Assembly (NCBI RefSeq): GCF_012027555.1
Contig: NZ_SNUQ01000002.1
Coordinates: 1 to 64,000, forward strand
Direction of reading: 5' to 3'
From: Thermococcus sp. CX2
GTDB lineage: Archaea; Methanobacteriota_B; Thermococci; Thermococcales; Thermococcaceae
DNA length: 64,000 bases
Shown one piece after another: positions 1-64,000 of this stretch. The translations under genes were made by a program, and so were the position numbers. The notes beneath the pieces were generated by a model. That model did no database searches. It was not told the DNA's origin and saw only the letters and a list, made by a program, of their open reading frames with translations. Within the stretch, counting starts at the first letter, position 1, and the number at the start of each line of letters is the position of its first letter.

Positions 1-86
1 AGGGCAGTACACCCGGGATCGCTGGCGGGCTTAACTTCCGGGGTCGAAACGAGACCGGGTGTAACCCCGCCGCTATGACCGCCGTA
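1..86 (-). rRNA. rrf: 5S ribosomal RNA, partial (3' end outside window)
   Basis: Read on the minus strand, the segment starts TACGGCGGTCATAGCGGCGG and continues through the conserved ACCCGG...GGAAGTTAAGCCC...AGCGAT core of archaeal 5S rRNA. The 5' end lies near position 86. About 86 of the usual 120 or so nucleotides are visible and the 3' part runs off the left edge. No 16S, 23S or tRNA is seen on its 5' side, and it has its own TATA box about 28 bp upstream, so it is transcribed as a separate unit, as known for the unlinked 5S genes of Thermococcales. Confidence 0.95.
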
Positions 87-109
87 CCGATACATACCTC
101 CCGCGGTGC

Positions 110-119
110 ATTTATAAAT
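110..119. promoter_or_regulatory. Palindromic TATA box shared by 5S rRNA and the divergent 505-residue gene
   Basis: ATTTATAAAT is a perfect 10-bp palindrome, so it reads as the same TATA element on both strands. Its centre is about 27-28 bp from the 5' end of 5S rRNA (minus) and 26.5 bp from the ATG at 141 (plus). Both distances fit archaeal TBP/TFB initiation. Position is seen in the sequence; bidirectional use is inferred. Confidence 0.7.
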
Positions 120-140
120 CTTACGGTTGCTGTAGTAGTG

Positions 141-1658
141 ATGGACGAAGAGATTATGAAATTGCTCCATTGGGCGGGAAGAAGGGAACCCCTAAACCCA
201 GCAAAGAGGATCAAGGAATTTCAGATGAAAATCCAGAGAGCAAAGAACGGAGACAATCTGGAAATAGGGGGTTTCCTAATTGGGAGAAAACCCCCATATG
301 CGCCAGCTGACGCAGCGTATTATCTGCTGTCCCCCGTACCCCCCTCGGAGCTTGCAGGGTTGCCAAAAGATGCACCCAGGGCTTACCTAGTGCTTAGACT
401 AACCGAGAAGAGCCAGGTCACGGGGGATGTAAAGCCCGGGAGGTATGTGGTCGTCAAGGGAATCATTGACGCATACTCCTGGGGAAATCTGAGAATGCTT
501 TATGTTGAGAGCATCGAGGGCAGGGACTACTCCGAGTACTGGCTCGAATACAGGAGCGCCGCATTAAGCAAAACGGAGGTCGAAGGGCTGCTTTCCAGGA
601 CTGTCTACGTCAGATACGAGATGGAAAAGGCTCTGATATACTCTCTCTATGGCACCCCCGTGGTTCTCGGGCTGTCTCAAAGCTGGGGCGAAGGTCTTGA
701 CCTCACCGTCTACCATTACAAGGCGGAGAGTGAACTACTGGCCCTGTGGAGCGCTCTGAAGTATTTCCACTCCGCTCTACCATGGGAAATGCGCCTAAGG
801 CGCGAGAGGGTAATGGAAGTCTCAGACCCATTCCTGGACCTGGATTTTAGACTCTCAAATCCCAACTCCACGAACCTCCGTTACTTCGTGCCCTACTCCC
901 GCAGGGGTCTTCGGATACTCCCCAAATGGGCCGCTAATGAGATACTTGGAAAACGAGCCGTGGGGCTACTACCCGAAAACAAGGAAGCAGACCCCACGGA
1001 ACTCCTGGCTAGAACCTCCGAGGCTCCCTTTGTTCTCGCCCCCTGGGAGGAGAGGCCATACTACGAGCACAACCGTGAGCTAATGGAGCTCATGCCAAAC
1101 CTGATTGCCACACTGTTCCTGAGGAGGGCGGAAGTGAGCTCGATAAACGCAGGGGCCATAGAGGAGTTTAGGAGAAAGTACATCCGGTGGCAGGAGGAGA
1201 AGAGGGACGAGTACGATAAAAAATTCGACGCGTTGATAGCCCCAAGGGGACTTATGAACCCCACGATACGTTACCACCTGAGTCTCAGGCTCCTGGGCTC
1301 TGCAGTGAGGTTTGAAGGAAAAATGAAGGGTTCAGTAGCACGCGATGTCCTGTTCATAAACGATGCCATAGTAAACGACTGGATGGTGGTTCTCAGGGAT
1401 AGGCCAGATGTATTGATGAGGTTGCTAAAGGAGTACGAACGTTACGTTCCCCGCGACGTAAGAGCCAGCAGGGCCCTGAGAATATTCAGCGACTTGGTGT
1501 CCACAAGCTCCAGCGAGGAAACGACAAGGGAAGAGTTTTTGAAGGCACTCATTGATGTTGGCTTTAGTAGGGACGACGCGATGGGTCTGATTGAGCGGTT
1601 TATAGCCGCAGGCTACATTTACGAGCCATTTCCCGGAAAGCTGAGGCTGGTACGGTGA
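141..1658 (+). CDS. Conserved hypothetical protein with OB-fold-like region and MCM-like C-terminal winged helix
   Basis: This 505-residue protein has no assigned function. An upstream in-frame ATG at 75 lies inside 5S rRNA and is rejected. The ATG at 141 sits where the TATA box at 110-119 would start transcription and no ribosome binding site precedes it, so the mRNA is probably leaderless. A stretch near residues 95-125 (VKPGRYVVVKGIID...LRMLYVESI) has the alternating pattern of an OB-fold strand pair. The last 50 or so residues (EEFLKALIDVGFSRDDAM, then GYIYEPFPGKLRLV) resemble the C-terminal winged helix of archaeal MCM helicases. No Walker motifs are present. It is followed at once by the RNase P gene, with GGTGAT overlapping its stop. 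A nucleic-acid role is inference only. Confidence 0.75.
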   Translation: MDEEIMKLLHWAGRREPLNPAKRIKEFQMKIQRAKNGDNLEIGGFLIGRKPPYAPADAAYYLLSPVPPSELAGLPKDAPRAYLVLRLTEKSQVTGDVKPGRYVVVKGIIDAYSWGNLRMLYVESIEGRDYSEYWLEYRSAALSKTEVEGLLSRTVYVRYEMEKALIYSLYGTPVVLGLSQSWGEGLDLTVYHYKAESELLALWSALKYFHSALPWEMRLRRERVMEVSDPFLDLDFRLSNPNSTNLRYFVPYSRRGLRILPKWAANEILGKRAVGLLPENKEADPTELLARTSEAPFVLAPWEERPYYEHNRELMELMPNLIATLFLRRAEVSSINAGAIEEFRRKYIRWQEEKRDEYDKKFDALIAPRGLMNPTIRYHLSLRLLGSAVRFEGKMKGSVARDVLFINDAIVNDWMVVLRDRPDVLMRLLKEYERYVPRDVRASRALRIFSDLVSTSSSEETTREEFLKALIDVGFSRDDAMGLIERFIAAGYIYEPFPGKLRLVR

Positions 1659-1662
1659 TATC

Positions 1663-2049
1663 ATGTCGAAAAAGAAGTTCATACGCCAGAGAGAGCAGCG
1701 GGAGAAGAAGAGAATAGCAAGGGAGAGAGTGAATATTCTGTTCACGCTCGCCGAGCGCGTCTTTCCCTACGAGCCTGAATTAGCCAACCGCTACGTCGAA
1801 ATAGCCCTCGCCGTTCAGCAGAAGGCCAAGATAAGGATGCCAAAGAAATGGAAGAGGCGCTACTGCAAGAAATGCCACTCGTTCCTCGTTCCCGGCGTGA
1901 ACGCCAGGGTTAGGCTGAGGAACAAGCGGATGCCCCACGTGGTGATCAAGTGCCTCAACTGCGGGCATGTGATGAGGTATCCATACTTAAAGGAGCAGAA
2001 GAAGAGGCGCAGAATGCAAGCCGAGGAGAAAGATAAAAAGAATGTCTGA
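1663..2049 (+). CDS. rnp4: RNase P protein component 4 (Rpp21/Rpr2 family)
   Basis: A 128-residue basic protein of the archaeal Rpp21 family, a subunit of the RNase P ribonucleoprotein that matures tRNA 5' ends; in the family it pairs with Rpp29. The sequence shows an N-terminal lysine/arginine-rich helix, the LANRYVEIALAVQQKAKI helical segment, and a zinc ribbon with CKKC (near residues 68-71) and CLNC (near 97-100), followed by a basic tail. Length matches the family. GGTGATATC precedes the ATG and overlaps the stop of the upstream gene, so the two are translationally close and probably one transcript. Confidence 0.93.
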   Translation: MSKKKFIRQREQREKKRIARERVNILFTLAERVFPYEPELANRYVEIALAVQQKAKIRMPKKWKRRYCKKCHSFLVPGVNARVRLRNKRMPHVVIKCLNCGHVMRYPYLKEQKKRRRMQAEEKDKKNV

Positions 2050-2082
2050 TGTTATCCAGCGAGAGGAAGGAAAGAGAGGAGA

Positions 2083-3228
2083 TCACGGCCTTCGAGGCCT
2101 CTCCTTCGGGACGTTTCTTATGGCCTCCCTGTTGTTCTTGTAAGCTTCTTGAATCATGCTCTTTATCTGGTCCATCAGCTGCCTGGCAACGTCGTACTGA
2201 CCGTTCTTGATGGCGATTTTGAACTGCTCCATGAGCTGGTTAAGCTGGGCCATGTCGAGACCGGCTTTTTCCATAACCTTTATCTGGGCCTCAAGCTTCG
2301 CCAGCTCCCTCTCGAGAGCCATCTTCTCGCTGTTCTTTATCGCTATTCTCATCTCGCCGTTCGCTGCCTTGAGGCTGAATTGGGTCTGAACTTGGAGCTC
2401 AAGCATGAGCTGGTAGGCGTAGGTGTAGTTGCCGGCCTGAAGGGCCTGGTTGGCCTTCTCCATGGTCATCTCCATGACGCGAACCTGCTCCATGAGCTGG
2501 GTTGTATTGGTGGCGTTGGCTATTTCCTCGATCGCCATTAGCCTCTCCCTGATCTGAATCATCAGCTGAAGCACGGTCTCCTTGGTAACGTTGACCTGGA
2601 CTTCGTTTGTGGTGCAGTTGCACTCCTTGAGCTGCTTCCTAACCAGCTCCATGGTCATTTCGGAGGCATGGGTGTGAACCATAGTCATGTTCCTTATCTG
2701 GAACCTCTCCATCAGCAGGGTAATGTTCGTGGTCTTGTTAATATAGAGTATTATGGCCCTGTTCTGAACTGCTATCCTGATGGCGTTCTGAATTGCCAGG
2801 CTGTCGTTTCCAGCGACCATAACGCTTCCGTTGAACTTGAGTCCAAACTTGACCGGGGCCTGGGTCATGACTATGAGGTTGGTCTCGTACCTGTTCTCTC
2901 CACCCCAGCGTTCGACCGAGATGCCGAGCTCTTGGAGGTCTGTAACGTACTCTTCAACTACAGCGTCCGGACCGCCGATTATTATGACCTCATCGGGAGC
3001 GTAACTCATAATCTCAGCGGTAACGTTCGGATCGTAGACACCCCATGTGGTCGTCACGATAACCGCGCCGGTCACGTTGGCGAGGTATTCTGCTATGCCC
3101 TTGTCCGCGGCATTATCGCTGACAAGGATGACTATGTTGCTCGTCGCCGCGCTGACACCGGTAAAACTCACTGGCATTGCTACCATAAGCAACCCGAACA
3201 GGATTGCCAGGACTTTCTTTACCATCAT
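2083..3228 (-). CDS. Secreted surface protein with cell-wall-binding-repeat-like domain and coiled-coil tail
   Basis: A 381-residue protein with a clear signal peptide (MMVKKVLAILFGLLMVAMP...VSA) preceded by GAGGTGAAGTGCC. After it comes a domain resembling cell-wall-binding repeat 2: IVILVSDNAADKGIAEYLAN, then PDEVIIIGGPDAVVEEYV and RWGGENRYETN, which fits the IGG...V...RxxGxxRYxT pattern of that family. The middle (about residues 160-230) repeats some of the fold. The C-terminal half from about residue 230 is charged, helical and rich in Met, Gln and Glu, likely coiled coil, ending PKERPRRP. Several NxT/NxS sites would allow N-glycosylation. It is probably an exported envelope-associated protein; its ligand is unknown. 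Confidence 0.75.
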   Translation of the reverse strand: MMVKKVLAILFGLLMVAMPVSFTGVSAATSNIVILVSDNAADKGIAEYLANVTGAVIVTTTWGVYDPNVTAEIMSYAPDEVIIIGGPDAVVEEYVTDLQELGISVERWGGENRYETNLIVMTQAPVKFGLKFNGSVMVAGNDSLAIQNAIRIAVQNRAIILYINKTTNITLLMERFQIRNMTMVHTHASEMTMELVRKQLKECNCTTNEVQVNVTKETVLQLMIQIRERLMAIEEIANATNTTQLMEQVRVMEMTMEKANQALQAGNYTYAYQLMLELQVQTQFSLKAANGEMRIAIKNSEKMALERELAKLEAQIKVMEKAGLDMAQLNQLMEQFKIAIKNGQYDVARQLMDQIKSMIQEAYKNNREAIRNVPKERPRRP

Positions 3229-3458
3229 GGCACTTCACCTCAGTTATCCTTATGAAAAAGGACATATTTAAGCTTTTTTCAGGAAATCGTCCAGCTGTGT
3301 TACCCATTGTTTAGAAAAAAGCGTTGAGATCAGGTTTTTATCCAGTAACTGTTAACAAAGGTTTCTCAATGTTTAGCTGCGTTTAAAAATCGAGGATTCA
3401 CCGCCAAATCTAGAAAACGGCTGAGATGTAATAGTATCAAACCTATACTGACACAGGC
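3229..3458. other. AT-rich intergenic region before the surface-protein gene
   Basis: It lies between the start of the surface protein (minus) and the end of the cyclase gene (minus). It holds the surface-gene promoter; on the minus strand GCTTAAATATG near 3265-3275 is a good TATA box about 40 bp before the ATG. T- and A-rich runs around 3315-3340 could end transcription of the upstream cyclase gene. I see no ORF or RNA gene here. Confidence 0.55.
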
Positions 3459-4028
3459 TTATTTGACTATAGCAACTGCTCGGACTGGACTGCCCGAACC
3501 TCCCCTAACTTTCAGTGGAAATGCTATGAATGTGAACTCTTTCCCCACCAAAAGCTCGAGGTTGGTAAGGTTCTCGAAGATTGGTACCTCCTCACTGAGG
3601 AGTATCTTGTGCACGGCATCATCCCCTATGCTCATGGCGTCTGTTCCAACAGCTCTGGCTCCCTCCGCGACAAGGAACAGGGCAACCTCTGGTGATAGCT
3701 CCCTCCCTCCAGTGAGGAACAGAACAACCCTCCCCAGGAATCCGGAGTCAGGCACCTCTTCAAGCCCTACTAGTCCTTCACCGCTTCGGACATCGATAAC
3801 GAGGCCGGGGCCCATAAACTTTTCAAGGGGCATCTCGTCAACTGTTTTCCCTCCTGGTATAAAGTGTGCCGGAGCATCGACGTGCGTCCCCGTGTGTTCC
3901 CCGAGACGGAGTGCGTTCATGTAGTAGCCGTCACGCTCTATCCTCGCCCAGGGCTTTACCTTCACCTCAGGGTCGCCAGGGTAGACAGGGGTGTCCTCAC
4001 CAATGGATATGGAGAGGTCGATTATCAT
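3459..4028 (-). CDS. Cyclase family protein (kynurenine formamidase-like metal hydrolase)
   Basis: A 189-residue member of the cyclase/KynB-type amidohydrolase family. The family signature HTGTHVDAPAHF (about residues 44-55) supplies metal ligands, and the N-terminal DLSISIGEDTPVYPGDP is also typical. Near the C-terminus VRGGSGSPVRAVAIV matches the end of the family. Enzymes of this group hydrolyse or cyclise small amide or ester substrates such as N-formylkynurenine; the substrate here cannot be read from sequence. GGTGGTCCC precedes the ATG. It is divergent from SAH hydrolase, with only 54 bp between the two starts, so the promoters overlap. Confidence 0.85.
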   Translation of the reverse strand: MIIDLSISIGEDTPVYPGDPEVKVKPWARIERDGYYMNALRLGEHTGTHVDAPAHFIPGGKTVDEMPLEKFMGPGLVIDVRSGEGLVGLEEVPDSGFLGRVVLFLTGGRELSPEVALFLVAEGARAVGTDAMSIGDDAVHKILLSEEVPIFENLTNLELLVGKEFTFIAFPLKVRGGSGSPVRAVAIVK

Positions 4029-4056
4029 GGGACCACCAATGAGCTTTTAATGTTCA

Positions 4057-4070
4057 AGGATTAAAATCCT
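4057..4070. promoter_or_regulatory. Inverted repeat AGGATT-AA-AATCCT in the cyclase/ahcY divergent promoter region
   Basis: A 6+6 bp inverted repeat with a 2-bp centre lies between the divergent starts at 4028 and 4083. TTTTAA elements at 4044-4050 and 4061-4066 are candidate TATA boxes, so the repeat overlaps promoter DNA and could be an operator. Only the symmetry is observed. Confidence 0.35.
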
Positions 4071-4082
4071 GCGGTGATGGTA

Positions 4083-5348
4083 ATGGACTGCACGAAGGAC
4101 TACTGCGTTAGGGACATAAGGCTCGCCCCAAGCGGCGAGAAGAAGATCGACTGGGTGTCAAGATTCATGCCGGTTTTGCAGAGCATAAGGAAGGACTTCG
4201 AGGAGAAAAAGCCCTTCAAGGGGGTTAAGATAGCCGCCACGCTCCACCTCGAGATGAAGACCGCTTTTCTGCTTCTCACGCTGAAAGCTGGAGGAGCAGA
4301 GGTTTCTGCAGCAGCAAGCAACCCGCTGAGCACTCAGGATGACGTGGTTGCGGCTTTAGCTAAGGCGGGTGTTAAGGTTTACGCTGTAAGGGGCGAGAGC
4401 AGGGAGGAATACTACGAGAACATGCACAGGGCTTTGGATATAGAACCGAACATAATCATAGACGACGGTGCCGACATGATAAGCGTCGTCCACCGGGAGA
4501 GAACCGAGCTTATCGATAACATTTGGGGGGCGAGTGAAGAAACGACGACCGGCGTCATAAGGCTCCGCGCCATGGAGAAGGACGGGGTTTTGAAGTTCCC
4601 GATCATAGCGGTCAACGACAGCTATACCAAGTACCTCTTCGACAACCGCTACGGAACGGGCCAGTCGACGTGGGACGGCATAATAAGGACGACGAACCTT
4701 CTCGTTGCCGGCAAGAACGTCGTTGTCGTCGGCTACGGCTGGTGCGGGAGGGGAATAGCGATGCGCGCGAGGGGTTTTGGAGCGACCGTCATAGTCGTCG
4801 AGGTGGACCCAATAAGGGCATTGGAGGCCAGGATGGACGGCTTCTTAGTGATGCCTATGACTGAAGCGGCGAAGGTTGGAGACATCTTCATCACGGCAAC
4901 CGGAGACATCAACTGCATAAGGAGAGAGCACTTCGAGCTCATGAAGGACGGCGTCATTTTGGCCAACGCGGGCCACTTCGACGTTGAGATAAGCAAGCCC
5001 GACCTAGAGGCATTAGCCGTTGAGATAAACCAGCCGAGGCCGAACATAACCGAGTACAAGATGAAAGACGGCAGAAGGCTCTATCTCCTCGCGGAGGGCA
5101 GACTCGTCAATCTGGCTGCAGCGGATGGTCATCCCGCCGAAATTATGGACATGAGCTTCGCGTTACAGGCGAAGGCGGCCGAGTACATCAGGAACAACCA
5201 CGATAAGCTTGAGCCTAAAGTCTACGTGCTCCCGAGGGAGATAGACGAGATGGTGGCGAGGATAAAACTGAAAGCCATGGGCATTGAAATCGAGCAGCTC
5301 ACCGAGGAGCAGAGGAAATATCTCGAGAGCTGGGAGCACGGGACATAA
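4083..5348 (+). CDS. ahcY: S-adenosyl-L-homocysteine hydrolase (adenosylhomocysteinase)
   Basis: A 421-residue cytosolic NAD-dependent enzyme that splits S-adenosylhomocysteine into adenosine and homocysteine, removing the inhibitor made by methyltransferases. Visible family motifs are [10 protein letters not shown] near the N-terminus, [18 protein letters not shown] (substrate and NAD-binding lysine region), the Rossmann motif [17 protein letters not shown] near residue 215-230, GDINCI and NAGHFDVEI, and a C-terminal [17 protein letters not shown] 4074 and ATG 4077 are in frame but lie in or next to GGTGAT at 4073-4078, so the ATG at 4083, four bases after it, is chosen as the start. Length is normal for archaeal enzymes. 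Confidence 0.95.
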
Positions 5349-5513
5349 GGACAGCGTTGATTTTGTCCGCAAAAATAATGCAAAGATTTTTCCAATTTTT
5401 ATTCACTTTTGAGAACTCTTTCATTGCTGCTTGTAACGATAAGGGCTGTCCTCCAAGCACAATTTAAAGAAAATTTTTTATGCATAAATCCATACCCAGT
5501 TGCGGTGATCCAC

Positions 5514-6452
5514 ATGAAGAAACTTTCAGCTATATTTGTGGTGTTAGTAGTCCTACTGAGTATACCAATGGTCGCCTCTGTCCAGCAGAGGCACGGCATA
5601 GACTACTCCAAGCCCCTGTATGCAGAGGACGTGAAGATAGGACACAAGATAAGTGTGGACTACATTCCAAAGGCAGGAGGATTCCGCGGCGGAAGGGGCA
5701 GGGGAACGAGCACCACAACCGCGGCAACGGGTATTCTCGGGGCCCCAGTCGAAGGAGAGAAGTACGCAATAGTCATCGGGATAGCAGATTACCCAGGCAC
5801 GTCGAGCGATCTGCAATACACCGATGATGATGCCCAGCTGGTTTATGACACGCTCATCAACGTCTATGGATTCAAGCCGGAGAACATAATCTTCCTCCTC
5901 AACATGGACGCGAGCTTCTACAACATATACGACGCGGTTATGGAGCTCAAATCGAAGGTTCAGCCGGGTGATGAGGCTGTCTTCTACTTCAGCGGGCACG
6001 GTTCAACCGGAAGGGCCGATGATGGAGACAGTGAGGTAATAGACGAGGCGATAGTCACCCACGACGGCAACCCGGATGGCAGCTTCATCCTTATATGGGA
6101 CGGACAGCTCAGGGCATGGTTCGAGGACTTCCCGACTGACAGGATAATATTCATCTTCGACAGCTGCTACTCCGGAGGAATGACCGATTTGGCCGCCGAG
6201 GGCAGGATAGTGGTTATGGCCTCTGGAGAGAGGGAATTCTCACTTGAGAGCTCCGAGTGGGGACACGGTCAGTTCACGTACTACTTCTTCCTTGAGGGCA
6301 TCAACGAGGGCTACGCCGATGTCTACGACCACGATGGAGACCCCGCCACTCCGGACGTCACTGTTGAGGAGGCATTTGACTACACCTTCGCCAACTGCGA
6401 GCAGCAAACGCCTGTTATAGCAGATGGCTTCACCAACGATCTCCTTCCGTAA
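5514..6452 (+). CDS. Secreted caspase-like cysteine protease (peptidase C14 family)
   Basis: A 312-residue protein with an N-terminal signal peptide (MKKLSAIFVVLVVLLSIPMVAS) after GGTGATCCAC. Residues 80-90 (EGEKYAIVIGIADYPG) begin a caspase-fold p20-like domain, with the catalytic pair visible as His162 in YFSGHGS and Cys218 in FDSCYSGG. A Gly/Arg/Ser/Thr-rich linker (residues 54-72, GGFRGGRGRGTSTTTA) separates the signal from the fold and may be a propeptide. The DHDGDPATPD segment could bind calcium. Export is predicted, unlike most prokaryotic metacaspases discussed in signalling, so an extracellular processing or scavenging role is inferred. The gene is followed by TrmO on the same strand. 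Confidence 0.88.
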   Translation: MKKLSAIFVVLVVLLSIPMVASVQQRHGIDYSKPLYAEDVKIGHKISVDYIPKAGGFRGGRGRGTSTTTAATGILGAPVEGEKYAIVIGIADYPGTSSDLQYTDDDAQLVYDTLINVYGFKPENIIFLLNMDASFYNIYDAVMELKSKVQPGDEAVFYFSGHGSTGRADDGDSEVIDEAIVTHDGNPDGSFILIWDGQLRAWFEDFPTDRIIFIFDSCYSGGMTDLAAEGRIVVMASGEREFSLESSEWGHGQFTYYFFLEGINEGYADVYDHDGDPATPDVTVEEAFDYTFANCEQQTPVIADGFTNDLLP

Positions 6453-6492
6453 AGCGTTTAACTCTCTCTTCTTTTCTTCTTCTGGTGATGTT

Positions 6493-7152
6493 ATGGAATT
6501 TGAGCCCTTCAAGATTATCCCCGTTGGCAGGGTCAGGAAAGAAAACGAGAAAACTTGGCTTGAAATCTATCCAGAGTTCAGCGAAGCAGTAGAGGGGCTT
6601 GGGGAGGGAGACTGGATAAAGCTCATCCTCTGGTTCCATGAAAGCGACACGCCCGAACGGAGGAACGTCTTGAAAGTTCATCCCTACAACAACCCTAAAA
6701 ATCCCCTCACGGGCGTCTTCGCCACGCGCTCTCCCGTTAGGCCTAACCCCTTGGCAATTTATGCGGTCAAAATCCACAGAATAAAGGGAAACAGGTTGTA
6801 CATAGACTGGATAGACGCCCACGATGGGACGCCGGTAGCGGACATCAAGATACTCGTGGAGAGACTCGACTGTCCAAAGGAGACCCCAATCGAGGAGTGG
6901 GAGCTCGACATCGGGAAATCGCGGCAGGTGGGAGAGATAAACCTGATTCCGAGGAAGGACGAGCACCTCGACGAGCTTGAGGAAGTTTCTCCAGATGAAT
7001 ACAACGCCGTAGTGGTCGAAATCGGACCGAAGACGACGGTTCTAACTGCAAAAGAACTCGTGGAACTCATTGAAGTGTTGGAGGAGTTCTACGACAAACT
7101 GCCCGTGGAAATTAAAGACAAGCTCAGAAGACGTGAAGGGCGCTCGCTTTGA
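6493..7152 (+). CDS. TrmO-like tRNA (N6-threonylcarbamoyladenosine37) methyltransferase family protein
   Basis: A 219-residue protein of the TsaA/TrmO family (UPF0066), which uses SAM in a beta-barrel fold to methylate t6A37 in tRNA. The family core is seen in [10 protein letters not shown] at the N-terminus, [13 protein letters not shown], and [21 protein letters not shown] followed by [20 protein letters not shown]. The C-terminal 90 residues or so are an extra charged region beyond the usual catalytic unit. The ATG at 6493 is chosen because GGTGAT lies at 6484-6489. The end overlaps the wtpC end by 29 bp, tail to tail. Identity of the exact substrate is inferred from family only. Confidence 0.85.
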
Positions 7153-8158
7153 AGCTCACCCAGACTTCCTTTCCCTTCCCTATCCCCATCTCGAGCATGG
7201 ATGAGCGGGTTATAAAGGCGCTCAGCTCCAATCCCTTGGCCCTGAGCCTCACCCTGACGAGAGGCCCAAGCTCCTCAACGGCTTCAATGGTGGCTTTGAA
7301 CTCGTTCCTCGCGGATGTTCTTATGGGCTCAAGCGACAGGATTATGTCCTCCGGTCTTAGACCAACGCGAACCTTGCCATGCACCTCAACCGGGAGCTCT
7401 ATCTCAAGACCGTTAGTTCTGAGCTTCCTCCCCTCGGCAAAGCCCTCGATGAGGTTCTCGAAGCCGAGGAAGCGGGCGACCTCCTCGTTAGCTGGCCTTG
7501 AGAAGACCTCCCTAATGCTTCCCACCTGCACGAGTCTCCCCGAAAGCATCACTCCAACTCTATCACCCAGACTGACGGCTTCTTCAAAGGAGTGGGTAAC
7601 GTGTAGGGCCGTGAAGCCGAGCTCTTTACGCCAGCGCTTCATCTCCCCTATGAGCTTAGCCCTCGTCTGGACGTCGAGGTTGGCGAAGGGCTCGTCGAGG
7701 AGGAGAAGCTTCGGTTCAATCACCAAGGCCCTCGCTATGGCGACGCGCTGGCTCTCTCCGCCGCTCAGCGTTTTCGGCTTCCTATGGAGGAGGTGGTCTA
7801 TGCCGAGGACCTCCGCTATGTCTCTCACTTTCCTTTCAATCTCCCCCTTAGGAAGCCTTCTTAACTTCAGGCCAAAGGCTATGTTGTCGTAAACGCTCAT
7901 GTGGGGAAAGAGGGCATAGTTCTGCGGGATATAAGCTAAACTCCTCCTTTCGGGGGGCCAGTCTGTCACATCCTTCCCATCGAGGATCACCTTTCCGGAA
8001 TCGGGCTCCATTATGCCTGCTATAATTTCCAGCAGGACGGTCTTTCCAGCCCCGCTCGGGCCCAGTATTATGAAGTACTCGCCCGCCTCCACGCCGAAGG
8101 TTATCTCTCTAAGCTTGAACTCCTTCCAGTCCTTGGAGATTGATTTAACTTCCAGCAT
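7124..8158 (-). CDS. wtpC: Tungstate/molybdate ABC transporter ATP-binding protein WtpC
   Basis: A 344-residue ATPase that drives uptake of tungstate or molybdate, needed for the tungsten oxidoreductases of Thermococcales. Walker A GPSGAGKT, signature [15 protein letters not shown] and Walker [12 protein letters not shown] are intact. The last 110 residues form a TOBE-like regulatory part ([11 protein letters not shown]...). ATG 8158 follows GGAGGAGGGCAA and lies inside the end of wtpB (14-nt overlap), which points to translational coupling. It is the last gene of the wtpABC operon read leftward. Confidence 0.94.
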
Positions 8159-8897
8159 TTGCCCTCCTCCCCACGAGCCATCTAAGTACCACAAATATGG
8201 TGAGGCTCATGACTATGAGTATCACCGAAATGGGCCTCGATGCCCTCAGCCCGTAGTTGTTGAAGTACTCCATGACCAGAACCTGGGCGGTCTTGGGATA
8301 GTAGGCGACTATCAAAATCGCTCCGACCTCGCTTATGGCCCTGGCCCAGGTCATTATCGCGCCGCTCGCTATGGCTGGAAACGCCATTGGGAGGGCTATT
8401 GAGAAGAAGGCCCTAAGCCTCGAAGCGCCGAGGGTTCTCGCGACGTGCTCCAGCTCTTCATCCACTGCCAAAAATCCATCGCGCGCGGCGTTTATCGCGA
8501 AGGGAGCTGAAACGAAGAGCATCGCCGCTATTATTCCGGCGTAGCTGTCAAGAATGGCGCTCGAGAAGGTTACCAGGAGCATTATACCGACGACAGAATG
8601 GGGAATAACGATTGGAACATCAACTATGGCCTGAACGAGGCTTTTACCTTTGAAGTCCTTTCTAGCCAAGACGTAGCCGAGAGGAACGCCGAAGAGGAGT
8701 GATATTAACGCGGTCGCGGTTGCCGTTAGCAGGGAGTTCTTGAGGGCCTTTATGACGAGTTCGTCGTGGAGCGTCTTTACGAGCATCCCCCAGTCGGAGG
8801 CCTGCTTAAGGAAAATCACAATTAGGGGAATTGCAATGTAGAGCACTATGAAGCTCCCCATGAGGGCAAAGAACGCCACCGTGTAGTCGCGCTTCAT
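8145..8897 (-). CDS. wtpB: Tungstate/molybdate ABC transporter permease WtpB
   Basis: A 250-residue inner-membrane permease with about six transmembrane segments. The cytoplasmic EAA-type loop that docks the ATPase is seen in [21 protein letters not shown] (the first 20 residues carry the invariant Gly), followed by [23 protein letters not shown]. An in-frame start further upstream would overlap wtpA; ATG 8897, after a GGGGGGCG purine run, gives the normal [16 protein letters not shown] start before helix 1. It sits 40 bp after wtpA and overlaps wtpC by 14 nt. Confidence 0.92.
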
Positions 8898-8937
8898 TTT
8901 CGCCCCCCAGAAAATTTTGAAGAGGGAAATAAAAATA

Positions 8938-10047
<1,110 letters not shown>

Positions 10048-10602
10048 TTAACATTTCTGTTTACGTCGAGCGGCGAGTCCCTCGACCAGATCCCGGAAAT
10101 GTTCATAGAACTCGCTTTTCCTGAGGTCATCCAGGGCACTCCAGAATTCGTCGAGGTTCCTGAAGCCGGCCTCCTCGTACTCAAGCGCCTGGATCAGCAT
10201 CTCGAGTTTATCGGCGAACTTAACTAACCTGCCCTCCAAGCTAAGGCCCTCCTCGTACTCCCTGAAAAGCTCGAAGTAGTCTCTGGCCTTAGGACCGGCC
10301 TTGATGAAAATCTCCATCGCGGCCCTCGTCTCGGCCCTCTTCTTGTCGAGGTAGTACTGGGCAGTCAGTGGTATGTCCGTTATCCTCGCCTCGGCAAGGT
10401 CGTGGAGGATCGCTATCTTAAGGGCCCGCTCAACGTCTATATCCACTCCCCTCTCCCTCAGCGAGTCGGCGAGAAAGAGGGTTATCAGAACGACCCGATA
10501 GCTGTGGTCGGCTATGCTTTCGGGATTCGAAACTCCCCGAAGGAGCCACCCGGTTCTGGGGAGCCTCTTCAGGTTGCCGGCCTCAAAAAACAGATCGAGC
10601 AT
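10048..10602 (-). CDS. HD-domain 5'-deoxynucleotidase (YfbR/HDDC2-like)
   Basis: A 184-residue metal-dependent phosphohydrolase of the HD superfamily, probably removing phosphate from deoxynucleoside monophosphates. Metal-binding motifs are IADHSYR (first His), HDLAEARITDIP (the HD pair) and FADKLEM (last Asp), in the order and spacing of the YfbR/HDDC2 group. ATG 10602 is preceded by GGAGGATTGAAG. The upstream OB-fold gene ends two bases before this start, so they form an operon. Substrate preference is inferred. Confidence 0.85.
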   Translation of the reverse strand: MLDLFFEAGNLKRLPRTGWLLRGVSNPESIADHSYRVVLITLFLADSLRERGVDIDVERALKIAILHDLAEARITDIPLTAQYYLDKKRAETRAAMEIFIKAGPKARDYFELFREYEEGLSLEGRLVKFADKLEMLIQALEYEEAGFRNLDEFWSALDDLRKSEFYEHFRDLVEGLAARRKQKC

Positions 10603-10604
10603 CT

Positions 10605-10919
10605 TCAATCCTCCGTAGTGAAAACCGCTTTTTCGGTCTCTATCGCACTCGCTATTATGCAGTCACCCAAGAACCTTCCGTAAACCCTCACCCACTCCCC
10701 CTTGCCCAGGCAGGGGCTTCCGGAGAACTCTATCCTGATGCCAGAAACTTTGAACGTGGTTCTGTATCCCGGAAGTTCCATAGGAAGGAACTCAATTAGG
10801 GGTTTGTCCTCGATGGTGCCCTCTATAACAACGTTCTTACCCCTGAAACCACCGGCATGGAGCTCATCAACGGTAACGATGTAATAGTAATGGTGACCCA
10901 GCTTGACCCTTTTGGGCAT
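10605..10919 (-). CDS. Small OB-fold-like protein
   Basis: A 104-residue hypothetical protein. The pattern GFRGKNVVIEGTIEDKPLIE ... GEWVRVYGRFLGDCIIASAIE looks like strands 1-3 and 4-5 of an OB-fold, as in single-stranded nucleic-acid binding proteins. Two tyrosine and histidine residues (LGHHYYYIV) stand before it. GGTGATGAAC precedes ATG 10919. It is the first gene of a two-gene operon with the HD nucleotidase and is divergent from a small GTPase with about 50 bp between starts. Nucleic-acid binding is inference. Confidence 0.65.
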   Translation of the reverse strand: MPKRVKLGHHYYYIVTVDELHAGGFRGKNVVIEGTIEDKPLIEFLPMELPGYRTTFKVSGIRIEFSGSPCLGKGEWVRVYGRFLGDCIIASAIETEKAVFTTED

Positions 10920-10969
10920 GTTCATCACCTTTATAGCCCCACGTTGCCTATTATGTGTGGGGTGAGGGT

Positions 10970-11530
10970 ATGATAAAGGTTGCGATTATCGGTGCCGAGA
11001 ATGTTGGCAAGTCAACCCTCATGAACGCGCTCATCGGTGGTAGAATCTCAGAGGTCGAGAACCTTCCAGGAACGACGAAGGGCATAATAAGGCGCCGCTT
11101 CGGCAAGCTGAAGATACCGAAGAGCATGAAAAACCCGCTCGGAGGGGCGGATGAGTTCGTTTTGATAGACACCGCCGGCCTCTTCGACCCCCAGAGGGAG
11201 TTCAGGGGGAAGGTCCTCAGCGAGGAGAAGTTCAGAGAGATTTTGAATGAAATCCTATCTTCCGATATCGTCATCCACATGGTGGATGCCCAGTACGGTC
11301 TTCACAGGGGCATGGAGAAGCTCCACCACCTCCTCAAGATGCGTCACGAGAAGCCAATAATAGTCGTCATCAACAAAATCGACCTCGTTCCAGCCGAGAG
11401 GGTTGAAGAGCTGAGGAAGATAATAAAGAAGCGCCTCGAGCAGGATGCCATTCCGCTCTCGCTTGTAACCTACAAGGGCTTCAACGACCTGCTGAAGGCA
11501 TTGGCCTATTACGCCCAATACGTCAGATGA
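10970..11530 (+). CDS. Small Era/Der-type GTPase
   Basis: A 186-residue stand-alone GTPase domain. G1 is GAENVGKST (residues about 8-16), G2 lies near the PGTTKG turn, G3 is DTAG (LIDTAGLFD), G4 is NKID (VVINKIDLV), and a G5-like segment is SLVTYKG. The order and the GTTK switch region match the TrmE-Era-EngA-YihA-Septin group. There is no KH or other RNA-binding domain, unlike Era. GGTGAGG at 10961-10967 sets ATG 10970. Cellular role unknown; ribosome or membrane association is only a family-based guess. Confidence 0.88.
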   Translation: MIKVAIIGAENVGKSTLMNALIGGRISEVENLPGTTKGIIRRRFGKLKIPKSMKNPLGGADEFVLIDTAGLFDPQREFRGKVLSEEKFREILNEILSSDIVIHMVDAQYGLHRGMEKLHHLLKMRHEKPIIVVINKIDLVPAERVEELRKIIKKRLEQDAIPLSLVTYKGFNDLLKALAYYAQYVR

Positions 11531-11531
11531 A

Positions 11532-11936
11532 TCAGCACTTGCATATCTTAACGAGCACCTTCCTACGCCTCGGGCCGTCGAGCTCGACGAAAAGAATCCT
11601 CTGCCAAGTTCCAAGGAGGAGCTCCCCTTCGTCTATAGGCACGACAACCTCAGGGCTCAGGAAAAGGCTCGCCCTGATGTGGGAGTGGGCGTTGCTGTCG
11701 ATGGTGTCGTGACCGTAGCCAGTGCCTTTAGGGACAAGCTCCTTCATCTTTGCCTTTATGTCCTGAAGAAGCCTCTCCTCGTTTTCATTGATTAACAGGC
11801 CCGTGGTGGTGTGCTTTGTGAAAACCACCACTATGCCGCTCGTCACATCACTCCTCCATACTACGTGCTGGATCTCCCTGGTTATGTCTATTATCTGAAA
11901 CCTTTCCTTAGTAGGAACCTCAATCTCGAAGAGCAT
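11532..11936 (-). CDS. YjbQ family protein (UPF0047, secondary thiamine-phosphate synthase fold)
   Basis: A 134-residue protein. The family signature is complete: VFTKHTTTGLLINENE in the N-terminal half, then GHDTIDSNAHSHIRASLFLSP and GTWQRILFVELDGPRRRKV. The histidines in KHTTT and DSNAHSHIRA form the putative active or metal site. Bacterial YjbQ shows weak thiamine-phosphate synthase activity, but the true role in archaea is not settled. GGTGGTGAGG precedes the start, and the frame of a small disrupted ORF upstream ends exactly at the base before this ATG. Confidence 0.9.
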   Translation of the reverse strand: MLFEIEVPTKERFQIIDITREIQHVVWRSDVTSGIVVVFTKHTTTGLLINENEERLLQDIKAKMKELVPKGTGYGHDTIDSNAHSHIRASLFLSPEVVVPIDEGELLLGTWQRILFVELDGPRRRKVLVKICKC

Positions 11937-12126
11937 CTACCTCACCACCCCGAGGTTTTTCTGGATCTCTATGAGGATCTCCTCAGGATTTTTAACCCCC
12001 CACGACATCCCCGAAGAGAACCTCGTCTGAGTAAACCTCCTTGTTCGTCAGGAGCAGGTAGATGAGGTTCCCTATAAACTCCACCATGCCTACCTTCTGC
12101 CCCATCAGCGCCCGGAGCCGTTCCAT
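11937..12126 (-). pseudogene. Small ORF (about 62 codons) interrupted by a one-base frameshift at a G6 run
   Basis: On the minus strand GGAGGGTGGCACC is followed by ATG at 12126 and a frame coding MERLRALMGQKVGMVEFIGN and onward. In the given sequence it stops at 11992 after 44 residues, just past a run of six G (plus strand C6 at 11996-12001). With one G fewer the frame continues KNPEEILIEIQKNLGVVR and stops at 11937-11939, directly before the yjbQ ATG. The continued frame carries the yjbQ ribosome binding site. This may be a sequencing or assembly error, a decayed gene, or programmed slippage. The product resembles nothing I recognise. Confidence 0.45.
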
Positions 12127-12212
12127 GGTGCCACCCTCCCCGCAAGCTCACGTTCGAGTGCTTTGAGGAGAATCTCGGAGACGAGTATCTCTTTAATCAG
12201 CATGACATTCAT
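12105..12212 (-). CDS. Possible 35-residue ORF upstream of the interrupted small gene
   Basis: An open frame from ATG 12212 (or 12203) reads MNVMLIKEILVSEILLKALE and ends at 12105 after 35 codons, overlapping the start of the next small ORF by about 20 bases. It looks helical and amphipathic. The only support is the overlap, which resembles translational coupling, and weak GGATGA before the second ATG. It could be a leader peptide, an antitoxin-sized protein or chance. Confidence 0.3.
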   Translation of the reverse strand: MNVMLIKEILVSEILLKALERELAGRVAPWNGSGR

Positions 12213-12323
12213 CCGCGAGAGTAAATTTTACATTAAGACTCAAGCTTTAATCCAGGTGCGCGCTTAATCTTATTAAACCTAACCCTCGGAACGTTTTTAA
12301 GAGCCGGACAGAAGGGAGGAACC

Positions 12324-13418
12324 ATGTATGCAGTAATATTTGGTAAGAATCCCCGCCTCAGCGAGGCAGAATTTTACGCCTTCGCGAGAAGGTTTAACCT
12401 AAAGGTCAGGGTAGTTGAGACTGGGCAGGACTGGCTGGTGTTTGAATCAAGCCCAAACGTTGAACGCTATTTTAGATGGCTCGGAGGTTCGCTAAAGCTG
12501 GTGAAGGTTTTTGGTGAGGGCGAAGAGACTATAGGCGAGTTTGAATACTCCAAGCTCTTCACCGTGAGCCTCTACGGGAAGAGCGACTGGAAGCTCTGGC
12601 GGAAGCTTGGGAGCGAGATAAAGAGACAATTCAAAGCTGAAGGACCTTCCAAGTTCTTCAAGCCGGCCAAAGTTTACGCCATGCCAGCCGAGCTCATCCT
12701 CAAGGGCTTTCCAGAAACTAAAGACTTCGTATTCCTCTTCGGCGAGAGCCTCTGGGTCGGGGAGACGGTGAAGGTTGCGGATCCCTTCGAGCTCAAGAAG
12801 CTCGACGTGGAGAGGCCGGTTCAGAGGCCAATACTCTCTATCCCCCCACGGCTCGCGCGCATAATGGTGAACCTCACGGAGGTCAGGAAGGGTAACTTCC
12901 TCGACCCATTCTGTGGCATAGGGACTATAGTCCAGGAATTCGTTCTCCAGGGATTAAACGCCCACGGGAGCGACAGAGACGAGAAGGCAATACGCGATGC
13001 CAAGAAAAACCTCGCCTGGCTAAGGAAGGAGTTCAGGCTTAAAAACTCGGCCCACCTGGAAGTCTGCGACGCGAGGAAGCTGAAGAGGTGCTTCAGGACG
13101 CGCTTTGATGCAATAGTTACCGAGCCCTACCTCGGCAAGCCCCTCAAGAGGAACCCGACGCGCGGGGAGGCGATAAAGCTCGCCAACGAGCTTGATAGGT
13201 TTTACTACCAGGTCTTTGAAAGCTTTGCCGACGTCCTTAAAAGAAACGGAAGGGTAGTCTTCGTCTTTCCGGCCTACAGGCTTTCCGGCGGCGGAATATA
13301 TAGAAAAGATAGGAAGTGGCTCGGGAAACTCGGCTTCGAGGTTCTGGGAAGGTACACCGACTACGAGGAGAGGCACAGGCTCGTAAGGGACATCCACGTG
13401 CTGAGGTACAGGGGTTAA
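12324..13418 (+). CDS. Trm11-like SAM-dependent RNA methyltransferase
   Basis: A 364-residue protein. The N-terminal 150 residues (MYAVIFGKNPRLSEAEFYAF...) look like the ferredoxin-like/THUMP-type RNA-binding part of the Trm11/Trm-G10 group. The methyltransferase half begins at RPILSIPPRLARIMVNL and has motif I as FLDPFCGIGTIVQEF (near residue 190-205), an acidic GSDRDEKAI after strand 2, and a catalytic-type loop VTEPYLGKPL in place of the N/DPPY of most N2-guanine methylases. TATA-like GTTTTTAAGAG lies near 12293 and GGAGGAACC precedes the ATG. It overlaps the next gene tail to tail by 4 bp. tRNA is the likely substrate; the base is not known. Confidence 0.8.
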   Translation: MYAVIFGKNPRLSEAEFYAFARRFNLKVRVVETGQDWLVFESSPNVERYFRWLGGSLKLVKVFGEGEETIGEFEYSKLFTVSLYGKSDWKLWRKLGSEIKRQFKAEGPSKFFKPAKVYAMPAELILKGFPETKDFVFLFGESLWVGETVKVADPFELKKLDVERPVQRPILSIPPRLARIMVNLTEVRKGNFLDPFCGIGTIVQEFVLQGLNAHGSDRDEKAIRDAKKNLAWLRKEFRLKNSAHLEVCDARKLKRCFRTRFDAIVTEPYLGKPLKRNPTRGEAIKLANELDRFYYQVFESFADVLKRNGRVVFVFPAYRLSGGGIYRKDRKWLGKLGFEVLGRYTDYEERHRLVRDIHVLRYRG

Positions 13419-13846
13419 TCCCCTATCAGCCTCTCGTGCTCCTGCTTCATGCAGCGGTGGGCAACTGCCATTAATCCGGCCTCCTTCGCTCTCTTAAAGG
13501 CCTCCTGGCTGTAGGTGTTGAACTGGAACCAGACGACCTCGGCGCCCTTCTTTATCGCCTGCTCGACGTAGTCCATCGCGAACTCCGGTCTAACGAAGAT
13601 GTCAACGATTTCCACCTCGTCTGGAATGTCTAGAACGCTCGAGTAGCACTTTCTCCCCAAAACTTCCTCGTAGTGGGGGTTTACTGGATAGACCTCGTAG
13701 CCGTGCTCGATAAGGTATCTCATAACCTTGTTGGCGTCCCTTTCGGGCTTTGGTGATGCGCCCACGAGGGCGATTTTCCTGTACTTGGTCAGAATTTCCT
13801 TAACGTCTTCATCCGTCAGCCTGTCGACAGACATTATCCGCACCAT
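13415..13846 (-). CDS. CoA-binding domain protein (YccU-like)
   Basis: A 143-residue Rossmann-fold protein of the CoA_binding_2 family. IALVGASPKPERDANKVMRY contains the nucleotide-binding loop, followed by GYEVYPVNPHYEEVLGRKCY, IVDIFVRPEFAMDYVEQAI and a C-terminal VAHRCMKQEHERL with a conserved cysteine next to histidine. The family binds CoA and may act as a CoA-linked redox or regulatory module; no enzymatic activity is established. TGTGATAAC precedes ATG 13846. Confidence 0.88.
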   Translation of the reverse strand: MVRIMSVDRLTDEDVKEILTKYRKIALVGASPKPERDANKVMRYLIEHGYEVYPVNPHYEEVLGRKCYSSVLDIPDEVEIVDIFVRPEFAMDYVEQAIKKGAEVVWFQFNTYSQEAFKRAKEAGLMAVAHRCMKQEHERLIGD

Positions 13847-13904
13847 GTTATCACAATATCCATCTCTTAGCCAACGTTTATAACATCTTTTGCCAATTCC
13901 CTAT

Positions 13905-14339
13905 ATGCTCTATGAAGAAACTGTGACAAGCAGGGTGTTTCAGCTCTTAATGACTATCCCTCTAGCGGCAATGCTCTGGGGGACGTATCAGACCTACAGA
14001 ACAGGGGAAGGCCTTGAGGTCATGCTCCCAGCCACTGCAGTGGTCTTAGTCCTTCTACTGGACATCATGGCGATGAGGATAGAGATAGACGACCGTGAGA
14101 TAAGGATACGCGGAACCTTAGGACTAATAATGAGGAAGACGATTCCCCTGGAGAACATCGCCAGCTTCAAGGTCGGCGATAGCTGGATGAAGTGCTACGG
14201 GATGGTGCACTTCACATTGCCCGCCAGGGGTTGTGTGGTGATAATTCCGCGGAAGGGCTGGAGCGTCTCATTCTCCACCAACCGGCCCGAGGAGATAGCA
14301 AAGATTCTCTCTATGCTGGGCATTCCACGAGAACCTTAG
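13905..14339 (+). CDS. Membrane protein with bacterial-PH-like (DUF304-type) domain
   Basis: A 144-residue protein with two hydrophobic segments (RVFQLLMTIPLAAMLWGTY and VMLPATAVVLVLLLDIMAM) followed by a soluble beta-rich domain: RIEIDDREIRIRGTLGLIM, RKTIPLENIASFKVGDSWMK and FTLPARGCVVIIPRKGW. This order of two helices then a PH-like barrel fits the bPH/DUF304 type. ATG 13905 has no ribosome binding site, and GTTTATAAC at 13876-13884 puts transcription start almost at the ATG, so it is probably leaderless. Its end overlaps the NfeD-like gene by 29 bp, tail to tail. Function unknown. Confidence 0.65.
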   Translation: MLYEETVTSRVFQLLMTIPLAAMLWGTYQTYRTGEGLEVMLPATAVVLVLLLDIMAMRIEIDDREIRIRGTLGLIMRKTIPLENIASFKVGDSWMKCYGMVHFTLPARGCVVIIPRKGWSVSFSTNRPEEIAKILSMLGIPREP

Positions 14340-14694
14340 TCCCCCTGACGGCCACTATCCTGACTTCTTGGCCACTCTTCGCGGTTCCTTTGAGGCATTC
14401 GGCGCGCCAGAGCTCGCCGTCGAGCTTAATCAGTCCTTCGGAAGCCAGATCTTCAACGACCACGGCGGTTCTCCCAATCAAAGCCTCCACTCCAACCTCG
14501 ACCTTCCTGTCGAAGGTTCCGAGGAGAAATGGAGCCACTGCGACGTCCTTAGCGAGCAGCACCCCCAGAACTATCATCATTCCACGTATAGGGACGTTTA
14601 TCCCCATTGAAGGCAAAATAAAGAGCAGTAACCCAGCCACAATCAGCTCATCCGTCATCAGGGCGAGCAACTTTAGGAAATCCCCCTTTTTCAT
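14311..14694 (-). CDS. Short NfeD-like membrane protein
   Basis: A 127-residue protein with two transmembrane segments (LLALMTDELIVAGLLLFILP and GMMIVLGVLLAKDVAVAPFL) and a C-terminal OB-fold domain: VEALIGRTAVVVEDLASEGLIKLDGELWRAECL followed by SGQEVRIVAVRGTKVLVE. The IGRTAVVVEDL...G.IKLDGELWRA pattern is the NfeD C-terminal signature. NfeD partners membrane proteases of the stomatin operon type, but no stomatin gene is adjacent here. ATG overlaps the TGA of the upstream YgjP-like gene (ATGA), so the two are coupled. Confidence 0.85.
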   Translation of the reverse strand: MKKGDFLKLLALMTDELIVAGLLLFILPSMGINVPIRGMMIVLGVLLAKDVAVAPFLLGTFDRKVEVGVEALIGRTAVVVEDLASEGLIKLDGELWRAECLKGTAKSGQEVRIVAVRGTKVLVECPA

Positions 14695-15338
14695 TCCCTC
14701 CCCTCCAGCCAGCGCCAGTATTGGTTCAGCTCAACCACGCGCCACCAGTGTTTGAGCTCCCTTCTGGCGGTTTTGTAGTCGGGATAAAACCTTCCGACGA
14801 GCTCCCAGAAGGCCTTGGAGTGGTTAAGATGCCTTAAATGAGCGAGCTCATGAACGACGACGTATCGCTTCAGATTTTCCGGAACGACTATGAGACGAAG
14901 GTTGAAGCTCAGGTTTTTCCTCGAAGAGCAGCTTCCCCACTTGCTCCTGCCGAGCCTCACGTAGACCTTCCCGGGTTCGACGCCCATCTTCCGAGAGTAC
15001 TCCCCGATAAGCTCGTGGAGTTCCCTCCTGAGGCGCTCTCTGAGAAGCGAGACCATCGGTTCGGGCATCGGAGGGAGCACTACAGTTTCAAACCTCTCGT
15101 GTATCTTCGGCTTCCTTCCGTGAATGACGCGGTAGAATCTGCCGTCGAGGGGAAAACCCAGTTCGGCCTCGTTCTTAGCCTTCTCGACCTCGGCAATCTT
15201 TTTCTCTAGCCACTCCCTGTGCTTCTCGATGAAGGAATCAACGTCAAAGCCCGATGGAGCAGTAACGACCACCCTCCCATCCGGCCTGACCTCAAGCCGG
15301 GCGTACTTCACCGGCCTCACGCGGAGCTCGTAGTCCAT
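14691..15338 (-). CDS. YgjP-like metal-dependent hydrolase (DUF45/M48-related)
   Basis: A 215-residue zincin-like protein. The signature VVHELAHLRHLNHSKAFWELV gives HELAH plus a third His, as in the YgjP/WLM group, and GSCSSRKNLSFNLRLIVVPE just before it is also typical. The N-terminal domain (VRPVKYARLEVRPDGRVVV) is the usual beta-rich part. Function as a peptidase is not proven for the family. GTG 15347 lies within GGTGAG, so the ATG at 15338 is chosen. It forms an operon with the NfeD-like gene. Confidence 0.88.
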   Translation of the reverse strand: MDYELRVRPVKYARLEVRPDGRVVVTAPSGFDVDSFIEKHREWLEKKIAEVEKAKNEAELGFPLDGRFYRVIHGRKPKIHERFETVVLPPMPEPMVSLLRERLRRELHELIGEYSRKMGVEPGKVYVRLGRSKWGSCSSRKNLSFNLRLIVVPENLKRYVVVHELAHLRHLNHSKAFWELVGRFYPDYKTARRELKHWWRVVELNQYWRWLEGRE

Positions 15339-15376
15339 CCCGCTCACCTTTTAAGGAAAAGTAAGAAGCTGAGCTT

Positions 15377-16177
15377 ATGAAAGTTGAGGTCCTCGAGAGA
15401 AAAGCCAAGAGCATCTACACCCGCTCGAAGATTCCGGGAGTTAACTGGACGGTTAACCAGTACGTCGGCTGTGCCTTCTCCTGCAGGTACTGCTACGCCA
15501 AGTTTCTGTGCCGGTGGAGGGATTACGGCGAGTGGGGAAGCTGGGTGGAGGTGAAGACCAACGCACCGGAGCTCGCCAGGAAGCGGATTCGGGGGAGCGT
15601 TGTGATGTCAACCGTCAGCGACCCTTACCAACCGATAGAGGCCAAACTGAAGCTGACGCGGCGGGTTCTCCGCTACATGGACAAGAGAAACGAGCTGTCC
15701 ATACTGACGAGGTCGCCGCTGGTCACACGCGACATAGACTTATTTCGGGAATTCCGCTCGATAGAGGTCGGCCTGACGATTAACGGCTTTGATAGGAGGG
15801 AAAAGAGGCTCTTTGAACCGCTGGCACCTGTTCAGAAGGCCCGGATCACCGCGCTCCAGAGGCTTTACGATGAGGGCGTAAGAACCTACGTCTTCGTGAG
15901 CCCGATAATCCCAGGAGTTACCGATGTCAGAACCATCGTAGAGGAGACCAGGGGCTTCGCGGACCGCTACTTTTTCGAGGTGCTGAACCTCAGGGCCTCC
16001 GGAAAGGAGTTCCAATGGGTTCTGCGGGAGAACTACCCAGAAAGCTACATGATTCTAACGGACGACGAGAAGTTCACGCGCTTCATTTCGAAGCTGAAGG
16101 AAGAAATTAAAGGGCTTGACATAAAAACGGAGGGGATAGAAACCCACCGACATGGCTGGAAGCTCATCCAATTCTAA
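15377..16177 (+). CDS. Radical SAM protein of the SPL/Rv2578c-like family
   Basis: A 266-residue radical SAM enzyme. The cluster motif is CAFSCRYCYAKF (CxxxCxxC, about residues 32-39), preceded by GVNWTVNQYVG. After it come GSVVMSTVSDPYQPIEAKL and LSILTRSPLVTRDIDLF, which match the spore-photoproduct-lyase-like family widely found in archaea and bacteria without known substrate. No ribosome binding site is seen; CTTTTAAGG at 15347-15355 would start transcription close to the ATG, so a leaderless mRNA is likely. The stop abuts the next convergent gene. Confidence 0.85.
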   Translation: MKVEVLERKAKSIYTRSKIPGVNWTVNQYVGCAFSCRYCYAKFLCRWRDYGEWGSWVEVKTNAPELARKRIRGSVVMSTVSDPYQPIEAKLKLTRRVLRYMDKRNELSILTRSPLVTRDIDLFREFRSIEVGLTINGFDRREKRLFEPLAPVQKARITALQRLYDEGVRTYVFVSPIIPGVTDVRTIVEETRGFADRYFFEVLNLRASGKEFQWVLRENYPESYMILTDDEKFTRFISKLKEEIKGLDIKTEGIETHRHGWKLIQF

Positions 16178-16810
16178 CTACCACGTCACCCCCAGCAGCT
16201 CTCCGCCATAGGCGAGCCACAGAAGAAGGGCAGTCGAAAAGGGGACGGTAAACTCGTCGTAGGCGGACGGGATGGGGAGGCTCTCCAGAAATACTGCAAT
16301 CATGGCCACCAATCCCAGGAACGGAAGGGAATACTGCATACCAAGGACTCTGTGGGCAAAGACCAGCATGACCAGAGAGACCACGAACATGGTGACACTT
16401 CCAATGATGGTCTTTCTCCCATTCCACGGAATTCTCGGCCCGCCCACGGCTCGGCCTACTATCGCATTGAAGCAGTCGCCGAAGGTCGAGACCCACAGCG
16501 CCGAGAGGGCGGCTATCTTCGGGAAGATTGAACATATCATCGCCATCGTAACCCAGAAGAGGAAGCTGCCCAGATAGTTGTCAGCCTCGTCCTCCCTCGC
16601 CATCTGGCGGTAGCTCAGGTCTGCTACAGGGACGGTGAAGCGCCAGCCCCTCCTGAGCTTGAGATGCTGGAGAGTGTAGAGGAAGGCGAATCCCCACACC
16701 ACTAGGAGCGTTACCCACTTTGGCGTGAAGACGATTATTGGAGCTCCCAGTATTCCGGGCAGAACGTGCCAGCCTTTTCTGACAAGTTCCCTTCTAGGTA
16801 TCCCTTTCAT
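16178..16810 (-). CDS. CTP-dependent polyprenol/dolichol kinase-like membrane protein
   Basis: A 210-residue protein with about seven hydrophobic segments and a conserved cytoplasmic motif, WVSTFGDCFNAIVGRAVGG followed by PRIPWNGRKTIIGS. This is the signature of the Sec59/phytol kinase/DGK1 branch of the phosphatidate cytidylyltransferase superfamily, whose members use CTP to phosphorylate long-chain prenols or diacylglycerol. In archaea it may recycle geranylgeraniol or dolichol for lipid or glycan carrier synthesis (inference). The start RKGWHVLPGIL at residues 11-21 is also family-typical. A GGGGAGATGA sequence precedes ATG 16810. Confidence 0.8.
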   Translation of the reverse strand: MKGIPRRELVRKGWHVLPGILGAPIIVFTPKWVTLLVVWGFAFLYTLQHLKLRRGWRFTVPVADLSYRQMAREDEADNYLGSFLFWVTMAMICSIFPKIAALSALWVSTFGDCFNAIVGRAVGGPRIPWNGRKTIIGSVTMFVVSLVMLVFAHRVLGMQYSLPFLGLVAMIAVFLESLPIPSAYDEFTVPFSTALLLWLAYGGELLGVTW

Positions 16811-16856
16811 GATTTCATCTCCCCTTAGATTTCAGCGAAGATGTTTATATCCTCTA

Positions 16857-18200
16857 CTACGGAATCACCGCTATCACCAGCGAGTTGACATTCGTCCCCG
16901 TCGGGCCGGTTCTGAGGAGCGCACCTACTTTTTCGAGGGCCCTGTAGGCGTCGTGTTTCCTAAGGACTTCCTCCACATCTATTCCAGCCTCGCTGAGCTT
17001 TTCAAGGGTGGATCCGTCAACAATTCCTCCGGCGGCATCGGTGGGACCGTCGGTTCCGTCGGTGTCAAGGGCCAAAACTACGGCGTTTAAGCCGGCTATC
17101 TTCCTCGCTATGCTCAGCGCGAACTCCTGGTTCGGGCCGCCGAGACCAGCTTCCCCCTCAATCGTGACTGTCCACTCACCGCCTGCTATCAGAACGGCGG
17201 GCCTCTCAAAGGGCCGGTTTCTCGAGGCTATCTCCTGAATCAGCGAGCCGATTGCGAGCGCTACTTCTCTTGCCTCGCCTTCAAGGGTGGTCGTCAGGAT
17301 GTGGGCATTAAAGCCGAGCTCTTCGGCCTTTCTTTTTGCGGCCTCACACGCTATAGCCCCGCTCCCCACTATGAAGTTGTGAACGTTGGGCAAATCTTCT
17401 TTGAGGGTCTCCTCTGCTTCCCCCCGGAGGCCTTTTTCTATGTGCCCCCTAACACTCTCCGGGAGCTTGTCCCACACGCCGTAGAGCCTCAGAACTCTGT
17501 GGGCATCTTCAAAGGTCGTGGGATCGCTCACAGTTGGTCCAGAGGCGATGGCCTCCAAGGGGTCGCCGACAACATCCGAGAGGATTAAACTTACAACCGT
17601 CCCCTTCACGAGCTTTGCCAGTTTTCCGCCCTTCACCTTTGAGATGTGCTTCCTGACGGTGTTTATCTCATAAATCTTCGCCCCGCTCTTCAAAAGAAGC
17701 TCGTTCGTCTGTATCTTGTCGTCAAGGCTTATGCCGTCCTCGGGGAGAGTAAAGAGAGCCGAACCTCCACCTGAAATCAGGACGAGAAGTAAATCATCTT
17801 CCCCAACTTTTTCCGCGAGCTCAACGCCAGCCAGCGCGCCCCTCATAGAGTTCTCATCAGGGACTGGATGGCCCGCCTCGATTACCGTGATTTTCGGGTC
17901 GTCCACGCAGTTTGCAGCGTATCCATATTTTGTGACGACGAGGCCTTCCGCTATCCTCTCACCGAGAACCTCATAAGCAGCTTTAGCCATCGCGCAGGCA
18001 GCCTTGCCGAAAGCGAGGAGGTAGACCCTGCCTGGAACATTGAAGGGCTTTCCATTCACATAGAGCCTATCCTCGCGGTACTCGAGCGTCCTTTTAACAG
18101 CCAAGTAGGGGTCGGCCGCCTTAAGTGCGGCGTTCATTATTTCGAGGGCCGCTCTCCGGAGATCACCTTTGGGAAATAGGGATAAGCCAGTACCCATCAT
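16857..18200 (-). CDS. Glycerate 2-kinase (MOFRL/GckA family)
   Basis: A 447-residue kinase that phosphorylates D-glycerate, feeding 2-phosphoglycerate to glycolysis. Family motifs visible are LLAFGKAACAMAKAAYEVLG, VIEAGHPVPDENSM, LVLISGGGSALFTLPEDG, HISKVKGGKLAKL, and in the MOFRL domain AGGEWTVTIEGEAGLGGPNQEFALS and LALDTDGTDGPTDAAGGIVD. The length is normal. Two adjacent ATGs (18200 and 18197) follow GAGGTGGT; either could be used. It lies 41 bp downstream of a GntP permease gene on the same strand, suggesting uptake and phosphorylation of glycerate or a related acid. Confidence 0.93.
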   Translation of the reverse strand: MMGTGLSLFPKGDLRRAALEIMNAALKAADPYLAVKRTLEYREDRLYVNGKPFNVPGRVYLLAFGKAACAMAKAAYEVLGERIAEGLVVTKYGYAANCVDDPKITVIEAGHPVPDENSMRGALAGVELAEKVGEDDLLLVLISGGGSALFTLPEDGISLDDKIQTNELLLKSGAKIYEINTVRKHISKVKGGKLAKLVKGTVVSLILSDVVGDPLEAIASGPTVSDPTTFEDAHRVLRLYGVWDKLPESVRGHIEKGLRGEAEETLKEDLPNVHNFIVGSGAIACEAAKRKAEELGFNAHILTTTLEGEAREVALAIGSLIQEIASRNRPFERPAVLIAGGEWTVTIEGEAGLGGPNQEFALSIARKIAGLNAVVLALDTDGTDGPTDAAGGIVDGSTLEKLSEAGIDVEEVLRKHDAYRALEKVGALLRTGPTGTNVNSLVIAVIP

Positions 18201-18241
18201 ACCACCTCTCCCCCTCAGTTAAAAAAATAAAGAAAGCCGGC

Positions 18242-19591
18242 TCAAAGAAGAATCGCGCCCATGATTAAAATCACTATGGCCGCTACGACACCCTCAACGA
18301 AGGTTGCTATTGTCTGGAGCCTGTAGCCCTGGGTGACGTCCATGTTGGAGAACTGCGTAACCACCCAGAAGTAGCTATCGTTCGCGTGGCTTACGACCAT
18401 GGAACCGGCACCGATCGCTAAAACTGCCAGCGCTCTGCCGTAGGGAGATCCAAGTCCCAGTGAGTCCATCATCGGAGACAGAAGCGCTGAGGTCGTGATT
18501 ATTGCAACCGTTGATGATCCCTGGGCGGTCTTAAGAAGCGCGGCTATAACAAACGGCAGCAGAAGTCCGAGATTGTATGCTGCCAGAGTGCTTCCGATGT
18601 AGTCACCTATTCCCGTCTCCCTCAGAACATACCCGAAGGAGCCACCAGCGCCGGTGATTAAGATGATGATTGCGGCGTTCTTTAGACCTTCTCCGACCCA
18701 GCCATTGGGTCCGTAGATGCTCTCGTCGAGCTTCTCAACCAGCTTAAACGACAGGAGGACACCGACCAGCAGTGCGGTTATTGGGTGACCAATGAAATCA
18801 AGGAAGTTCTTGAGCGTATCCGTTCCGAAGGGGTGAGACGGGAAGTCGGCTACCGACTTGAGAACGATGAGAAGTATCGGAACAACCAGAGGGGCAAACG
18901 CCCACCTGGCTGGTGGCAGCTTTTCATACTTCTGCATGAGATCCTCATAGCTCTCCTCTATGTCGGGCTCGATTTGTATCTTGCTTCCAACCTTCATTGC
19001 ATAGTAGAGGCCAGCGATGGCGGCAGGTATCGAGGCAATAAGTCCCAGCATGATTACAAGTCCAAGATCCGCGTTGAGATTTTCAGCGGCTGCAATTGGA
19101 CCCGGCGTTGGTGGCACCAGGGTGTGGGTAGCGTATAAACCCGTGCTCAGCGCAATGGCAGTAACCGCCATGGAAAGGCCCGCACGCTTGGTCAGGGTCT
19201 TGTTGAGTGGGGATAAGATAACGAATCCCGAGTCACAGAACACGGGCACTGAGACTATGTATCCGATTATACTCATCGCATGTGGAACCCTGTTCTTCCC
19301 GACAACCTTGAGAACAGCCTCTGCCATGGACAGTGCTCCACCGGACTTTTCGAGAATATATCCGATTATTGTTCCAGCTGCAATGACTATACCTATCGAC
19401 TTCAGGGTTCCTCCAAAGCCCGTGGCTATTGCATTTACAGTCTCTGAAAGTCCGAGGCCCGAGAATATTCCCACAAAGTATGCTGCTCCTAGAAGCACCA
19501 GAAATGCGTGCACTTTGTACTTCCCTGTAAACAAAACAATTAGACCAACCGATATAGCCAGCAACAGTAGCAATATCTGCCCCGAAACCAT
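18242..19591 (-). CDS. GntP-family permease (gluconate/glycerate:H+ symporter type)
   Basis: A 449-residue membrane protein with about 12 or more hydrophobic segments. The family signature is seen in MSIIGYIVSVPVFCDSGFVI followed by LSPLNKTLTKRAGLS, and later TLVPPTPGPIAAAENL and LKTAQGSSTVAIITTSALL. GntP proteins import gluconate, glycerate or related sugar acids with protons. ATG 19591 follows GGAGGGTATCCC. The glycerate kinase gene directly downstream makes D-glycerate the most likely substrate, but that is inference. Confidence 0.9.
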   Translation of the reverse strand: MVSGQILLLLLAISVGLIVLFTGKYKVHAFLVLLGAAYFVGIFSGLGLSETVNAIATGFGGTLKSIGIVIAAGTIIGYILEKSGGALSMAEAVLKVVGKNRVPHAMSIIGYIVSVPVFCDSGFVILSPLNKTLTKRAGLSMAVTAIALSTGLYATHTLVPPTPGPIAAAENLNADLGLVIMLGLIASIPAAIAGLYYAMKVGSKIQIEPDIEESYEDLMQKYEKLPPARWAFAPLVVPILLIVLKSVADFPSHPFGTDTLKNFLDFIGHPITALLVGVLLSFKLVEKLDESIYGPNGWVGEGLKNAAIIILITGAGGSFGYVLRETGIGDYIGSTLAAYNLGLLLPFVIAALLKTAQGSSTVAIITTSALLSPMMDSLGLGSPYGRALAVLAIGAGSMVVSHANDSYFWVVTQFSNMDVTQGYRLQTIATFVEGVVAAIVILIMGAILL

Positions 19592-19880
19592 GGGATACCC
19601 TCCTGCCCGAAAGGGCAAAAATTGTATTGCTCAAATACCAAATAAATCTTTCCATACAGACAATAAAAATGGCCATTACTTTTGGTTTTATGATAAATTC
19701 CAACTTTCCAAAACACCAAATTATCAACAACACATTGTGTTACAAAAATCGTGCTTAAGGTGACTCTATTAACTAAAAGACAATTAACGTTCGAATTACA
19801 TTGGGCTCCCAGAAGACAAAATTTCCCGTAGATCTAACCTTTGCCGTTGGATGGATAACAGAGGAAGAAAATAAACTGCA
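19592..19880. other. AT-rich promoter region of the GntP/glycerate kinase operon
   Basis: It holds candidate TATA sequences for gntP (minus strand ATTTATTTGG near 19640-19650) and an inverted repeat AACACA-T-TGTGTT at 19729-19741, about 90 bp further upstream. No ORF longer than a few dozen codons looks credible. The left end also contains the terminator region of the convergent or upstream gene on the minus strand. Confidence 0.4.
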
Positions 19881-20549
19881 TCAGTCCAGCATAGCCAGAA
19901 CCTTGTCCACCTCGTTGGCGACCTCAACGTCGAAGAGGTGTATGGTTGGGAGCAACCACCAGAGGCGGTAGCTGTGGGCCTTACCTTCCTCGCCGTAGTA
20001 CTGGAAGACGAATCTTCCAAAGCCCGTCATGTCGCGGTGGAGATCTCTGACTTCTCTCAGGACGCGCCTGACCTTGGGTGGGTACTCCTCGTAGGGCAGC
20101 GGGAGACTCTTGACAAAAACCCTGTCCTTGAAGAAGTCAGTGGTCAAGCCGATTGAACCCACGTATTTTTCAAGCTGCTTGAAGCCCTTCTCAGACCAAA
20201 AGCGATGGAGTACTATCCTGGGGTCCTCCCTGGCCAGCGGAAAGCTCTGCTCTTCCTCTTCTAACCAAAACTCGAGGTAGGGCTGGCCCTTTTCGATGAC
20301 TATCCTGGCCAGAAGCCTCGCGTTCTTCGGTATTGCCTTCTGAGTCTCGTCAATGTGGTACTCCTTACCGCTAACCGTGTAGGTCTCTCCCTCCTGCCTC
20401 TCGCCCGCCTTCGAGACGAAGTAGGCCCTCTCGCCCTCTATGGTTCCGAGGTGAAGGTCGTAGCCCCATGCCCTCAAGTCCTTGAACTTGAACCTCCGCT
20501 CAGCAGGGACGACTCCCGAGTTCTCGATTATGTAATACCCCTCGAGCAT
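19881..20549 (-). CDS. Conserved hypothetical protein, 222 residues
   Basis: I do not recognise this family. The start ATG 20549 is set by GGTGAT four bases before it. The sequence is mixed alpha/beta and rich in aromatic and charged residues, without signal peptide or membrane helices: MLEGYYIIENSGVVPAERRF, a middle ARLLARIVIEKGQPYLEFWL, then a helical C-terminal half with VRRVLREVRDLHRDMTGFGR and LWWLLPTIHLFDVEVANEVD. No catalytic motif is evident. It has its own TATA (minus strand TTTAAATAC near 20580-20588). It is probably a soluble cytoplasmic protein. Confidence 0.7.
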   Translation of the reverse strand: MLEGYYIIENSGVVPAERRFKFKDLRAWGYDLHLGTIEGERAYFVSKAGERQEGETYTVSGKEYHIDETQKAIPKNARLLARIVIEKGQPYLEFWLEEEEQSFPLAREDPRIVLHRFWSEKGFKQLEKYVGSIGLTTDFFKDRVFVKSLPLPYEEYPPKVRRVLREVRDLHRDMTGFGRFVFQYYGEEGKAHSYRLWWLLPTIHLFDVEVANEVDKVLAMLD

Positions 20550-20646
20550 TTTCATCACCAAAGGTTAATAAAATGGGCAAGTATTTAAAGGTTTCTTTAC
20601 ACATCTCAACGAAGGTATATTGCAAAAACAGCGGTTGAAAGAGCGC

Positions 20647-21066
20647 TCAATCAAGAATAATCAGCTCTATCTCCGCCATGGTTTCGGGGTTCTTCAGGAG
20701 CTCAACGATGCGCCTGTCTATGTCTTTAGCGGCTTTGTTCGCTTTTATCGCAAGCGTTCTCCCATCCACGTAGGTGCTCTTCCGTATCACCATGGAGTAT
20801 TCATGGTTCAGAATCAGCTCTGGACTGCCACAGGCTAAGACCTCGTCCACGAGCTCCCCGACCTTAATGCGGATTAGAAGCCTCTTTCCCTCTTTCAGGG
20901 CGGCTTTAAACTCCTCACTAAGGTCGTTTATTCCCTTGTCAGCTTCAATACAGAGTATGCAATCCCCCTTCGGCGTGAGGTAGTCCTCCTTTGTAAACTC
21001 AAGCGTGGACTTGTGCGTGGCCCTAACGTTCTCGTGGCCCCGGCAGCGGATGATTTCCTTGAGCAT
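20647..21066 (-). CDS. DUF371 family protein
   Basis: A 139-residue archaeal protein of the DUF371 type. Conserved features are IRCRGHENVRATHKSTLEFT at the N-terminus, GDCILCIEADKGINDL, and ACGSPELILNHEYSMVIRKS, ending with an LLKNPETMAEIELII segment. Function unknown; it is a small beta-rich protein. No ribosome binding site precedes ATG 21066, and the palindromic TATA GGCTTATAAGCC at 21086-21097 is centred 25 bp upstream, so the mRNA is probably leaderless. Confidence 0.85.
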   Translation of the reverse strand: MLKEIIRCRGHENVRATHKSTLEFTKEDYLTPKGDCILCIEADKGINDLSEEFKAALKEGKRLLIRIKVGELVDEVLACGSPELILNHEYSMVIRKSTYVDGRTLAIKANKAAKDIDRRIVELLKNPETMAEIELIILD

Positions 21067-21085
21067 GGTTCCAGTTTTGAAGGTG

Positions 21086-21097
21086 GGCTTATAAGCC
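21086..21097 (-). promoter_or_regulatory. Palindromic TATA element of the DUF371 gene
   Basis: GGCTTATAAGCC is a perfect 12-bp palindrome centred 25 bp from ATG 21066, matching the archaeal TATA-to-start distance and implying a leaderless transcript. Confidence 0.55.
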
Positions 21098-21176
21098 TAA
21101 GCCAGGGAAAAGTTTTAAAACGGCTTTCGAGATTGGGCATATGGTTGTCAAACTCAAGCTAATGGGGGGATTGATG

Positions 21177-21380
21177 ATGGGAAACATCAAGCAGACGTTC
21201 ATTAAGAGGGTTGCAAGGGAGCTCTTTGACCGCTATCCAGACCAGTTCACCAGGGACTTCGAGCACAACAAGAAGAAGGTCGAGGAGCTGACCAACGTTA
21301 CCAGCAAGACCATCAGGAACAGGATAGCCGGCTACATCACCAGGCTCGTGAGAATGAAGGAAGAGGGCAAGATACTCTGA
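21177..21380 (+). CDS. rps17e: 30S ribosomal protein S17e
   Basis: A 67-residue basic ribosomal protein of the archaeal/eukaryotic S17e family. The conserved core is [20 protein letters not shown] followed by [15 protein letters not shown] and [20 protein letters not shown]. Longer in-frame starts from 21141 add residues not found in the family; GGGGGATTG just before ATG-ATG at 21174/21177 supports the short form. AGTTTTAAAAC at 21111-21121 is the likely TATA box. Confidence 0.95.
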
Positions 21381-21433
21381 TGCCCTATCCATCGTTTTTC
21401 TGAGCTTTAACTTTCTCCTTCTCAAGGCGCTTT

Positions 21434-22030
21434 CTAAAAGTCATCGAGGTCTTCCAGTATCTTCCTGGGGAGCCTTGGACCAAACTCGCGCATGAGCCTC
21501 TCGAATTCGCGCTCGTTCTCCAGGGCTATTCTCCGCAGGAGGTTCTCGATGTAGGTCTCCGTTAGGAGGCGAACCTCTTCAAGCTCCTGCTTTGTCCTTA
21601 TGAGTTCCTCTATCCTCTCCTGAATCTCAGAGAGGAACGTCACGAGCTCTCTGATCTTGTCCTCGGTCGGCTCGGTGGACTTTATAAGCTCCCTTGCCTG
21701 GGCGTACTCACGGGTGGGCCTTGGCGCTTTGGGCTCGTACATCTCGGTTCCAAAGGTGTACGGTGTCAGGAGAACCTCCAAACGGAAGCCGCGCTTTATC
21801 ATGTAGTACTTCCTCGGCCTGCCGCGCGGGATCTTCTCTACCCTGCCCTCTATCAGTCCGGCACTCTCGAGTATCCTGAGGTGCTCCAAAACGGCCTTCT
21901 GGCCAACTCCAAGCTCCTGGCTAAGCTCGCTCACGAAGTATGGTCTCCTGGTGAGCAGGATGAGTATCCTACGCCTCGTCTCGTTTCCCAGTATGTCAAG
22001 CAACCGTCCCATGTTCTTATTTAACTCCAT
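21434..22030 (-). CDS. ArsR-type winged-helix transcriptional regulator with coiled-coil C-terminus
   Basis: A 198-residue regulator. The N-terminal winged helix reads GRLLDILGNETRRRILILLT, RPYFVSELSQELGVGQKAVL, EHLRILESAGLIEGRVEKIP and RGRPRKYYMI, where the basic wing RGRPRKYY is typical of thermococcal ArsR-like proteins. Residues 110-180 are highly charged and helical (coiled-coil dimerisation likely). It has no cysteines, so it is not a metal or redox switch of the SmtB or SurR type. GGGGTGAGAGC precedes the ATG. It is divergent from threonine synthase with about 110 bp between starts, but whether it controls that gene is unknown. Confidence 0.85.
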   Translation of the reverse strand: MELNKNMGRLLDILGNETRRRILILLTRRPYFVSELSQELGVGQKAVLEHLRILESAGLIEGRVEKIPRGRPRKYYMIKRGFRLEVLLTPYTFGTEMYEPKAPRPTREYAQARELIKSTEPTEDKIRELVTFLSEIQERIEELIRTKQELEEVRLLTETYIENLLRRIALENEREFERLMREFGPRLPRKILEDLDDF

Positions 22031-22140
22031 GCTCTCACCCCCTCTTTCCCTAACCTAATGTAAGAAAAGACTACTTTAAGCTTTTCGGTTGTGACGCCCA
22101 GGTTTAAAAAGTATCAGCAGAAGTAACTTCGGTGATCCCA

Positions 22141-23310
22141 ATGTTCGCGGCAAAACTGGTCTGCACAAAATGCGGTGAACCTTATCCCCTCGCCTCCGGT
22201 ATCTACAAGTGCCCCAAATGCGGCTCGCCTCTGGATGTTTGCTATCACTACGATGATATAGCCGACATCATCCAGGACAACGACCCCTGGTTCCGGGAAC
22301 ACCCGCACGTCTGGAAGTACTGGATGTTCCTGCCCGTTTCCAATCTTAAAAAAGCAGTTACGCTCAATGAAGGCGGTACGAGACTCTACAGGGCAAAGAG
22401 GCTCGAGGAGAAAATAGGCATCACGAGGCTTTACATCAAGAACGAAGGCGAAAATCCAACCGGGGCCTTTAAAGACAGGGGCTCAAGCGTAGAAATCACA
22501 AAGGCCCTCGAGTTTCACGCGCAGAAAGTGATAGTAGCTTCAACCGGCAACATGGCGGCGTCAATAAGTGCATACGGGGCAAAAGCCGGCCTCAAAGTCA
22601 CGATAGTAGTTCCCGAGGGGACCCCAGAGGGCAAGCTCGTCCAGGCCAAGGTGTACGGAGCAAGCGTTGAGGTTTTCGGAAAGACGTACGATGAAGCGCT
22701 GGCAGAGGCAGAGAGAAAGGCGCTTGAGGAGGGCTACTACCTGACCGGCAACTACCACTACCGCGTCGAGGGACAGAAGACGACGGGCTTCGAAATCATT
22801 GACCAGCTCCACTTCAACGTCCCGGACTGGATAGTAGTGCCCATCGGAGCCGGAACACACCTCAGAGCAATCTGGAAGGGCCTAAAAGAGTTTTATCGGG
22901 TCGGCCTCATCAGTGAGCTTCCGAGGATAGCGGGCGTCCAAATTGAGGGCTACGACGCAATAGTTAGGGCCTGGAAGACCGGCAAATCAATTGAGAAGAT
23001 AACAAAAAAGGTCCCAACCATCGCCAGTGCAATAGCCGTCAAGGCCCCGGTTGATGGAGAAAACGTTCTCAAGGCAGTAAAGGAGAGCAACGGATACCTC
23101 GATACAGTTACCAATGAAGAAACAGCCGCGGCTGGCCTTCTCCTCGGAAAGGAGGGCCTCTTTGTTGAGCCATCATCCGCAACCTCCCTAGCCCTTGCCC
23201 AGAAGATGAGAGAAGAGGGAATAATAGACAAAGGCGAAAGCGTAGTCATCATCGCAACCGGCCACGGACTCAAGGACATCAACACCTGGAGCAAAGTGCT
23301 GACGAGCTAA
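22141..23310 (+). CDS. thrC: Threonine synthase
   Basis: A 389-residue PLP enzyme converting O-phosphohomoserine to threonine. The N-terminal zinc-ribbon-like part has CTKCG and CPKCG (residues about 8-27), typical of archaeal ThrC. The PLP lysine lies in NEGENPTGAFKDRGSSVEI, the phosphate cup in VIVASTGNMAASISAYGAKAG region, and the C-terminal part has FVEPSSATSLALA and VVIIATGHGLKD. GGTGATCCCA immediately before position 22141 sets the start. The end overlaps the thymidine kinase gene by 4 bp, tail to tail. Confidence 0.93.
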   Translation: MFAAKLVCTKCGEPYPLASGIYKCPKCGSPLDVCYHYDDIADIIQDNDPWFREHPHVWKYWMFLPVSNLKKAVTLNEGGTRLYRAKRLEEKIGITRLYIKNEGENPTGAFKDRGSSVEITKALEFHAQKVIVASTGNMAASISAYGAKAGLKVTIVVPEGTPEGKLVQAKVYGASVEVFGKTYDEALAEAERKALEEGYYLTGNYHYRVEGQKTTGFEIIDQLHFNVPDWIVVPIGAGTHLRAIWKGLKEFYRVGLISELPRIAGVQIEGYDAIVRAWKTGKSIEKITKKVPTIASAIAVKAPVDGENVLKAVKESNGYLDTVTNEETAAAGLLLGKEGLFVEPSSATSLALAQKMREEGIIDKGESVVIIATGHGLKDINTWSKVLTS

Positions 23311-23885
23311 GGCACCTCGTGATGGAGCCTGCACCTCGCCTCGTAGCTCTCCCTCCCTCCAACGAGAATTACCGGGGAATCCCTGGGAGCAGGCTTTCCA
23401 TCGATGAGCCTCTGACTCCTGGTTGCTGGTCTTCCACAGACGGTGCAGACGGCGGTGAGGTAGACTATATTGTCGGCCCTAACGAGAAGCTCCCTGGTTA
23501 CAGGGAACGGGTCTCCCTTGAAGTCGAGGTTCAGGCCGCTCGCTATGACGTAAACCCCATCATCGGCAAGCCGGTTGAGCGTTTCAACGATGCTCATCGG
23601 AAAGAACTGCACCTCGTCGATTCCTATGACCTCGAAGCCCTCCCTCTTGGTTATTTCCTCTATCTTTCTCACACCCTCCTCGTCCGTCGGTATGACAAAG
23701 GCCTCGTAGCGCAGCCCGTTATGTGCAACCACCTCATCCTCGCTGTACCTGTTGTCTATGGCAGGTTTGAAGAGCGCCGCCTTTCTTTTTGCAAACATCT
23801 GGCGTTCTATGCGCTTAATCAGCTCAGTTGTCTTGCCCGCAAACATCGGCCCGGTTATGACCTCAAGAAATCCCTCTGGATGCAC
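23307..23885 (-). CDS. tdk: Thymidine kinase (type II)
   Basis: A 192-residue ATP-dependent kinase of the salvage pathway for dTMP. Walker A is ITGPMFAGKTTELIKR, the catalytic Glu is in VIGIDEVQFFP, the lasso/zinc part has LTAVCTVCGRPATRSQRL and later EARCRLHHEVP, giving C-x2-C and a final Cys. A longer in-frame extension from 24074 overlaps the RuBisCO gene and is not family-like; GTG 23885, after GGTGGGAGAAA, gives the expected N-terminus (HPEGFLEVITGP). It is the only gene between RuBisCO and the thrC end on this strand. Confidence 0.92.
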   Translation of the reverse strand: MHPEGFLEVITGPMFAGKTTELIKRIERQMFAKRKAALFKPAIDNRYSEDEVVAHNGLRYEAFVIPTDEEGVRKIEEITKREGFEVIGIDEVQFFPMSIVETLNRLADDGVYVIASGLNLDFKGDPFPVTRELLVRADNIVYLTAVCTVCGRPATRSQRLIDGKPAPRDSPVILVGGRESYEARCRLHHEVP

Positions 23886-23976
23886 TTTCTCCCACCAGAT
23901 ATGGAACGGGATTTGGGAGTTAAATGGACTGCGGAAGAAAAGTTGAACAAAAGACAAAGGAAGAAGGGAAAAACGG

Positions 23977-25308
23977 TCAAACTGGCGTGACGTGGCCCCA
24001 CTTCTCGAGGGCCCTCGCAAGCTCCTTGTGGGTCTTGGCGTACTCGTCGAGCGGGATGCCCTGCATGATGGCATTCAGCGCCTGCCTGACGGCCATTGCT
24101 CCAGCCTTCGGTCCGTCAGGGTGTCCGAGGGTTCCGCCGCCTATCTGCAGGACGATGTCCTTTCCGAGGGCATCTATGACGGGCTCAATGTTGCCGGGGT
24201 GAAGGCCACCCGAGCTGACGGGCATGGCCGGTTTGATGTGGTAGAACTTCTGCTCCAGGTGGAAGACGTCGTTCTCATCCGGGACGTAGTGCTCCTCCCT
24301 GAATATCCTGGCGTACTGTATGACCTCCCACTTGCCGCCCTCGAGCTTTCCTGCTCCAGCGGTGCCGACGTGGAGCTGGTCAAGGCCTATGACCCTGTAG
24401 AGCTTAGCCAGAACGAACATCGAGATGCCGTGGTAGGGGTTCCTGGTGAAGGTCGCGTGCATAGCTCTGTGGGCGTGCAGGGCTATGCCGTAGTCCTCGG
24501 CCAAATCGCGGATGTACTCAAGGGCTCCCCAGCCGGTAACGACAACATCCACCATGGCATGCGGGTTGCCGTAATCGGCGAGGATTTCCAGTCTGCGCTC
24601 CATTTCCCTGATGTCGGCGGTAATGTTGGCAAACCAGCTCTTCTTCTCTCCAGTCTCGCTCTCAACTTTGTCGATGACCCTCATGATGACCTCGGCCCTG
24701 TCCTCAAAGCGGTTGTACCAGGGGCTCGTTAGGTTCTCATCATCCTTGATGTAGTCCATTCCCCCGCTGAGAAGGTCGTAGGCGAGCTTCTCGAGCTCCT
24801 CCGGCGAATAGCCTACCTTGGGCTTCGGAACGGTTCCGACTATTGGCCTGTCATTAACTCCGAAAATCTCCTTAACGCCCTCCTTTCCAAAGGCAGGTCC
24901 ATCGAACTCCCTGAGGAACTTCTCGGGCAGGTAGATGTCCTCCAGGCGGAGGCCCTTGACACGCTTCATTCCAAAGACGTTGCCGGCAACGGAAGCGAGC
25001 ATTCCCGGCATGTTCCACTCCTCGAACAGGTGAACGGGATAGGCGATTCTAACAACCCACGAGCCGTCGCCCATGTCTGTAAAGTGATAGGCCTTGGCAG
25101 ACATGTCGTCCCATCTTTCCTTCTCGTACCACTGGTAGAGGCTCGTCCAGGTTCCGGTCGAGCTCTCGGCGGCAACTGCCCCAGCGGCATCCTCAATGCT
25201 GAAGCCCTCGGCCGGAGTTATTCTGAAAACGGCTATCAAATCTCTCTTGAGATTCGGCTCATACTCCTTGTCCACATATATGTCGTATATCTCAAACTTC
25301 TCCACCAT
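23977..25308 (-). CDS. rbcL: Type III ribulose-bisphosphate carboxylase
   Basis: A 443-residue archaeal form III RuBisCO, which in Thermococcales works in the AMP degradation pathway: ribose-1,5-bisphosphate isomerase makes RuBP, and this enzyme converts it with CO2 to two 3-phosphoglycerates. The active-site strand VGTVPKPKVGYS provides Lys162, and GGMDYIKDDENL provides carbamylated Lys188, Asp190 and Glu191. GIALHAHRAMHATFTRNP carries the catalytic His and Arg, and MPVSSGGLHPG the phosphate site. GGAGGTGAAAGC before the ATG and a TATA box at 25349-25357 predict strong expression. Partner genes are not in the window. Confidence 0.97.
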   Translation of the reverse strand: MVEKFEIYDIYVDKEYEPNLKRDLIAVFRITPAEGFSIEDAAGAVAAESSTGTWTSLYQWYEKERWDDMSAKAYHFTDMGDGSWVVRIAYPVHLFEEWNMPGMLASVAGNVFGMKRVKGLRLEDIYLPEKFLREFDGPAFGKEGVKEIFGVNDRPIVGTVPKPKVGYSPEELEKLAYDLLSGGMDYIKDDENLTSPWYNRFEDRAEVIMRVIDKVESETGEKKSWFANITADIREMERRLEILADYGNPHAMVDVVVTGWGALEYIRDLAEDYGIALHAHRAMHATFTRNPYHGISMFVLAKLYRVIGLDQLHVGTAGAGKLEGGKWEVIQYARIFREEHYVPDENDVFHLEQKFYHIKPAMPVSSGGLHPGNIEPVIDALGKDIVLQIGGGTLGHPDGPKAGAMAVRQALNAIMQGIPLDEYAKTHKELARALEKWGHVTPV

Positions 25309-25348
25309 GCTTTCACCTCCTCAGTAAACCAAAGATTGCATCACTCCC

Positions 25349-25357
25349 TATAAAAAT
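25349..25357 (-). promoter_or_regulatory. TATA box of rbcL
   Basis: ATTTTTATA on the minus strand is centred about 45 bp upstream of the rbcL ATG, predicting a leader of about 20 bases that contains GGAGGTGAAAGC. Confidence 0.6.
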
Positions 25358-25630
25358 GCTGTGGTCCAATTCCTGGACATCACTGTCTCTATGTGAGTAT
25401 TAGAGACGCTTTTTCTTCGTCAACGCTTCAAACTCCCGTCTCCGTTTGGGAAATCAAGACAATAATAAGGTTGCAAACTGGATTTAAGGACCTAAAAACG
25501 ATTTTTCAAACTTCGTTCTAAAGTTAGTGTCGGGCTGTTCATAAGTCAAGGACCCAACGCTGCTTAATTTCTCAACACCTTACTGAAAAATAGCCAATTA
25601 TCGCCCCCAGAATGCCCCATTTCCGAAAAG

Positions 25631-25638
25631 TTTATATA
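25631..25638 (+). promoter_or_regulatory. TATA box of the histone gene
   Basis: TTTATATA preceded by an AAAAG BRE-like stretch; predicted transcript start near 25660 and a leader of about 40 bases that ends in AGGAGGTTGGGAAA before ATG 25700. Confidence 0.6.
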
Positions 25639-25699
25639 GCACTTTGTTCTTAAAATAAAACGCAGACATCTGCAAAACAATGTTTAGGAGGTTGGGAAA

Positions 25700-25903
25700 A
25701 TGGCTGAGTTGCCAATTGCCCCAGTTGACAGGTTGATAAGGAAGGCTGGCGCTGCCCGCGTCAGCGAGGACGCTGCCAAGCTCCTCGCCGAGCACCTCGA
25801 GGAGAAGGCCCTTGAGATCGCCAAGAAGGCGGTCGACCTTGCCCACCACGCCGGCAGGAAGACCGTCAAGGCCGAGGACATCAAGCTCGCTATCAAGGCC
25901 TGA
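25700..25903 (+). CDS. Archaeal histone
   Basis: A 67-residue HMf-type histone-fold protein that wraps DNA into hypernucleosomes. The sequence [20 protein letters not shown] starts helix 1, [20 protein letters not shown] is helix 2, and [18 protein letters not shown] contains the RKTVKAEDI loop and helix 3. It has no tails, as usual. AGGAGGTTGGGAAA is a strong ribosome binding site. T-rich DNA after the stop (CTTTCTTTTCTCTTGATTTT, 25910-25929) is a probable terminator. Confidence 0.97.
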
Positions 25904-25908
25904 TGGCC

Positions 25909-25931
25909 TTTCTTTTCTCTTGATTTTCCGC
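25909..25931 (+). terminator. T-rich terminator after the histone gene
   Basis: Several T-runs (TTT, TTTT, TTTT) follow the histone stop without a strong hairpin, the usual archaeal oligo-T termination signal. They lie in the short gap to the convergent phosphoesterase gene. Confidence 0.5.
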
Positions 25932-25935
25932 TGTT

Positions 25936-26430
25936 CTACCAGAAGTTAACGCGCTCGACTGAGATGTTTGTACTGCCCACTTTTAGAAAAGCGAACCCTG
26001 CGGAGTCCATCCTCGGAAAGGTCGGCGAGCCCGGGTTAAGAAGAACAACCCTCTGGCCATGAACGGAGTATGTATCGTAGTAATACCTATGAGTATGGCC
26101 AAAAACGAGAACGTCAACGCCCATGTCGAGGGCCTTGTAGGTGAGCGTCTGGGCGTTCATGACCACGAACTGATGACCATGGAGTACGCCGATTTTGAGG
26201 CCTTCGACCTCGATAACCTGTTCTTCAGGCAGGTGCAGGTGGTCTACGTTGCCTCTGACCGCCACTACCGGGGCAAACTCTTCGAGCCTCTCAAGGAGCT
26301 CCGGAGAGGTAACATCTCCGGCGTGTAATATAAGGCCTGGGCGTTTCTTTTCAAGATGCTGGAAAAGAAGGGAGGGAAGGTTTTTTGTTTTATTGCCGTA
26401 ATGTGTGTCGCTAATCACTGCCACGAGCAT
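25936..26430 (-). CDS. Metallophosphoesterase (YfcE/MJ0936-like)
   Basis: A 164-residue calcineurin-like phosphoesterase. Metal motifs appear in order: AVISDTHYGN (DxH), LILHAGDVTSPELL (GDxxx), AVRGNVDHL (GNxD), and GVLHGHQF then VLVFGHTHRY (GHxH). The family usually hydrolyses phosphodiesters in vitro; physiological substrate unknown. It follows tfb by 9 bp on the same strand, so it may be the third gene of a gar1-tfb-phosphoesterase transcript. Confidence 0.93.
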   Translation of the reverse strand: MLVAVISDTHYGNKTKNLPSLLFQHLEKKRPGLILHAGDVTSPELLERLEEFAPVVAVRGNVDHLHLPEEQVIEVEGLKIGVLHGHQFVVMNAQTLTYKALDMGVDVLVFGHTHRYYYDTYSVHGQRVVLLNPGSPTFPRMDSAGFAFLKVGSTNISVERVNFW

Positions 26431-26439
26431 GGTTATCCC

Positions 26440-27351
26440 TCAGATGGGGACGTTTATGCCGAGCTTCTCGACGAGCTCCTTGTAGCGGTTTCTAACAGTG
26501 ACCTCCGTGACGTGAGCAACCTCCGCCACTTCTCGCTGAGTCTTCTTCTCCCCCTCCAGCAGGGAGGCGACGTATAAAGCAGCCGCTGCCAAACCTGTTG
26601 GCCCCTTTCCGCTGGTTATGCCTCTCCTGATGGCCTCCTGGAGTATCTCCTTGGCGCGCTTTTTAGTTCTCTGGCTCACGCCGAGGGCATCGCCGAAGCG
26701 GTCGACGTACTCTACTGGACTGGTCGGCCTGAGGTTCAGGCTGAGGCCCCTCGCGAGGAAGCGGTAGCTCCTGCCTATTTCCTTCTTTGTAACCTTGGAA
26801 ACAGCCGCTATCTCATCGAGCGTCCGCGGAATGCCCTCTATCCTGCAGGCGGCGTAGAGGGCGGCTGAAACCATTCCCTCGATTGACCTTCCGCGGATGA
26901 GCTTCTTCATGACGGCCTTCCTGTAGAGCGAGGCGGCGACCTCCTTAACGCGCCTCGGCAGCATCATCTGGGCCGCCATCCTGTCGAGCTCGCTCAGGGC
27001 GAATGCCAGGTTACGCTCGGCGGCGTCGTTTATCCTCATCCTGCGCTGCCACATCCTCAGCCGGCGCATCTTGGTGCGGTACATTCCCGTAATCTGGTTG
27101 CCGTGAATGTCCCTGTCGCGCCAGTCTATATCCGTGGAGAGGCCCTTATCGTGGATCATCAACGTCATGGGCGCACCGGTCCTGGCGCGCTTCGCCCTCT
27201 GGTCGGGGTCAAAGGCGCGCCATTCGGGGCCCTCATCAATGACGTTCTGCTGAACGACGTAACCGCAGACAGAACAGACGATTTCGCCTCTCCGCGGATC
27301 GTAGAACAGCTTATCGGAGCCACAAATGGGACAAACATTCTTATCAGCCAA
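26440..27351 (-). CDS. tfb: Transcription initiation factor IIB (TFB)
   Basis: A 303-residue general transcription factor that bridges TBP, BRE DNA and RNA polymerase. The zinc ribbon has C7, C10, C26 and C29; the B-reader/linker is [20 protein letters not shown]; two cyclin-like repeats follow ([20 protein letters not shown]..., and [14 protein letters not shown]-like region [20 protein letters not shown]), ending [16 protein letters not shown]. No ATG is available near the N-terminus; the frame opens with TTG at 27351 after GGGGGTGAGAGC, so a TTG start is likely. It lies 6 bp after gar1. Confidence 0.96.
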
Positions 27352-27357
27352 AAGCTC

Positions 27358-27672
27358 TCACCCCCTCTTTCTGGGGGCAGGGCGTCTTTTCTTCCCAGCC
27401 TTGGAGGGCTTTCTCTTCTTTCCGTGATTCGTCTTGGCCTTCTTGCGTTTGGTATCGACGTAGAGCAGAGCCCCGACGTAATCCTCGGGGTTCCTGACAC
27501 GAGGTTTAACAGCTACGTAGGGCCTCTCAACAGGCCCAAAAACATCCTTCACTACCCCAACCACCGTAAGCTTCTTATCCACCACGGGCTCGTTGAGCGA
27601 GGGAACCCAGTCAGTGCGCAGAATTAAAAACCCCTGCTTCGCGTAGTGAGAAACCTTGCCTAGGCGCTTCAT
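27358..27672 (-). CDS. gar1: H/ACA RNP protein Gar1
   Basis: A 104-residue component of the H/ACA guide ribonucleoprotein that, with Cbf5, Nop10 and L7Ae, makes pseudouridine in rRNA. The beta-barrel part is visible in MKRLGKVSHYAKQGFLILRT, DKKLTVVGVVKDVFGPVERP and YVAVKPRV, with a lysine/arginine tail from about residue 78 (KRKKAKTNHGKKRKPSKAGK). The gar1-tfb pairing is one I recall from other Thermococcales. GGGGTGGGGCT precedes the ATG. The upstream 120 bp is a divergent promoter with several TATA-like sequences. Confidence 0.9.
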   Translation of the reverse strand: MKRLGKVSHYAKQGFLILRTDWVPSLNEPVVDKKLTVVGVVKDVFGPVERPYVAVKPRVRNPEDYVGALLYVDTKRKKAKTNHGKKRKPSKAGKKRRPAPRKRG

Positions 27673-27794
27673 AGCCCCACCCCAAAAGGAACATCCTTTT
27701 AAGCTTTTCGCTTTTAGGTTTATAAACTTTTCGGCGAATTTCCAAAAGGTTTTTATTTAAGGCGCTCTTTATATTTAAAGTTAGGCGGGGTCAA

Positions 27795-28640
27795 ATGAAG
27801 TGCCTTCTCGTGGGTCATCTCACAGTTGACATCATAGCCAAGGGTTCAACCAACGAACGGCGAATCGGGGGCGGTGCCTATTACTCCGCGCTCGCGCTGG
27901 CAAATTTCTGCGAGGTCGAGATACTAACCAGTGTGGGCAGAGATTTCCCGGGAGAATGGCTGGACGGCCTCAGGGAGAGGGGAATAAAAGTAAAGGCCAT
28001 CCCCTCAGAGAAAAGCACCACCTACGAGCTCCGCTATTCGGACGGGAACACGAGGACGCTGAGGCTCCTCGGTAGGGCCGAGCCGATAACCGAAGTTCCT
28101 CACAACCGCTATGACATCGTAATACTCAATCCCGTTGCCAACGAGATTCCTCCAGAAACCGTTGAAGCGTTCAAGGAAAGGGCGGACTTCCTAGTAGCAG
28201 ACGTCCAGGGGTTCATAAGGGCCCCCCAAATCGGGGAGGTCAAGCTCATTTCCATTGATGCCTCTTTCCTCAAAGGCATTAAGGTTCTCCACGCGGACAT
28301 CTCTGAGATTCCCTACCTGAAAAGTCTCCAGCCAAAAGACGTTGAGGTTTTGCTGGCTTCCAACGGACCAGAGCCCGGAAGGGCTTACCTGAGGGGTGAA
28401 GAATACACCTACAGACCGGTTGAGTTTGACGTGGAGGAATCCACTGGAGCCGGGGACGTCTTCCTCGCTTCCTTCAGCTACTTCTACAAGAGCTGCCCCT
28501 TCATCCAGGCTCTCAAGAGGGCAAACGCTTTCACGGGGCTGTTCCTGGAGAGGAGGAGCTTTGATTTCTCCATGGAAGAGGTGGGCGAGCTGGCGAGGAG
28601 GGTGAAAGTCGAGAAAAGTGAGGGTGTTTCTCAACATTGA
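27795..28640 (+). CDS. PfkB-family sugar kinase, probably myo-inositol 3-kinase
   Basis: A 281-residue ribokinase-like kinase. N-terminal MKCLLVGHLTVDIIAKGSTN and RRIGGGAYYSALALANFCEV bind the substrate; the anion-hole/catalytic motif is ESTGAGDVFLASFSYFY with Asp of GAGD as base. Overall it is strikingly similar, as I recall it, to the characterised Thermococcus kodakarensis myo-inositol 3-kinase (YYSALAL, VPSE-TTTYEL, DIQGFIR- and LLSNGPEPGKA-like segments). That enzyme makes inositol 3-phosphate, the same compound that MIPS makes. TATA-like CTTTATATTTAAAG is at 27767-27780. Family assignment is firm; substrate is inferred. Confidence 0.88.
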   Translation: MKCLLVGHLTVDIIAKGSTNERRIGGGAYYSALALANFCEVEILTSVGRDFPGEWLDGLRERGIKVKAIPSEKSTTYELRYSDGNTRTLRLLGRAEPITEVPHNRYDIVILNPVANEIPPETVEAFKERADFLVADVQGFIRAPQIGEVKLISIDASFLKGIKVLHADISEIPYLKSLQPKDVEVLLASNGPEPGRAYLRGEEYTYRPVEFDVEESTGAGDVFLASFSYFYKSCPFIQALKRANAFTGLFLERRSFDFSMEEVGELARRVKVEKSEGVSQH

Positions 28641-28644
28641 AAAC

Positions 28645-28652
28645 TATAAAAG
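28645..28652 (+). promoter_or_regulatory. TATA box before the C/D box sRNA and Nudix gene
   Basis: TATAAAAG, centred at about 28648, predicts a transcript start near 28673, five bases before the C box of the sRNA. The same transcript would carry the Nudix gene that starts at 28735. Confidence 0.6.
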
Positions 28653-28672
28653 CCCCCACGGGAACTATTCTC

Positions 28673-28730
28673 GACCGATGATGAAACGTCAGCATGCTGA
28701 AGATGATGAAAAGGGACTTAACTGAGGTGG
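28673..28730 (+). ncRNA. C/D box small RNA (2'-O-methylation guide), embedded in the Nudix 5' leader
   Basis: The boxes are ATGATGA (C, 28678-28684), CTGA (D', 28697-28700), ATGATGA (C', 28703-28709) and CTGA (D, 28722-28725). Both spacers, C-D' and C'-D, are exactly 12 nt, and D' to C' is 2 nt, which is the archaeal consensus geometry. By the box D plus five rule, the D guide predicts methylation of the G in target UUAAGUCCC and the D' guide the C in CAUGCUGAC. A TATA box sits 25 bp before the predicted 5' end. Box D overlaps the first two bases of the Nudix ribosome binding site GAGGTGGTGAT, so the same RNA may act as guide and as mRNA leader. The ends are estimated. Confidence 0.85.
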
Positions 28731-28734
28731 TGAT

Positions 28735-29244
28735 ATGGACAGGTACGTTCTCCTCGTAAAGGCCCCCAAGGGGCTGGACATGGAACCCATAAGGGAAGAG
28801 CTCAAGGCTTTTCTCGAAGAAAAACATCCAGAGCTAAAGGTTGGGCTCCACAGATGCATAGGCCTGACCGTTGATCTCGTCATCCTATACCGCGAGGGCA
28901 TTGTTCTCGTGAAGAGAAAGAACGAGCCCTTTAAGGACCACCTGGCCCTGCCGGGGGGCTTCGTCGAGTACGGCGAAACGGTAGAGGAAGCCGCGGTGAG
29001 GGAGGCAAAGGAAGAGACCGGTCTCGATGTAAAGCTCCTCCGCCTTGTCGGGGTCTACTCAGACCCGAACAGGGATCCAAGGGGACACACGGTGACGGTG
29101 GCCTTTTTGGCCTTCGGCAGGGGGGAGCTCAAGGCAGGGGACGATGCAAAGGAAGTCGTGGTTGTTCCAATCGATGAAGTTAAGAAAGTCCCCCTCGCCT
29201 TCGACCACGCGAAGATTATAGAGGATGCCCTGTCGCTGGGGTGA
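28735..29244 (+). CDS. Nudix hydrolase (ADP-ribose pyrophosphatase-like)
   Basis: A 169-residue protein. The Nudix box is complete: [20 protein letters not shown] followed by ETGLD (GX5EX7REUXEEXGU), near residues 75-97. The box is preceded by LPGGF with the usual LALP, and [20 protein letters not shown] is the first strand pair. An N-terminal segment of about 40 residues ([20 protein letters not shown]) precedes the Nudix fold and is unusual for a minimal Nudix enzyme. Such enzymes cleave nucleoside diphosphate linked compounds. Strong GAGGTGGTGAT before ATG; leader contains the C/D sRNA. The next gene starts 5 bp after its stop. Confidence 0.9.
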
Positions 29245-29248
29245 TGAC

Positions 29249-29602
29249 ATGATCGAGATTCCAGAGTTCGGTAGGATAATCGTGGACGGGAAGGAATACA
29301 CGTACGATATAGTGGTCTACCCCAGCGGCAGGGTGGAGCGCAGGAAGAAGGAGATAAGCAAGAAAAAGCACGGCACGAGCCACAAGCTCGACCCGGAGGA
29401 GCTGAGGGAGTACCTCACAGAGGACTTTGACGTTCTCGTCGTTGGGACCGGCCTCTGGGGTATGCTCTCGCTCCTACCGGAGAGCAGAGAGCTCGTCAAG
29501 GACAAAGAAATCATCGAGAGCCCAACGCCAGAGGCGGCCGAGCTCTTCGAAAAGCTGAGAAAAGAGAAGAGAGCCCTTGGGATATTCCACGTCACCTGCT
29601 GA
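29249..29602 (+). CDS. MTH938/AAMDC-like (DUF498) protein
   Basis: A 117-residue small alpha/beta protein. The family pattern is IPEFGRIIVDGKEYTYDIVVYPSG (first 20 residues shown only in part), then DVLVVGTGLWGMLSLLPE and IIESPTPEAAELFEKLRKE, ending ALGIFHVTC. The VVGTG loop followed by a helix and the terminal H-x-T-C are family hallmarks. Members include mitochondrial complex I assembly factors and archaeal proteins without defined function. GGTGATGAC precedes ATG 29249 and it lies next to the Nudix gene, likely cotranscribed. Confidence 0.85.
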   Translation: MIEIPEFGRIIVDGKEYTYDIVVYPSGRVERRKKEISKKKHGTSHKLDPEELREYLTEDFDVLVVGTGLWGMLSLLPESRELVKDKEIIESPTPEAAELFEKLRKEKRALGIFHVTC

Positions 29603-31058
29603 CGGCCTTCAGAAAAACGACAACTCCAGCGAGGGCCAAGGCTAGCGTGTACCAGTAGCCGAAGAGGAACCAGACGGCACTGACTGTTCCAAGGGCTATT
29701 CCGTTGAGTATCATGAGGACTATAACGTCGCCCACGTTCGTCTCTGGCAGGGAGAGCTCTTTCTCACCGCGGTAGAAGTAGACCATGGCCAGCGAAGACG
29801 TCATGAGGGGCAGAACTACAGCCGCCGGGAGGAGCCTCACGAGGGATGGATTAAGGTAAGCGGCCACCGCAACCAGAAGAAAACCTGCCGATACCGGAAC
29901 GGCGTTCATCGTTATCAGCTTTCCCCTGACAAACTGGCTGGGAGTTATGGGCAGGCTTTGAAGAACCTCAAAGGCCAGTCCGTCTATCTTAAGCACCGTA
30001 TCGACCCCGATGGAGCCCATCCAGGCTATCATGAAGAGAACTGGCATAATGGCCTGCTCACTCGTTCCGCCCTCGCTCAGCACGCTCAAAGCCGTGGGGA
30101 GGACTATGAAAATAGGAAGTATTAGCCCGACGAGGAGAGCGCTCTTCCGGAAGACTATTTTAAAGTCCTTCACAGCAATTGCCAGCGCAGGGGGGAGCGT
30201 TTTGGCCTTAAAGACTGTACTGCCACTCTGCGACACGATCCTGCCCTCGCCCATTCCCTCCCAGAGCCTTCCAATCACCGCAAGGTAAACGGGAACGAGC
30301 ACCGCAACGTAGCCGAGGAGCATTAGAACCGAGGTAAGTGGTTCCAGTATAGACGTCACGGAGAAAGGGTAGGCTATGGCGTAACGGGAAAACAGACCCG
30401 CCAGCTCCTCGTAGTGCTCAGAGACGTAGGCCTGGAGATAGTTTATCGCGTAGAACATACCGATGAAGAGCAGAATCCCAATCGCCCTGGCGAGGGTTTT
30501 GAGGCCCGAGAACCTTCCGCCGACACTCGTGCGGAGGCCGAAGAGCGAGAAGATTACAAGCCCCAGGGTATGGCCCAGGAACGCGCCGACGACGACCCAG
30601 AGCAGGCCAAGAAAGCCAACAATGCCGTAGCTGAGCGTGAGGAAAGCCACCGCTGGGAGCATAGCCACCAAAGCCGGGACGTTGTCAACCATGAGGAGCA
30701 GGCTGAGATACTTCGCGCCAGTTTTGATGGGGAGCGGTTTCAACGGCTCGAAGATTCCCATAGAGGTTGCGTAGGAAGCGTTGACGGCTGTCGTGTAGAG
30801 GGCCATCACGAAGGGGAGCATCGCGTAGGTGGAGAACACCACTACCGCCTTGAACTCGTCATCGGCGGAGTTAACCGCCATCCCAATCATAAAGCCGAAA
30901 AGTAGAAAGACCGCGGACTGGAAAATGACGCCCCTAACCAGATCCCCGCTGGTCTTCAGCTGTTTCGCGAGCTTTTTGGGATCGCTCGCTATCTGAGGGT
31001 TGTTCTTCAGCCTTCTATAGTGAAGCTCCTTATAGAGTATCCTCACAATCTCAAGCAT
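29592..31058 (-). CDS. ABC-2-type transporter permease
   Basis: A 488-residue membrane protein with about 11-12 hydrophobic segments in two groups (residues 40-260 and 290-480), the usual arrangement of ABC-2 exporter subunits. No peptidase or binding domain is present. It is cotranscribed with the ATPase gene just upstream (stop 31067, start 31058), and AGGTGGGAGC precedes the ATG. The substrate is unknown; families of this type export drugs, lipids, polysaccharides or sodium. It overlaps the DUF498 gene by 11 bp, tail to tail. Confidence 0.83.
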   Translation of the reverse strand: MLEIVRILYKELHYRRLKNNPQIASDPKKLAKQLKTSGDLVRGVIFQSAVFLLFGFMIGMAVNSADDEFKAVVVFSTYAMLPFVMALYTTAVNASYATSMGIFEPLKPLPIKTGAKYLSLLLMVDNVPALVAMLPAVAFLTLSYGIVGFLGLLWVVVGAFLGHTLGLVIFSLFGLRTSVGGRFSGLKTLARAIGILLFIGMFYAINYLQAYVSEHYEELAGLFSRYAIAYPFSVTSILEPLTSVLMLLGYVAVLVPVYLAVIGRLWEGMGEGRIVSQSGSTVFKAKTLPPALAIAVKDFKIVFRKSALLVGLILPIFIVLPTALSVLSEGGTSEQAIMPVLFMIAWMGSIGVDTVLKIDGLAFEVLQSLPITPSQFVRGKLITMNAVPVSAGFLLVAVAAYLNPSLVRLLPAAVVLPLMTSSLAMVYFYRGEKELSLPETNVGDVIVLMILNGIALGTVSAVWFLFGYWYTLALALAGVVVFLKAVSR

Positions 31059-31066
31059 GCTCCCAC

Positions 31067-31828
31067 CTAAAGGGTCTCCTTAAGGGCCTGAACAACTGCG
31101 AAGACCTCATCTTGACTCTCCGTCAGCTTGAGGAACACATCCTCTAGGCTCTCCTCGTGGGCGAACTCTTTGAGCTCATCCACCGTCCCCTCGGCTATTA
31201 TCTCGCCGTTGTAGATGACCCCGACGCGGTCGCAGAGCATCTCCGCGAGCTGGAGGACGTGCGTCGAAAACACTATGCTCCTCCCTTCGTCCTTGAACTG
31301 GATGAGGAGCTCCCTCAGGATTCTCGCGCTCCTTGGATCGAGGCCGTTCATGGCCTCGTCGAGGATGAGCACCTTGGGGTCGTGGAGGAGTGCACTTATG
31401 AGGGAGATCTTCTGTTTGGTTCCAAAGCTGAGCGAACCTATGAGCTCTCCGAGATATTTTTCGATGCCGAAAGCCCTGGCAAGGGTGGTTACCCTCTCCT
31501 CAAGCTGCTCCCGTGGAATCTCCCTCACGCTGCCGATGAAGTTGAAGAACTCAACTGGGGTGAGGCTCTCGTAGAGGGCTGGAGTTTCCGGAACGTAGCC
31601 GGTTATCTCCTTTACACGGAGCGGGTTCTCACCAACGTCGATACCATCCACCAGAACCCTGCCGGAGGTGGGTTTCATTATTCCAGCGAGAATCTTCAGG
31701 GTTGTTGATTTTCCACTCCCGTTGGGTCCGAGGAGGCCGTATATCTCGCCGTCTTTGACGGTGAAGCTTATTCCCCTAACCGCGCGCGTGGCGCCGAAAC
31801 TCTTAACTAGGTTCTCGACTTCAATCAC
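31067..31828 (-). CDS. ABC exporter ATP-binding protein
   Basis: A 253-residue ABC ATPase. Walker A is GPNGSGKST, the Q-loop region reads GYVPETPALYESLTPVEFFN, the signature is LSFGTKQKISLISALL (an LSxGxKQK variant common in ABC-2 exporters), Walker B is VLILDEAMNGLD, and the H-loop is VFSTHVL. The start is GTG at 31828, after GGGGGAGGGGT. TATA-like TTTATTAAA lies near 31859-31867. It forms a two-gene operon with the permease. Confidence 0.93.
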   Translation of the reverse strand: MIEVENLVKSFGATRAVRGISFTVKDGEIYGLLGPNGSGKSTTLKILAGIMKPTSGRVLVDGIDVGENPLRVKEITGYVPETPALYESLTPVEFFNFIGSVREIPREQLEERVTTLARAFGIEKYLGELIGSLSFGTKQKISLISALLHDPKVLILDEAMNGLDPRSARILRELLIQFKDEGRSIVFSTHVLQLAEMLCDRVGVIYNGEIIAEGTVDELKEFAHEESLEDVFLKLTESQDEVFAVVQALKETL

Positions 31829-32057
31829 ACCCCTCCCCCAACTAAAAGCCGGGCGATCTTTAATAAACCTTGTTGGTTGGATGACTTTTCACTGAAGAAA
31901 CTCTTAAAATAGGAGATAGCCAGAATTGCATAAAATCCAAACCTTCGCATGGGGCTTAATTTCTTTTCTTACGATTAGTCTAATCGTGTTGAAACTATAG
32001 GGGACAAAGCACTTGGAAAACAGATGAAAACAAAAGACAGACCCTGAAAAGCTCAAA
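31829..32057. other. 229-bp intergenic region with a 17-bp palindrome
   Basis: It lies between the end of the Dph6 gene and the start of the exporter ATPase gene, both minus strand. A TATA-like TTTATTAAA at 31859-31867 serves the exporter. ACGATTAG-T-CTAATCGT (31971-31987) is a perfect inverted repeat. T-rich tracts at 31959-31970 (minus strand A-rich) are not a clear terminator. No ORF is supported. Confidence 0.45.
31971..31987. repeat. 17-bp perfect inverted repeat
   Basis: ACGATTAG and CTAATCGT flank a single T. It may be an operator for the exporter operon 110-140 bp away or a structure at the end of the Dph6 transcript; only its symmetry is seen. Confidence 0.5.
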
Positions 32058-32744
32058 TCATTTCTGAGCGTCCTTCCACTCCAAATGAGCCCCCTTGACA
32101 ATCAGCGTTCCAGAATAGCTGCACTCGTCCCACCGCTTCTCTACCTCGTCGAAAACGACCCTAGCTTTGAAAAACGGCGCATCCCTCACGAAGGTCTCGA
32201 ACTCGCCCCCCTCGCCAGCGACGTGGATGCCGTACTTCTCGTTAATCTTGATGAGCTCTTCCAGGGCTTTCTCGTCTACTTTCCTGCCAAGCCATTTCTC
32301 GTCGAGGCCGTAGGCTGAGACTCCAACAAAGACGACGTCAAAAATCTCAATTATCTCCCGCATATAGTCGACTGGGTCTCTGTGCCACGCCGGAGCAAAG
32401 CTCTCCAGGCCAAGCTCCTCCGCAACCCTGTCCACTCTTTTCTTTTGATACTCGCTCGCCAAAGCCCCCGCAACAACGCCGTCTATCCTAAGGCCCTCAA
32501 GAACCTCCTTCAGGTCTTCCACTTCCTTCTCCTTCTCACCGCTTGTGAAGCCCTTGACGAGGGGAATCCCTATCGCCTTCGCCTGGAGCTCTGTGAGATG
32601 TATATTCGGCACGTGGTACATGTAGCTGTCTTCCCTCTCGCTCACCATCGAGACGAGGTATTTGACCTCAAACCCCTGCTTGAGGGCCCAGTAGAGGGCG
32701 TAGTTGGAGTCCTTTCCACCGGAATAGAGCACTGCAACGCGCAT
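32058..32744 (-). CDS. dph6: Diphthine--ammonia ligase (Dph6-like, PP-loop ATPase)
   Basis: A 228-residue enzyme for the last step of diphthamide formation on elongation factor 2. The PP-loop is [16 protein letters not shown] at residues about 6-20. The typical second motif is [20 protein letters not shown], then [13 protein letters not shown], and the C-terminal [16 protein letters not shown] is the family-specific hallmark. ATG 32744 follows GGTGGGAGAG; an upstream GTG at 32753 lies in that sequence. It is divergent from IPCT/DIPPS with about 95 bp between starts. Confidence 0.9.
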
Positions 32745-32790
32745 CTCTCCCACCCGAAAGTTTTAAATCACCCACGGTTAATTTAATCTT

Positions 32791-32805
32791 AGGATTTCTA
32801 ATCCT
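32791..32805. promoter_or_regulatory. Inverted repeat AGGATT-TCT-AATCCT in the dph6/IPCT-DIPPS divergent promoter
   Basis: The repeat ends about 6 bp before a TATA-like CTTAAAAG (32812-32819) of the IPCT/DIPPS gene, where BRE and regulator sites normally lie. It shares the AGGATT/AATCCT arms with the repeat at 4057-4070, but the centre is one base longer. Confidence 0.4.
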
Positions 32806-32839
32806 GACGAACTTAAAAGGCCTTAAAAAGGTGATGCCA

Positions 32840-34114
32840 GTGGTGCCAGAGAGAGCAGTGATTCTCGCGGCTGGCCTGGGAAGCAGGATGGGCGGAAAGC
32901 CTAAGGGCCTGCTCAAGGTGGCCGGCAGGGAGATAATTTACCGAACGATGAGAACGCTGGAAGAGCTTGGAGTTTCCAGGTTTGTCATCGTCACCAATAC
33001 TCAATATTCGAATCTCTACAAAGAGTTCGTCGAGCGAAATGGCTTCAACGCCGAGATAGTAATCAACTCCGAGCCGGAGCGGGGCAACGGCTACTCGCTT
33101 CACCTCGCCCGTGAGAAAGTCAGGGGGCGGTTCGTCCTCGTCATGAGCGACCACGTCTATTCAGAGGCCTTCTTAGAGGCGGCTGTAAAAGGAGAGGGTT
33201 TAATAGCCGACAGAGAACCAAAATGGGCCGATGTTGAAGAGGCCACCAAGGTCAGGGTGGAAAGCGATAAAGTTGCTAAGATCGGAAAGGACCTCCACGA
33301 GTGGGACGCCGTTGATACCGGCTTCTTTGTGCTAGACGAGAGCATCTTCGAGGTTACTTCAGCGCTGGCGAGTGAAAAGGAAAGCTTTGAGCTGAGGGAA
33401 GTCGTTGAAAGGGCCAAGTTGAAGGTTACCTTCATTGACGGCCTCCACTGGATAGACGTTGATATGCCAGAGGACATAAAACGCGCGAGGAGGATGCTCG
33501 TCAAGGCGGCCGTAAAGGGTACCGGCGACGGCTTTGTGTCCAGGCACCTCAACAGGAAAATCTCCACCTGGGTAAGCGCCCTGCTTGTTGATTTCGTGAG
33601 CCCCAACACAATGACAGTCCTCACGTTCCTCTTCGGCCTTCTTTCAGCACTGCTAAACCTCTGGAATCCGGCAGTAGCCGGAATAGCATACCAGATAAGC
33701 TCAATCCTCGACGGTGTTGATGGCGAGCTGGCTCGAGCGAGAATGCAGGCGAGCCGCTTTGGAGGCTACGTGGACTCAGTCCTCGACCGCTACGTGGACG
33801 GGGCATTTTTAGCTCTGCTCGCATACTCAACGCTAAGCGAACCAGTTTGGTGGCTTGTAGCTCTGCTGGCCCTCTTAGGCTCAGTTATGGTGAGCTACTC
33901 CACAGAGCGCTTCAAAGCGGCCTACTGCAAGGATGCTTACAGAGTCGTTCCAGCGCTTCGATACCTACCGGGCAAGAGGGACGAGAGGATATTTTTAACG
34001 ATGATCCTGCTCTTTCCTGGCCAAGTTAAGGCTCTCTTTGCCCTCCTGGCAGTTTTGACGAACCTCCGGGTTGGTCTCACGGCCTATCTCATATGGAGAA
34101 AAGAGAGAAGCTAA
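32840..34114 (+). CDS. Bifunctional CTP:inositol-1-phosphate cytidylyltransferase / DIPP synthase
   Basis: A 424-residue fusion for synthesis of the thermolyte di-myo-inositol phosphate. The N-terminal nucleotidyltransferase (residues about 1-230) has [20 protein letters not shown] and [10 protein letters not shown]; it makes CDP-inositol. The C-terminal membrane CDP-alcohol phosphatidyltransferase has [20 protein letters not shown] then [14 protein letters not shown], the DGxxAR...GxxxDxxxD motif, with about six helices; it joins CDP-inositol to inositol-1-phosphate giving phosphorylated DIP. GGTGAT at 32830-32835 plus four bases suggests the GTG at 32840 as start; GTG 32831 and ATG 32834 are alternatives. 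Confidence 0.93.
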
Positions 34115-35196
34115 GATTCAAGGAATTCCAGGGCTTTCTCCGTCTTTCTATCGAAAAGGACAATTCTATCCTCCCTGATCCTGACCGTTACCTCCTCCCC
34201 AAAGCGGAAGTGCTCTCCCTCCGGTGCGAATACCTTAACGTGGGCCCCATTGAATGAAACCGTAACTATCTGCTCCCTACCCAAGGGTTCAAAGGAGTAA
34301 ACGGCACCTTTTAATCCCTCGGCCTCTCCCCTAACGACCTCGGCATCATGGGGCCTGAAGCCGAGTATAACCTCCTCAACGTTGATCCTTTTCACAAGCT
34401 CCCGGTACTGCGCCGGAACCGGAATTCTATTACCGTAAACATTGAGGTGCTCATTCTCAACCTCCGCATCGAGGAAGTTCATGGGCGGGCTTCCAAGAAA
34501 ACCGCCGACGAAGCGGTACTTGGGACGGTAATAAACGTCGTCCGGGTCCCCGACCTGTAGTATCTTTCCCTCCCTTATCACGGCTATCCTGTCGGCCATG
34601 GCCAGAGCCTCGGCCTGGTCGTGGGTTACGTAGACGGCCGTTATGCCCAGCTCCTTCTGGAGCCTCTTGAGCTCTGCTCTCACCTCCAGCCTGAGGAGAG
34701 CATCGAGGTTGCTGAGGGGCTCATCGAGGAGGAGGACGTCCGGTTCCTTGACGAGGGCCCTCGCTATTGCCACGCGTTGCTGCTGGCCGCCGCTCAGCTG
34801 CCAGGGATACCTGTCGAGGAGCTTCTCTATGCGGAGCATCTCGGCTACTTCTCTCACCTTCCGCTCGATCTCGTCCTTCGGAGCCTTTCTCAGCTCAAGG
34901 GGGAAGGCGATGTTGTCGAAGACCTTCATGTGGGGATAGAGCGCCCAGTTCTGGAAGACGAGTCCGACGTTCCTGTCCTTCGGGGGGACGTCAGTTATGT
35001 CGCGTCCGTCAAAGTATATCCTCCCGCTCGTTGGTTTATAGATTCCAGCTATCGTGTAGAGGAGCGTCGACTTCCCGCTTCCGCTCGGCCCGAGGAGGGC
35101 CATGAACTCCTTGTCCTCTATCTCAAGGCTTATGCCCCTAAGGGCTGTGAAATCACCGAACTTCTTCGTGATGTTTTCCAGGGTTATCCTGACCAT
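34111..35196 (-). CDS. ABC importer ATP-binding protein (MalK/UgpC-type)
   Basis: A 361-residue ATPase of the carbohydrate-uptake CUT1 group. Walker [10 protein letters not shown], signature [16 protein letters not shown], Walker [12 protein letters not shown] and H-loop [11 protein letters not shown] are complete. The C-terminal TOBE/MalK-type domain starts near residue 235 ([24 protein letters not shown]). ATG 35196 follows GGTGGTGGAT. Last gene of a four-gene importer operon (binding protein, two permeases, ATPase); its end overlaps the IPCT/DIPPS end by 4 bp. Confidence 0.93.
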
Positions 35197-35206
35197 ATCC
35201 ACCACC

Positions 35207-36076
35207 TCATCCCTTAATTCCACCCGAATAGCCCTGGAGGAGGAGCTTCTGGGCCGTCAGGAAGAATATTATGGTGGGAAGAAGGTAGAACGTCCCGGCG
35301 GCGGCAATGAGGGGCATGTGCGAGTACTCCGCCTCTATGTTGGCCTCTATGAACGTCGCGAGCGTCTGGTATATCAGGAAAGTCCTGACGTAGATTATGT
35401 CCTGCCAGCCGGCGAGGAAGGCAAAGAGGGCCACCGAAAGAATTCCCGGCTTTATCAGGGGGAGCATAATCTTCCTCCAGACGGTTATCCTGGATGCCCC
35501 GTCGATTATCCCCGACCACTCAAACTCCCAGGGGACTGTGTCGAAGAAGCCCTTCATCAGCCATATTGACATCGGGATTTCAAGGGCCGCGCGGGCGAGA
35601 ATAACGTAGAGGAAGGAGTAAAGCCCGACGAAGTCCGTTGACTCCGGAAAAGTAAGGCGGTATAGGAGGTAGACTCCGACTATGAGGGCAACACCCGGAA
35701 AGGCGTGGAGAACCAGGAGGAGAACCATCATGGTCTTCCTTCCCTTAAAGTCTATCCTCGACAGTGAGTAGCCCGCCATCGTGCTCGTCAGCGTGACTAC
35801 CCCGGCAACCCCTAGGGCCACAATGAGGGTGTTGAGGGTTATCCTCCAGATGTTGACCCTTATCCCGCCGGTTGTGGCTATCTTCCCCTGGAAGAGGTTT
35901 ATCCAGTTTTCAAGGGTGAAGTGAAAGGAACCCGGGTCGAGGTTTGTGACCATCTCGGTGCTGAAGCTCGACAGCATGAGGAGGGAAAAGCCGACGATGA
36001 GGGGAAGGCTTGCAAGGAGGAGGGCGAGGAGGATTAGCCACTCGTACCTCTTGGGTCTAGCCTCAACGTCCCTCAT
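35207..36076 (-). CDS. ABC importer permease (MalG-like)
   Basis: A 289-residue inner-membrane protein with about six transmembrane segments. The EAA-type loop is EWSGIIDGASRITVWRKIML followed by PLIKPGILSVALF, and the preceding ALEIPMSIWLMKGFFDTVPW is the typical MalG-type lead-in. ATG 36076 overlaps the stop of the MalF-like gene (TGATG). It ends 10 bp before the ATPase start. Confidence 0.9.
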   Translation of the reverse strand: MRDVEARPKRYEWLILLALLLASLPLIVGFSLLMLSSFSTEMVTNLDPGSFHFTLENWINLFQGKIATTGGIRVNIWRITLNTLIVALGVAGVVTLTSTMAGYSLSRIDFKGRKTMMVLLLVLHAFPGVALIVGVYLLYRLTFPESTDFVGLYSFLYVILARAALEIPMSIWLMKGFFDTVPWEFEWSGIIDGASRITVWRKIMLPLIKPGILSVALFAFLAGWQDIIYVRTFLIYQTLATFIEANIEAEYSHMPLIAAAGTFYLLPTIIFFLTAQKLLLQGYSGGIKG

Positions 36077-37011
36077 CAGAAGTCCCCCCTTGGCCTTCTC
36101 ATCATCCTCTCGAACTTGAGCACCTTAAGAGTCACAAAGCCACCTATTATGCCTATTATTGAGAGAATCACCGCTGCCGCCGCTGCCAGCCCCTGGTCCT
36201 GCTCACCCCTGCCGAAGGCAGTATTGAATACGTACAGCGCCAGCGTTGTTCCGTAGTCCCTGTTAACGAGATCCCACTGAACGAGCAGGAAGAGGTGGGG
36301 ATATGTGGTGAGCAGGCTGAGGAACTGCCAGGTGAGGACGTAGAGCAGGTGCCACTTGATCATGGGAATTAGTATCCTCCTTGATATCTGCCACGAGGAA
36401 GCGCCGTCAACCCTCGCCGCAACGACCAGCTCCCGGGGTATCTGGTTCAGCGCTGAGGTGAAGACTATCATTCCGAAGCTTACTCCCACGAGGCCGTTAA
36501 CGAAGATTATTATGCTCCACGCCCCCCAGGGTATGACCTGTCCCCAGGGGATGGGTTCGGAAATGAGGCCGAGGTGCATCAGAACGGAGTTCAGAGTTCC
36601 GATTTCACTCCCGTGAAAGAAGTAGTACCAGACAAGGCTGTAAACCGCTATCGGCGACATCCTGGGGAGGAGCCAGAGCAGACGGTATGAGGAGGCGGAT
36701 TTTTCGTTAATGAAGAATGTCGCCAGGGCGAGGGCGAGGCCCCCAAAGACGTTTATCATGAGCGTGATTCCGACGAAGACGAGGGTGGTCAGAACAACGG
36801 CCTTGAAGGTCGGGTCGTGCTGGAACATGTAGAAAAGCCTATCGTAGTTGTAGAGGCCCACAAACTCGGTAAGATACCTGTCAACGTTCCAGTTCCTCAT
36901 CCGGGTCATGCTAATATAAACGGTCATGACTAGGGGTATCAGGTAGAACAGGAACACCATAATTATCATAGGGGAAAGAAAGAAGGAAAGATCCCTAACC
37001 TTTCCCCTCAT
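36076..37011 (-). CDS. ABC importer permease (MalF-like)
   Basis: A 311-residue inner-membrane permease with about six helices. The EAA-type loop reads ELVVAARVDGASSWQISRRI followed by LIPMIKWHLLYVLTWQF, after FGMIVFTSALNQIPR. GAGGTGATTTC precedes ATG 37011, 9 bp after the binding-protein stop. The C-terminus (LKFERMMRRPRGDF) is basic and cytosolic. Confidence 0.9.
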   Translation of the reverse strand: MRGKVRDLSFFLSPMIIMVFLFYLIPLVMTVYISMTRMRNWNVDRYLTEFVGLYNYDRLFYMFQHDPTFKAVVLTTLVFVGITLMINVFGGLALALATFFINEKSASSYRLLWLLPRMSPIAVYSLVWYYFFHGSEIGTLNSVLMHLGLISEPIPWGQVIPWGAWSIIIFVNGLVGVSFGMIVFTSALNQIPRELVVAARVDGASSWQISRRILIPMIKWHLLYVLTWQFLSLLTTYPHLFLLVQWDLVNRDYGTTLALYVFNTAFGRGEQDQGLAAAAAVILSIIGIIGGFVTLKVLKFERMMRRPRGDF

Positions 37012-37020
37012 GAAATCACC

Positions 37021-38655
37021 TCATCCCTGGGGGAACTTCCAGTCTTTGGGTATCTCCCCCTGTATCTCGACGGCATCTTTAAGCTCGGGATCGGCATTGA
37101 CCTTCTGAATTATGTAATTAACGGCTTCGTCCGGATTCATCTCGCCCCTGAGGACCTTGTCAACCGCCTCCTTGAAGATGTCGGCCAGGGCAGGATACTT
37201 CGGGTGAGCAGGAGCCAGGTGGGTGTACTCCAGCATGTAGCTGACGTTGGCGAGGAACTCGGCGTTTATCGGGTTGACGGTCGCCTGAACTATGTCCTTT
37301 ATGTTGTCCTTGACGGCTGGGTCGAGGTCAAGGTTGAGGGCCTTGAGGTCGTTGAGCCACTTCTCGTCCTTGATAAGCTTAGCCGCCCCCTTTCTTACCG
37401 GCAGGTGGGCTGAGATGACGCTGTGTATGGCGTTTATGTCCGGGTCGCTGGCCTTGATGAGCATCAGGAAGGCGAGCTTGTGGTAGACATCTTTGAGCTC
37501 ATCGTACTTCGGGTTCAGCTGGCCGGCCTTGGAGTTTATCATCCAGACGAACGGCTGGCTCAGCGTTACCGGCTTCTCGCCCTTCTCACCCGCCGGGAAG
37601 AGCGTGTAGTAGAACCACTCCTTCACTTCCTCGGGCTTGAGGCCCCTCGGAGTTCCGCCCTTGGCGTAGTACTGCTTGGTCTGCCACTCGGTCCAGTACC
37701 ACGTTCCGCCTATGTCAAAGAGCGTTCTCCCCTCGACCACCGTTGGATGTATCTGCTTGGCCCAGTCCCAGCTCATTATGTCCTCAGGAAGGAGGCCATC
37801 GCGGGCAAACTTCCACTCAACGTAGAGCCACTTGTAAACGGCCGGAACATCAACGACCAGCTTTCCGGTGTTTGGGTCATAGAGCCTGCCCCCGAAGGCG
37901 AAGATGAACTGTATCAGGTCGGGATGGGCCGAACCCTTCCTGTGTATCAGCCCCCACTCGGCGGCTCCCTCATCCTTGGCCTTCTTGGCCCAGTAGTAGA
38001 TGTCGCTCCATGTGAACTCACCGTTCTTCACCTTCTCGTCGAGACCGTTGAGGTCGAAGCCTATCTTCGCCGCGACGTCCTTCCTTATGTAGAGGGGCCT
38101 CGCCTCGGTATCCTGAGGCAGGCCGTAGAGCTTTCCGTTGTACTTTGAGGCCTCAATCAGGGACGGATAGAAGTCGTCGATAACGCTCTGGTAGGCCTTC
38201 GCATAGTCTGTTATGTCAAGGATGTAGCCCTCATCGGCCAGGGTCGGCAGGAAGGCGTAGCTGTTGACGAAGAAGTCCCCGGCCTGTCCAAGGGGCTGCT
38301 TGCTTAGGTACTCTTTGTAAGCGTCCTGGAAGGAGGCGACGTAGTGAGTGTCGGTTATCACGATTTTGACGTTGATACCGTTGTCGGCCCAGATTTTGTT
38401 TATCCTCCTCGCCGCTTCAACTATGCCATAAACCCTCATCACGCTGTTGGGGTCGCCGGAACCCCATGCGGAGAACTTGACCTCCTTAACTCCATTCTGC
38501 TCTAGAATCTTGCCTATCTCAACGGCGTCCTTTGTAAAGTCCCCCGTAAGCTGAACCTCCGCAGAAGAAGTCTTCGTTTCTTCTCCTCCTATGCAGCCAC
38601 TGGCAATCACTCCGAAAATCACCAGTGCAACCAGCCACAGCGCCGCGGCCCTCAT
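37021..38655 (-). CDS. ABC importer solute-binding lipoprotein
   Basis: A 544-residue extracellular binding protein of the family-1 type, larger than the usual 400-450 residues. The signal MRAAALWLVALVIFGVIASGC puts the lipid-carrying Cys at 21. After a short Gly/Glu/Thr linker comes KFSAWGSGDPNSVMRVYGIV, a WxxGD-like start of lobe 1, and many aromatic residues across the cleft (FYPSLIEASKYNGKLYGLPQ, and FAFGGRLYDPNTGKLVV). ATG 38655 follows GGTGGTGGCC. It heads the importer operon and is divergent from myo-inositol-phosphate synthase. The ligand is not known; inositol or an inositol derivative is proposed from context only. Confidence 0.9.
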   Translation of the reverse strand: MRAAALWLVALVIFGVIASGCIGGEETKTSSAEVQLTGDFTKDAVEIGKILEQNGVKEVKFSAWGSGDPNSVMRVYGIVEAARRINKIWADNGINVKIVITDTHYVASFQDAYKEYLSKQPLGQAGDFFVNSYAFLPTLADEGYILDITDYAKAYQSVIDDFYPSLIEASKYNGKLYGLPQDTEARPLYIRKDVAAKIGFDLNGLDEKVKNGEFTWSDIYYWAKKAKDEGAAEWGLIHRKGSAHPDLIQFIFAFGGRLYDPNTGKLVVDVPAVYKWLYVEWKFARDGLLPEDIMSWDWAKQIHPTVVEGRTLFDIGGTWYWTEWQTKQYYAKGGTPRGLKPEEVKEWFYYTLFPAGEKGEKPVTLSQPFVWMINSKAGQLNPKYDELKDVYHKLAFLMLIKASDPDINAIHSVISAHLPVRKGAAKLIKDEKWLNDLKALNLDLDPAVKDNIKDIVQATVNPINAEFLANVSYMLEYTHLAPAHPKYPALADIFKEAVDKVLRGEMNPDEAVNYIIQKVNADPELKDAVEIQGEIPKDWKFPQG

Positions 38656-38905
38656 GGCCACCACCATCCGAAGTCTTCAAAAGCGAGCCCAAAAAGGCCC
38701 GGAGGGAGTTATTTTAGAAAGCGGGCAAACGCAATCTTTTATTCAGGTTTTGTTATTTATAAAATTTTTGGAGGCGGTTCTCTGGACGGCAATCGGGCAA
38801 ACTGGGAAGGAAGGAATGTTCAAAAATTCATAAAATCGTTTTTCCACCAAAAACTATTTAACTGCTGTAAAATATCCAAATAACAACAAAGGGAGGTGGA
38901 AGAAG
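38656..38905. other. Divergent promoter region between the importer operon and ino1
   Basis: It contains TATA-like sequences on each strand: minus strand CTAAAATAA near 38709-38717 for the importer, and plus strand TATTTAACTG (38850-38859) or GTAAAATAT (38864-38872) for ino1. A third strong AT element, TTATTTATAAAATTTTTGG (38752-38770), lies between and matches no start. No ORF is supported here. Confidence 0.45.
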
Positions 38906-40054
38906 ATGGTTAGGGTTGTTATCCTCGGACAGGGCTACGTTGCCAGCATCTTTGCGAGCGGTCTTGAGAAGATAAAGGCCGGAAAGCTTGAGCCCTACGG
39001 CGTCCCCCTGGCCGACGAGCTTCCAATTAAGATAAAGGACATTGAAATAGTCGGCTCCTACGACGTCGATGCCTCTAAGGTCGGCAAGGATCTCTATGAG
39101 GTCGTCAAAGCCTACGATCCAGAGGCGCCAGAGAGCCTCAAGGGAATAACCGTGAGGAAGGGAATCCACCTGAGGAGCCTCAGGAACCTGCCGATTGAGG
39201 CCGTTGGTCTGGAGGACGAGATGAGCCTTAAGGATGCCATCGAGCACCTCGTAAACGAGTGGAAGGAGCTCAAGGCTGAGGTCTTCATCAACGTCTGCAC
39301 CACCGAGGCCTTCGTTCCCTTCGAGAGCAGGGAGGAGCTTGAGAAGGCCATCGAGGAGGACAACAGGGACAGGCTCACGGCAACGCAGGTCTACGCCTAC
39401 GCCATTGCCCAGTACGCCAAGGAGGTCGGCGGCGCTGCCTTCGTCAACGCTATTCCGACCCTCATCGCCAACGACCCGGTCTTTGTAGAACTCGCCAAGG
39501 AGAGCAACATGGTTATCTTCGGTGACGACGGTGCCACCGGTGCAACCCCGCTCACCGCCGACGTACTCAGCCACCTCGCCCAGAGGAACCGCTACGTCCT
39601 CGACATAGCCCAGTTCAACATCGGTGGAAACAACGACTTCCTGGCTCTCACCGACAAGGAGAGGAACAAGAGCAAGGAGTTCACCAAGAGCTCCATCGTC
39701 AAGGACCTGCTCGGCTACGACGCGCCGCACTACATCAAGCCGACCGGCTTCCTCGAGCCGCTCGGCGACAAGAAGTTCATCGCCATGCACATCGAGTACG
39801 TCAGCTTCAACGGCGCCCACGACGAGCTCGTCATAACCGGCAGGATAAACGACAGCCCTGCTCTGGCCGGCCTGCTCGTTGACCTCGCCAGGCTCGGCAA
39901 GATAGCCCTCGACAAGAAGGCCTACGGAACCGTCTACGAGGTCAACGCCTTCTACATGAAGAACCCAGGACCGAAGGAGAAGGGCAACATCCCGAGGATC
40001 ATCGCCCACGAGAAGATGCGCATGTGGGCCGGTCTCGAACCCAAGTGGCTCTGA
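38906..40054 (+). CDS. ino1: myo-inositol-1-phosphate synthase
   Basis: A 382-residue NAD-dependent enzyme that turns glucose 6-phosphate into L-myo-inositol 1-phosphate, the first step of DIP and inositol-lipid synthesis. VRVVILGQGYVASIFASGLE is the Rossmann glycine-rich start. Family motifs are FINVCTTEAFVPFESREELE, VNAIPTLIANDPVFVELAKE, MVIFGDDGATGATPLTADVL, then AQFNIGGNNDFLALT, KNKSKEF-like KERNKSKEFTKSSIVKD, and PTGFLEPLGDKKF. The ribosome binding site GGGAGGTGGAAGAAG is strong. A long ORF on the opposite strand is a codon-bias shadow. Confidence 0.95.
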   Translation: MVRVVILGQGYVASIFASGLEKIKAGKLEPYGVPLADELPIKIKDIEIVGSYDVDASKVGKDLYEVVKAYDPEAPESLKGITVRKGIHLRSLRNLPIEAVGLEDEMSLKDAIEHLVNEWKELKAEVFINVCTTEAFVPFESREELEKAIEEDNRDRLTATQVYAYAIAQYAKEVGGAAFVNAIPTLIANDPVFVELAKESNMVIFGDDGATGATPLTADVLSHLAQRNRYVLDIAQFNIGGNNDFLALTDKERNKSKEFTKSSIVKDLLGYDAPHYIKPTGFLEPLGDKKFIAMHIEYVSFNGAHDELVITGRINDSPALAGLLVDLARLGKIALDKKAYGTVYEVNAFYMKNPGPKEKGNIPRIIAHEKMRMWAGLEPKWL

Positions 40055-40117
40055 GCCTTTCTCCCTTTTCCAATAAAGTTTTAATCTCCTTGCCCTACTT
40101 TTCTCGGAGGGAAGCCG

Positions 40118-40720
40118 ATGAGCTGGAAGAGGGGAGCCTATCCAGAGTTCACGCTTGAGGATGCCGTTGCGATTCTGTTCATGCTGAGGAACCCCACGGG
40201 TAGAAAAACTATTTCGGAGATTCTCGACCTTGGAGAGGGAAGTGTTAGGACCCTCCTGAAGAAGCTCGCTAATCTCGAAATTATCGAGTCCACCCAGAGG
40301 GGACACGCCCTCAACGAGAAAGGCATGAAGCTCCTTGGAAAAATTTCAAAACACTTCTCCGAGGTTCACAAGGTGGGAAAAATCGACGGTTACCTAGCCT
40401 ACGCCCTCGTCGTTAAGAACCCGCCGAAGTTCAAGAGCATAGAGCTCCGCGATGAGGCCATAAGGTTCTTCGCTAAGGGAGCTATGATACTGCTCATCAG
40501 GAATGGAGAGCCTGTCTTTCCGGAGGACGGAAGGTCCCTAAGCGAAACCATGCCCGAGCTGGCGGAGAGAATAACCCAGGCCTTCCAGCTCGGGGAGGAC
40601 GACCTCGTCGTGGTGACGTGGGCGGAGAAGGAGCCAGATGCAATGAAGAGCGCCTATCACGTTGCGGTTTTCCTGAAGGAGAGCGAGCTGCCAGAGGACA
40701 TTAAATCACTCGTGAGGTGA
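40118..40720 (+). CDS. DUF4443-type winged-helix protein
   Basis: A 200-residue protein. The N-terminal wHTH is FTLEDAVAILFMLRNPTGRK, ISEILDLGEGSVRTLLKKLA and LEIIESTQRGHALNEKGMKL, typical of archaeal transcription factors. The C-terminal 110 residues (GKIDGYLAYALVVKNPPKFK, then RDEAIRFFAKGAMILLIRNG, VTWAEKEPDAMKSAYHVAVF) form the DUF4443 domain, thought to bind a small ligand. GGAGGG precedes the ATG. It starts a run of four same-strand genes (pyrF, PUA protein, ribL), 4 bp before pyrF. Confidence 0.85.
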   Translation: MSWKRGAYPEFTLEDAVAILFMLRNPTGRKTISEILDLGEGSVRTLLKKLANLEIIESTQRGHALNEKGMKLLGKISKHFSEVHKVGKIDGYLAYALVVKNPPKFKSIELRDEAIRFFAKGAMILLIRNGEPVFPEDGRSLSETMPELAERITQAFQLGEDDLVVVTWAEKEPDAMKSAYHVAVFLKESELPEDIKSLVR

Positions 40721-40724
40721 GGGA

Positions 40725-41357
40725 ATGAGCAGGCTGATCCTCGCCCTCGACGTTTATGAACGTGAAAAGGCCCTTGAGATAGCCGAGTGCACCGCTGAGT
40801 ACCTCTGGGCTGTGAAGGTGAACTGGCCTCTCATAATAGGCTCTGGGCTGGGCATCATCACCGAGCTTAAGCAGGTCACTGGGCTGCCGATAATAGCCGA
40901 CCTCAAGTTAGCCGACATCCCGAACACCAACAAGCTGATAGCGAGCAGGGTCTTTGAGGCAGGAGCCGACTACATTATAGCCCACGGCTTCGTTGGGAGG
41001 GACAGTGTTAAAGCCGTCATGGAGCTCGGGAAAACGATAATGGTCGTCGAGATGAGCCACCCCGGAGCAAAAGAGTTCATCCAGCCAGTAACGGATAAGC
41101 TAATCGAGATGGCCAACGAGCTGAGACCCTTCGGCGTCATAGCCCCCGCTACGAGGCCCGAGCGCGTCGCGTATATCCGCGAGAGGCTCAAACCAGAGAT
41201 TAAAATACTCACCCCCGGCGTCGGCGCCCAGGGGGGAGATGCACGTGCGGTTTTAAAGGCTGGCGCTGACTACATCATAGTCGGGAGGAGCATCTACGCG
41301 AGCGAGAATCCACGGGAGAGCGCCAAAAGGCTGTACGAAGAGATTGAGGAGGTGTGA
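40725..41357 (+). CDS. pyrF: Orotidine 5'-phosphate decarboxylase
   Basis: A 210-residue TIM-barrel enzyme making UMP from OMP. The active-site motif is IIADLKLADIPNTNKLIA (DxKxxD, residues about 58-75), the N-terminus SRLILALDVYEREKALEIAE contains the first active Asp, and LTPGVGAQGGDARAVLKAGA followed by DYIIVGRSIY is the phosphate-binding end. The start overlaps the GTGAGGGA ribosome binding region of the previous gene. Confidence 0.95.
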   Translation: MSRLILALDVYEREKALEIAECTAEYLWAVKVNWPLIIGSGLGIITELKQVTGLPIIADLKLADIPNTNKLIASRVFEAGADYIIAHGFVGRDSVKAVMELGKTIMVVEMSHPGAKEFIQPVTDKLIEMANELRPFGVIAPATRPERVAYIRERLKPEIKILTPGVGAQGGDARAVLKAGADYIIVGRSIYASENPRESAKRLYEEIEEV

Positions 41358-41360
41358 GTC

Positions 41361-41879
41361 ATGGAGCTGAAGGTCAAGCACCCCCTTAGCAAGAAGGAGA
41401 TAAAGGAAATCATCCGCGAGATGAGTGAAATTTTCGGTGAAGAGGTGGCGGAAAAGCTCGTGAGGAAGAAGGACCGGGTTGAACTGGCGGAGTTCGACAA
41501 GACTACAGAGATAATTCTCGTCAACGGCAGGCCGACGTTCATAAGGCGGAAGGGCCTCATCTTTCCGCTTGTCATAGCGCTCTACGAGCTGTCTAACGAA
41601 GAGGATTTGAGAAAGTGGAAGAGAAGAGTCGTCGTTGATGCTGGAGCGGTTCCCTTCATCCTAAAAGGGGCAGACGTTATGGCACCAGGCATAACCGACG
41701 CCGACGAGGGAATTAAAGAAGGGGATTTCGTCTTCGTCGTTGAGGAAGACTACGGAAGGCCTCTGGCCATAGGGATAGCACTAATGGACGGCAAGAAGAT
41801 GAAGGAAAAACCCAAGGGCAAAGCCGTGAAGGTAATCCACCACGCCAAGGACAAGATTTGGGAGCTGACGGTGGGATGA
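41361..41879 (+). CDS. PUA-domain RNA-binding protein (MCT-1/DUF1947-like)
   Basis: A 172-residue protein. The N-terminal 75 residues ([20 protein letters not shown]) are the alpha/beta pre-PUA part, and the C-terminal half is a PUA domain: [40 protein letters not shown] and [19 protein letters not shown]. Related archaeal proteins resemble the MCT-1/Tma20 translation factors. It lies between pyrF and ribL, three and one bases away. Confidence 0.88.
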
Positions 41880-41880
41880 A

Positions 41881-42321
41881 ATGAGAAAGAAGATAAGGGT
41901 GCTCGTGGGCGGGGTCTTTGACCTCCTCCACGTCGGCCACATCCACTTTTTGAGCCAGGCCAAAAGTTTAGGCGATGAGCTGGTAGTCATAGTCGCCCAC
42001 GACGAAACTGTTAGAATGCAGAAGCGCCGCAACCCGATAAACCCAGCCGAGGACAGAGCCGAACTCCTGAGGGCTCTGAGGATGGTCGATGAGGTCTACA
42101 TAGGTACCCCCGGGACGATAGACTATGAGCTAGTGAAAAAGATAAACCCAGACATCATAGCAATCGGACCTGACCAGAGGTTCAGCTGCGAGAGGCTCAA
42201 GGAGGAGCTGGAAAAGCACGGCATCCAGGCCGAGGTCATAAGGATTCCATACCTCTACAAGGACGACAGGGCAAAGACGAGCAAAATAATCCAGAGGATA
42301 GTGGAGACCTACTGCGAGTGA
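41881..42321 (+). CDS. ribL: FAD synthase RibL (cytidylyltransferase-type)
   Basis: A 146-residue nucleotidyltransferase that adenylates FMN in archaea. The HxGH signature is [20 protein letters not shown] near residues 9-28, [20 protein letters not shown] holds the RxxxxxxxxxR region, and the distal [20 protein letters not shown] with [10 protein letters not shown] replaces the ISTTxI motif. A cysteine in FSCE is characteristic of RibL. GGTGGGATGAA precedes the ATG. Confidence 0.88.
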
Positions 42322-42338
42322 TTGCACTCTGATTTAAT

Positions 42339-42354
42339 CCCAACGGGAGTTGGG
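42339..42354 (+). terminator. Hairpin between convergent ribL and the RHH-like partner gene
   Basis: CCCAAC-GGGA-GTTGGG forms a six-pair stem, in the 72-bp gap where both neighbours end. It has no strong T-run right after it, so its role in termination is tentative. Confidence 0.4.
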
Positions 42355-42393
42355 GCCTGATTTTAGCGGGTTATTCCACGGGCTTGATTAACG

Positions 42394-42732
42394 TTAGAGT
42401 TTGAACTTCTCCATGTACTCCCTCAGGAACTCGGGATCCTCCCTCCTGACCGCGCTCATGAGCTCGTCGAACTTCTTCTCGCCAAGAGCCTGCTTGAGGT
42501 AGTAGTATAGGTTGACGGCATCTTCGACGATAATGCTCTGCCTCCTGCCCTCTTCTCCGTAGAGCTCGATGAGCTTCCTGTTTATGTCGAGGCTTATGTA
42601 AAGGGTCTTCTGCTTCTTTTCCTTCTTGAGGTCCACCGATTTGACCCTCTCCTCCTTCCTCTTGGGCCTTGACGGCCTGGTGAGCTCGTTAACGGAACCA
42701 TCAAAAAGCTTTGGGATTTTATTCCTCGACAA
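42394..42732 (-). CDS. ParA-associated small protein, probably ribbon-helix-helix-like DNA-binding partner
   Basis: A 112-residue basic protein after ParA. No ATG is available; TTG 42732, five bases after GAGGTGGT, gives MSRNKIPKLFDGSVNE and lies inside the end of parA (14-nt overlap). The N-terminal 45 residues are basic and disordered (RPSRPKRKEERVKSVDLKKE). Residues 50-90 read KKQKTLYISLDINRKLIELY, GEEGRRQSIIVEDAVNLYYY, which fits the beta-strand and two helices of an RHH unit. The C-terminus is acidic/helical. By analogy with SegAB/ParAB it would bind DNA and stimulate the ATPase; this is inferred. Confidence 0.7.
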   Translation of the reverse strand: MSRNKIPKLFDGSVNELTRPSRPKRKEERVKSVDLKKEKKQKTLYISLDINRKLIELYGEEGRRQSIIVEDAVNLYYYLKQALGEKKFDELMSAVRREDPEFLREYMEKFKL

Positions 42733-43489
42733 GTTCAACCACCTCTCTGGCGAGCTTTGAAAAGGCCTTTGCGGCCCTGCCATCACCCTCAAACTCGAAT
42801 ATGCTCAACCCCATACCCTGTGCCTTTTCGAGTGCTATCGCTTTCGGGATCGTGGTCAGAATCGGTGCGTCGGGATAGGCCTCCTTCAACTCCTTGAGGC
42901 GGGTCTTAGGAACCTTGGTCTGGCGCGTGAACTTGTTGGGAACCAGGCCGAGGAGCTTGAGGTTTTCGTTGGTTTCTTCCCTTATCATGCGCATTAGATT
43001 GAACATGAGCTGCATTCCGATGACGCCGAAGTAACTCAGCTCGAGCGGGATGAGGACGTAGTCGGAAGCGGTGAGCGAGTTGACGAGGAAGATGCCCATG
43101 CTTGGCGGGTTGTCGATGAGCACGTAGTCATAGTCGGGCAGAACCGGGGTTATTGCCTTCTCAAGCCTTCTCTCGCGGTTGTAGGCGTTGATTATCTCTA
43201 TTTCCTTGGCAGAGAGGTTGAGGTGCGATGGTATGAGGTGGAGGTTCTCCTTAACCTCCACGATGGTTTCCTCGACGCTGCTCTCGCGTGTCATTATTGT
43301 TCCGACGTTGTTCTCCTCGTAGTTGAGCACTTCCATGCCGATGAGCCCAAATGTGAGATTGAACTGCGGGTCAATGTCTACCAGAAGAACGCGCTTCCCC
43401 ATGGCGGCGAGCGCGTGGCCGAGGTTCATGGTGAGCGTTGTCTTCCCTACCCCACCCTTTTGGTTGGCTATGCTAATCACCACTGCCAT
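42719..43489 (-). CDS. parA: ParA/SegA-type ATPase
   Basis: A 256-residue Walker-type chromosome-segregation ATPase. The deviant Walker A is ISIANQKGGVGKTTLTMNLG with the ParA signature lysine, the A' motif is VLLVDIDPQFNLTFGL and Walker B is YVLIDNPPSMG. The ITVYVT-type and VPNKFTRQTKVPKTRLKELK regions follow. GGTGATTCTA precedes ATG 43489. It lies between ftsZ2 (37 bp downstream of it) and the small partner gene. Whether it moves the chromosome or positions division proteins is not known. Confidence 0.93.
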   Translation of the reverse strand: MAVVISIANQKGGVGKTTLTMNLGHALAAMGKRVLLVDIDPQFNLTFGLIGMEVLNYEENNVGTIMTRESSVEETIVEVKENLHLIPSHLNLSAKEIEIINAYNRERRLEKAITPVLPDYDYVLIDNPPSMGIFLVNSLTASDYVLIPLELSYFGVIGMQLMFNLMRMIREETNENLKLLGLVPNKFTRQTKVPKTRLKELKEAYPDAPILTTIPKAIALEKAQGMGLSIFEFEGDGRAAKAFSKLAREVVELVEE

Positions 43490-43526
43490 TAGAATCACCC
43501 GCCTAAAGGTTAAAGGTGGAAAGAAA

Positions 43527-44771
43527 TCATGTGAAGTCTATAAAGCCGTCGAGAACCCTCTTCGCGTAGGGTGGAAGGCCCTTCTCGTTCTTCCTCCCAA
43601 TGATGGCACTGAATATCTCGTTGAAGTCCTTGCCCTTTGATGGGAACGGCTTGATCTCTTCAGGCGCTATAAGGTTCTCCTTTTCGGTGCCAATGCGGAG
43701 GGCCTGCTCACCGCCGAATATCTGCGGTGATTTGACTCCGGTCATGATTACCATTGCACGAACAACTTTACCCATGTCCTCGTCTATCCTTGCACCCCAT
43801 TTGATTTCCGACTTCTCACCGAGCTTCTCGTAGACAACGTCCATGGCAGCGCTTATCTCGCCAAGGCTGACATCGGGACCAACGGTGAAGTGGACAAGCG
43901 CCTTATCGCCGCTTCCGAACTCGACATCGAGCATCTTGTTCTCTAGGGCGTTCTTGACGGCATCGACGGCTCTGTTGCTGGAGTCGCTTTCACCTATTCC
44001 AATGAGGGCTGCCCCACCGTTGTGCATGACGCTGTAAACGTCGGCGAAGTCAATGTTAACCATCGACGGGAGCTTTATGGTCTCCGTGATTCCCTTAACC
44101 ATCCTGGCGATTATCTCATCGGCGAAGCGGAAGGCGGCGTTTATCGGAAGCTTGGGAACTAGCTTAAGGAGCTTGTCGTTCTCGATGATTATGACAGTAT
44201 CCGAGTAGTACATGAGGGCCTTTATGCCCGCCTTGGCCTTCTCGATCCTAATCTTACCCTCGTTCCTGAAGGGGAACGTAACGACGCTGACGACAAGCGG
44301 TTCCCTAAAGCGACCGTTGTGCCTCGCGCGCTCCTTGATGACCTTGGCAACGACTGGAGCAGCACCCGTGCCCGTGCCGTTACCCATACCGGCGGTTATG
44401 AAAACCAGATCAGCATCACCTATGGTCTCGGCAATCTCGTGGGCGCTCGCCTCGGCAGCACGGTAGCCTATCTCCGGGTTTCCTCCAGAACCCTTACCAT
44501 GGGTTATCTCCTTACCCAGAAGGAGCTTCTTGTGAGCTTTGGTCCTAGCAAGATGCTGGGCATCGGTGTTCATGGCTATAAGCTCAGCACCCTGAACACC
44601 AAGCTCATAGAGCCTGGTTATCGTGTTGTTTCCAGAACCACCCACACCCACTATGACAATTCTTATCAGATCCTCAAGGTTCTCTTCGGAGAACTCATCA
44701 AGCTTCGCTGTTTTCGGCTCATCATCCAAATCCAGTTTAATTCCGGCCTGCTCTAGGAGCTTAAATACCAT
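43527..44771 (-). CDS. ftsZ2: Cell division protein FtsZ2
   Basis: A 414-residue tubulin-like GTPase. N-terminal [20 protein letters not shown] is the first nucleotide loop, [20 protein letters not shown] follows, the tubulin signature is [20 protein letters not shown], and T7-type [20 protein letters not shown] carries the catalytic Asp. The GMGNGTGTG form and the N-terminal [20 protein letters not shown] extension fit archaeal FtsZ2. It ends with [22 protein letters not shown] precedes the ATG and GTTAAAATAAC near 44810-44820 is its TATA box. Confidence 0.95.
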
Positions 44772-44836
44772 GGCCCCAACCCCCTCGGTTCATAGGCAAT
44801 TACATTGAAAGTTATTTTAACCGTGATTTCAGCAGC

Positions 44837-45028
44837 TTATTTCATGATGTAATCTGGTGTTGAGCGTTCCTCAGTCTCGAGCTGGTACAGCTCCTTCTTC
44901 AAAAGCTCGCGGATTGCCTCCCTGATCACCTCACTCCTGTTGGGATAGACTCCCTTTCTAACAAGCTGATCCATGGCGTTTATCAAACCCTGCGGGAGCT
45001 GTACACTAATGACGCGCATCTTGCTCAT
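44837..45028 (-). CDS. cdrS: CdrS-like ribbon-helix-helix transcription factor
   Basis: A 63-residue RHH protein: MSKMRVISVQLPQGLINAMD (strand and helix 1), KGVYPNRSEVIREAIRELLK (the YPNRSEVIR turn and helix 2) and a short tail. Archaeal CdrS, a division regulator studied in haloarchaea, has this size and is encoded next to ftsZ2, which is the gene immediately downstream here (66 bp). The name rests on size, fold and neighbour. GGTGGTGCAGTG precedes ATG 45028; a further ATG at 45019 is possible. Confidence 0.82.
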   Translation of the reverse strand: MSKMRVISVQLPQGLINAMDQLVRKGVYPNRSEVIREAIRELLKKELYQLETEERSTPDYIMK

Positions 45029-45031
45029 CAC

Positions 45032-45226
45032 TGCACCACCTAGTCTAATAAGCTGCTAAAATAAGTAGTGCTTTAATTAGTTAAATACTTTGCGCTTGCT
45101 TAATATTACCACCATATTATAATTTTCAAAAAAATTTTGAAAAAATTTTAGATGAACAAAAAATACATTAATCCTCGAAAAGACGGAGGGGAGAAAGGGT
45201 TTTAACGTCGAAGATTTCAGCTAACT
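45032..45226. other. AT-rich region between cdrS and cgi121
   Basis: This 195-bp stretch holds the cdrS and cgi121 promoters. TTTAATTAGTTAAATAC (about 45072-45088) is AT-rich with minus-strand TATA potential. TTTCAAAA-AAA-TTTTGAAA (19 bp) near 45124-45144 is an inverted repeat. GGGTTTTAACG (45199-45209) is the likely cgi121 TATA. No ORF is supported. Confidence 0.4.
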
Positions 45227-45238
45227 TTGGGTGGCTCG

Positions 45239-45646
45239 ATGAGAAAAATAAGGGATAACCTCTACATTGCAAAAGTTCACGTGAAAAACGCAGATGAGCT
45301 CATCCCCAAGCTGGGCGGGGACTTTCAGATCGTTTACACCGAATGCTGGGAAGCGGCGGCATTTGCAGCACTCTTAGCCATCCGCTCATTCGAGAGAGGT
45401 AGAAACCACGCAAGAACCCTAAGTGGTGAGCTGCTCCTCCGCCTCGCCGGAACCCTACAGATAAAAGACGCCATAGCCCAGCACGGAGTTAGGAACGGGG
45501 AGAATTATCTCATTGTCTTTGGAAACCGTAGCAGGATGGAGGCCATTATTCGGGAGCTGGGCCTGAAAGAGCTGCCGATGGACGACTGTGATAAAGAAAA
45601 AGTGAAAACTTTTTTTGAAAAAGCAGCACTTGTTGAAGTTTTATAG
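45239..45646 (+). CDS. KEOPS complex subunit Cgi121
   Basis: A 135-residue subunit of the KEOPS complex, which with Kae1, Bud32 and Pcc1 makes t6A37 in tRNA; Cgi121 binds the tRNA 3' CCA tail and Bud32. MRKIRDNLYIAKVHVKNADE, YTECWEAAAFAALLAIRSFE, ELLLRLAGTLQIKDAIAQHG and NYLIVFG match the family, including the LRLAGTxQIxxAI core. ATG 45239 is preceded by GGGTGGCTCG. TrmO-type protein elsewhere in the window acts downstream on the same base. Confidence 0.9.
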   Translation: MRKIRDNLYIAKVHVKNADELIPKLGGDFQIVYTECWEAAAFAALLAIRSFERGRNHARTLSGELLLRLAGTLQIKDAIAQHGVRNGENYLIVFGNRSRMEAIIRELGLKELPMDDCDKEKVKTFFEKAALVEVL

Positions 45647-45730
45647 GGACCATATGACTATTTTCTGTACTTCCTCTAGGATAGATTTATAAAATCCCTT
45701 CCTCATTTTGGACTGCTTGGGGTGGTGCTC

Positions 45731-46909
45731 ATGAAATATAAAAAGCGCAAGTACTTCCTTGCGGGGCGTATAAACCTGATTCAACGCTCAAAGATCAGAG
45801 AGCTTTTCGAAAAGGCGTCAAAGATGGAAAACGTCATTTCCCTGGGCATCGGCGAACCCGACTTTGACACGCCTGAAATCATCAAAGAGGCCGCAAAAAG
45901 GGCCCTCGATGAGGGATACACCCATTACACGCCCAATGCGGGCATTCCAGAGTTCAGAGAGGCGATAGCCGAATACTATAAGAGCTACTATAAGGTGGAC
46001 GTTTCTCCAAACGATATAATCGTTACCGCCGGCGCTTACGAAGCTACATATCTCGCTTTCCAGACGCTCCTCGAGAAGGATGACGACGTTATCATTCCAG
46101 ATCCGGCTTTTGTCTGCTACGTTGAGGATGCCAAGATAGCAGAAGCGGGGATAATCAGGATTCCCCTCCGTGAGGAGAACGAGTTCCAGCTTGACCCAGA
46201 CGAGCTCGTCGAGGCCATAACCAAGCGCACGAGGATGCTCGTCATCAACTACCCGAACAACCCCACCGGAGCCATACTCAAGAAGAAGACCGTAAAGGCC
46301 ATAGCCGACATAGCCGAGGACTACAACCTCTACATCCTCAGCGACGAGCCCTACGAGCACTTCCTCTATGAGGGAGCAAAACACTACCCGATGATAAAGT
46401 ACGCCCCAGACAACACGATTTTAGCGAACAGCTTCTCCAAGACCTTCGCCATGACCGGCTGGCGCCTCGGATTCGCCATAGCCCCGACCCAGGTAATAAG
46501 AGATATGATAAAGCTCCACGCCTACGTCGTCGGAAACGTCACCTCCTTCGTCCAGATAGCGGGAATAACCGCCCTTCGCGATAAGCGCAGCTGGGAAGCC
46601 GTTGAAAGAATGCGCCAGACCTACGCCGAGAGAAGGAAAGTCGTTCTCAGATACCTCAACAAGATGCCACACATAACACCCTTCAAGCCGAAGGGTGCTT
46701 TCTACATATGGGCAAAGATAGATCCGGAGCTCGACATGAGCAGCGAGGACTTCGCTGAGTGGCTCCTGGAGAATGCCAGAGTTGTCGTCATACCTGGAAC
46801 GGCCTTCGGAAAGGCCGGCGAGGGTTACATTAGAATCAGCTACGCCACCAAGAAGAGCCAGCTAATCGAGGCAATGGAGAGGATGAAGGCAGCCCTCTCA
46901 GAACTATGA
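45731..46909 (+). CDS. Aminotransferase class I (aromatic/aspartate type)
   Basis: A 392-residue PLP aminotransferase of fold-type I. The signature lysine is in NSFSKTFAMTGWRLGFAIAP, with VISLGIGEPDFDTPEIIKEA near the N-terminus, LVINYPNNPTGAIL, ILSDEPYEHFLY and GEGYIRISYATKKSQ near the end. A 15-residue basic N-terminal part (MKYKKRKYFLAGRIN) precedes the family core. Substrate (alanine, aspartate or aromatic amino acids) cannot be read from the sequence. ATG 45731 follows GGTGGTGCTC. The stop overlaps an ATG of the next gene (ATGA). Confidence 0.9.
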   Translation: MKYKKRKYFLAGRINLIQRSKIRELFEKASKMENVISLGIGEPDFDTPEIIKEAAKRALDEGYTHYTPNAGIPEFREAIAEYYKSYYKVDVSPNDIIVTAGAYEATYLAFQTLLEKDDDVIIPDPAFVCYVEDAKIAEAGIIRIPLREENEFQLDPDELVEAITKRTRMLVINYPNNPTGAILKKKTVKAIADIAEDYNLYILSDEPYEHFLYEGAKHYPMIKYAPDNTILANSFSKTFAMTGWRLGFAIAPTQVIRDMIKLHAYVVGNVTSFVQIAGITALRDKRSWEAVERMRQTYAERRKVVLRYLNKMPHITPFKPKGAFYIWAKIDPELDMSSEDFAEWLLENARVVVIPGTAFGKAGEGYIRISYATKKSQLIEAMERMKAALSEL

Positions 46910-46920
46910 CGGTGAAGGTG

Positions 46921-47184
46921 ATGGACGGAATACTCGCGGTTTTTATTGCAATTTTTCTTGCTGAACTGGGCGACAAGACTCAGCTTGCCACCATAGCTTT
47001 TGCCTCCAAGTACGGCTGGAAGACGGCCTTCATCGGTGCAATTCTCGGTCTCGCGGCAGTCAACCTCATCGGGGCCTTTCTGGGCGACAAACTCGGAGAT
47101 GTTCTCCCCCTCGACGTTGTCCACAAGGTAGCAGGAGGGCTTTTCATTCTTTTCGGTGTGCTGATGATACTTGGAAAGCTGTAG
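46921..47184 (+). CDS. Half-size GDT1/UPF0016-family membrane transporter
   Basis: An 87-residue protein with three hydrophobic segments. The family motif ExGDKT appears once near the N-terminus as FLAELGDKTQLATIAFASKY. Typical GDT1 proteins (about 200-320 residues) contain two such halves; this copy is a single half and should function as a dimer. The family transports Mn2+ or Ca2+. An ATG at 46906 overlaps the aminotransferase stop, but GGTGAAGGTG before 46921 favours the latter. It is 14 bp before an MFS gene. Confidence 0.82.
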   Translation: MDGILAVFIAIFLAELGDKTQLATIAFASKYGWKTAFIGAILGLAAVNLIGAFLGDKLGDVLPLDVVHKVAGGLFILFGVLMILGKL

Positions 47185-47198
47185 GGAGGAGAGATAGC

Positions 47199-48404
47199 AT
47201 GGACAAACGGTGGAAATCGGTTCTGCTCGATACTCTCGTCATGACGGCTGGATTCGGAACGCTGAGCATGATGGCAGTTGCGAAGCCCGATGTTATGGCT
47301 CACTTCGGAATAGATGCTAATACCTACGAGTGGCAGCACATAGCTTATGTTTTCGGTCTTTTCATCGCTTTCCTCCTCGGTCATACTAAGATATATGAAG
47401 GCAGCTTCAAGAGGAGCGTTGCCATAGCCCTGAGCTGGGCCGCGATAACCCAAGCACTCATCCCCCTCGCACCGAACTGGTACGTTGTCGTCTTCTTGAG
47501 ATTTATCCAGGGTTTTGTCGTCACCCTTGTCCCCCTCTTCAGCACTCAGATAGCCCACTTCTTCGTCGCCGAGAGACCCTTTGCCAAGGGCATAATTCTC
47601 TCGGGCATCTTCTGGGGAGGAGTCTTTGGAAGCATGAGCGCCAAATACGCGGTTGAAGCCCTCGGCTGGAAGGGTGGTTTCTGGAGCACGGTTCTTATTA
47701 TGTACGCGGTTCTCGCCATCTGGTGGCTTCTCACTGAAGACTTTGAGATATCCCACAAGAGTGAGACAACCACCAAGGTCAACGTCTGGAAGATGAAGTT
47801 CACATGGGTGCTCGGTTTCACATTTTTCCCAGCACTGTGGGTCATATTCACCATCGTGGGTTTCTCAGCTTCCCTCGGTTACAACATGGGGTGGACTAAG
47901 GATCACGTGGCAACACTCAGCACGAGCCTCAACATATCCAAGGCCCTCTGGTCAATAGGCATGGGCTACATCGGCTACATGCTCTCAAGGAAGAACCCAA
48001 CCGCCAGGGGACTCTTCAAGGCCATCGTCCAGGTCATGATATTTTCCTATGCTGTCTCCTTCATAGGACTTGCCATCTACGCCAAGGCCATGCTCGACGG
48101 CAACTACACCCTAGCGCTCGCCTCTGTTGTCCTCATTGGGGCCCTCCAAGGAACTGGCCCGGCGTTCTGGACGAGCGCCCCGGCGACATATCCAAAGAGC
48201 ATCTTCCCGAAGGCCTCGTTCGCCCTCGGGCTAATCTCCAACTCGGCCAACGCGGTGGCACCGACCGTTACGGATATACTCGCAAGGCAGAGCACCGCAC
48301 TGGCCCTAGGGGAGCTGGCCTTAATGCCGCTCCTCGGAATCCTGACCCTTATAGCAGTCTCAAGAATGAAGCTCCCCGTGGAGGAGCTGGGCAATGCGGC
48401 CTAA
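47199..48404 (+). CDS. MFS transporter
   Basis: A 401-residue major facilitator protein with about 12 hydrophobic segments. The long loop after helix 6 (FEISHKSETTTKVNVWKMKF) divides the two halves, and GFVVTLVPLFSTQIAHFFVA and GALQGTGPAFWTSAPA are characteristic membrane loops. It lacks the usual GxxxDRxGRR motif A between helices 2 and 3. Substrate unknown. AGGGAGGAGAGATAGC precedes the ATG and the next gene overlaps by 11 bp. Confidence 0.85.
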   Translation: MDKRWKSVLLDTLVMTAGFGTLSMMAVAKPDVMAHFGIDANTYEWQHIAYVFGLFIAFLLGHTKIYEGSFKRSVAIALSWAAITQALIPLAPNWYVVVFLRFIQGFVVTLVPLFSTQIAHFFVAERPFAKGIILSGIFWGGVFGSMSAKYAVEALGWKGGFWSTVLIMYAVLAIWWLLTEDFEISHKSETTTKVNVWKMKFTWVLGFTFFPALWVIFTIVGFSASLGYNMGWTKDHVATLSTSLNISKALWSIGMGYIGYMLSRKNPTARGLFKAIVQVMIFSYAVSFIGLAIYAKAMLDGNYTLALASVVLIGALQGTGPAFWTSAPATYPKSIFPKASFALGLISNSANAVAPTVTDILARQSTALALGELALMPLLGILTLIAVSRMKLPVEELGNAA

Positions 48405-48720
48405 AACGGTTGTCTTTTCCTTCTTTTTAATTCTCTCGGCGTATTTCTACGGCCTGGCCGCTATAAGCGTTGGAGAGAAATACACATTCTGGGGCTTTAT
48501 GATAATCGCAACAATTCATCTGGCCTTTTCCTACGGTATCAAAAAAGGCCATGAGCTCATCGTGGACGTCTCCCCGCACATAGCGCTTCTCGACTTCCTC
48601 TTTGGCCTCCTGTGGGTTCTCATCGGTCTGTCAGTTCCAGCGGTAAGCTTAACGCTGCTCTCAGCACTGGCGCTTTTCATACTGCTGGATGAGGAGGTCA
48701 GAATGGAGCTGAAGAGCTGA
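48394..48720 (+). CDS. Small four-helix membrane protein
   Basis: A 108-residue hydrophobic protein with about four helices: VVFSFFLILSAYFYGLAAIS, FWGFMIIATIHLAFSYGI, LLDFLFGLLWVLIGLSVPAV and LTLLSALALFILLDEEV. It does not match a family I recognise. It overlaps the MFS gene by 11 nt, so the two are probably translated together. The stop TGA is the first part of the repeat that opens the hairpin-rich region. Confidence 0.7.
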   Translation: MRPKTVVFSFFLILSAYFYGLAAISVGEKYTFWGFMIIATIHLAFSYGIKKGHELIVDVSPHIALLDFLFGLLWVLIGLSVPAVSLTLLSALALFILLDEEVRMELKS

Positions 48721-49181
48721 ACAACACTTCTGCCTGTGCATCCTGAGACTGTCGTCTCAGTCCCCCGGCTCCGGCGAATGAAGGTTGATCAAAGAGTTAT
48801 CTTCTCAAACTCGCGAGTTTAACGTGAGCTTGACTTAAAGCTAGCGAATGAAGAGTCCTGCGAAGTTCCTTCAGCTTCGCTGGAGGGGCTAAGACAACAG
48901 TCTCAGAACGCGAAGGTGAACAACATTTGCCTTCGCATGTTGAGACTTTCGTCTCAACACGTCGGGAAGAGTCTGCTTTTCTTTTTGACGCCCTTCGGGT
49001 GTCATACCGTGAGAGACTCATCGAAAATGGCCAGTTAACAAAGAAATCCGCTTAAACTCTGTCACTTGAGCAAGTGCACTCTCAAAAGCCAGTATTTCAA
49101 AAGCAGTCAGAAGTTTTCCACCATCCGTCAGGATGCTTGAGCGTTAGCGAAAGCGGCGCTTTGCGAAGCAAAGGGCTGTAA
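48718..49181. repeat. Hairpin-rich noncoding island with a 44-bp imperfect direct repeat
   Basis: Two related copies begin TGAACAACA (48718 and 48917) and continue through a TGCCT..GCAT core into a CTGAGAC/GTCTCAG hairpin (48743-48760) and a TGTTGAGAC-TTTC-GTCTCAACA hairpin (48938-48959). Other inverted repeats are AAACTCGCGAGTTT (48807-48820), CCTTCAGC-TTC-GCTGGAGG (48868-48886), GACGCCC-TTC-GGGTGTC (48987-49003), CACTTG-AG-CAAGTG (49063-49076), CATCC-GTCA-GGATG (49122-49135) and CTTTGC-GAA-GCAAAG (49159-49173). GCGAATGAAG occurs twice (about 48774 and 48844). No credible ORF is present. The origin is unknown. Confidence 0.75.
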
Positions 49182-49259
49182 TGGTGCGGTGGCCGGGATT
49201 TGAACCCGGGTCACCGGCTTGGAAGGCCGGTGTCCTAGACCAGGCTAGACTACCACCGC
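49182..49259 (-). tRNA. tRNA-Gly (TCC anticodon)
   Basis: Minus strand reading starts GCGGTGGTAGTCTAGCCTGG and folds into the cloverleaf. The anticodon stem-loop is CCGGC-CTTCCAA-GCCGG, anticodon TCC. The T-arm is GGGTTCAAATCCC, the acceptor stem pairs GCGGTGG with CCACCGC, the discriminator is A, and CCA is encoded. No intron. It follows tRNA-Phe by 12 nt and is probably cotranscribed with it. Confidence 0.97.
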
Positions 49260-49271
49260 ACTGAGAGAAAG

Positions 49272-49348
49272 TGGTGGGGCGAGGGGGATTTGAACCCCCG
49301 ACACCCGGATCTTCAGTCCGGCGCTCTCCCAGGCTAAGCTACCGCCCC
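49272..49348 (-). tRNA. tRNA-Phe (GAA anticodon)
   Basis: Minus strand reading starts GGGGCGGTAGCTTAGCCTGG. The anticodon stem-loop is CCGGA-CTGAAGA-TCCGG, anticodon GAA. The T-arm is GGGGGTTCAAATCCCCC-like, and CCA is encoded at 49272-49274. It is the first of a two-tRNA transcript, with its TATA box at 49376-49385. Confidence 0.97.
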
Positions 49349-49375
49349 ATGCCCAAAGATAAGGGGCAAACCGGG

Positions 49376-49385
49376 ATTTATAAAT
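49376..49385 (-). promoter_or_regulatory. TATA box of the tRNA-Phe/tRNA-Gly transcript
   Basis: ATTTATAAAT, the same palindrome as at 110-119, is centred 32 bp upstream of tRNA-Phe on the minus strand. Confidence 0.65.
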
Positions 49386-49450
49386 CTTGCGGTGAGCGTC
49401 GAGGTGCTCACTACACACCAAGTTAAGTGAAAAGAACAGAGAAAGGTGGT

Positions 49451-50170
49451 CTAAATCTTCGGCTCCACCGCGTAGACAGTCCTGTCCTCGCCGATGGCCT
49501 CGATAAGACCGCGGTGCCTCCTCACGCAGCTCTCACACTCACCACAGTGTATTGGCTTCCCATCATCGGTGAAGCCCTTCGGCATGTAGCAAGAGTTAGA
49601 GTACTCGTATTTGGCATCGAGCTCCTTCAAAAGCCTCGCTATGCCCTTCTTGTCGAGTTCGATGAGCGGGGCGACAACTTTAACCTTCGCCATGGTGCCG
49701 TACTTCAGCATCTCGTTCATCCTCTCGACGAACTCCGGCGTGTTGTCTGGGAAGGTCGCTCCCTCCTCGGCGTTGAAGCCAACTATTATGTCCCCGCCGC
49801 CGAGGGCGTCCAAAAGCGATGCTGCAACGCTTATGAGGACGACGTTTCTAGCCGGAACCCAGACGCTTTTGGCTGTTTCTTGGGCAACGCTTATATCCTC
49901 GAGCTCCTCGGCGGTAACCTTTGGCGTCTCACCGCCGACGAGCGTTGTCCCCCTGAGCTTCGAGAACTCCTCGAGGAAGTCAAGGCGGACTACCTTGAGC
50001 GGAACGTTGAGTTCTTTGGAGAAAAACTCAGCAACCCTGTTCGTAACCTTCTCCTCGTTGCTGCCGTAGTTTGCGGTGAGCATTATCACCTCGTCGTAGT
50101 TCTTCTTCGCCCAGTAGAGGCAGGCCGTCGAGTCGAGCCCACCGCTGAAGAGAACGACCGCGCGCTTCAT
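49451..50170 (-). CDS. queC: 7-cyano-7-deazaguanine synthase QueC
   Basis: A 239-residue PP-loop enzyme that converts CDG to preQ0, the precursor of archaeosine in t[23 protein letters not shown] is the ATP-pyrophosphatase loop; ANVVLIS-like [19 protein letters not shown] and the [20 protein letters not shown] motif are family-specific. The zinc site uses [20 protein letters not shown] and [20 protein letters not shown] precedes the ATG. It stands beside tRNA genes; the link is likely chance. Confidence 0.95.
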
Positions 50171-50218
50171 GTTATCACCCTCTCTTTTTGATTCAAAAGT
50201 GATGTTGGGGTTAAAAAC

Positions 50219-51121
50219 CTACTCCATGGCCAGGCCCACTATCTCCTCCACGCTCCCGAAGCCTTCCTCCTCAAGGTATCTCTCAATGCCTGCGTTTATC
50301 TCCCTGAAAACTCCCCAGCCGCGAAGGGAAACCGCAGTTCCTATCTGGAGCGCGCTCGCCCCTGCCAAGAGGAACTCCACGGCATCCTGCCAGGTTGTTA
50401 TTCCCCCGATTCCAATGACCGGAATGTCGAGGACTTTTGCAAGGTCATACACAGCCCTCAGGGCGACGGGCTTGACACCCGGCCCGGAGTAGCCGCCGAC
50501 TCGGTTGCTCAGTATTGGCCTTCTCGCGTAGACGTCTATGGCTATAGCCTTGAGGGTGTTTATGGCCGAGACCGCATCTGCTCCAGCCCTTTCAGCGGCA
50601 AGTCCGAGCTTTGTGATATCATCAATGTTAGGAGTGAGCTTCGCTATTACTGGCTTATCCGTCGCGTCCTTTACTGCTTTGACGACCTCATAGACCATCT
50701 CCGGCCTCTGACCTATCTCCATGCCGTAGCCCTTCGCATGGGGGCAGCTAAGGTTGAGCTCGAAAGCATCTGCCACGTCGCTCAGCTTTTCAGCGAGAAA
50801 GGCGAACTCCTCCGGTGTTCCGCCGAATATCGAGACTATTAGTGGAAAGTCAAAGGTGTAGCCTTCGACCATCTCCAGAAAGCCATTCCAGCCGGGATTC
50901 GGCAGTCCCATCGCGTTTATCAGTCCATAGGGGAGCTCCACGATAGTGGGGTTGTCGTAGCCATTTCTCGGCTCGATTCCTATCGACTTTGTAACAACTC
51001 CGCCCGCTCCTTCGCGGTGGGCTCTTATCCACTGTTCAGGCGTCTTGTCGTTTATGCCGGAGGCAAGAATGAGCGGGTTATCAAGCTTAATCCCGGCAAC
51101 CTCAACTTCAAGTTTGGCCAC
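50219..51121 (-). CDS. pyrD: Dihydroorotate dehydrogenase (class 1B-like)
   Basis: A 300-residue FMN enzyme of pyrimidine synthesis. LDNPLILASGINDKTPEQWI is the N-terminal FMN loop, NPTIVELPYGLINAMGLPNP the following motif, AFELNLSCPHAKGYGMEIGQ contains the catalytic Cys of class 1B enzymes, and GVKPVALRAVYDLAKVLDIP with GGITTWQDAVEFLLAGASAL binds the phosphate of FMN. The start is GTG 51121, six bases after GAGGTG; GTG 51130 lies in the ribosome binding site itself. Confidence 0.94.
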   Translation of the reverse strand: MAKLEVEVAGIKLDNPLILASGINDKTPEQWIRAHREGAGGVVTKSIGIEPRNGYDNPTIVELPYGLINAMGLPNPGWNGFLEMVEGYTFDFPLIVSIFGGTPEEFAFLAEKLSDVADAFELNLSCPHAKGYGMEIGQRPEMVYEVVKAVKDATDKPVIAKLTPNIDDITKLGLAAERAGADAVSAINTLKAIAIDVYARRPILSNRVGGYSGPGVKPVALRAVYDLAKVLDIPVIGIGGITTWQDAVEFLLAGASALQIGTAVSLRGWGVFREINAGIERYLEEEGFGSVEEIVGLAME

Positions 51122-51180
51122 CTTTAACACCTCAAAGGCAAAAGATTCGGTTGGCTATTAAGGTTTTTGTCATCAGCCTT

Positions 51181-51186
51181 AAAAAA
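51181..51186 (-). terminator. Oligo-T terminator after SRP RNA
   Basis: On the minus strand a run of six T follows the end of the SRP RNA by about 15 bases, the usual archaeal oligo-T termination signal. Confidence 0.6.
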
Positions 51187-51200
51187 GAGTGGATTTCTAA

Positions 51201-51520
51201 CGGCGGCGGGCGCGCCCGGGGGTGGGAACCCTCCACCGCTCCCTTCCACCGGGGCTCGCTCACCCCCGCTACCCCACGAGCGCCGAACGTCCCGCCTACC
51301 GCTGCTCCCTTCCGGGCCTGGCGGGGTTCGGCGGGCAAAGGGCGTTAGCGGAGCCCTCCAGCTCCGCCCCGCCCACCGCCGGCCCCGTGGGACGAGGGCT
51401 CATCGTTGTGCCCCGGCTTCCGGGGACGGCTTTGGGAACCGCCCCCCGGGCTTCGGCCCCGGCATATCGACGGTTTCCGGTTACAGGGGACGCCGAACCC
51501 CCCGGCCTAGCCCGCCGCCA
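51201..51520 (-). ncRNA. ffs: SRP RNA (7S RNA)
   Basis: The GC-rich 320-nt segment read on the minus strand contains GCCAGGCCCGGAAGGGAGCA, the conserved helix 8 / Ffh-binding sequence of the signal recognition particle RNA. The 5' end TGGCGGCGGGC pairs with the 3' end GCCCGCCGCCG, closing the Alu-type ends. TATA box TTTATATA at 51541-51548 sits about 25 bp upstream of the proposed 5' end at 51520, and T6 at 51181-51186 ends it. Exact ends are approximate. Confidence 0.95.
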
Positions 51521-51540
51521 AGTAAGGTAAACTACCCGGA

Positions 51541-51548
51541 TATATAAA
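51541..51548 (-). promoter_or_regulatory. TATA box of the SRP RNA gene
   Basis: TTTATATA on the minus strand, about 25 bp before the proposed SRP RNA 5' end. Confidence 0.7.
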
Positions 51549-51671
51549 GGTTTGGTGAATCAAAAGTGCTCATCCATGAACATTTATGTCTCCTAAACCA
51601 AAGGTGAATAACCTTACTGTTAAAAAATACTCATAAATAGACATAATCTATTAACACCTAGGTGAATTACC

Positions 51672-53108
51672 ATGCGCCTTAAAGAACATCCTGTTCTCCG
51701 CTTTGAGCGTGGCAGAGAGGTCACGATATATTTTGATGGCCAACCGATCAAGGCCTACGAGGGCGAAACCATTGCAACCGCTCTGCACGCCGCTGGAATA
51801 AGGATACTGAACTATTCGGCAAATAATCAACGTCCCAGGGGGCTTTTCTGCGCTATAGGAAAGTGTTCCTCCTGTCTAATGGTCGTAAATGGAATACCGA
51901 ACGTCAGGACGTGCATAACCCTTGTCGAGGACGGCATGGTCATTGAGCGCCAGAGGGGAAAAGCTGAACTCCCAAAAAACGCAAAGCCGCCAGAGTGGAA
52001 GGACGCCAAGGTCGTGAAGGCAGACATCGTCATCATCGGAGGGGGGCCAGCCGGACTGATGGCGGCAATCCATGCGGCCGATGCCGGTGCCAAAGTTATC
52101 CTGCTTGAGGAGAATCCAATGCTCGGCGGCCAGCTGGTCAAGCAGACCCACAAGTTCTTTGGCAAGAGAGAGCAGTTCGCTGGCGTTAGGGGTGTCGAGA
52201 TAGCGAAGATTCTGGAGGACGAAATCAGGAAGAGGGAGAACGTCGAGATATTCTTAGAAACCTCTGCCATCGGCATCTTTCAGGAAGGAGACGAAAAGCT
52301 CGTTCTGGGTGTCAAAAACAACCGCGAGCTGATCGAGTTCCATGGAAAAGCGGTTATAGTGGCAACCGGCGCTATGGAGAAGATGATACCCTTCGAGAAC
52401 AACGATTTGCCCGGAATCTACGGGGCCGGAGCTATTCAGACGCTGATGAACACCTACGGTGTGAAGCCGGGCGATAGGGTTCTCATTGTCGGAGCAGGCA
52501 ACGTCGGACTTATCTTGGCCTACCAACTCGTCCAAGCGGGCGTTGATGTTGCCGCGATAGTCGAGGCGATGCCCAAAGTCGGAGGCTACTTCGTCCACGC
52601 GGCCAAGGTCAGGCGCCTGGGAATCCCGATACTCACGAGACACACGATTCTGAGAGCCGAAGGGAAGGAAAAAGTCGAGAGAGCTGTAGTTGCCCAGCTC
52701 GACGAGAACTGGAACGTTATTCCGGGAACGGAGAAGACCTTCGAGGTCGACGTCATAGCCCTTGCCGTAGGATTGAGGCCAAGCATAGAACTCCTCCACC
52801 AGGCCGGCTGTCAGATAAGGTACATCAGAGAGCTCAGCGGTCACGTCGCTGTAAGGGACGAGTGGATGGAAACGACCGTGAGGGGAATCTTCGTGGCTGG
52901 AGATTCCGCAGGAATAGAGGAAGCGACGACAGCTATGCTCGAAGGCAAGATAGCAGGGATAGCAGCCGCGCTTAGACTTGGCATAGCCGACGAGGGCTGG
53001 CTGAAAGAGCTTGAAAAAGCGCAAAAGGATCTGGAGGAGTTCAGAAGCGGGCCCTTCGGAAGACACGTGCTTGAGGGAATAAAGAAGGCTCTGGTGGTGA
53101 GAGAATGA
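51672..53108 (+). CDS. pdhA: Dye-linked L-proline dehydrogenase alpha subunit (PdhA-like)
   Basis: A 478-residue FAD protein. The N-terminal 90 residues hold a [2Fe-2S] motif in FCAIGKCSSCLMVVNGIP and VRTCITLVEDG, as in the N-terminal part of sarcosine oxidase alpha-like proteins. The FAD site is VKADIVIIGGGPAGLMAAIH with a distal GDSAGIEEAT, and a second nucleotide loop is VLIVGAGNVGLILAYQ. It matches the larger subunit of the Thermococcus PDH1 complex (about 54 kDa). It overlaps the next gene by 4 nt. The four genes together oxidise L-proline and pass electrons to an acceptor. Confidence 0.9.
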   Translation: MRLKEHPVLRFERGREVTIYFDGQPIKAYEGETIATALHAAGIRILNYSANNQRPRGLFCAIGKCSSCLMVVNGIPNVRTCITLVEDGMVIERQRGKAELPKNAKPPEWKDAKVVKADIVIIGGGPAGLMAAIHAADAGAKVILLEENPMLGGQLVKQTHKFFGKREQFAGVRGVEIAKILEDEIRKRENVEIFLETSAIGIFQEGDEKLVLGVKNNRELIEFHGKAVIVATGAMEKMIPFENNDLPGIYGAGAIQTLMNTYGVKPGDRVLIVGAGNVGLILAYQLVQAGVDVAAIVEAMPKVGGYFVHAAKVRRLGIPILTRHTILRAEGKEKVERAVVAQLDENWNVIPGTEKTFEVDVIALAVGLRPSIELLHQAGCQIRYIRELSGHVAVRDEWMETTVRGIFVAGDSAGIEEATTAMLEGKIAGIAAALRLGIADEGWLKELEKAQKDLEEFRSGPFGRHVLEGIKKALVVRE

Positions 53109-53623
53109 GCGAGATGCCCAACTACCTGCGAGAGGGATACATCACTCCCGAGGAGCTCTTCGAAATAATTCCAAGGCCGAGCGAGGAGCGTCTAAGAAAA
53201 AGACCAGTTGCCGTCCCCGAATGCCCACAGGAGATACCCTGCGCTCCCTGTAGAGAGATATGCCCCACCGGGGCGATAAGCATGCCCACGCCGAACGATT
53301 TGCCGATAGTTGACTACGAGAAGTGCATAGGCTGCTCCCTCTGTGTTCAGATATGCCCTGGGCTGGCATTCTTCATGATACACTACGTTGGCGATAAGGC
53401 GAGGATAACGATGCCTCACGAGCTTCTGCTCCTTCCAGAGCGGGGCGAGGAGGTCATTCTCCTCAATCGCGTCGGAGAGCCTGTTGGTAAGGGAAAAGTT
53501 CTCACGGTAGTCCCGAGGGAGAAGAGCAGGGGAGACACCCCGATAATCACCGTGGAGATTCCCACAGAGCTCGCCTGGGAAGTGAGGGCCGTCCGGGTTG
53601 AGAGAGGTGGTAATAATGACTGA
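53105..53623 (+). CDS. pdhF: PDH ferredoxin-like subunit (gamma; PdhF-like)
   Basis: A 172-residue iron-sulfur protein. It has two [4Fe-4S] binding segments: CPQEIPCAPCREICPTG and CIGCSLCVQICPGLAFF. The C-terminal 80 residues (GDKARITMPHELLLLPERGE ... EVRAVRVERGGNN) are beta-rich, typical for this PDH subunit. Size of about 19 kDa fits the gamma subunit. Both overlaps (4 nt with pdhA and 8 nt with pdhX) point to tight cotranslation. Confidence 0.88.
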   Translation: MSEMPNYLREGYITPEELFEIIPRPSEERLRKRPVAVPECPQEIPCAPCREICPTGAISMPTPNDLPIVDYEKCIGCSLCVQICPGLAFFMIHYVGDKARITMPHELLLLPERGEEVILLNRVGEPVGKGKVLTVVPREKSRGDTPIITVEIPTELAWEVRAVRVERGGNND

Positions 53624-53891
53624 CGGTCAGAGAATAGTCTGCCGCTGTAACGATGTAACCGTTGAGGACGTGGAGAGGCTTATAGACTCTGGCATCACCG
53701 ACATCGAGGAAATAAAGCGCCTCCTCAGGATAGGCATGGGGCCATGCCAGGGGAGGACGTGCATCCCGATAGTAATCTCCATCCTCGCAAGGAAGACTGG
53801 AAAGAAGCCCGAGGATATACCCCTCCCTAACACCAGGGTGCCGATAATGCCAGTTCGCGTCGAAGTTCTCGTGGGTGGTGACGATGAGTAA
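53616..53891 (+). CDS. pdhX: PDH BFD-like [2Fe-2S] subunit (delta; PdhX-like)
   Basis: A 91-residue small protein with a bacterioferritin-associated-ferredoxin-type fold. Cluster ligands are IVCRCNDVTVEDVERLID (CxC) and GMGPCQGRTCIPIVISIL (CxxxxC). Length and motifs fit the roughly 10-kDa delta subunit. ATG 53616 lies in the end of pdhF and follows GGTGGTAATA. An in-frame ATG at 53598 gives a slightly longer form but sits before the ribosome binding site. Confidence 0.88.
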   Translation: MTDGQRIVCRCNDVTVEDVERLIDSGITDIEEIKRLLRIGMGPCQGRTCIPIVISILARKTGKKPEDIPLPNTRVPIMPVRVEVLVGGDDE

Positions 53892-55050
53892 GGTAGCGGT
53901 AATCGGCGGCGGGATAATCGGAGTTGCTACGGCCTACGAGCTGGCGAAGCTCGGCGTGGACGTTATACTCTTCGAGAAGAACTACTTCGGCTCTGGCTCC
54001 ACCTTCCGATGTGCAACCGGTATAAGGGCACAGTTCACCGATGAGGCGAACATAAGGCTCATGAAGTACTCCATCGAACGCTGGGAGAAGCTTGGAGAGG
54101 AACTCGAAGCGGAGATAGGGTTCAGGCACTCGGGATACCTCTTCCTAGCCACGAGCGAGGAGGAGGTCGAAGCCTTCAAAAACAACATCCGGCTCCAGAA
54201 CCGCTTCGGCGTCCCCACGAGGCTCATAGACATGGACGAGGCCAGAGAAATCGTTCCCATCCTGAACACCGAGCCGTTCTTGGCCGGGGCCTGGAACCCC
54301 ATGGATGGTAAAGCAAATCCCTTCAAGACGCTCTTCGCGTATCTGGCCAAGGCCAAGGAGCTGGGCGTCGATGCCAGGGAGCACACCGAGGTAATCGGAA
54401 TAGAGCGCGAAGGTGATGAGGCTAAGGCGGTTAAGTTCAGAAGCAACGGGAAGGTTGAGAGTGTTAAGGTCGATGCGGTTCTAAACGCGGCCAACGCCTG
54501 GGCGCCGCTGATTAACGAGATGGCAGGACTTAAGAAGGACCTGATCCCGATAACCCCTTACAAACACCAGCTCGTGAAGACCGAGCCTCTTAAGGAAGGC
54601 CAGGTCGAGCCGCTCGTCTGCCCACCGAGCTGGAACGACAGCTACGTTATTCAAGACGGCGAGGACGGCGGAATAATCTGCGGCTCGGGAATAGAGCACG
54701 AGGCCAAAAGTCTGGACGACTACGAGCCAACCTACGATTTCCTGAGGGGCGTGCTGAGATACGCAGTGAAGATAATCCCGGCCATCCGCCACGCACACAT
54801 CGTCCGCCAGTGGGCAGGTTTTTACGCCAAAACCCCCGACAAGAACCCTGCCATCGGAAAGCTCCTCGAGAACTTCTACATCGCTGCCGGCTTCAGCGGG
54901 CACGGCTTCATGATGGCTCCCGCCGTTGCCCAGGCGATGGCGGAGTTAATAGCGGAGGGAAGGAGCAGGGTTCCGCTCGACTGGGAGTGGTACGACCCCT
55001 ACCGCTTCGAGAGGGGGGAGCTGAGGAGCTCGGCCTTCCAGATAGGCTGA
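53884..55050 (+). CDS. pdhB: Dye-linked L-proline dehydrogenase beta (catalytic) subunit
   Basis: A 388-residue FAD oxidoreductase of the DAO/glycine oxidase family. SKVAVIGGGIIGVATAYELA is the dinucleotide fold, followed by GSGSTFRCATGIRAQFTDEA and IRLMKYSIERWEKLGEELEA. Near the end IAAGFSGHGFMMAPAVAQAM closes the FAD site, and HIVRQWAGFYAKTPDKNPAI is a DAO-family hallmark. ATG 53884 follows GGTGGTGA and overlaps the end of pdhX. The 43-kDa size fits the beta subunit that oxidises L-proline. Confidence 0.9.
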   Translation: MSKVAVIGGGIIGVATAYELAKLGVDVILFEKNYFGSGSTFRCATGIRAQFTDEANIRLMKYSIERWEKLGEELEAEIGFRHSGYLFLATSEEEVEAFKNNIRLQNRFGVPTRLIDMDEAREIVPILNTEPFLAGAWNPMDGKANPFKTLFAYLAKAKELGVDAREHTEVIGIEREGDEAKAVKFRSNGKVESVKVDAVLNAANAWAPLINEMAGLKKDLIPITPYKHQLVKTEPLKEGQVEPLVCPPSWNDSYVIQDGEDGGIICGSGIEHEAKSLDDYEPTYDFLRGVLRYAVKIIPAIRHAHIVRQWAGFYAKTPDKNPAIGKLLENFYIAAGFSGHGFMMAPAVAQAMAELIAEGRSRVPLDWEWYDPYRFERGELRSSAFQIG

Positions 55051-55126
55051 CATATTCCAAAAGTTTGCTAAATATTCTTTTGTTTTTTACACAATGTAAT
55101 GCATGTTATTCGGGGATAAGGGCAAA

Positions 55127-55134
55127 ATTTAAAT
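55127..55134 (+). promoter_or_regulatory. TATA box of the KamA-family gene
   Basis: ATTTAAAT, preceded by a GGCAAA BRE-like stretch, predicts transcription start near 55155, the start of a perfect palindrome. Confidence 0.6.
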
Positions 55135-55153
55135 AGGCCTTCTTAGAATTAAC

Positions 55154-55167
55154 GCCCGTATACGGGC
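55154..55167. promoter_or_regulatory. 14-bp perfect palindrome at the predicted start of the KamA-family transcript
   Basis: GCCCGTATACGGGC is fully symmetric. It lies 20-33 bp after the TATA box, where a bound repressor would block the polymerase. It could instead form a hairpin at the 5' end of the mRNA. Confidence 0.6.
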
Positions 55168-55212
55168 TTTAGTGCCTCTTTCTGTCCTCTTAAAAGTCTA
55201 GAGGTGATTACC

Positions 55213-57123
55213 GTGATTAAGGTTGAGAGTGCCCTTTCGGCCTTTGGAGTTGAGGAGTCTCCATGGGGCCTTGAGCAGGGGGTGGGACACGGAGAATTCA
55301 TGAAAATATTTGAGCCACTGCCAGATATTGGCAGGATTCTTCAGGAGAGCAAAAGCCCAGAGGAAGCCAGAGAGAAACTTCTTGAGTTCGTTAGAGAGCT
55401 CAGATGGAAGTTCCGGAGTGGTAAAATCGAAGCCAACCCCATCGACAGGTGGCTCGCCGTCTACGCCTGCGACGTCTTCGAGAACATACTCTCTCCGTAC
55501 AGCGAAAAAGCCGCTGGTTTTTCAACCCTGGAATACCTTTGGAAGGCCGCTAAGGGCGACGAAAAGACCCTGAGCGTTCTCACCAAGGGCTTCCTCGAGG
55601 AGTTCAGGCACCTCTTCCTTGCCATGTCTGGCAAGGCCAACTACTCCAAGGGATGGCTCGGGCCGAAGCTGGAAAAAGCCGGCATAGTTTCACCCGACTT
55701 CAGTAAGGTTCACGGCAGGGAAGCGGGGAAGCTGCGCTCAGACTACCTCGACAAGGTCTACGAATACATAAAGACCTGGCTGAACCGCTATCCGAGTGGC
55801 CTCGACGAGAGGATAATCAAGAAGAGGGAGGAGCAGAGGAAGCAGCTCCAGGAGTACTGGGGCATAGGCGATGAGGAGTGGTTCGACTACAGGTGGCAGT
55901 TCAGCCACGTCCTCAAGGGCAGGAAGGGCCTCGAAACCCTCAGGGAGCTCAACGAGCTCGGGATAGTAAAAATCCCGGAGGGTGACCTGGCGGAAGTCGA
56001 GAAGGCAGTCAAGTATCGCATCCCCTGGGGAATAACGCCCTACTACCTCAACCTCTGGGACTTCGAGGAGCCCTACAAGGAGGACAGACACGTCAGGAGG
56101 CAGGTGATGCCGCCCAAGTGGTACATGGACAACATGATACTCCACCGCGAGGACAGGGAGTACGCCTTCGACTTCATGGGCGAGCACGACACCTCTCCGA
56201 TAGACCTCGTCACGAGGAGGTACGTGATGATAGCGATCCTCAAGGCCTTCGACACCTGTCCGCAGATATGCGTCTACTGTCAGAGGAACTGGGAAGTCCT
56301 TGAGCCATTCATGGCCGGCTCCTTCCCGGGCTGGGACAAGATAGAGAAGGCCATAGAGTGGTTCGGCGAGCGCGAGTCGATGATAGACGTGCTCATAACC
56401 GGAGGAGACCCCTTCGCCCTGAGCAACAAGATCATAGACAAGATGATGTCCCGCCTGAGCGAGTTCGACCACGTCATTAACATCCGCTGGGGAACAAGGA
56501 TTCCAGTGACCGTTCCAATGCGCATAACTGAGGAGCTGGCCGAGATACTCGGATCATACATCGAGCCAGGCAAGAGGAACGTGGCCGTCTCGACCCACGT
56601 TGAGACTGCCTACGAAGTAACGCCCGAGATGGCCAAGGCAGCCTACAACCTCAGGAGGCAGGGCATCTACATCTACAACCAGCTGGTCTACCAGAGAAAC
56701 GTCAGCAGGCGCTTCGAGAACGTCGCGCTGAGGATAGCCCTCAAGAAGATTGGCATCGACCCCTACTACACCTTCTATCCAAAGGGCAAGACCGAGCAGA
56801 GGGACTATCTCGTGCCGATAGCGAGGGTCGTCCAGGAGAGAAAGGAGGAGGCGAGGCTCTTACCGGGCCAGTTCAGGACGGACGAGCCGATATTCAACGT
56901 GCCGAGGATGGGCAAGAACCACCTGAGGGCCTGGCAGGACAGGGAGCTCATAGCCATAAAGCCCGACGGAAGCAGGGTGTACCTCTTCCACCCGTGGGAG
57001 AAGGGCATCAGCGAGACGAAGCTTTACACCTACACGGACGTCCCGATAGAGGAGTACCTCCGCTACCTGGAGAGCATCGGGGAGAAGAGGGAGGACTACG
57101 AGACCATCTGGTACTACTACTGA
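55213..57123 (+). CDS. KamA-family radical SAM aminomutase-like protein
   Basis: A 636-residue protein, about 220 longer than typical lysine 2,3-aminomutase. The cluster motif is TCPQICVYCQRNWEVLEPFM with Cys349, Cys353 and Cys356 (CxxxCxxC). The SAM and PLP region contains VLITGGDPFALSNKIIDKMM and VAVSTHVETAYEVTPEM, then YIYNQLVYQRNVSRRFENVA and GIDPYYTFYPKGKTEQRDYL. The N-terminal 250 residues are mainly helical without known motifs. The start is GTG 55213, four bases after GAGGTGAT. The substrate is unknown; lysine or glutamate 2,3-aminomutase activity is possible. Confidence 0.85.
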   Translation: MIKVESALSAFGVEESPWGLEQGVGHGEFMKIFEPLPDIGRILQESKSPEEAREKLLEFVRELRWKFRSGKIEANPIDRWLAVYACDVFENILSPYSEKAAGFSTLEYLWKAAKGDEKTLSVLTKGFLEEFRHLFLAMSGKANYSKGWLGPKLEKAGIVSPDFSKVHGREAGKLRSDYLDKVYEYIKTWLNRYPSGLDERIIKKREEQRKQLQEYWGIGDEEWFDYRWQFSHVLKGRKGLETLRELNELGIVKIPEGDLAEVEKAVKYRIPWGITPYYLNLWDFEEPYKEDRHVRRQVMPPKWYMDNMILHREDREYAFDFMGEHDTSPIDLVTRRYVMIAILKAFDTCPQICVYCQRNWEVLEPFMAGSFPGWDKIEKAIEWFGERESMIDVLITGGDPFALSNKIIDKMMSRLSEFDHVINIRWGTRIPVTVPMRITEELAEILGSYIEPGKRNVAVSTHVETAYEVTPEMAKAAYNLRRQGIYIYNQLVYQRNVSRRFENVALRIALKKIGIDPYYTFYPKGKTEQRDYLVPIARVVQERKEEARLLPGQFRTDEPIFNVPRMGKNHLRAWQDRELIAIKPDGSRVYLFHPWEKGISETKLYTYTDVPIEEYLRYLESIGEKREDYETIWYYY

Positions 57124-57876
<753 letters not shown>

Positions 57877-57950
57877 TTTCTTACATCATTTGTTAAGGCG
57901 TTTGAATAAGGGCACCGTCCCGGTCATAGCTCGCAAATGGATGCGCTAAC

Positions 57951-57963
57951 TAACCTTCGGTTA
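57951..57963. promoter_or_regulatory. Inverted repeat TAACC-TTC-GGTTA upstream of the CoADR/NADH oxidase gene
   Basis: A 13-bp inverted repeat ends 8 bp before the TATA-like TTTTTATAT (57972-57980), the zone where activators bind. It does not match the recalled SurR box (GTT-N3-AAC). Confidence 0.35.
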
Positions 57964-58011
57964 AGGGCAGATTTTTATATCCCTCCTTCCTCTTTTTCTC
58001 CGGTGGTACCT

Positions 58012-59331
58012 ATGAAAATCGTTGTCATCGGTTCTGGCACAGCGGGGAGCAACTTCGCCCTCTTCATGAGGAAGCTCGACAGGAAAGCTGAGATAACCGT
58101 TATCGGAAAGGAGGAGACGATGCAGTACTCTCCGTGCGCGCTCCCCCACGTGATAAGCGGCACGATAGAGAAGCCCGAGGATGTTATAGTCTTCCCGAAC
58201 GAGTTCTACGAGAAGCAGAAAATAACCCTCATGCTCGGCACCGAGGCCAAGGAGATAGATAGGGAGCGGAAGGTTGTCATTACAGACAAGGGCGAAGTTC
58301 CCTACGATAAGCTCGTTCTGGCTGTAGGCTCAAAGGCCTTCGTTCCGCCGATCAAGGGCGTCGAGAACGAAGGAGTTTTCACGCTCAAGAGCCTCGACGA
58401 CGTGAGGAAGATAAAGGCCTACATAGCCGAGAGAAAGCCGAAGAAGGCCGTCGTCATCGGTGCTGGCCTGATCGGTCTTGAAGGTGCCGAGGCCTTCGCA
58501 AAGCTCGGCATGGAGGTCCTCGTCGTCGAGCTGCTGGACAGGCTTCTGCCCACGATGCTGGACAAGGATACCGCCAAGCTCGTTCAAACGGAGATGGAGA
58601 GGCACGGCGTTTCCTTCCGCTTCGGCGTCGGTGTGAGCGAGATAATCGGAAGCCCGGTCGAGGCGGTTAAGATAGGCGATGAGGAAGTCGAGGCTGATCT
58701 GGTTCTCGTCGCCACCGGTGTGAGGGCCAACGTTGACCTCGCCAAGGCGGCAGGACTTGAGGTGAACCGCGGAATAGTCGTCAACGAGCACCTCCAGACG
58801 AGCGACCCGGACATATACGCGATAGGCGACTGTGCGGAAGTTATTGACGCCGTTACCGGACAGAGAATCCTCAGCCAGCTCGGAACGAGCGCCGTTAGAA
58901 TGGCCAAGGTTGCCGCCGAGCACATAGCAGGAAAGGACGTCTCCTTCAGGCCGGTCTTCAACACGGCAATAACCGAGCTCTTCGGCCTTGAGATTGGCAC
59001 CTTCGGCATAACGGAGGATAGGGCGAAGAAAGAGGGCGTTGAAATAGCCGTCGGTAAGTTCAAGGGCTCCACCAAGCCCGAGTACTACCCCGGCGGCAAG
59101 CCGATAACAGTTAAGGTCATCTTCAGGAAAGACGACAGGAAGCTCATCGGCGCGCAGATAGTCGGCGGCGAGCGCGTCTGGGGCAGGATAATGACCCTCT
59201 CCGCGTTGGCACAGAAGGGCGCAACGGTTGATGACGTCGTTTACCTCGAAACGGCTTACGCCCCGCCGATAAGCCCGACGATAGATCCGATAAGCGTTGC
59301 GGCCGAGATGGCTTTGAGAAAGCTCAGGTGA
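58012..59331 (+). CDS. CoA-disulfide reductase / NADH oxidase-like flavoprotein
   Basis: A 439-residue pyridine nucleotide-disulfide oxidoreductase with FAD (KIVVIGSGTAGSNFALFMRK) and NAD(P)H (KKAVVIGAGLIGLEGAEAFA) folds. The single active Cys is in TMQYSPCALPHVISG (SPCALP) about 45 residues in, as in CoA-disulfide reductase, NADH oxidase and NAD(P)H sulfur oxidoreductase of Thermococcales. The TPDPDIYA-like QTSDPDIYAIGDCAEVID binds FAD, and the C-terminal ETAYAPPISPTIDPISVAAE is family-typical. Physiological role (thiol or sulfur reduction, or oxygen defence) is not resolved. ATG 58012 follows GGTGGTACCT. Confidence 0.92.
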   Translation: MKIVVIGSGTAGSNFALFMRKLDRKAEITVIGKEETMQYSPCALPHVISGTIEKPEDVIVFPNEFYEKQKITLMLGTEAKEIDRERKVVITDKGEVPYDKLVLAVGSKAFVPPIKGVENEGVFTLKSLDDVRKIKAYIAERKPKKAVVIGAGLIGLEGAEAFAKLGMEVLVVELLDRLLPTMLDKDTAKLVQTEMERHGVSFRFGVGVSEIIGSPVEAVKIGDEEVEADLVLVATGVRANVDLAKAAGLEVNRGIVVNEHLQTSDPDIYAIGDCAEVIDAVTGQRILSQLGTSAVRMAKVAAEHIAGKDVSFRPVFNTAITELFGLEIGTFGITEDRAKKEGVEIAVGKFKGSTKPEYYPGGKPITVKVIFRKDDRKLIGAQIVGGERVWGRIMTLSALAQKGATVDDVVYLETAYAPPISPTIDPISVAAEMALRKLR

Positions 59332-59430
59332 GCCCTTTTCTTTTCTATATCCCTCGTGAGACCAATCGAGACGGCCACTGCGGGCAAACTTTAAGTCCTC
59401 CCAGGTTGAACCACATCCTTAGGTGATACC

Positions 59431-61167
59431 ATGAAAGTGAGCGAGAAGGACAGGGTGCTGCTCGGGATAGGAACTGGAGTTCTGCTGGCATCGAGTTTGA
59501 GGGTTTTCGTCGCTGGCGCTTACTCGAGTCTGGAGAAGACCTTCTTCTATGGTGCCAACTTTCCCTCGGCGCTGGGGATAGTCCTCTTCGTAATCGCAGC
59601 GTTCTTAGTGGGTAAGATAAGCAGGAAGGCAGGAGCAGCGGTGATGGTCGCTTACGCTCTAGCGTCGCTCCTCACGGATGCAACGGAATACACCCACCTC
59701 ATAGCAGCTCTGGCCATTCCAGTAGCCCTCGCGCTCGTCAAGGAACTGGACGTTAAATACCTCGCAATCGGCCTCGTGGCGGATTTGAGCTTAAGGGTTC
59801 TTGCCGTCGGCGGTGAGCCGATAGACTTCCTCCACACAAGGGTCCTCCTGGCGGTTCTGGTGCTCCTCGGAGCCTTTGCGCTCTGGAAGGAAGCGGGAAC
59901 ACTCAAAAAGCCTGGCTTCGGCCTTTACGCCTTCGCGGCCCTAATCGAGCTTGGCCTAATCTATCCCAACGCTGTCCTGAGGTATTCCGGGGTTACCGTC
60001 TATTACCTTCCCCAGTTCGTTGCCCACTCCTTCGTGATTGCTCTGGCAATTCTCGCTGGACCCTACCTGGCCAAGAAGCCGGGCATCGCATCGCTCCTCC
60101 TGGTTCTGGGCGCGGCGGCGCTCTTCGTTAAACCGCTCGGCCTCCTCGGCCTCCCGCTCGCGCTGGCCTCTTCGATGGCACTCCTTGAGAACGCCAAGGG
60201 AAGCCGCTTCGGAGTAATAGGCTCGGTTTACCTCTTCCTCGTGGCAACCTTGGCTTTGGGCGCCTACGTCGGCAGGGACATCGGCTTGCCCTTCATGGAG
60301 GACAACCTTGAAGCCCTAATTCTAGCCGCTTCCGTGATCTACGCCCTCGCGAGCTACGGTGGAAGTGCTGAGGTTAGGCTTCCAAACGCTAAAGAAATAG
60401 CGGGCTCGCTCCTCGGCCCCGCAGTGGTTTCGATAATAGTTCTCGCCCTCTTCAACGCAGGCCCGACTTACGTTGAGGCCAAGAAGGACGTCCTCATCTG
60501 GAGCTACAATGTCCACCAGGGCTTCGGGCCTTACCAAGGGGCGTTCAACGGCTACGAGCTGATTAGCCTCCTGAAGGAGCAGAAGCCTGATATCTGGGCG
60601 GCGCAGGAGGTCGTCGGTGGAATGATCGGCAACGGCTACCAGGACGTCCCGCTGATGATTTCAGCTTATCTTGGCTACGCCTACGAGTACAAGCCGGCCG
60701 TTGAAGGAACCTACGGCATAGCGGTCTTCTCGCACTGGCACATGAAGACGGAGAGTGAACTCAACCTCGAGAGCGTCGGACAGGCGAGGCCGGCTCAGAA
60801 GGTGACCATCGATGAGCTCGGATTAATCCTCGTCAACGTCCACATGGGGCTCTCACCTGAGGAAAGGGCGATGCAGGCGGAAGAGCTCCTCAAGTTCACG
60901 GAGAGTGAGCCGGTAGCCCAGATAATAGCAGGCGACACCAACGCCGAGCCGGATGAGAAGGCGATAGCCATACTCACGCGCGACTACTATGACGCCTTTG
61001 AGGAGAGGCCGCCTTACACCTTCAACTGGGGCAACATCGACATCGAAAACATCGACTACATCCTGCTCAAGAAGGACTGGCCGGCAAAGGTCAAAGACTA
61101 CGGATGCCTCTGCGATGTGGAAGTTTCCGACCACAGGCCCATATGGGCCATCATCGAGCTGCCGTGA
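59431..61167 (+). CDS. Membrane protein with C-terminal EEP (DNase I-like) phosphatase domain, Cwh43/PGAP2IP-like layout
   Basis: A 578-residue protein. Residues 1-340 contain about ten or more hydrophobic segments; residues 350-578 form an endonuclease/exonuclease/phosphatase fold: VLIWSYNVHQGFG, DIWAAQEVVGG, LILVNVHMGLSPEERAMQ, QIIAGDTNAEPDEKAIAI, IENIDYILLKKDW and VEVSDHRPIWAIIE provide the Asn, Glu, His, Asp-x-Asn and Asp-His residues. The N-terminal membrane part fused to an EEP domain resembles eukaryotic Cwh43/PGAP2IP, which acts on GPI lipids. Its archaeal substrate is unknown. GGTGATACC precedes the ATG. Confidence 0.85.
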   Translation: MKVSEKDRVLLGIGTGVLLASSLRVFVAGAYSSLEKTFFYGANFPSALGIVLFVIAAFLVGKISRKAGAAVMVAYALASLLTDATEYTHLIAALAIPVALALVKELDVKYLAIGLVADLSLRVLAVGGEPIDFLHTRVLLAVLVLLGAFALWKEAGTLKKPGFGLYAFAALIELGLIYPNAVLRYSGVTVYYLPQFVAHSFVIALAILAGPYLAKKPGIASLLLVLGAAALFVKPLGLLGLPLALASSMALLENAKGSRFGVIGSVYLFLVATLALGAYVGRDIGLPFMEDNLEALILAASVIYALASYGGSAEVRLPNAKEIAGSLLGPAVVSIIVLALFNAGPTYVEAKKDVLIWSYNVHQGFGPYQGAFNGYELISLLKEQKPDIWAAQEVVGGMIGNGYQDVPLMISAYLGYAYEYKPAVEGTYGIAVFSHWHMKTESELNLESVGQARPAQKVTIDELGLILVNVHMGLSPEERAMQAEELLKFTESEPVAQIIAGDTNAEPDEKAIAILTRDYYDAFEERPPYTFNWGNIDIENIDYILLKKDWPAKVKDYGCLCDVEVSDHRPIWAIIELP

Positions 61168-61250
61168 GGTTTTTACTCTTCCAACCTTTTTCGAAAATTG
61201 AACCACAACTCTTAAATTCCAAACCAGACGTATCTCTGTCCGGTGAAAAT

Positions 61251-62417
61251 ATGAAAGAGATTTCATTGATTCTGGTGTCCATTGCAACCGTCCTTGTTCC
61301 TCCCATCATCATGAGGTATTGGGGCCGCAAAATCCTGAGGGAAGAACTACCAAAGAAAGAGAAAAACTACAATCTGCTGAAGGCTGAGGTCATCTGTATC
61401 TTTGGGGCCTTCATACTCTACTTCCCGGCGATGATAGCCCTCGGAGCCCTCGATTGGGCCTCTGACGTGGTAGATAAGCTTCCCCTACCTGAAATATTCA
61501 AGGTATTTGCATTTGCAGCAATCCTGCTTTTCCCGCTTCTCCTGTCAATCTTCCTCATCATCTACGAGACTGTTAAAGTAGGAGTGAATATTACAGAGGA
61601 AAAGATTGAAAATCCAAAAAAGGAGGTTCTGAAAGCTCTCGCACTGATCCTGGGCCCGATCATCGGCTTTGCCTTTATCTGGCTGCTGCTGATGCTCTAC
61701 CTGCCAGAGAGTTTAACCTCAAAGTGGTGGTTTGACCTGCTCGTGTACTCAATCCTAATACTCGCTTTCTTTGCGCTCTTTCCCCTCATCCTAATTAGAG
61801 TCGGGACAAGGAGCGAGCTCGACCCCGAGCTTAAGGCCGAGCTCATGAGGTTCTGTGAGGAGCAGGGAGTTAAAGTCAGGGACATAATCGTTAAAGGAAA
61901 GCCCGGCCAAAAGCTTGCCAACGCCATGGTTACGGGTATAATCCCCCGCTACCGCTACGTTGTTTTAACCCGCTATTTGGTTGATAACTTCGAAGAGGAC
62001 GAGATTAAAGCGGTCTTAGCCCATGAGATAGGGCACATAAAAGGAAAGCACCTCTGGATAAACGCGGCTTTGAGCATTGGCTGGTTCCTCTTCTGGATAG
62101 GACTCATTTACATCCTCCACAAATTCAACGTTCAGTTGTTCTCATCACCGTGGATTTTCTTCGGCGTTTTCTTCTTTGCCTTCTACTTCTGGCTCTTTGT
62201 TATTGAATCGAGGATATCCATAAGGAACGAGTTCAAGGCAGATGAGTTCGCGGCGAATGTCGTGGGGCTTGAACCAACCCTAAGGGCGCTTAAAAAGCTG
62301 GCCGAGCTCAACCTGCTGCCGGAAAAAACGGGGAAATGGTTTAACCTGTTGAACAGACACCCTTCGATTGAGAAGAGGGTAGAGCATTTAAAACGTCTCG
62401 CCAACCTTGAACCATGA
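61251..62417 (+). CDS. M48-family membrane metalloprotease (HtpX/Ste24-like)
   Basis: A 388-residue protein with about five N-terminal transmembrane segments (residues 3-210) and a zinc protease domain. The motif [16 protein letters not shown] gives His258, Glu259 and His262, and [15 protein letters not shown] gives the third ligand Glu region. Two more hydrophobic segments follow the motif, as in HtpX. It likely degrades or clips membrane proteins. ATG 61251 follows GGTGAAAAT; a longer upstream frame overlaps the EEP gene. The stop overlaps the start of tpt1 by 4 nt. Confidence 0.88.
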
Positions 62418-62950
62418 ACCGCGTGAAGGTCAGCAAGCTAATGGCTTACATCCTGCGGCACTCGCCGGAAGAGTTCGGACTGAGGCCTGACGTGGAGGGC
62501 TTCGTGCCCCTTTCCGAGCTCGTCGAGGCCCTAAAAACTGTCTATCCAGACGTTACGGAGGAGTTCGTAAGAAGGATAGTCGAACTCGATTCCAAGGGTC
62601 GCTATGAAATCAGGGGAAACAAAATCCGCGCCCGCTACGGCCACAGCTTTCCGGTGAGCCTGAACCACGAGGAGGACAGAGAAAGCAGGATTCTCTACCA
62701 CGGCACGCCGAGGAGGAACCTCGAGAGCATCCTCCGCGAGGGTTTGAAGCCCATGAAGAGGCAGTTCGTCCACCTGAGTACAAGCAAAAGCGAGGCAATC
62801 GAAACCGGCAGGCGGCACGGGCGGGACGTGGTTCTTCTGGTAATAGACGCCGAATGCCTTCGAAAGAAAGGCTTGAAGATTTACAAAGCCGGGAAGAACG
62901 TCAGGATAGTCGAGAGGGTTCCGCCAGAGTGCATCACTCTGGAAGTCTGA
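62414..62950 (+). CDS. kptA: RNA 2'-phosphotransferase Tpt1/KptA
   Basis: A 178-residue enzyme that moves a 2'-phosphate from RNA to NAD+. The catalytic set is visible in order: [20 protein letters not shown] (Arg-His), [40 protein letters not shown] (HGT), and [20 protein letters not shown] then [14 protein letters not shown]. In archaea the substrate source is unclear because tRNA splicing leaves no 2'-phosphate. ATG overlaps the M48 stop; the end overlaps the MFS end by 17 bp. Confidence 0.94.
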
Positions 62951-64000
62951 CCGCCAGGAGAAAGGCCAGGCCAAGGGGAACGAGCGTGCTCGTGAAGTTC
63001 AGCTCGAAGCTCATGCTCGAGAGATAGCCTCCGATGAACGGCCCAATCACCCAGCCAAGGCTCATCACCGCGTTGAGCAGGCCCATTGCCTGGCCCCTCT
63101 CTACGGCTTTTACCTTAGTTGCCACGTATGTGGACGAAGCTCCAAGGGTCATGGCCCACTTGACGCCCGAGAGAATCGCCACGGCGACCATTATGGGCAG
63201 GCTCTTGGCGAAGGCGTAGCCGAGGAAGGCAATGGCATAGCCCGCTATCGCCAGAAGGTAGAACTTCTTCGCACCGTACCTGTCTATGAGCTTCCCGAGG
63301 AGGTAGCCGCTTAAAGCAGCTGCCAGAGAATCTATGCCAAAGAGAAGGCCGACCCACTCGCTGCCAAATGTCTCTTCGAAGTAAACCGAGACCACCGAAT
63401 AGACCTGACCTGAAGCTATCATCACGAGCAGAACTGTGAGATAGAAAAGGCCCAGATGGCCCCTCATGAGCCGCTTGAATGCCGCACCCTGGAAGGTTGC
63501 CTTCTCGCTTTCCCGCCCTTCCTGGACGAGTATAAGCTTTCTTGGAGCCCTCTTCGGCCTGGGTCTCTCCCTGAGGAGGAGAACTATCGCAGAGGAAAGG
63601 ACGAGGAGAGCCCCTGCTATGAGAAAGATTCCCCTAATGCCGACGTACTTTATGATGAACCCGCCGATGAAGTTGCCCAGCATGTAGCCTGCGTTCTCAA
63701 TCGAGCCGAAGAGCCCATAAGCTGAGCCTACCCTCGTGGATAGTTCTGCTATCAGAGCTGAGTGAGCAGGCATCATGGCCGAGCCGAAGGTCCCCTGAAC
63801 AGTCCTCAGGACGAGCAGGGCGATGGGAGTGGATACGAAGGCCATGAGTGCGTAGATTGCGCCGGTGGAGAAGAGGCCGAAGGATATGAAGGCCTTCCTG
63901 TTGTGCGTCCTGTCTGAGAGGTAGCCGAAGGGGTACTGAAAGACAGTCGAGGTCAGGTTGAAGGCCACGCTCAGTAAACCCACCATAAGCATGCCGCCGC
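62934..64000 (-). CDS. MFS transporter, partial (5' end outside window)
   Basis: A frame of at least 355 residues enters from the right edge. The visible part opens with [20 protein letters not shown] and [19 protein letters not shown], the helix-2/loop 2-3 motif A region, so the first helix and true start lie beyond 64000. About 10-11 helices follow, with a central loop [20 protein letters not shown]. The drug-exporter-like [20 protein letters not shown] and [17 protein letters not shown] motifs are present. ATG 63992 is an internal candidate only. Substrate unknown. Confidence 0.85.

Follow-up and report, generated by a model that had tools for sequence, protein, structure and literature searches.

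Noncoding island behind tRNA-Gly(TCC)

Positions 48718-49181 of the window (the whole 64,000-nucleotide stretch of Thermococcus DNA analyzed) are bounded by the stop codon of an open reading frame (ORF) for a 108-amino-acid membrane protein (48394-48720) and by the 3′ end of a tRNA-Gly(TCC) gene. Since this gene is on the minus strand and reads leftwards, the island is its 3′ flank. The sole ORF that overlaps the island encodes 74 amino acids and is a chance ORF. The boundaries and the ORF list thus bear out the coordinates, the noncoding status, and the position beside a tRNA given in a preliminary description of this DNA.

The island folds to a lower energy than dinucleotide shuffles of its sequence on both strands (z = −5.7 for the plus strand and −4.8 for the minus strand), and none of 100 shuffles folded as low. 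Three strictly perfect hairpins (stem of at least 6 bp, loop of 3 to 8) were observed versus 0.78 expected, and 21 of 500 shuffles contained three or more; folding energy is the stronger statistic for structure in the island. The richness in hairpins is therefore real, but the proposed count of at least eight inverted repeats requires imperfect stems, because the strictly perfect ones number only three. Similarly, the 44-bp direct repeat exists with its 199-bp spacing but is imperfect: gaps and mismatches interrupt the alignment of its copies, which has an ungapped core of 15 bp with 87% identity. The reported contrast in GC content with AT-rich gaps is mild (48.5% in the island versus 53.7% in the window).

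In blastn searches of the same genome, strong partial matches of the island were found behind tRNA-Gln, tRNA-Trp, tRNA-Lys, and tRNA-Val. Pieces of the island in relatives lie behind tRNA-Glu-like, Gln, Thr, Leu, Arg, Ser-Cys, and other tRNA genes, in a constant relation to the tRNA. The island is a composite, worn, and partly degraded copy of a dispersed repeat family.

Anatomy of the repeat unit

A unit of this family is ∼265 to 300 bp long and comprises a terminal hairpin with a fixed tail, two arms, a 49-nt central double stem, and often an inverted terminal hairpin. When the 3′ flanks of 45 tRNAs of the window's genome (G000; 1.8 Mb) were listed, two types of terminal hairpin were apparent directly after CCA: type I, CARCCCTTTGC-loop-GCAAAGCGYTGRCGGAAA, and type II, RAAACTTCGC-loop-GCGAAGTTTSATCAAGG, also written CAAACTTCGC..GCGAAGTTTGATCAAGG. 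A strict pattern places one or the other behind 17 G000 tRNAs, with a few more recognized by eye; many tRNAs have no unit at all. The tails next to the hairpins are GCGGAAA or GATCAAGG. Units read by eye carry the inverted hairpin and (G)ATCAA tails at both ends, and the ends may be of type I or II; units exchange end modules.

The central domain, ∼100 to 135 bp from the tRNA, consists of an outer stem that leads through an asymmetric internal loop to a 7-bp inner stem with a triloop. First central domains lie mostly 97 to 107 or 128 to 135 bp from the tRNA, and second ones mostly at 352 to 395 bp; further units follow the first with a period of ∼265 to 300 bp, that is, they are stacked in tandem behind the tRNA. 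Relative to the tRNA, the central domain of first units is in sense orientation in 29 cases and in antisense orientation in 15. In several copies, e.g., those flanking tRNA-Cys, Gln, Ile, and Trp, the arms are partly complementary over ∼200 nt. At four loci with convergent tRNA pairs (L138, L146, L051, and L017), one unit array lies between both 3′ ends. A dispersed GC-rich module of ∼100 nt, GGGGGTGTGG..AGCCCCCC..ACAGG, was seen beside units at L154 (1284-1375), at L182 (∼1290-1400), and in the 3′ flank of tRNA-Cys in the relative G064; it has an ACA-like stretch at its end and no match in Rfam.

In the window copy, the proximal half carries a type I end and a 33-nt insert, and the central domain comes next. 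In place of the usual distal half, it has other hairpin modules and an old block kept in three relatives (Table 1).

Table 1. Features of the tRNA-Gly(TCC) 3′ flank in window coordinates
Feature	Position	Strand	Basis or remark
tRNA-Gly(TCC)	49182..49259	−	Gene whose 3′ end precedes the element
Terminal hairpin type I, CAGCCCTTTGC-TTC-GCAAAGCGC..., 3 nt past the tRNA CCA	49156..49178	−	Sequence
33-nt two-hairpin insert in terminal module (module D)	49123..49155	−	Comparison of copies
tRNA-proximal arm of unit	49020..49117	−	Together with central domain, 83% identical to copy behind tRNA-Gln
Central domain: outer 6-bp stem, asymmetric internal loop, inner 7-bp stem, triloop	48969..49019	−	R1 model
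9-bp perfect hairpin TGTTGAGAC-TTTC-GTCTCAACA (module B)	48938..48959		Recurs in other genomes beside tRNAs
Hairpin GCGAAGG...CCTTCGC	48910..48936		Sequence
Distal-end remnant of older type II unit: ...GGTTGATCAAAGAG..., palindrome AAACTCGCGAGTTT	48783..48856		By eye, against intact ends
Older block A	48721..48940		Kept at same locus in G064, G068, and G063
Direct repeat, copy 1	48718..48762	+	Self-alignment
Direct repeat, copy 2, 199 bp downstream	48917..48961	+	Self-alignment

The type I hairpin of the window also occurs directly behind tRNA-Trp, Val, Arg, Ile, and Pro in G000 and behind tRNAs in other Thermococcus genomes. The copies behind tRNA-Trp and tRNA-Val(TAC) do not have the 33-nt insert; the one behind tRNA-Lys and the distal one behind tRNA-Gln do. 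Block A is retained at the same locus with 80% identity in G064, 72% in G068, and 69 to 85% in G063.

Genomic positions and turnover

To locate units, we used R1, a covariance model of the 49-nt central domain that was built from tRNA flanks and searched against whole genomes; the central domain of the window copy matches it with 33.9 bits (E value of 7.9e-4). Of the 20 R1 sites in G000, 16 follow a tRNA at a distance of at most 900 bp and none precedes one. Among 57 sites in three relatives, 43 (10/14, 17/21, and 16/22) are downstream and again none upstream; one G064 site outside the downstream count, at 888004, lies behind an intron-bearing tRNA-Trp that the tRNA search had missed. Since the 900-bp zones downstream of the 45 tRNAs make up ∼2% of the G000 genome, R1 sites are greatly enriched behind tRNAs.

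An independent scan that used only the type II hairpin repeats this result: 48 of 61 genomes were matched versus 0 for a control pattern, and 17 of the 30 loci taken lie 3 to 16 bp past a tRNA, all on the tRNA strand; an 18th locus (L306), identified by eye, follows a tRNA-like sequence that ARAGORN missed. A type I scan of ∼85,000 species returned 17 loci, of which nine follow a tRNA of the same strand at a distance of 5 to 7 bp.

The targets are mainly tRNAs and some C/D-box small RNAs (sRNAs). Sites other than tRNAs include the 3′ ends of sR36 (Rfam RF01124) and of a second C/D-like gene in L150, and by eye the L312 unit also follows a C/D-like gene; some copies in relatives are located between protein genes. 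That all copies away from tRNAs lie behind C/D-box genes was considered and rejected, because at least one G000 site, L154, is behind a cbf5-like protein gene. The idea also fails at L159, where the C/D-like sequence has no D box in the G064 copy, and at L204, L210, L217, L291, and L315, where the neighbor is a conserved promoter-like stretch. This stretch, TATTTAAAAGGCTTTCGAAC...TTTTTTGGG...TTTTTTGCAA, abuts units in several genomes (at these five loci and at L182) and may be an undescribed short transcription unit. Another conserved stretch beside a unit, GGGTTGCGATGAC..CCCCCAGGGGG..GCCCCC, is found in three genomes (L159, ∼1255-1335; L197; L313); it is C/D-like only in part and is a possible small RNA.

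Significant R1 matches were found in 56 of 61 Thermococcus genomes, with a few in three other genera of Thermococcaceae. Occupancy varies between species. The tRNA-Val(TAC) gene is followed by 313 bp in G000 versus 12 bp in G068 before the flanks continue with 93.4% identity over 1188 bp, and tRNA-Pro(CGG) has a whole extra proximal unit in G000 compared to G063. At orthologous tRNAs, the type of end hairpin (I or II) also differs between species: behind tRNA-Arg(TCG), where the flanks of G063 and G068 are 75% identical overall, the two by eye have their central and distal parts in common, while the proximal end is of type I in one and of type II in the other. Units are gained and lost between species, and the presence/absence pattern could in part reflect deletion rather than insertion; by eye, no target-site duplication was recognized at tRNA-Val(TAC) or in other pairs.

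Pairing and origin of the units

A covariance analysis, as proposed earlier, found that the stems covary strongly. In the R1 stems, 97.4% of cells are paired, and 85 double-change cells were counted versus 22.7 after shuffling, a count inflated by the choice of seeds partly for good pairing. A constraint acting on RNA should tolerate G·U and avoid A·C on the transcribed strand. Under symmetric scoring, after filtering for redundancy at 85% identity, the tRNA strand of the central domains (71 tRNA-adjacent domains of 90) has 21 G·T versus 25 A·C mismatches. The counts are 16 and 19 for the best hairpins close to tRNA ends, some of which do not belong to the family. When strands are assigned by the element rather than by the tRNA, the counts become 17 and 30, an apparent tendency toward the opposite strand. 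A first impression that wobbles favor the strand opposite the tRNA was dropped, as the systematic tRNA-strand count shows no bias. Because G·T and A·C are about equally common on the tRNA strand, pairing appears to be at the DNA level rather than in a tRNA-sense RNA fold; DNA-level pairing via a cruciform, a hairpin on either strand, or template-switch correction between arms would give such counts.

On balance, and with modest confidence, we read the island as a copy of a nonautonomous, palindromic, MITE/BIME-like element of Thermococcaceae that either inserts directly behind the 3′ ends of stable small-RNA genes or is kept only there. Of the three options raised earlier (a structured RNA, a protein-binding array, or the remains of an element), the dispersed family and its variable occupancy at tRNA 3′ ends support the last. 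The companion idea of integration at a tRNA site fares less well in its plain form: a distant blastn search of plasmid and phage collections gave no match to the island, and units follow many tRNAs and some C/D-box sRNAs, so this is not a simple plasmid or virus integration scar. Units might be moved in trans by an enzyme that acts on folded or cruciform DNA, and their targets may be chosen through DNA exposed behind heavily transcribed, untranslated genes. Strong transcription without translation is the trait common to tRNA and C/D-box genes; opened DNA or stalled replication forks behind them could offer a single-stranded or cruciform substrate to palindrome-processing enzymes. A Y1 transposase was rejected as the mover because PF01797, the only transposase family searched, has no member in G000 or in 46 of the 61 genomes. 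More tentatively, the units may represent a new archaeal mobile palindrome, shared beyond Thermococcus, that targets stable RNA genes at their 3′ ends via the RNA gene or its transcription.

The main rival is function as terminator or insulator. Palindromes could be terminators, insulators, or 3′-processing signals of strongly transcribed stable RNA genes, spread among tRNA loci by gene conversion, and the strict 3′ position at tRNA and C/D-box genes, the fixed spacing, and the compensatory changes in stems would all follow. We consider this unlikely: many tRNAs have no unit and orthologous tRNAs differ, G·U is not preferred on the tRNA strand, and a run of at least five T residues within the first 40 nt is found in none of 60 unit-bearing flanks, compared to 5% of 117 other flanks. 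Moreover, secondary structure is reportedly not a general trigger of termination behind protein-coding genes in P. furiosus (PMC10746257).

A structured noncoding RNA family, derived from the tRNA precursor or the opposite strand, would account for the low folding energies on both strands (z scores above) and for the covarying two-stem core with its compositionally asymmetric internal loop. The covariation had seemed to favor this possibility, which was raised in the preliminary description, but the mismatch counts weaken it, as A·C is as common as G·U on the tRNA strand. The central domain is also found in both orientations, neither the island nor the units match Rfam at gathering or permissive thresholds (only tRNAs, known RNAs, and weak chance matches were returned), and the part of the T. 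kodakarensis primary transcriptome text covered here makes no mention of such RNAs (PMC4247193). We regard an RNA family as improbable. Least probable is that shared flanks reached different tRNA loci when an integrase inverted or integrated DNA in tRNA genes, the units having no mobility of their own. In favor, tRNA pairs serve as breakpoints of Thermococcus inversions (PMC5495485), and at the G064 tRNA-Gly locus a truncated tRNA is followed by foreign sequence, with intact tRNAs ∼18 kb away, but units also lie behind C/D-box genes, gain and loss at tRNA-Val(TAC) and tRNA-Pro(CGG) are local with flanks kept, and plasmids and phages gave no match.

At that G064 locus (L073, 2393-2441; G064:C1, ∼314.7 kb), the 3′ half of a tRNA-Gly is followed by foreign sequence, with ∼18 kb to the tRNAs at 333 kb; this has the appearance of an element integrated into the counterpart of the window's tRNA-Gly.

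The family resembles REP/BIME and MITE elements in form, without the defining tags and transposase of REP/BIME. Like bacterial REP/BIME, it has short extragenic palindromes with a conserved tail, inverted pairs around a body, and many copies per genus. It differs in that GCGGAAA or GATCAAGG stands beside the palindrome where REP/BIME have GTAG or CGTC (PMC3733652), G000 has no transposase of the Y1/RAYT type (PF01797), the location is behind stable RNA genes, and the body is itself a palindrome-like unit of 265 to 300 bp. MITEs are likewise short, noncoding, and multicopy, with presence/absence polymorphism and with inverted ends to which the paired hairpins of the units may correspond, but for the Thermococcus units neither a parent transposase (PF01797 searched) nor a clear target-site duplication was found, and the targets are 3′ ends of tRNA and sRNA genes. 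To our knowledge, a preference for stable RNA genes is a feature of neither class. Palindromic elements derived from IS200/IS605 also have a hairpin at each end, and their DNA-fold process would fit the missing strand bias; their ends are asymmetric rather than inverted, and G000 has no Y1 transposase. The integrative elements of Thermococcales (pTN3, pT26-2, and TKV type) share tRNA genes as targets, whereas the units are far smaller, have no integrase and no att duplication of the tRNA, and occur at many different tRNAs and sRNAs.

We found no description of these repeats in the open-access literature searched. The family would be a natural archaeal case of stable-RNA-gene targeting, with an outcome comparable to that of the tRNA-targeted retroelements of yeast and Dictyostelium. 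It would also mean that the sequence 3′ of many archaeal tRNAs is not to be taken for an ordinary trailer. Thermococcus genomes have been described as poor in insertion sequences yet highly rearranged, with breakpoints at tRNA genes (PMC5495485, PMC2718504); palindromes behind tRNAs across the genus would be an overlooked class of repeats and a source of inverted homology at these breakpoints.

Two loci suggest that the end hairpins are distributed more widely than Thermococcaceae. In the archaeon isolate SMBSF43 (L212, 2457-2612), not labeled Thermococcus, a type II hairpin lies directly behind tRNA-Pro, and a type I hairpin is located inside the predicted intron of the tRNA-Leu next door. 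In a Thermoplasmatota metagenome-assembled genome, a type I hairpin occurs in a tRNA-like sequence (L214, 943-970).
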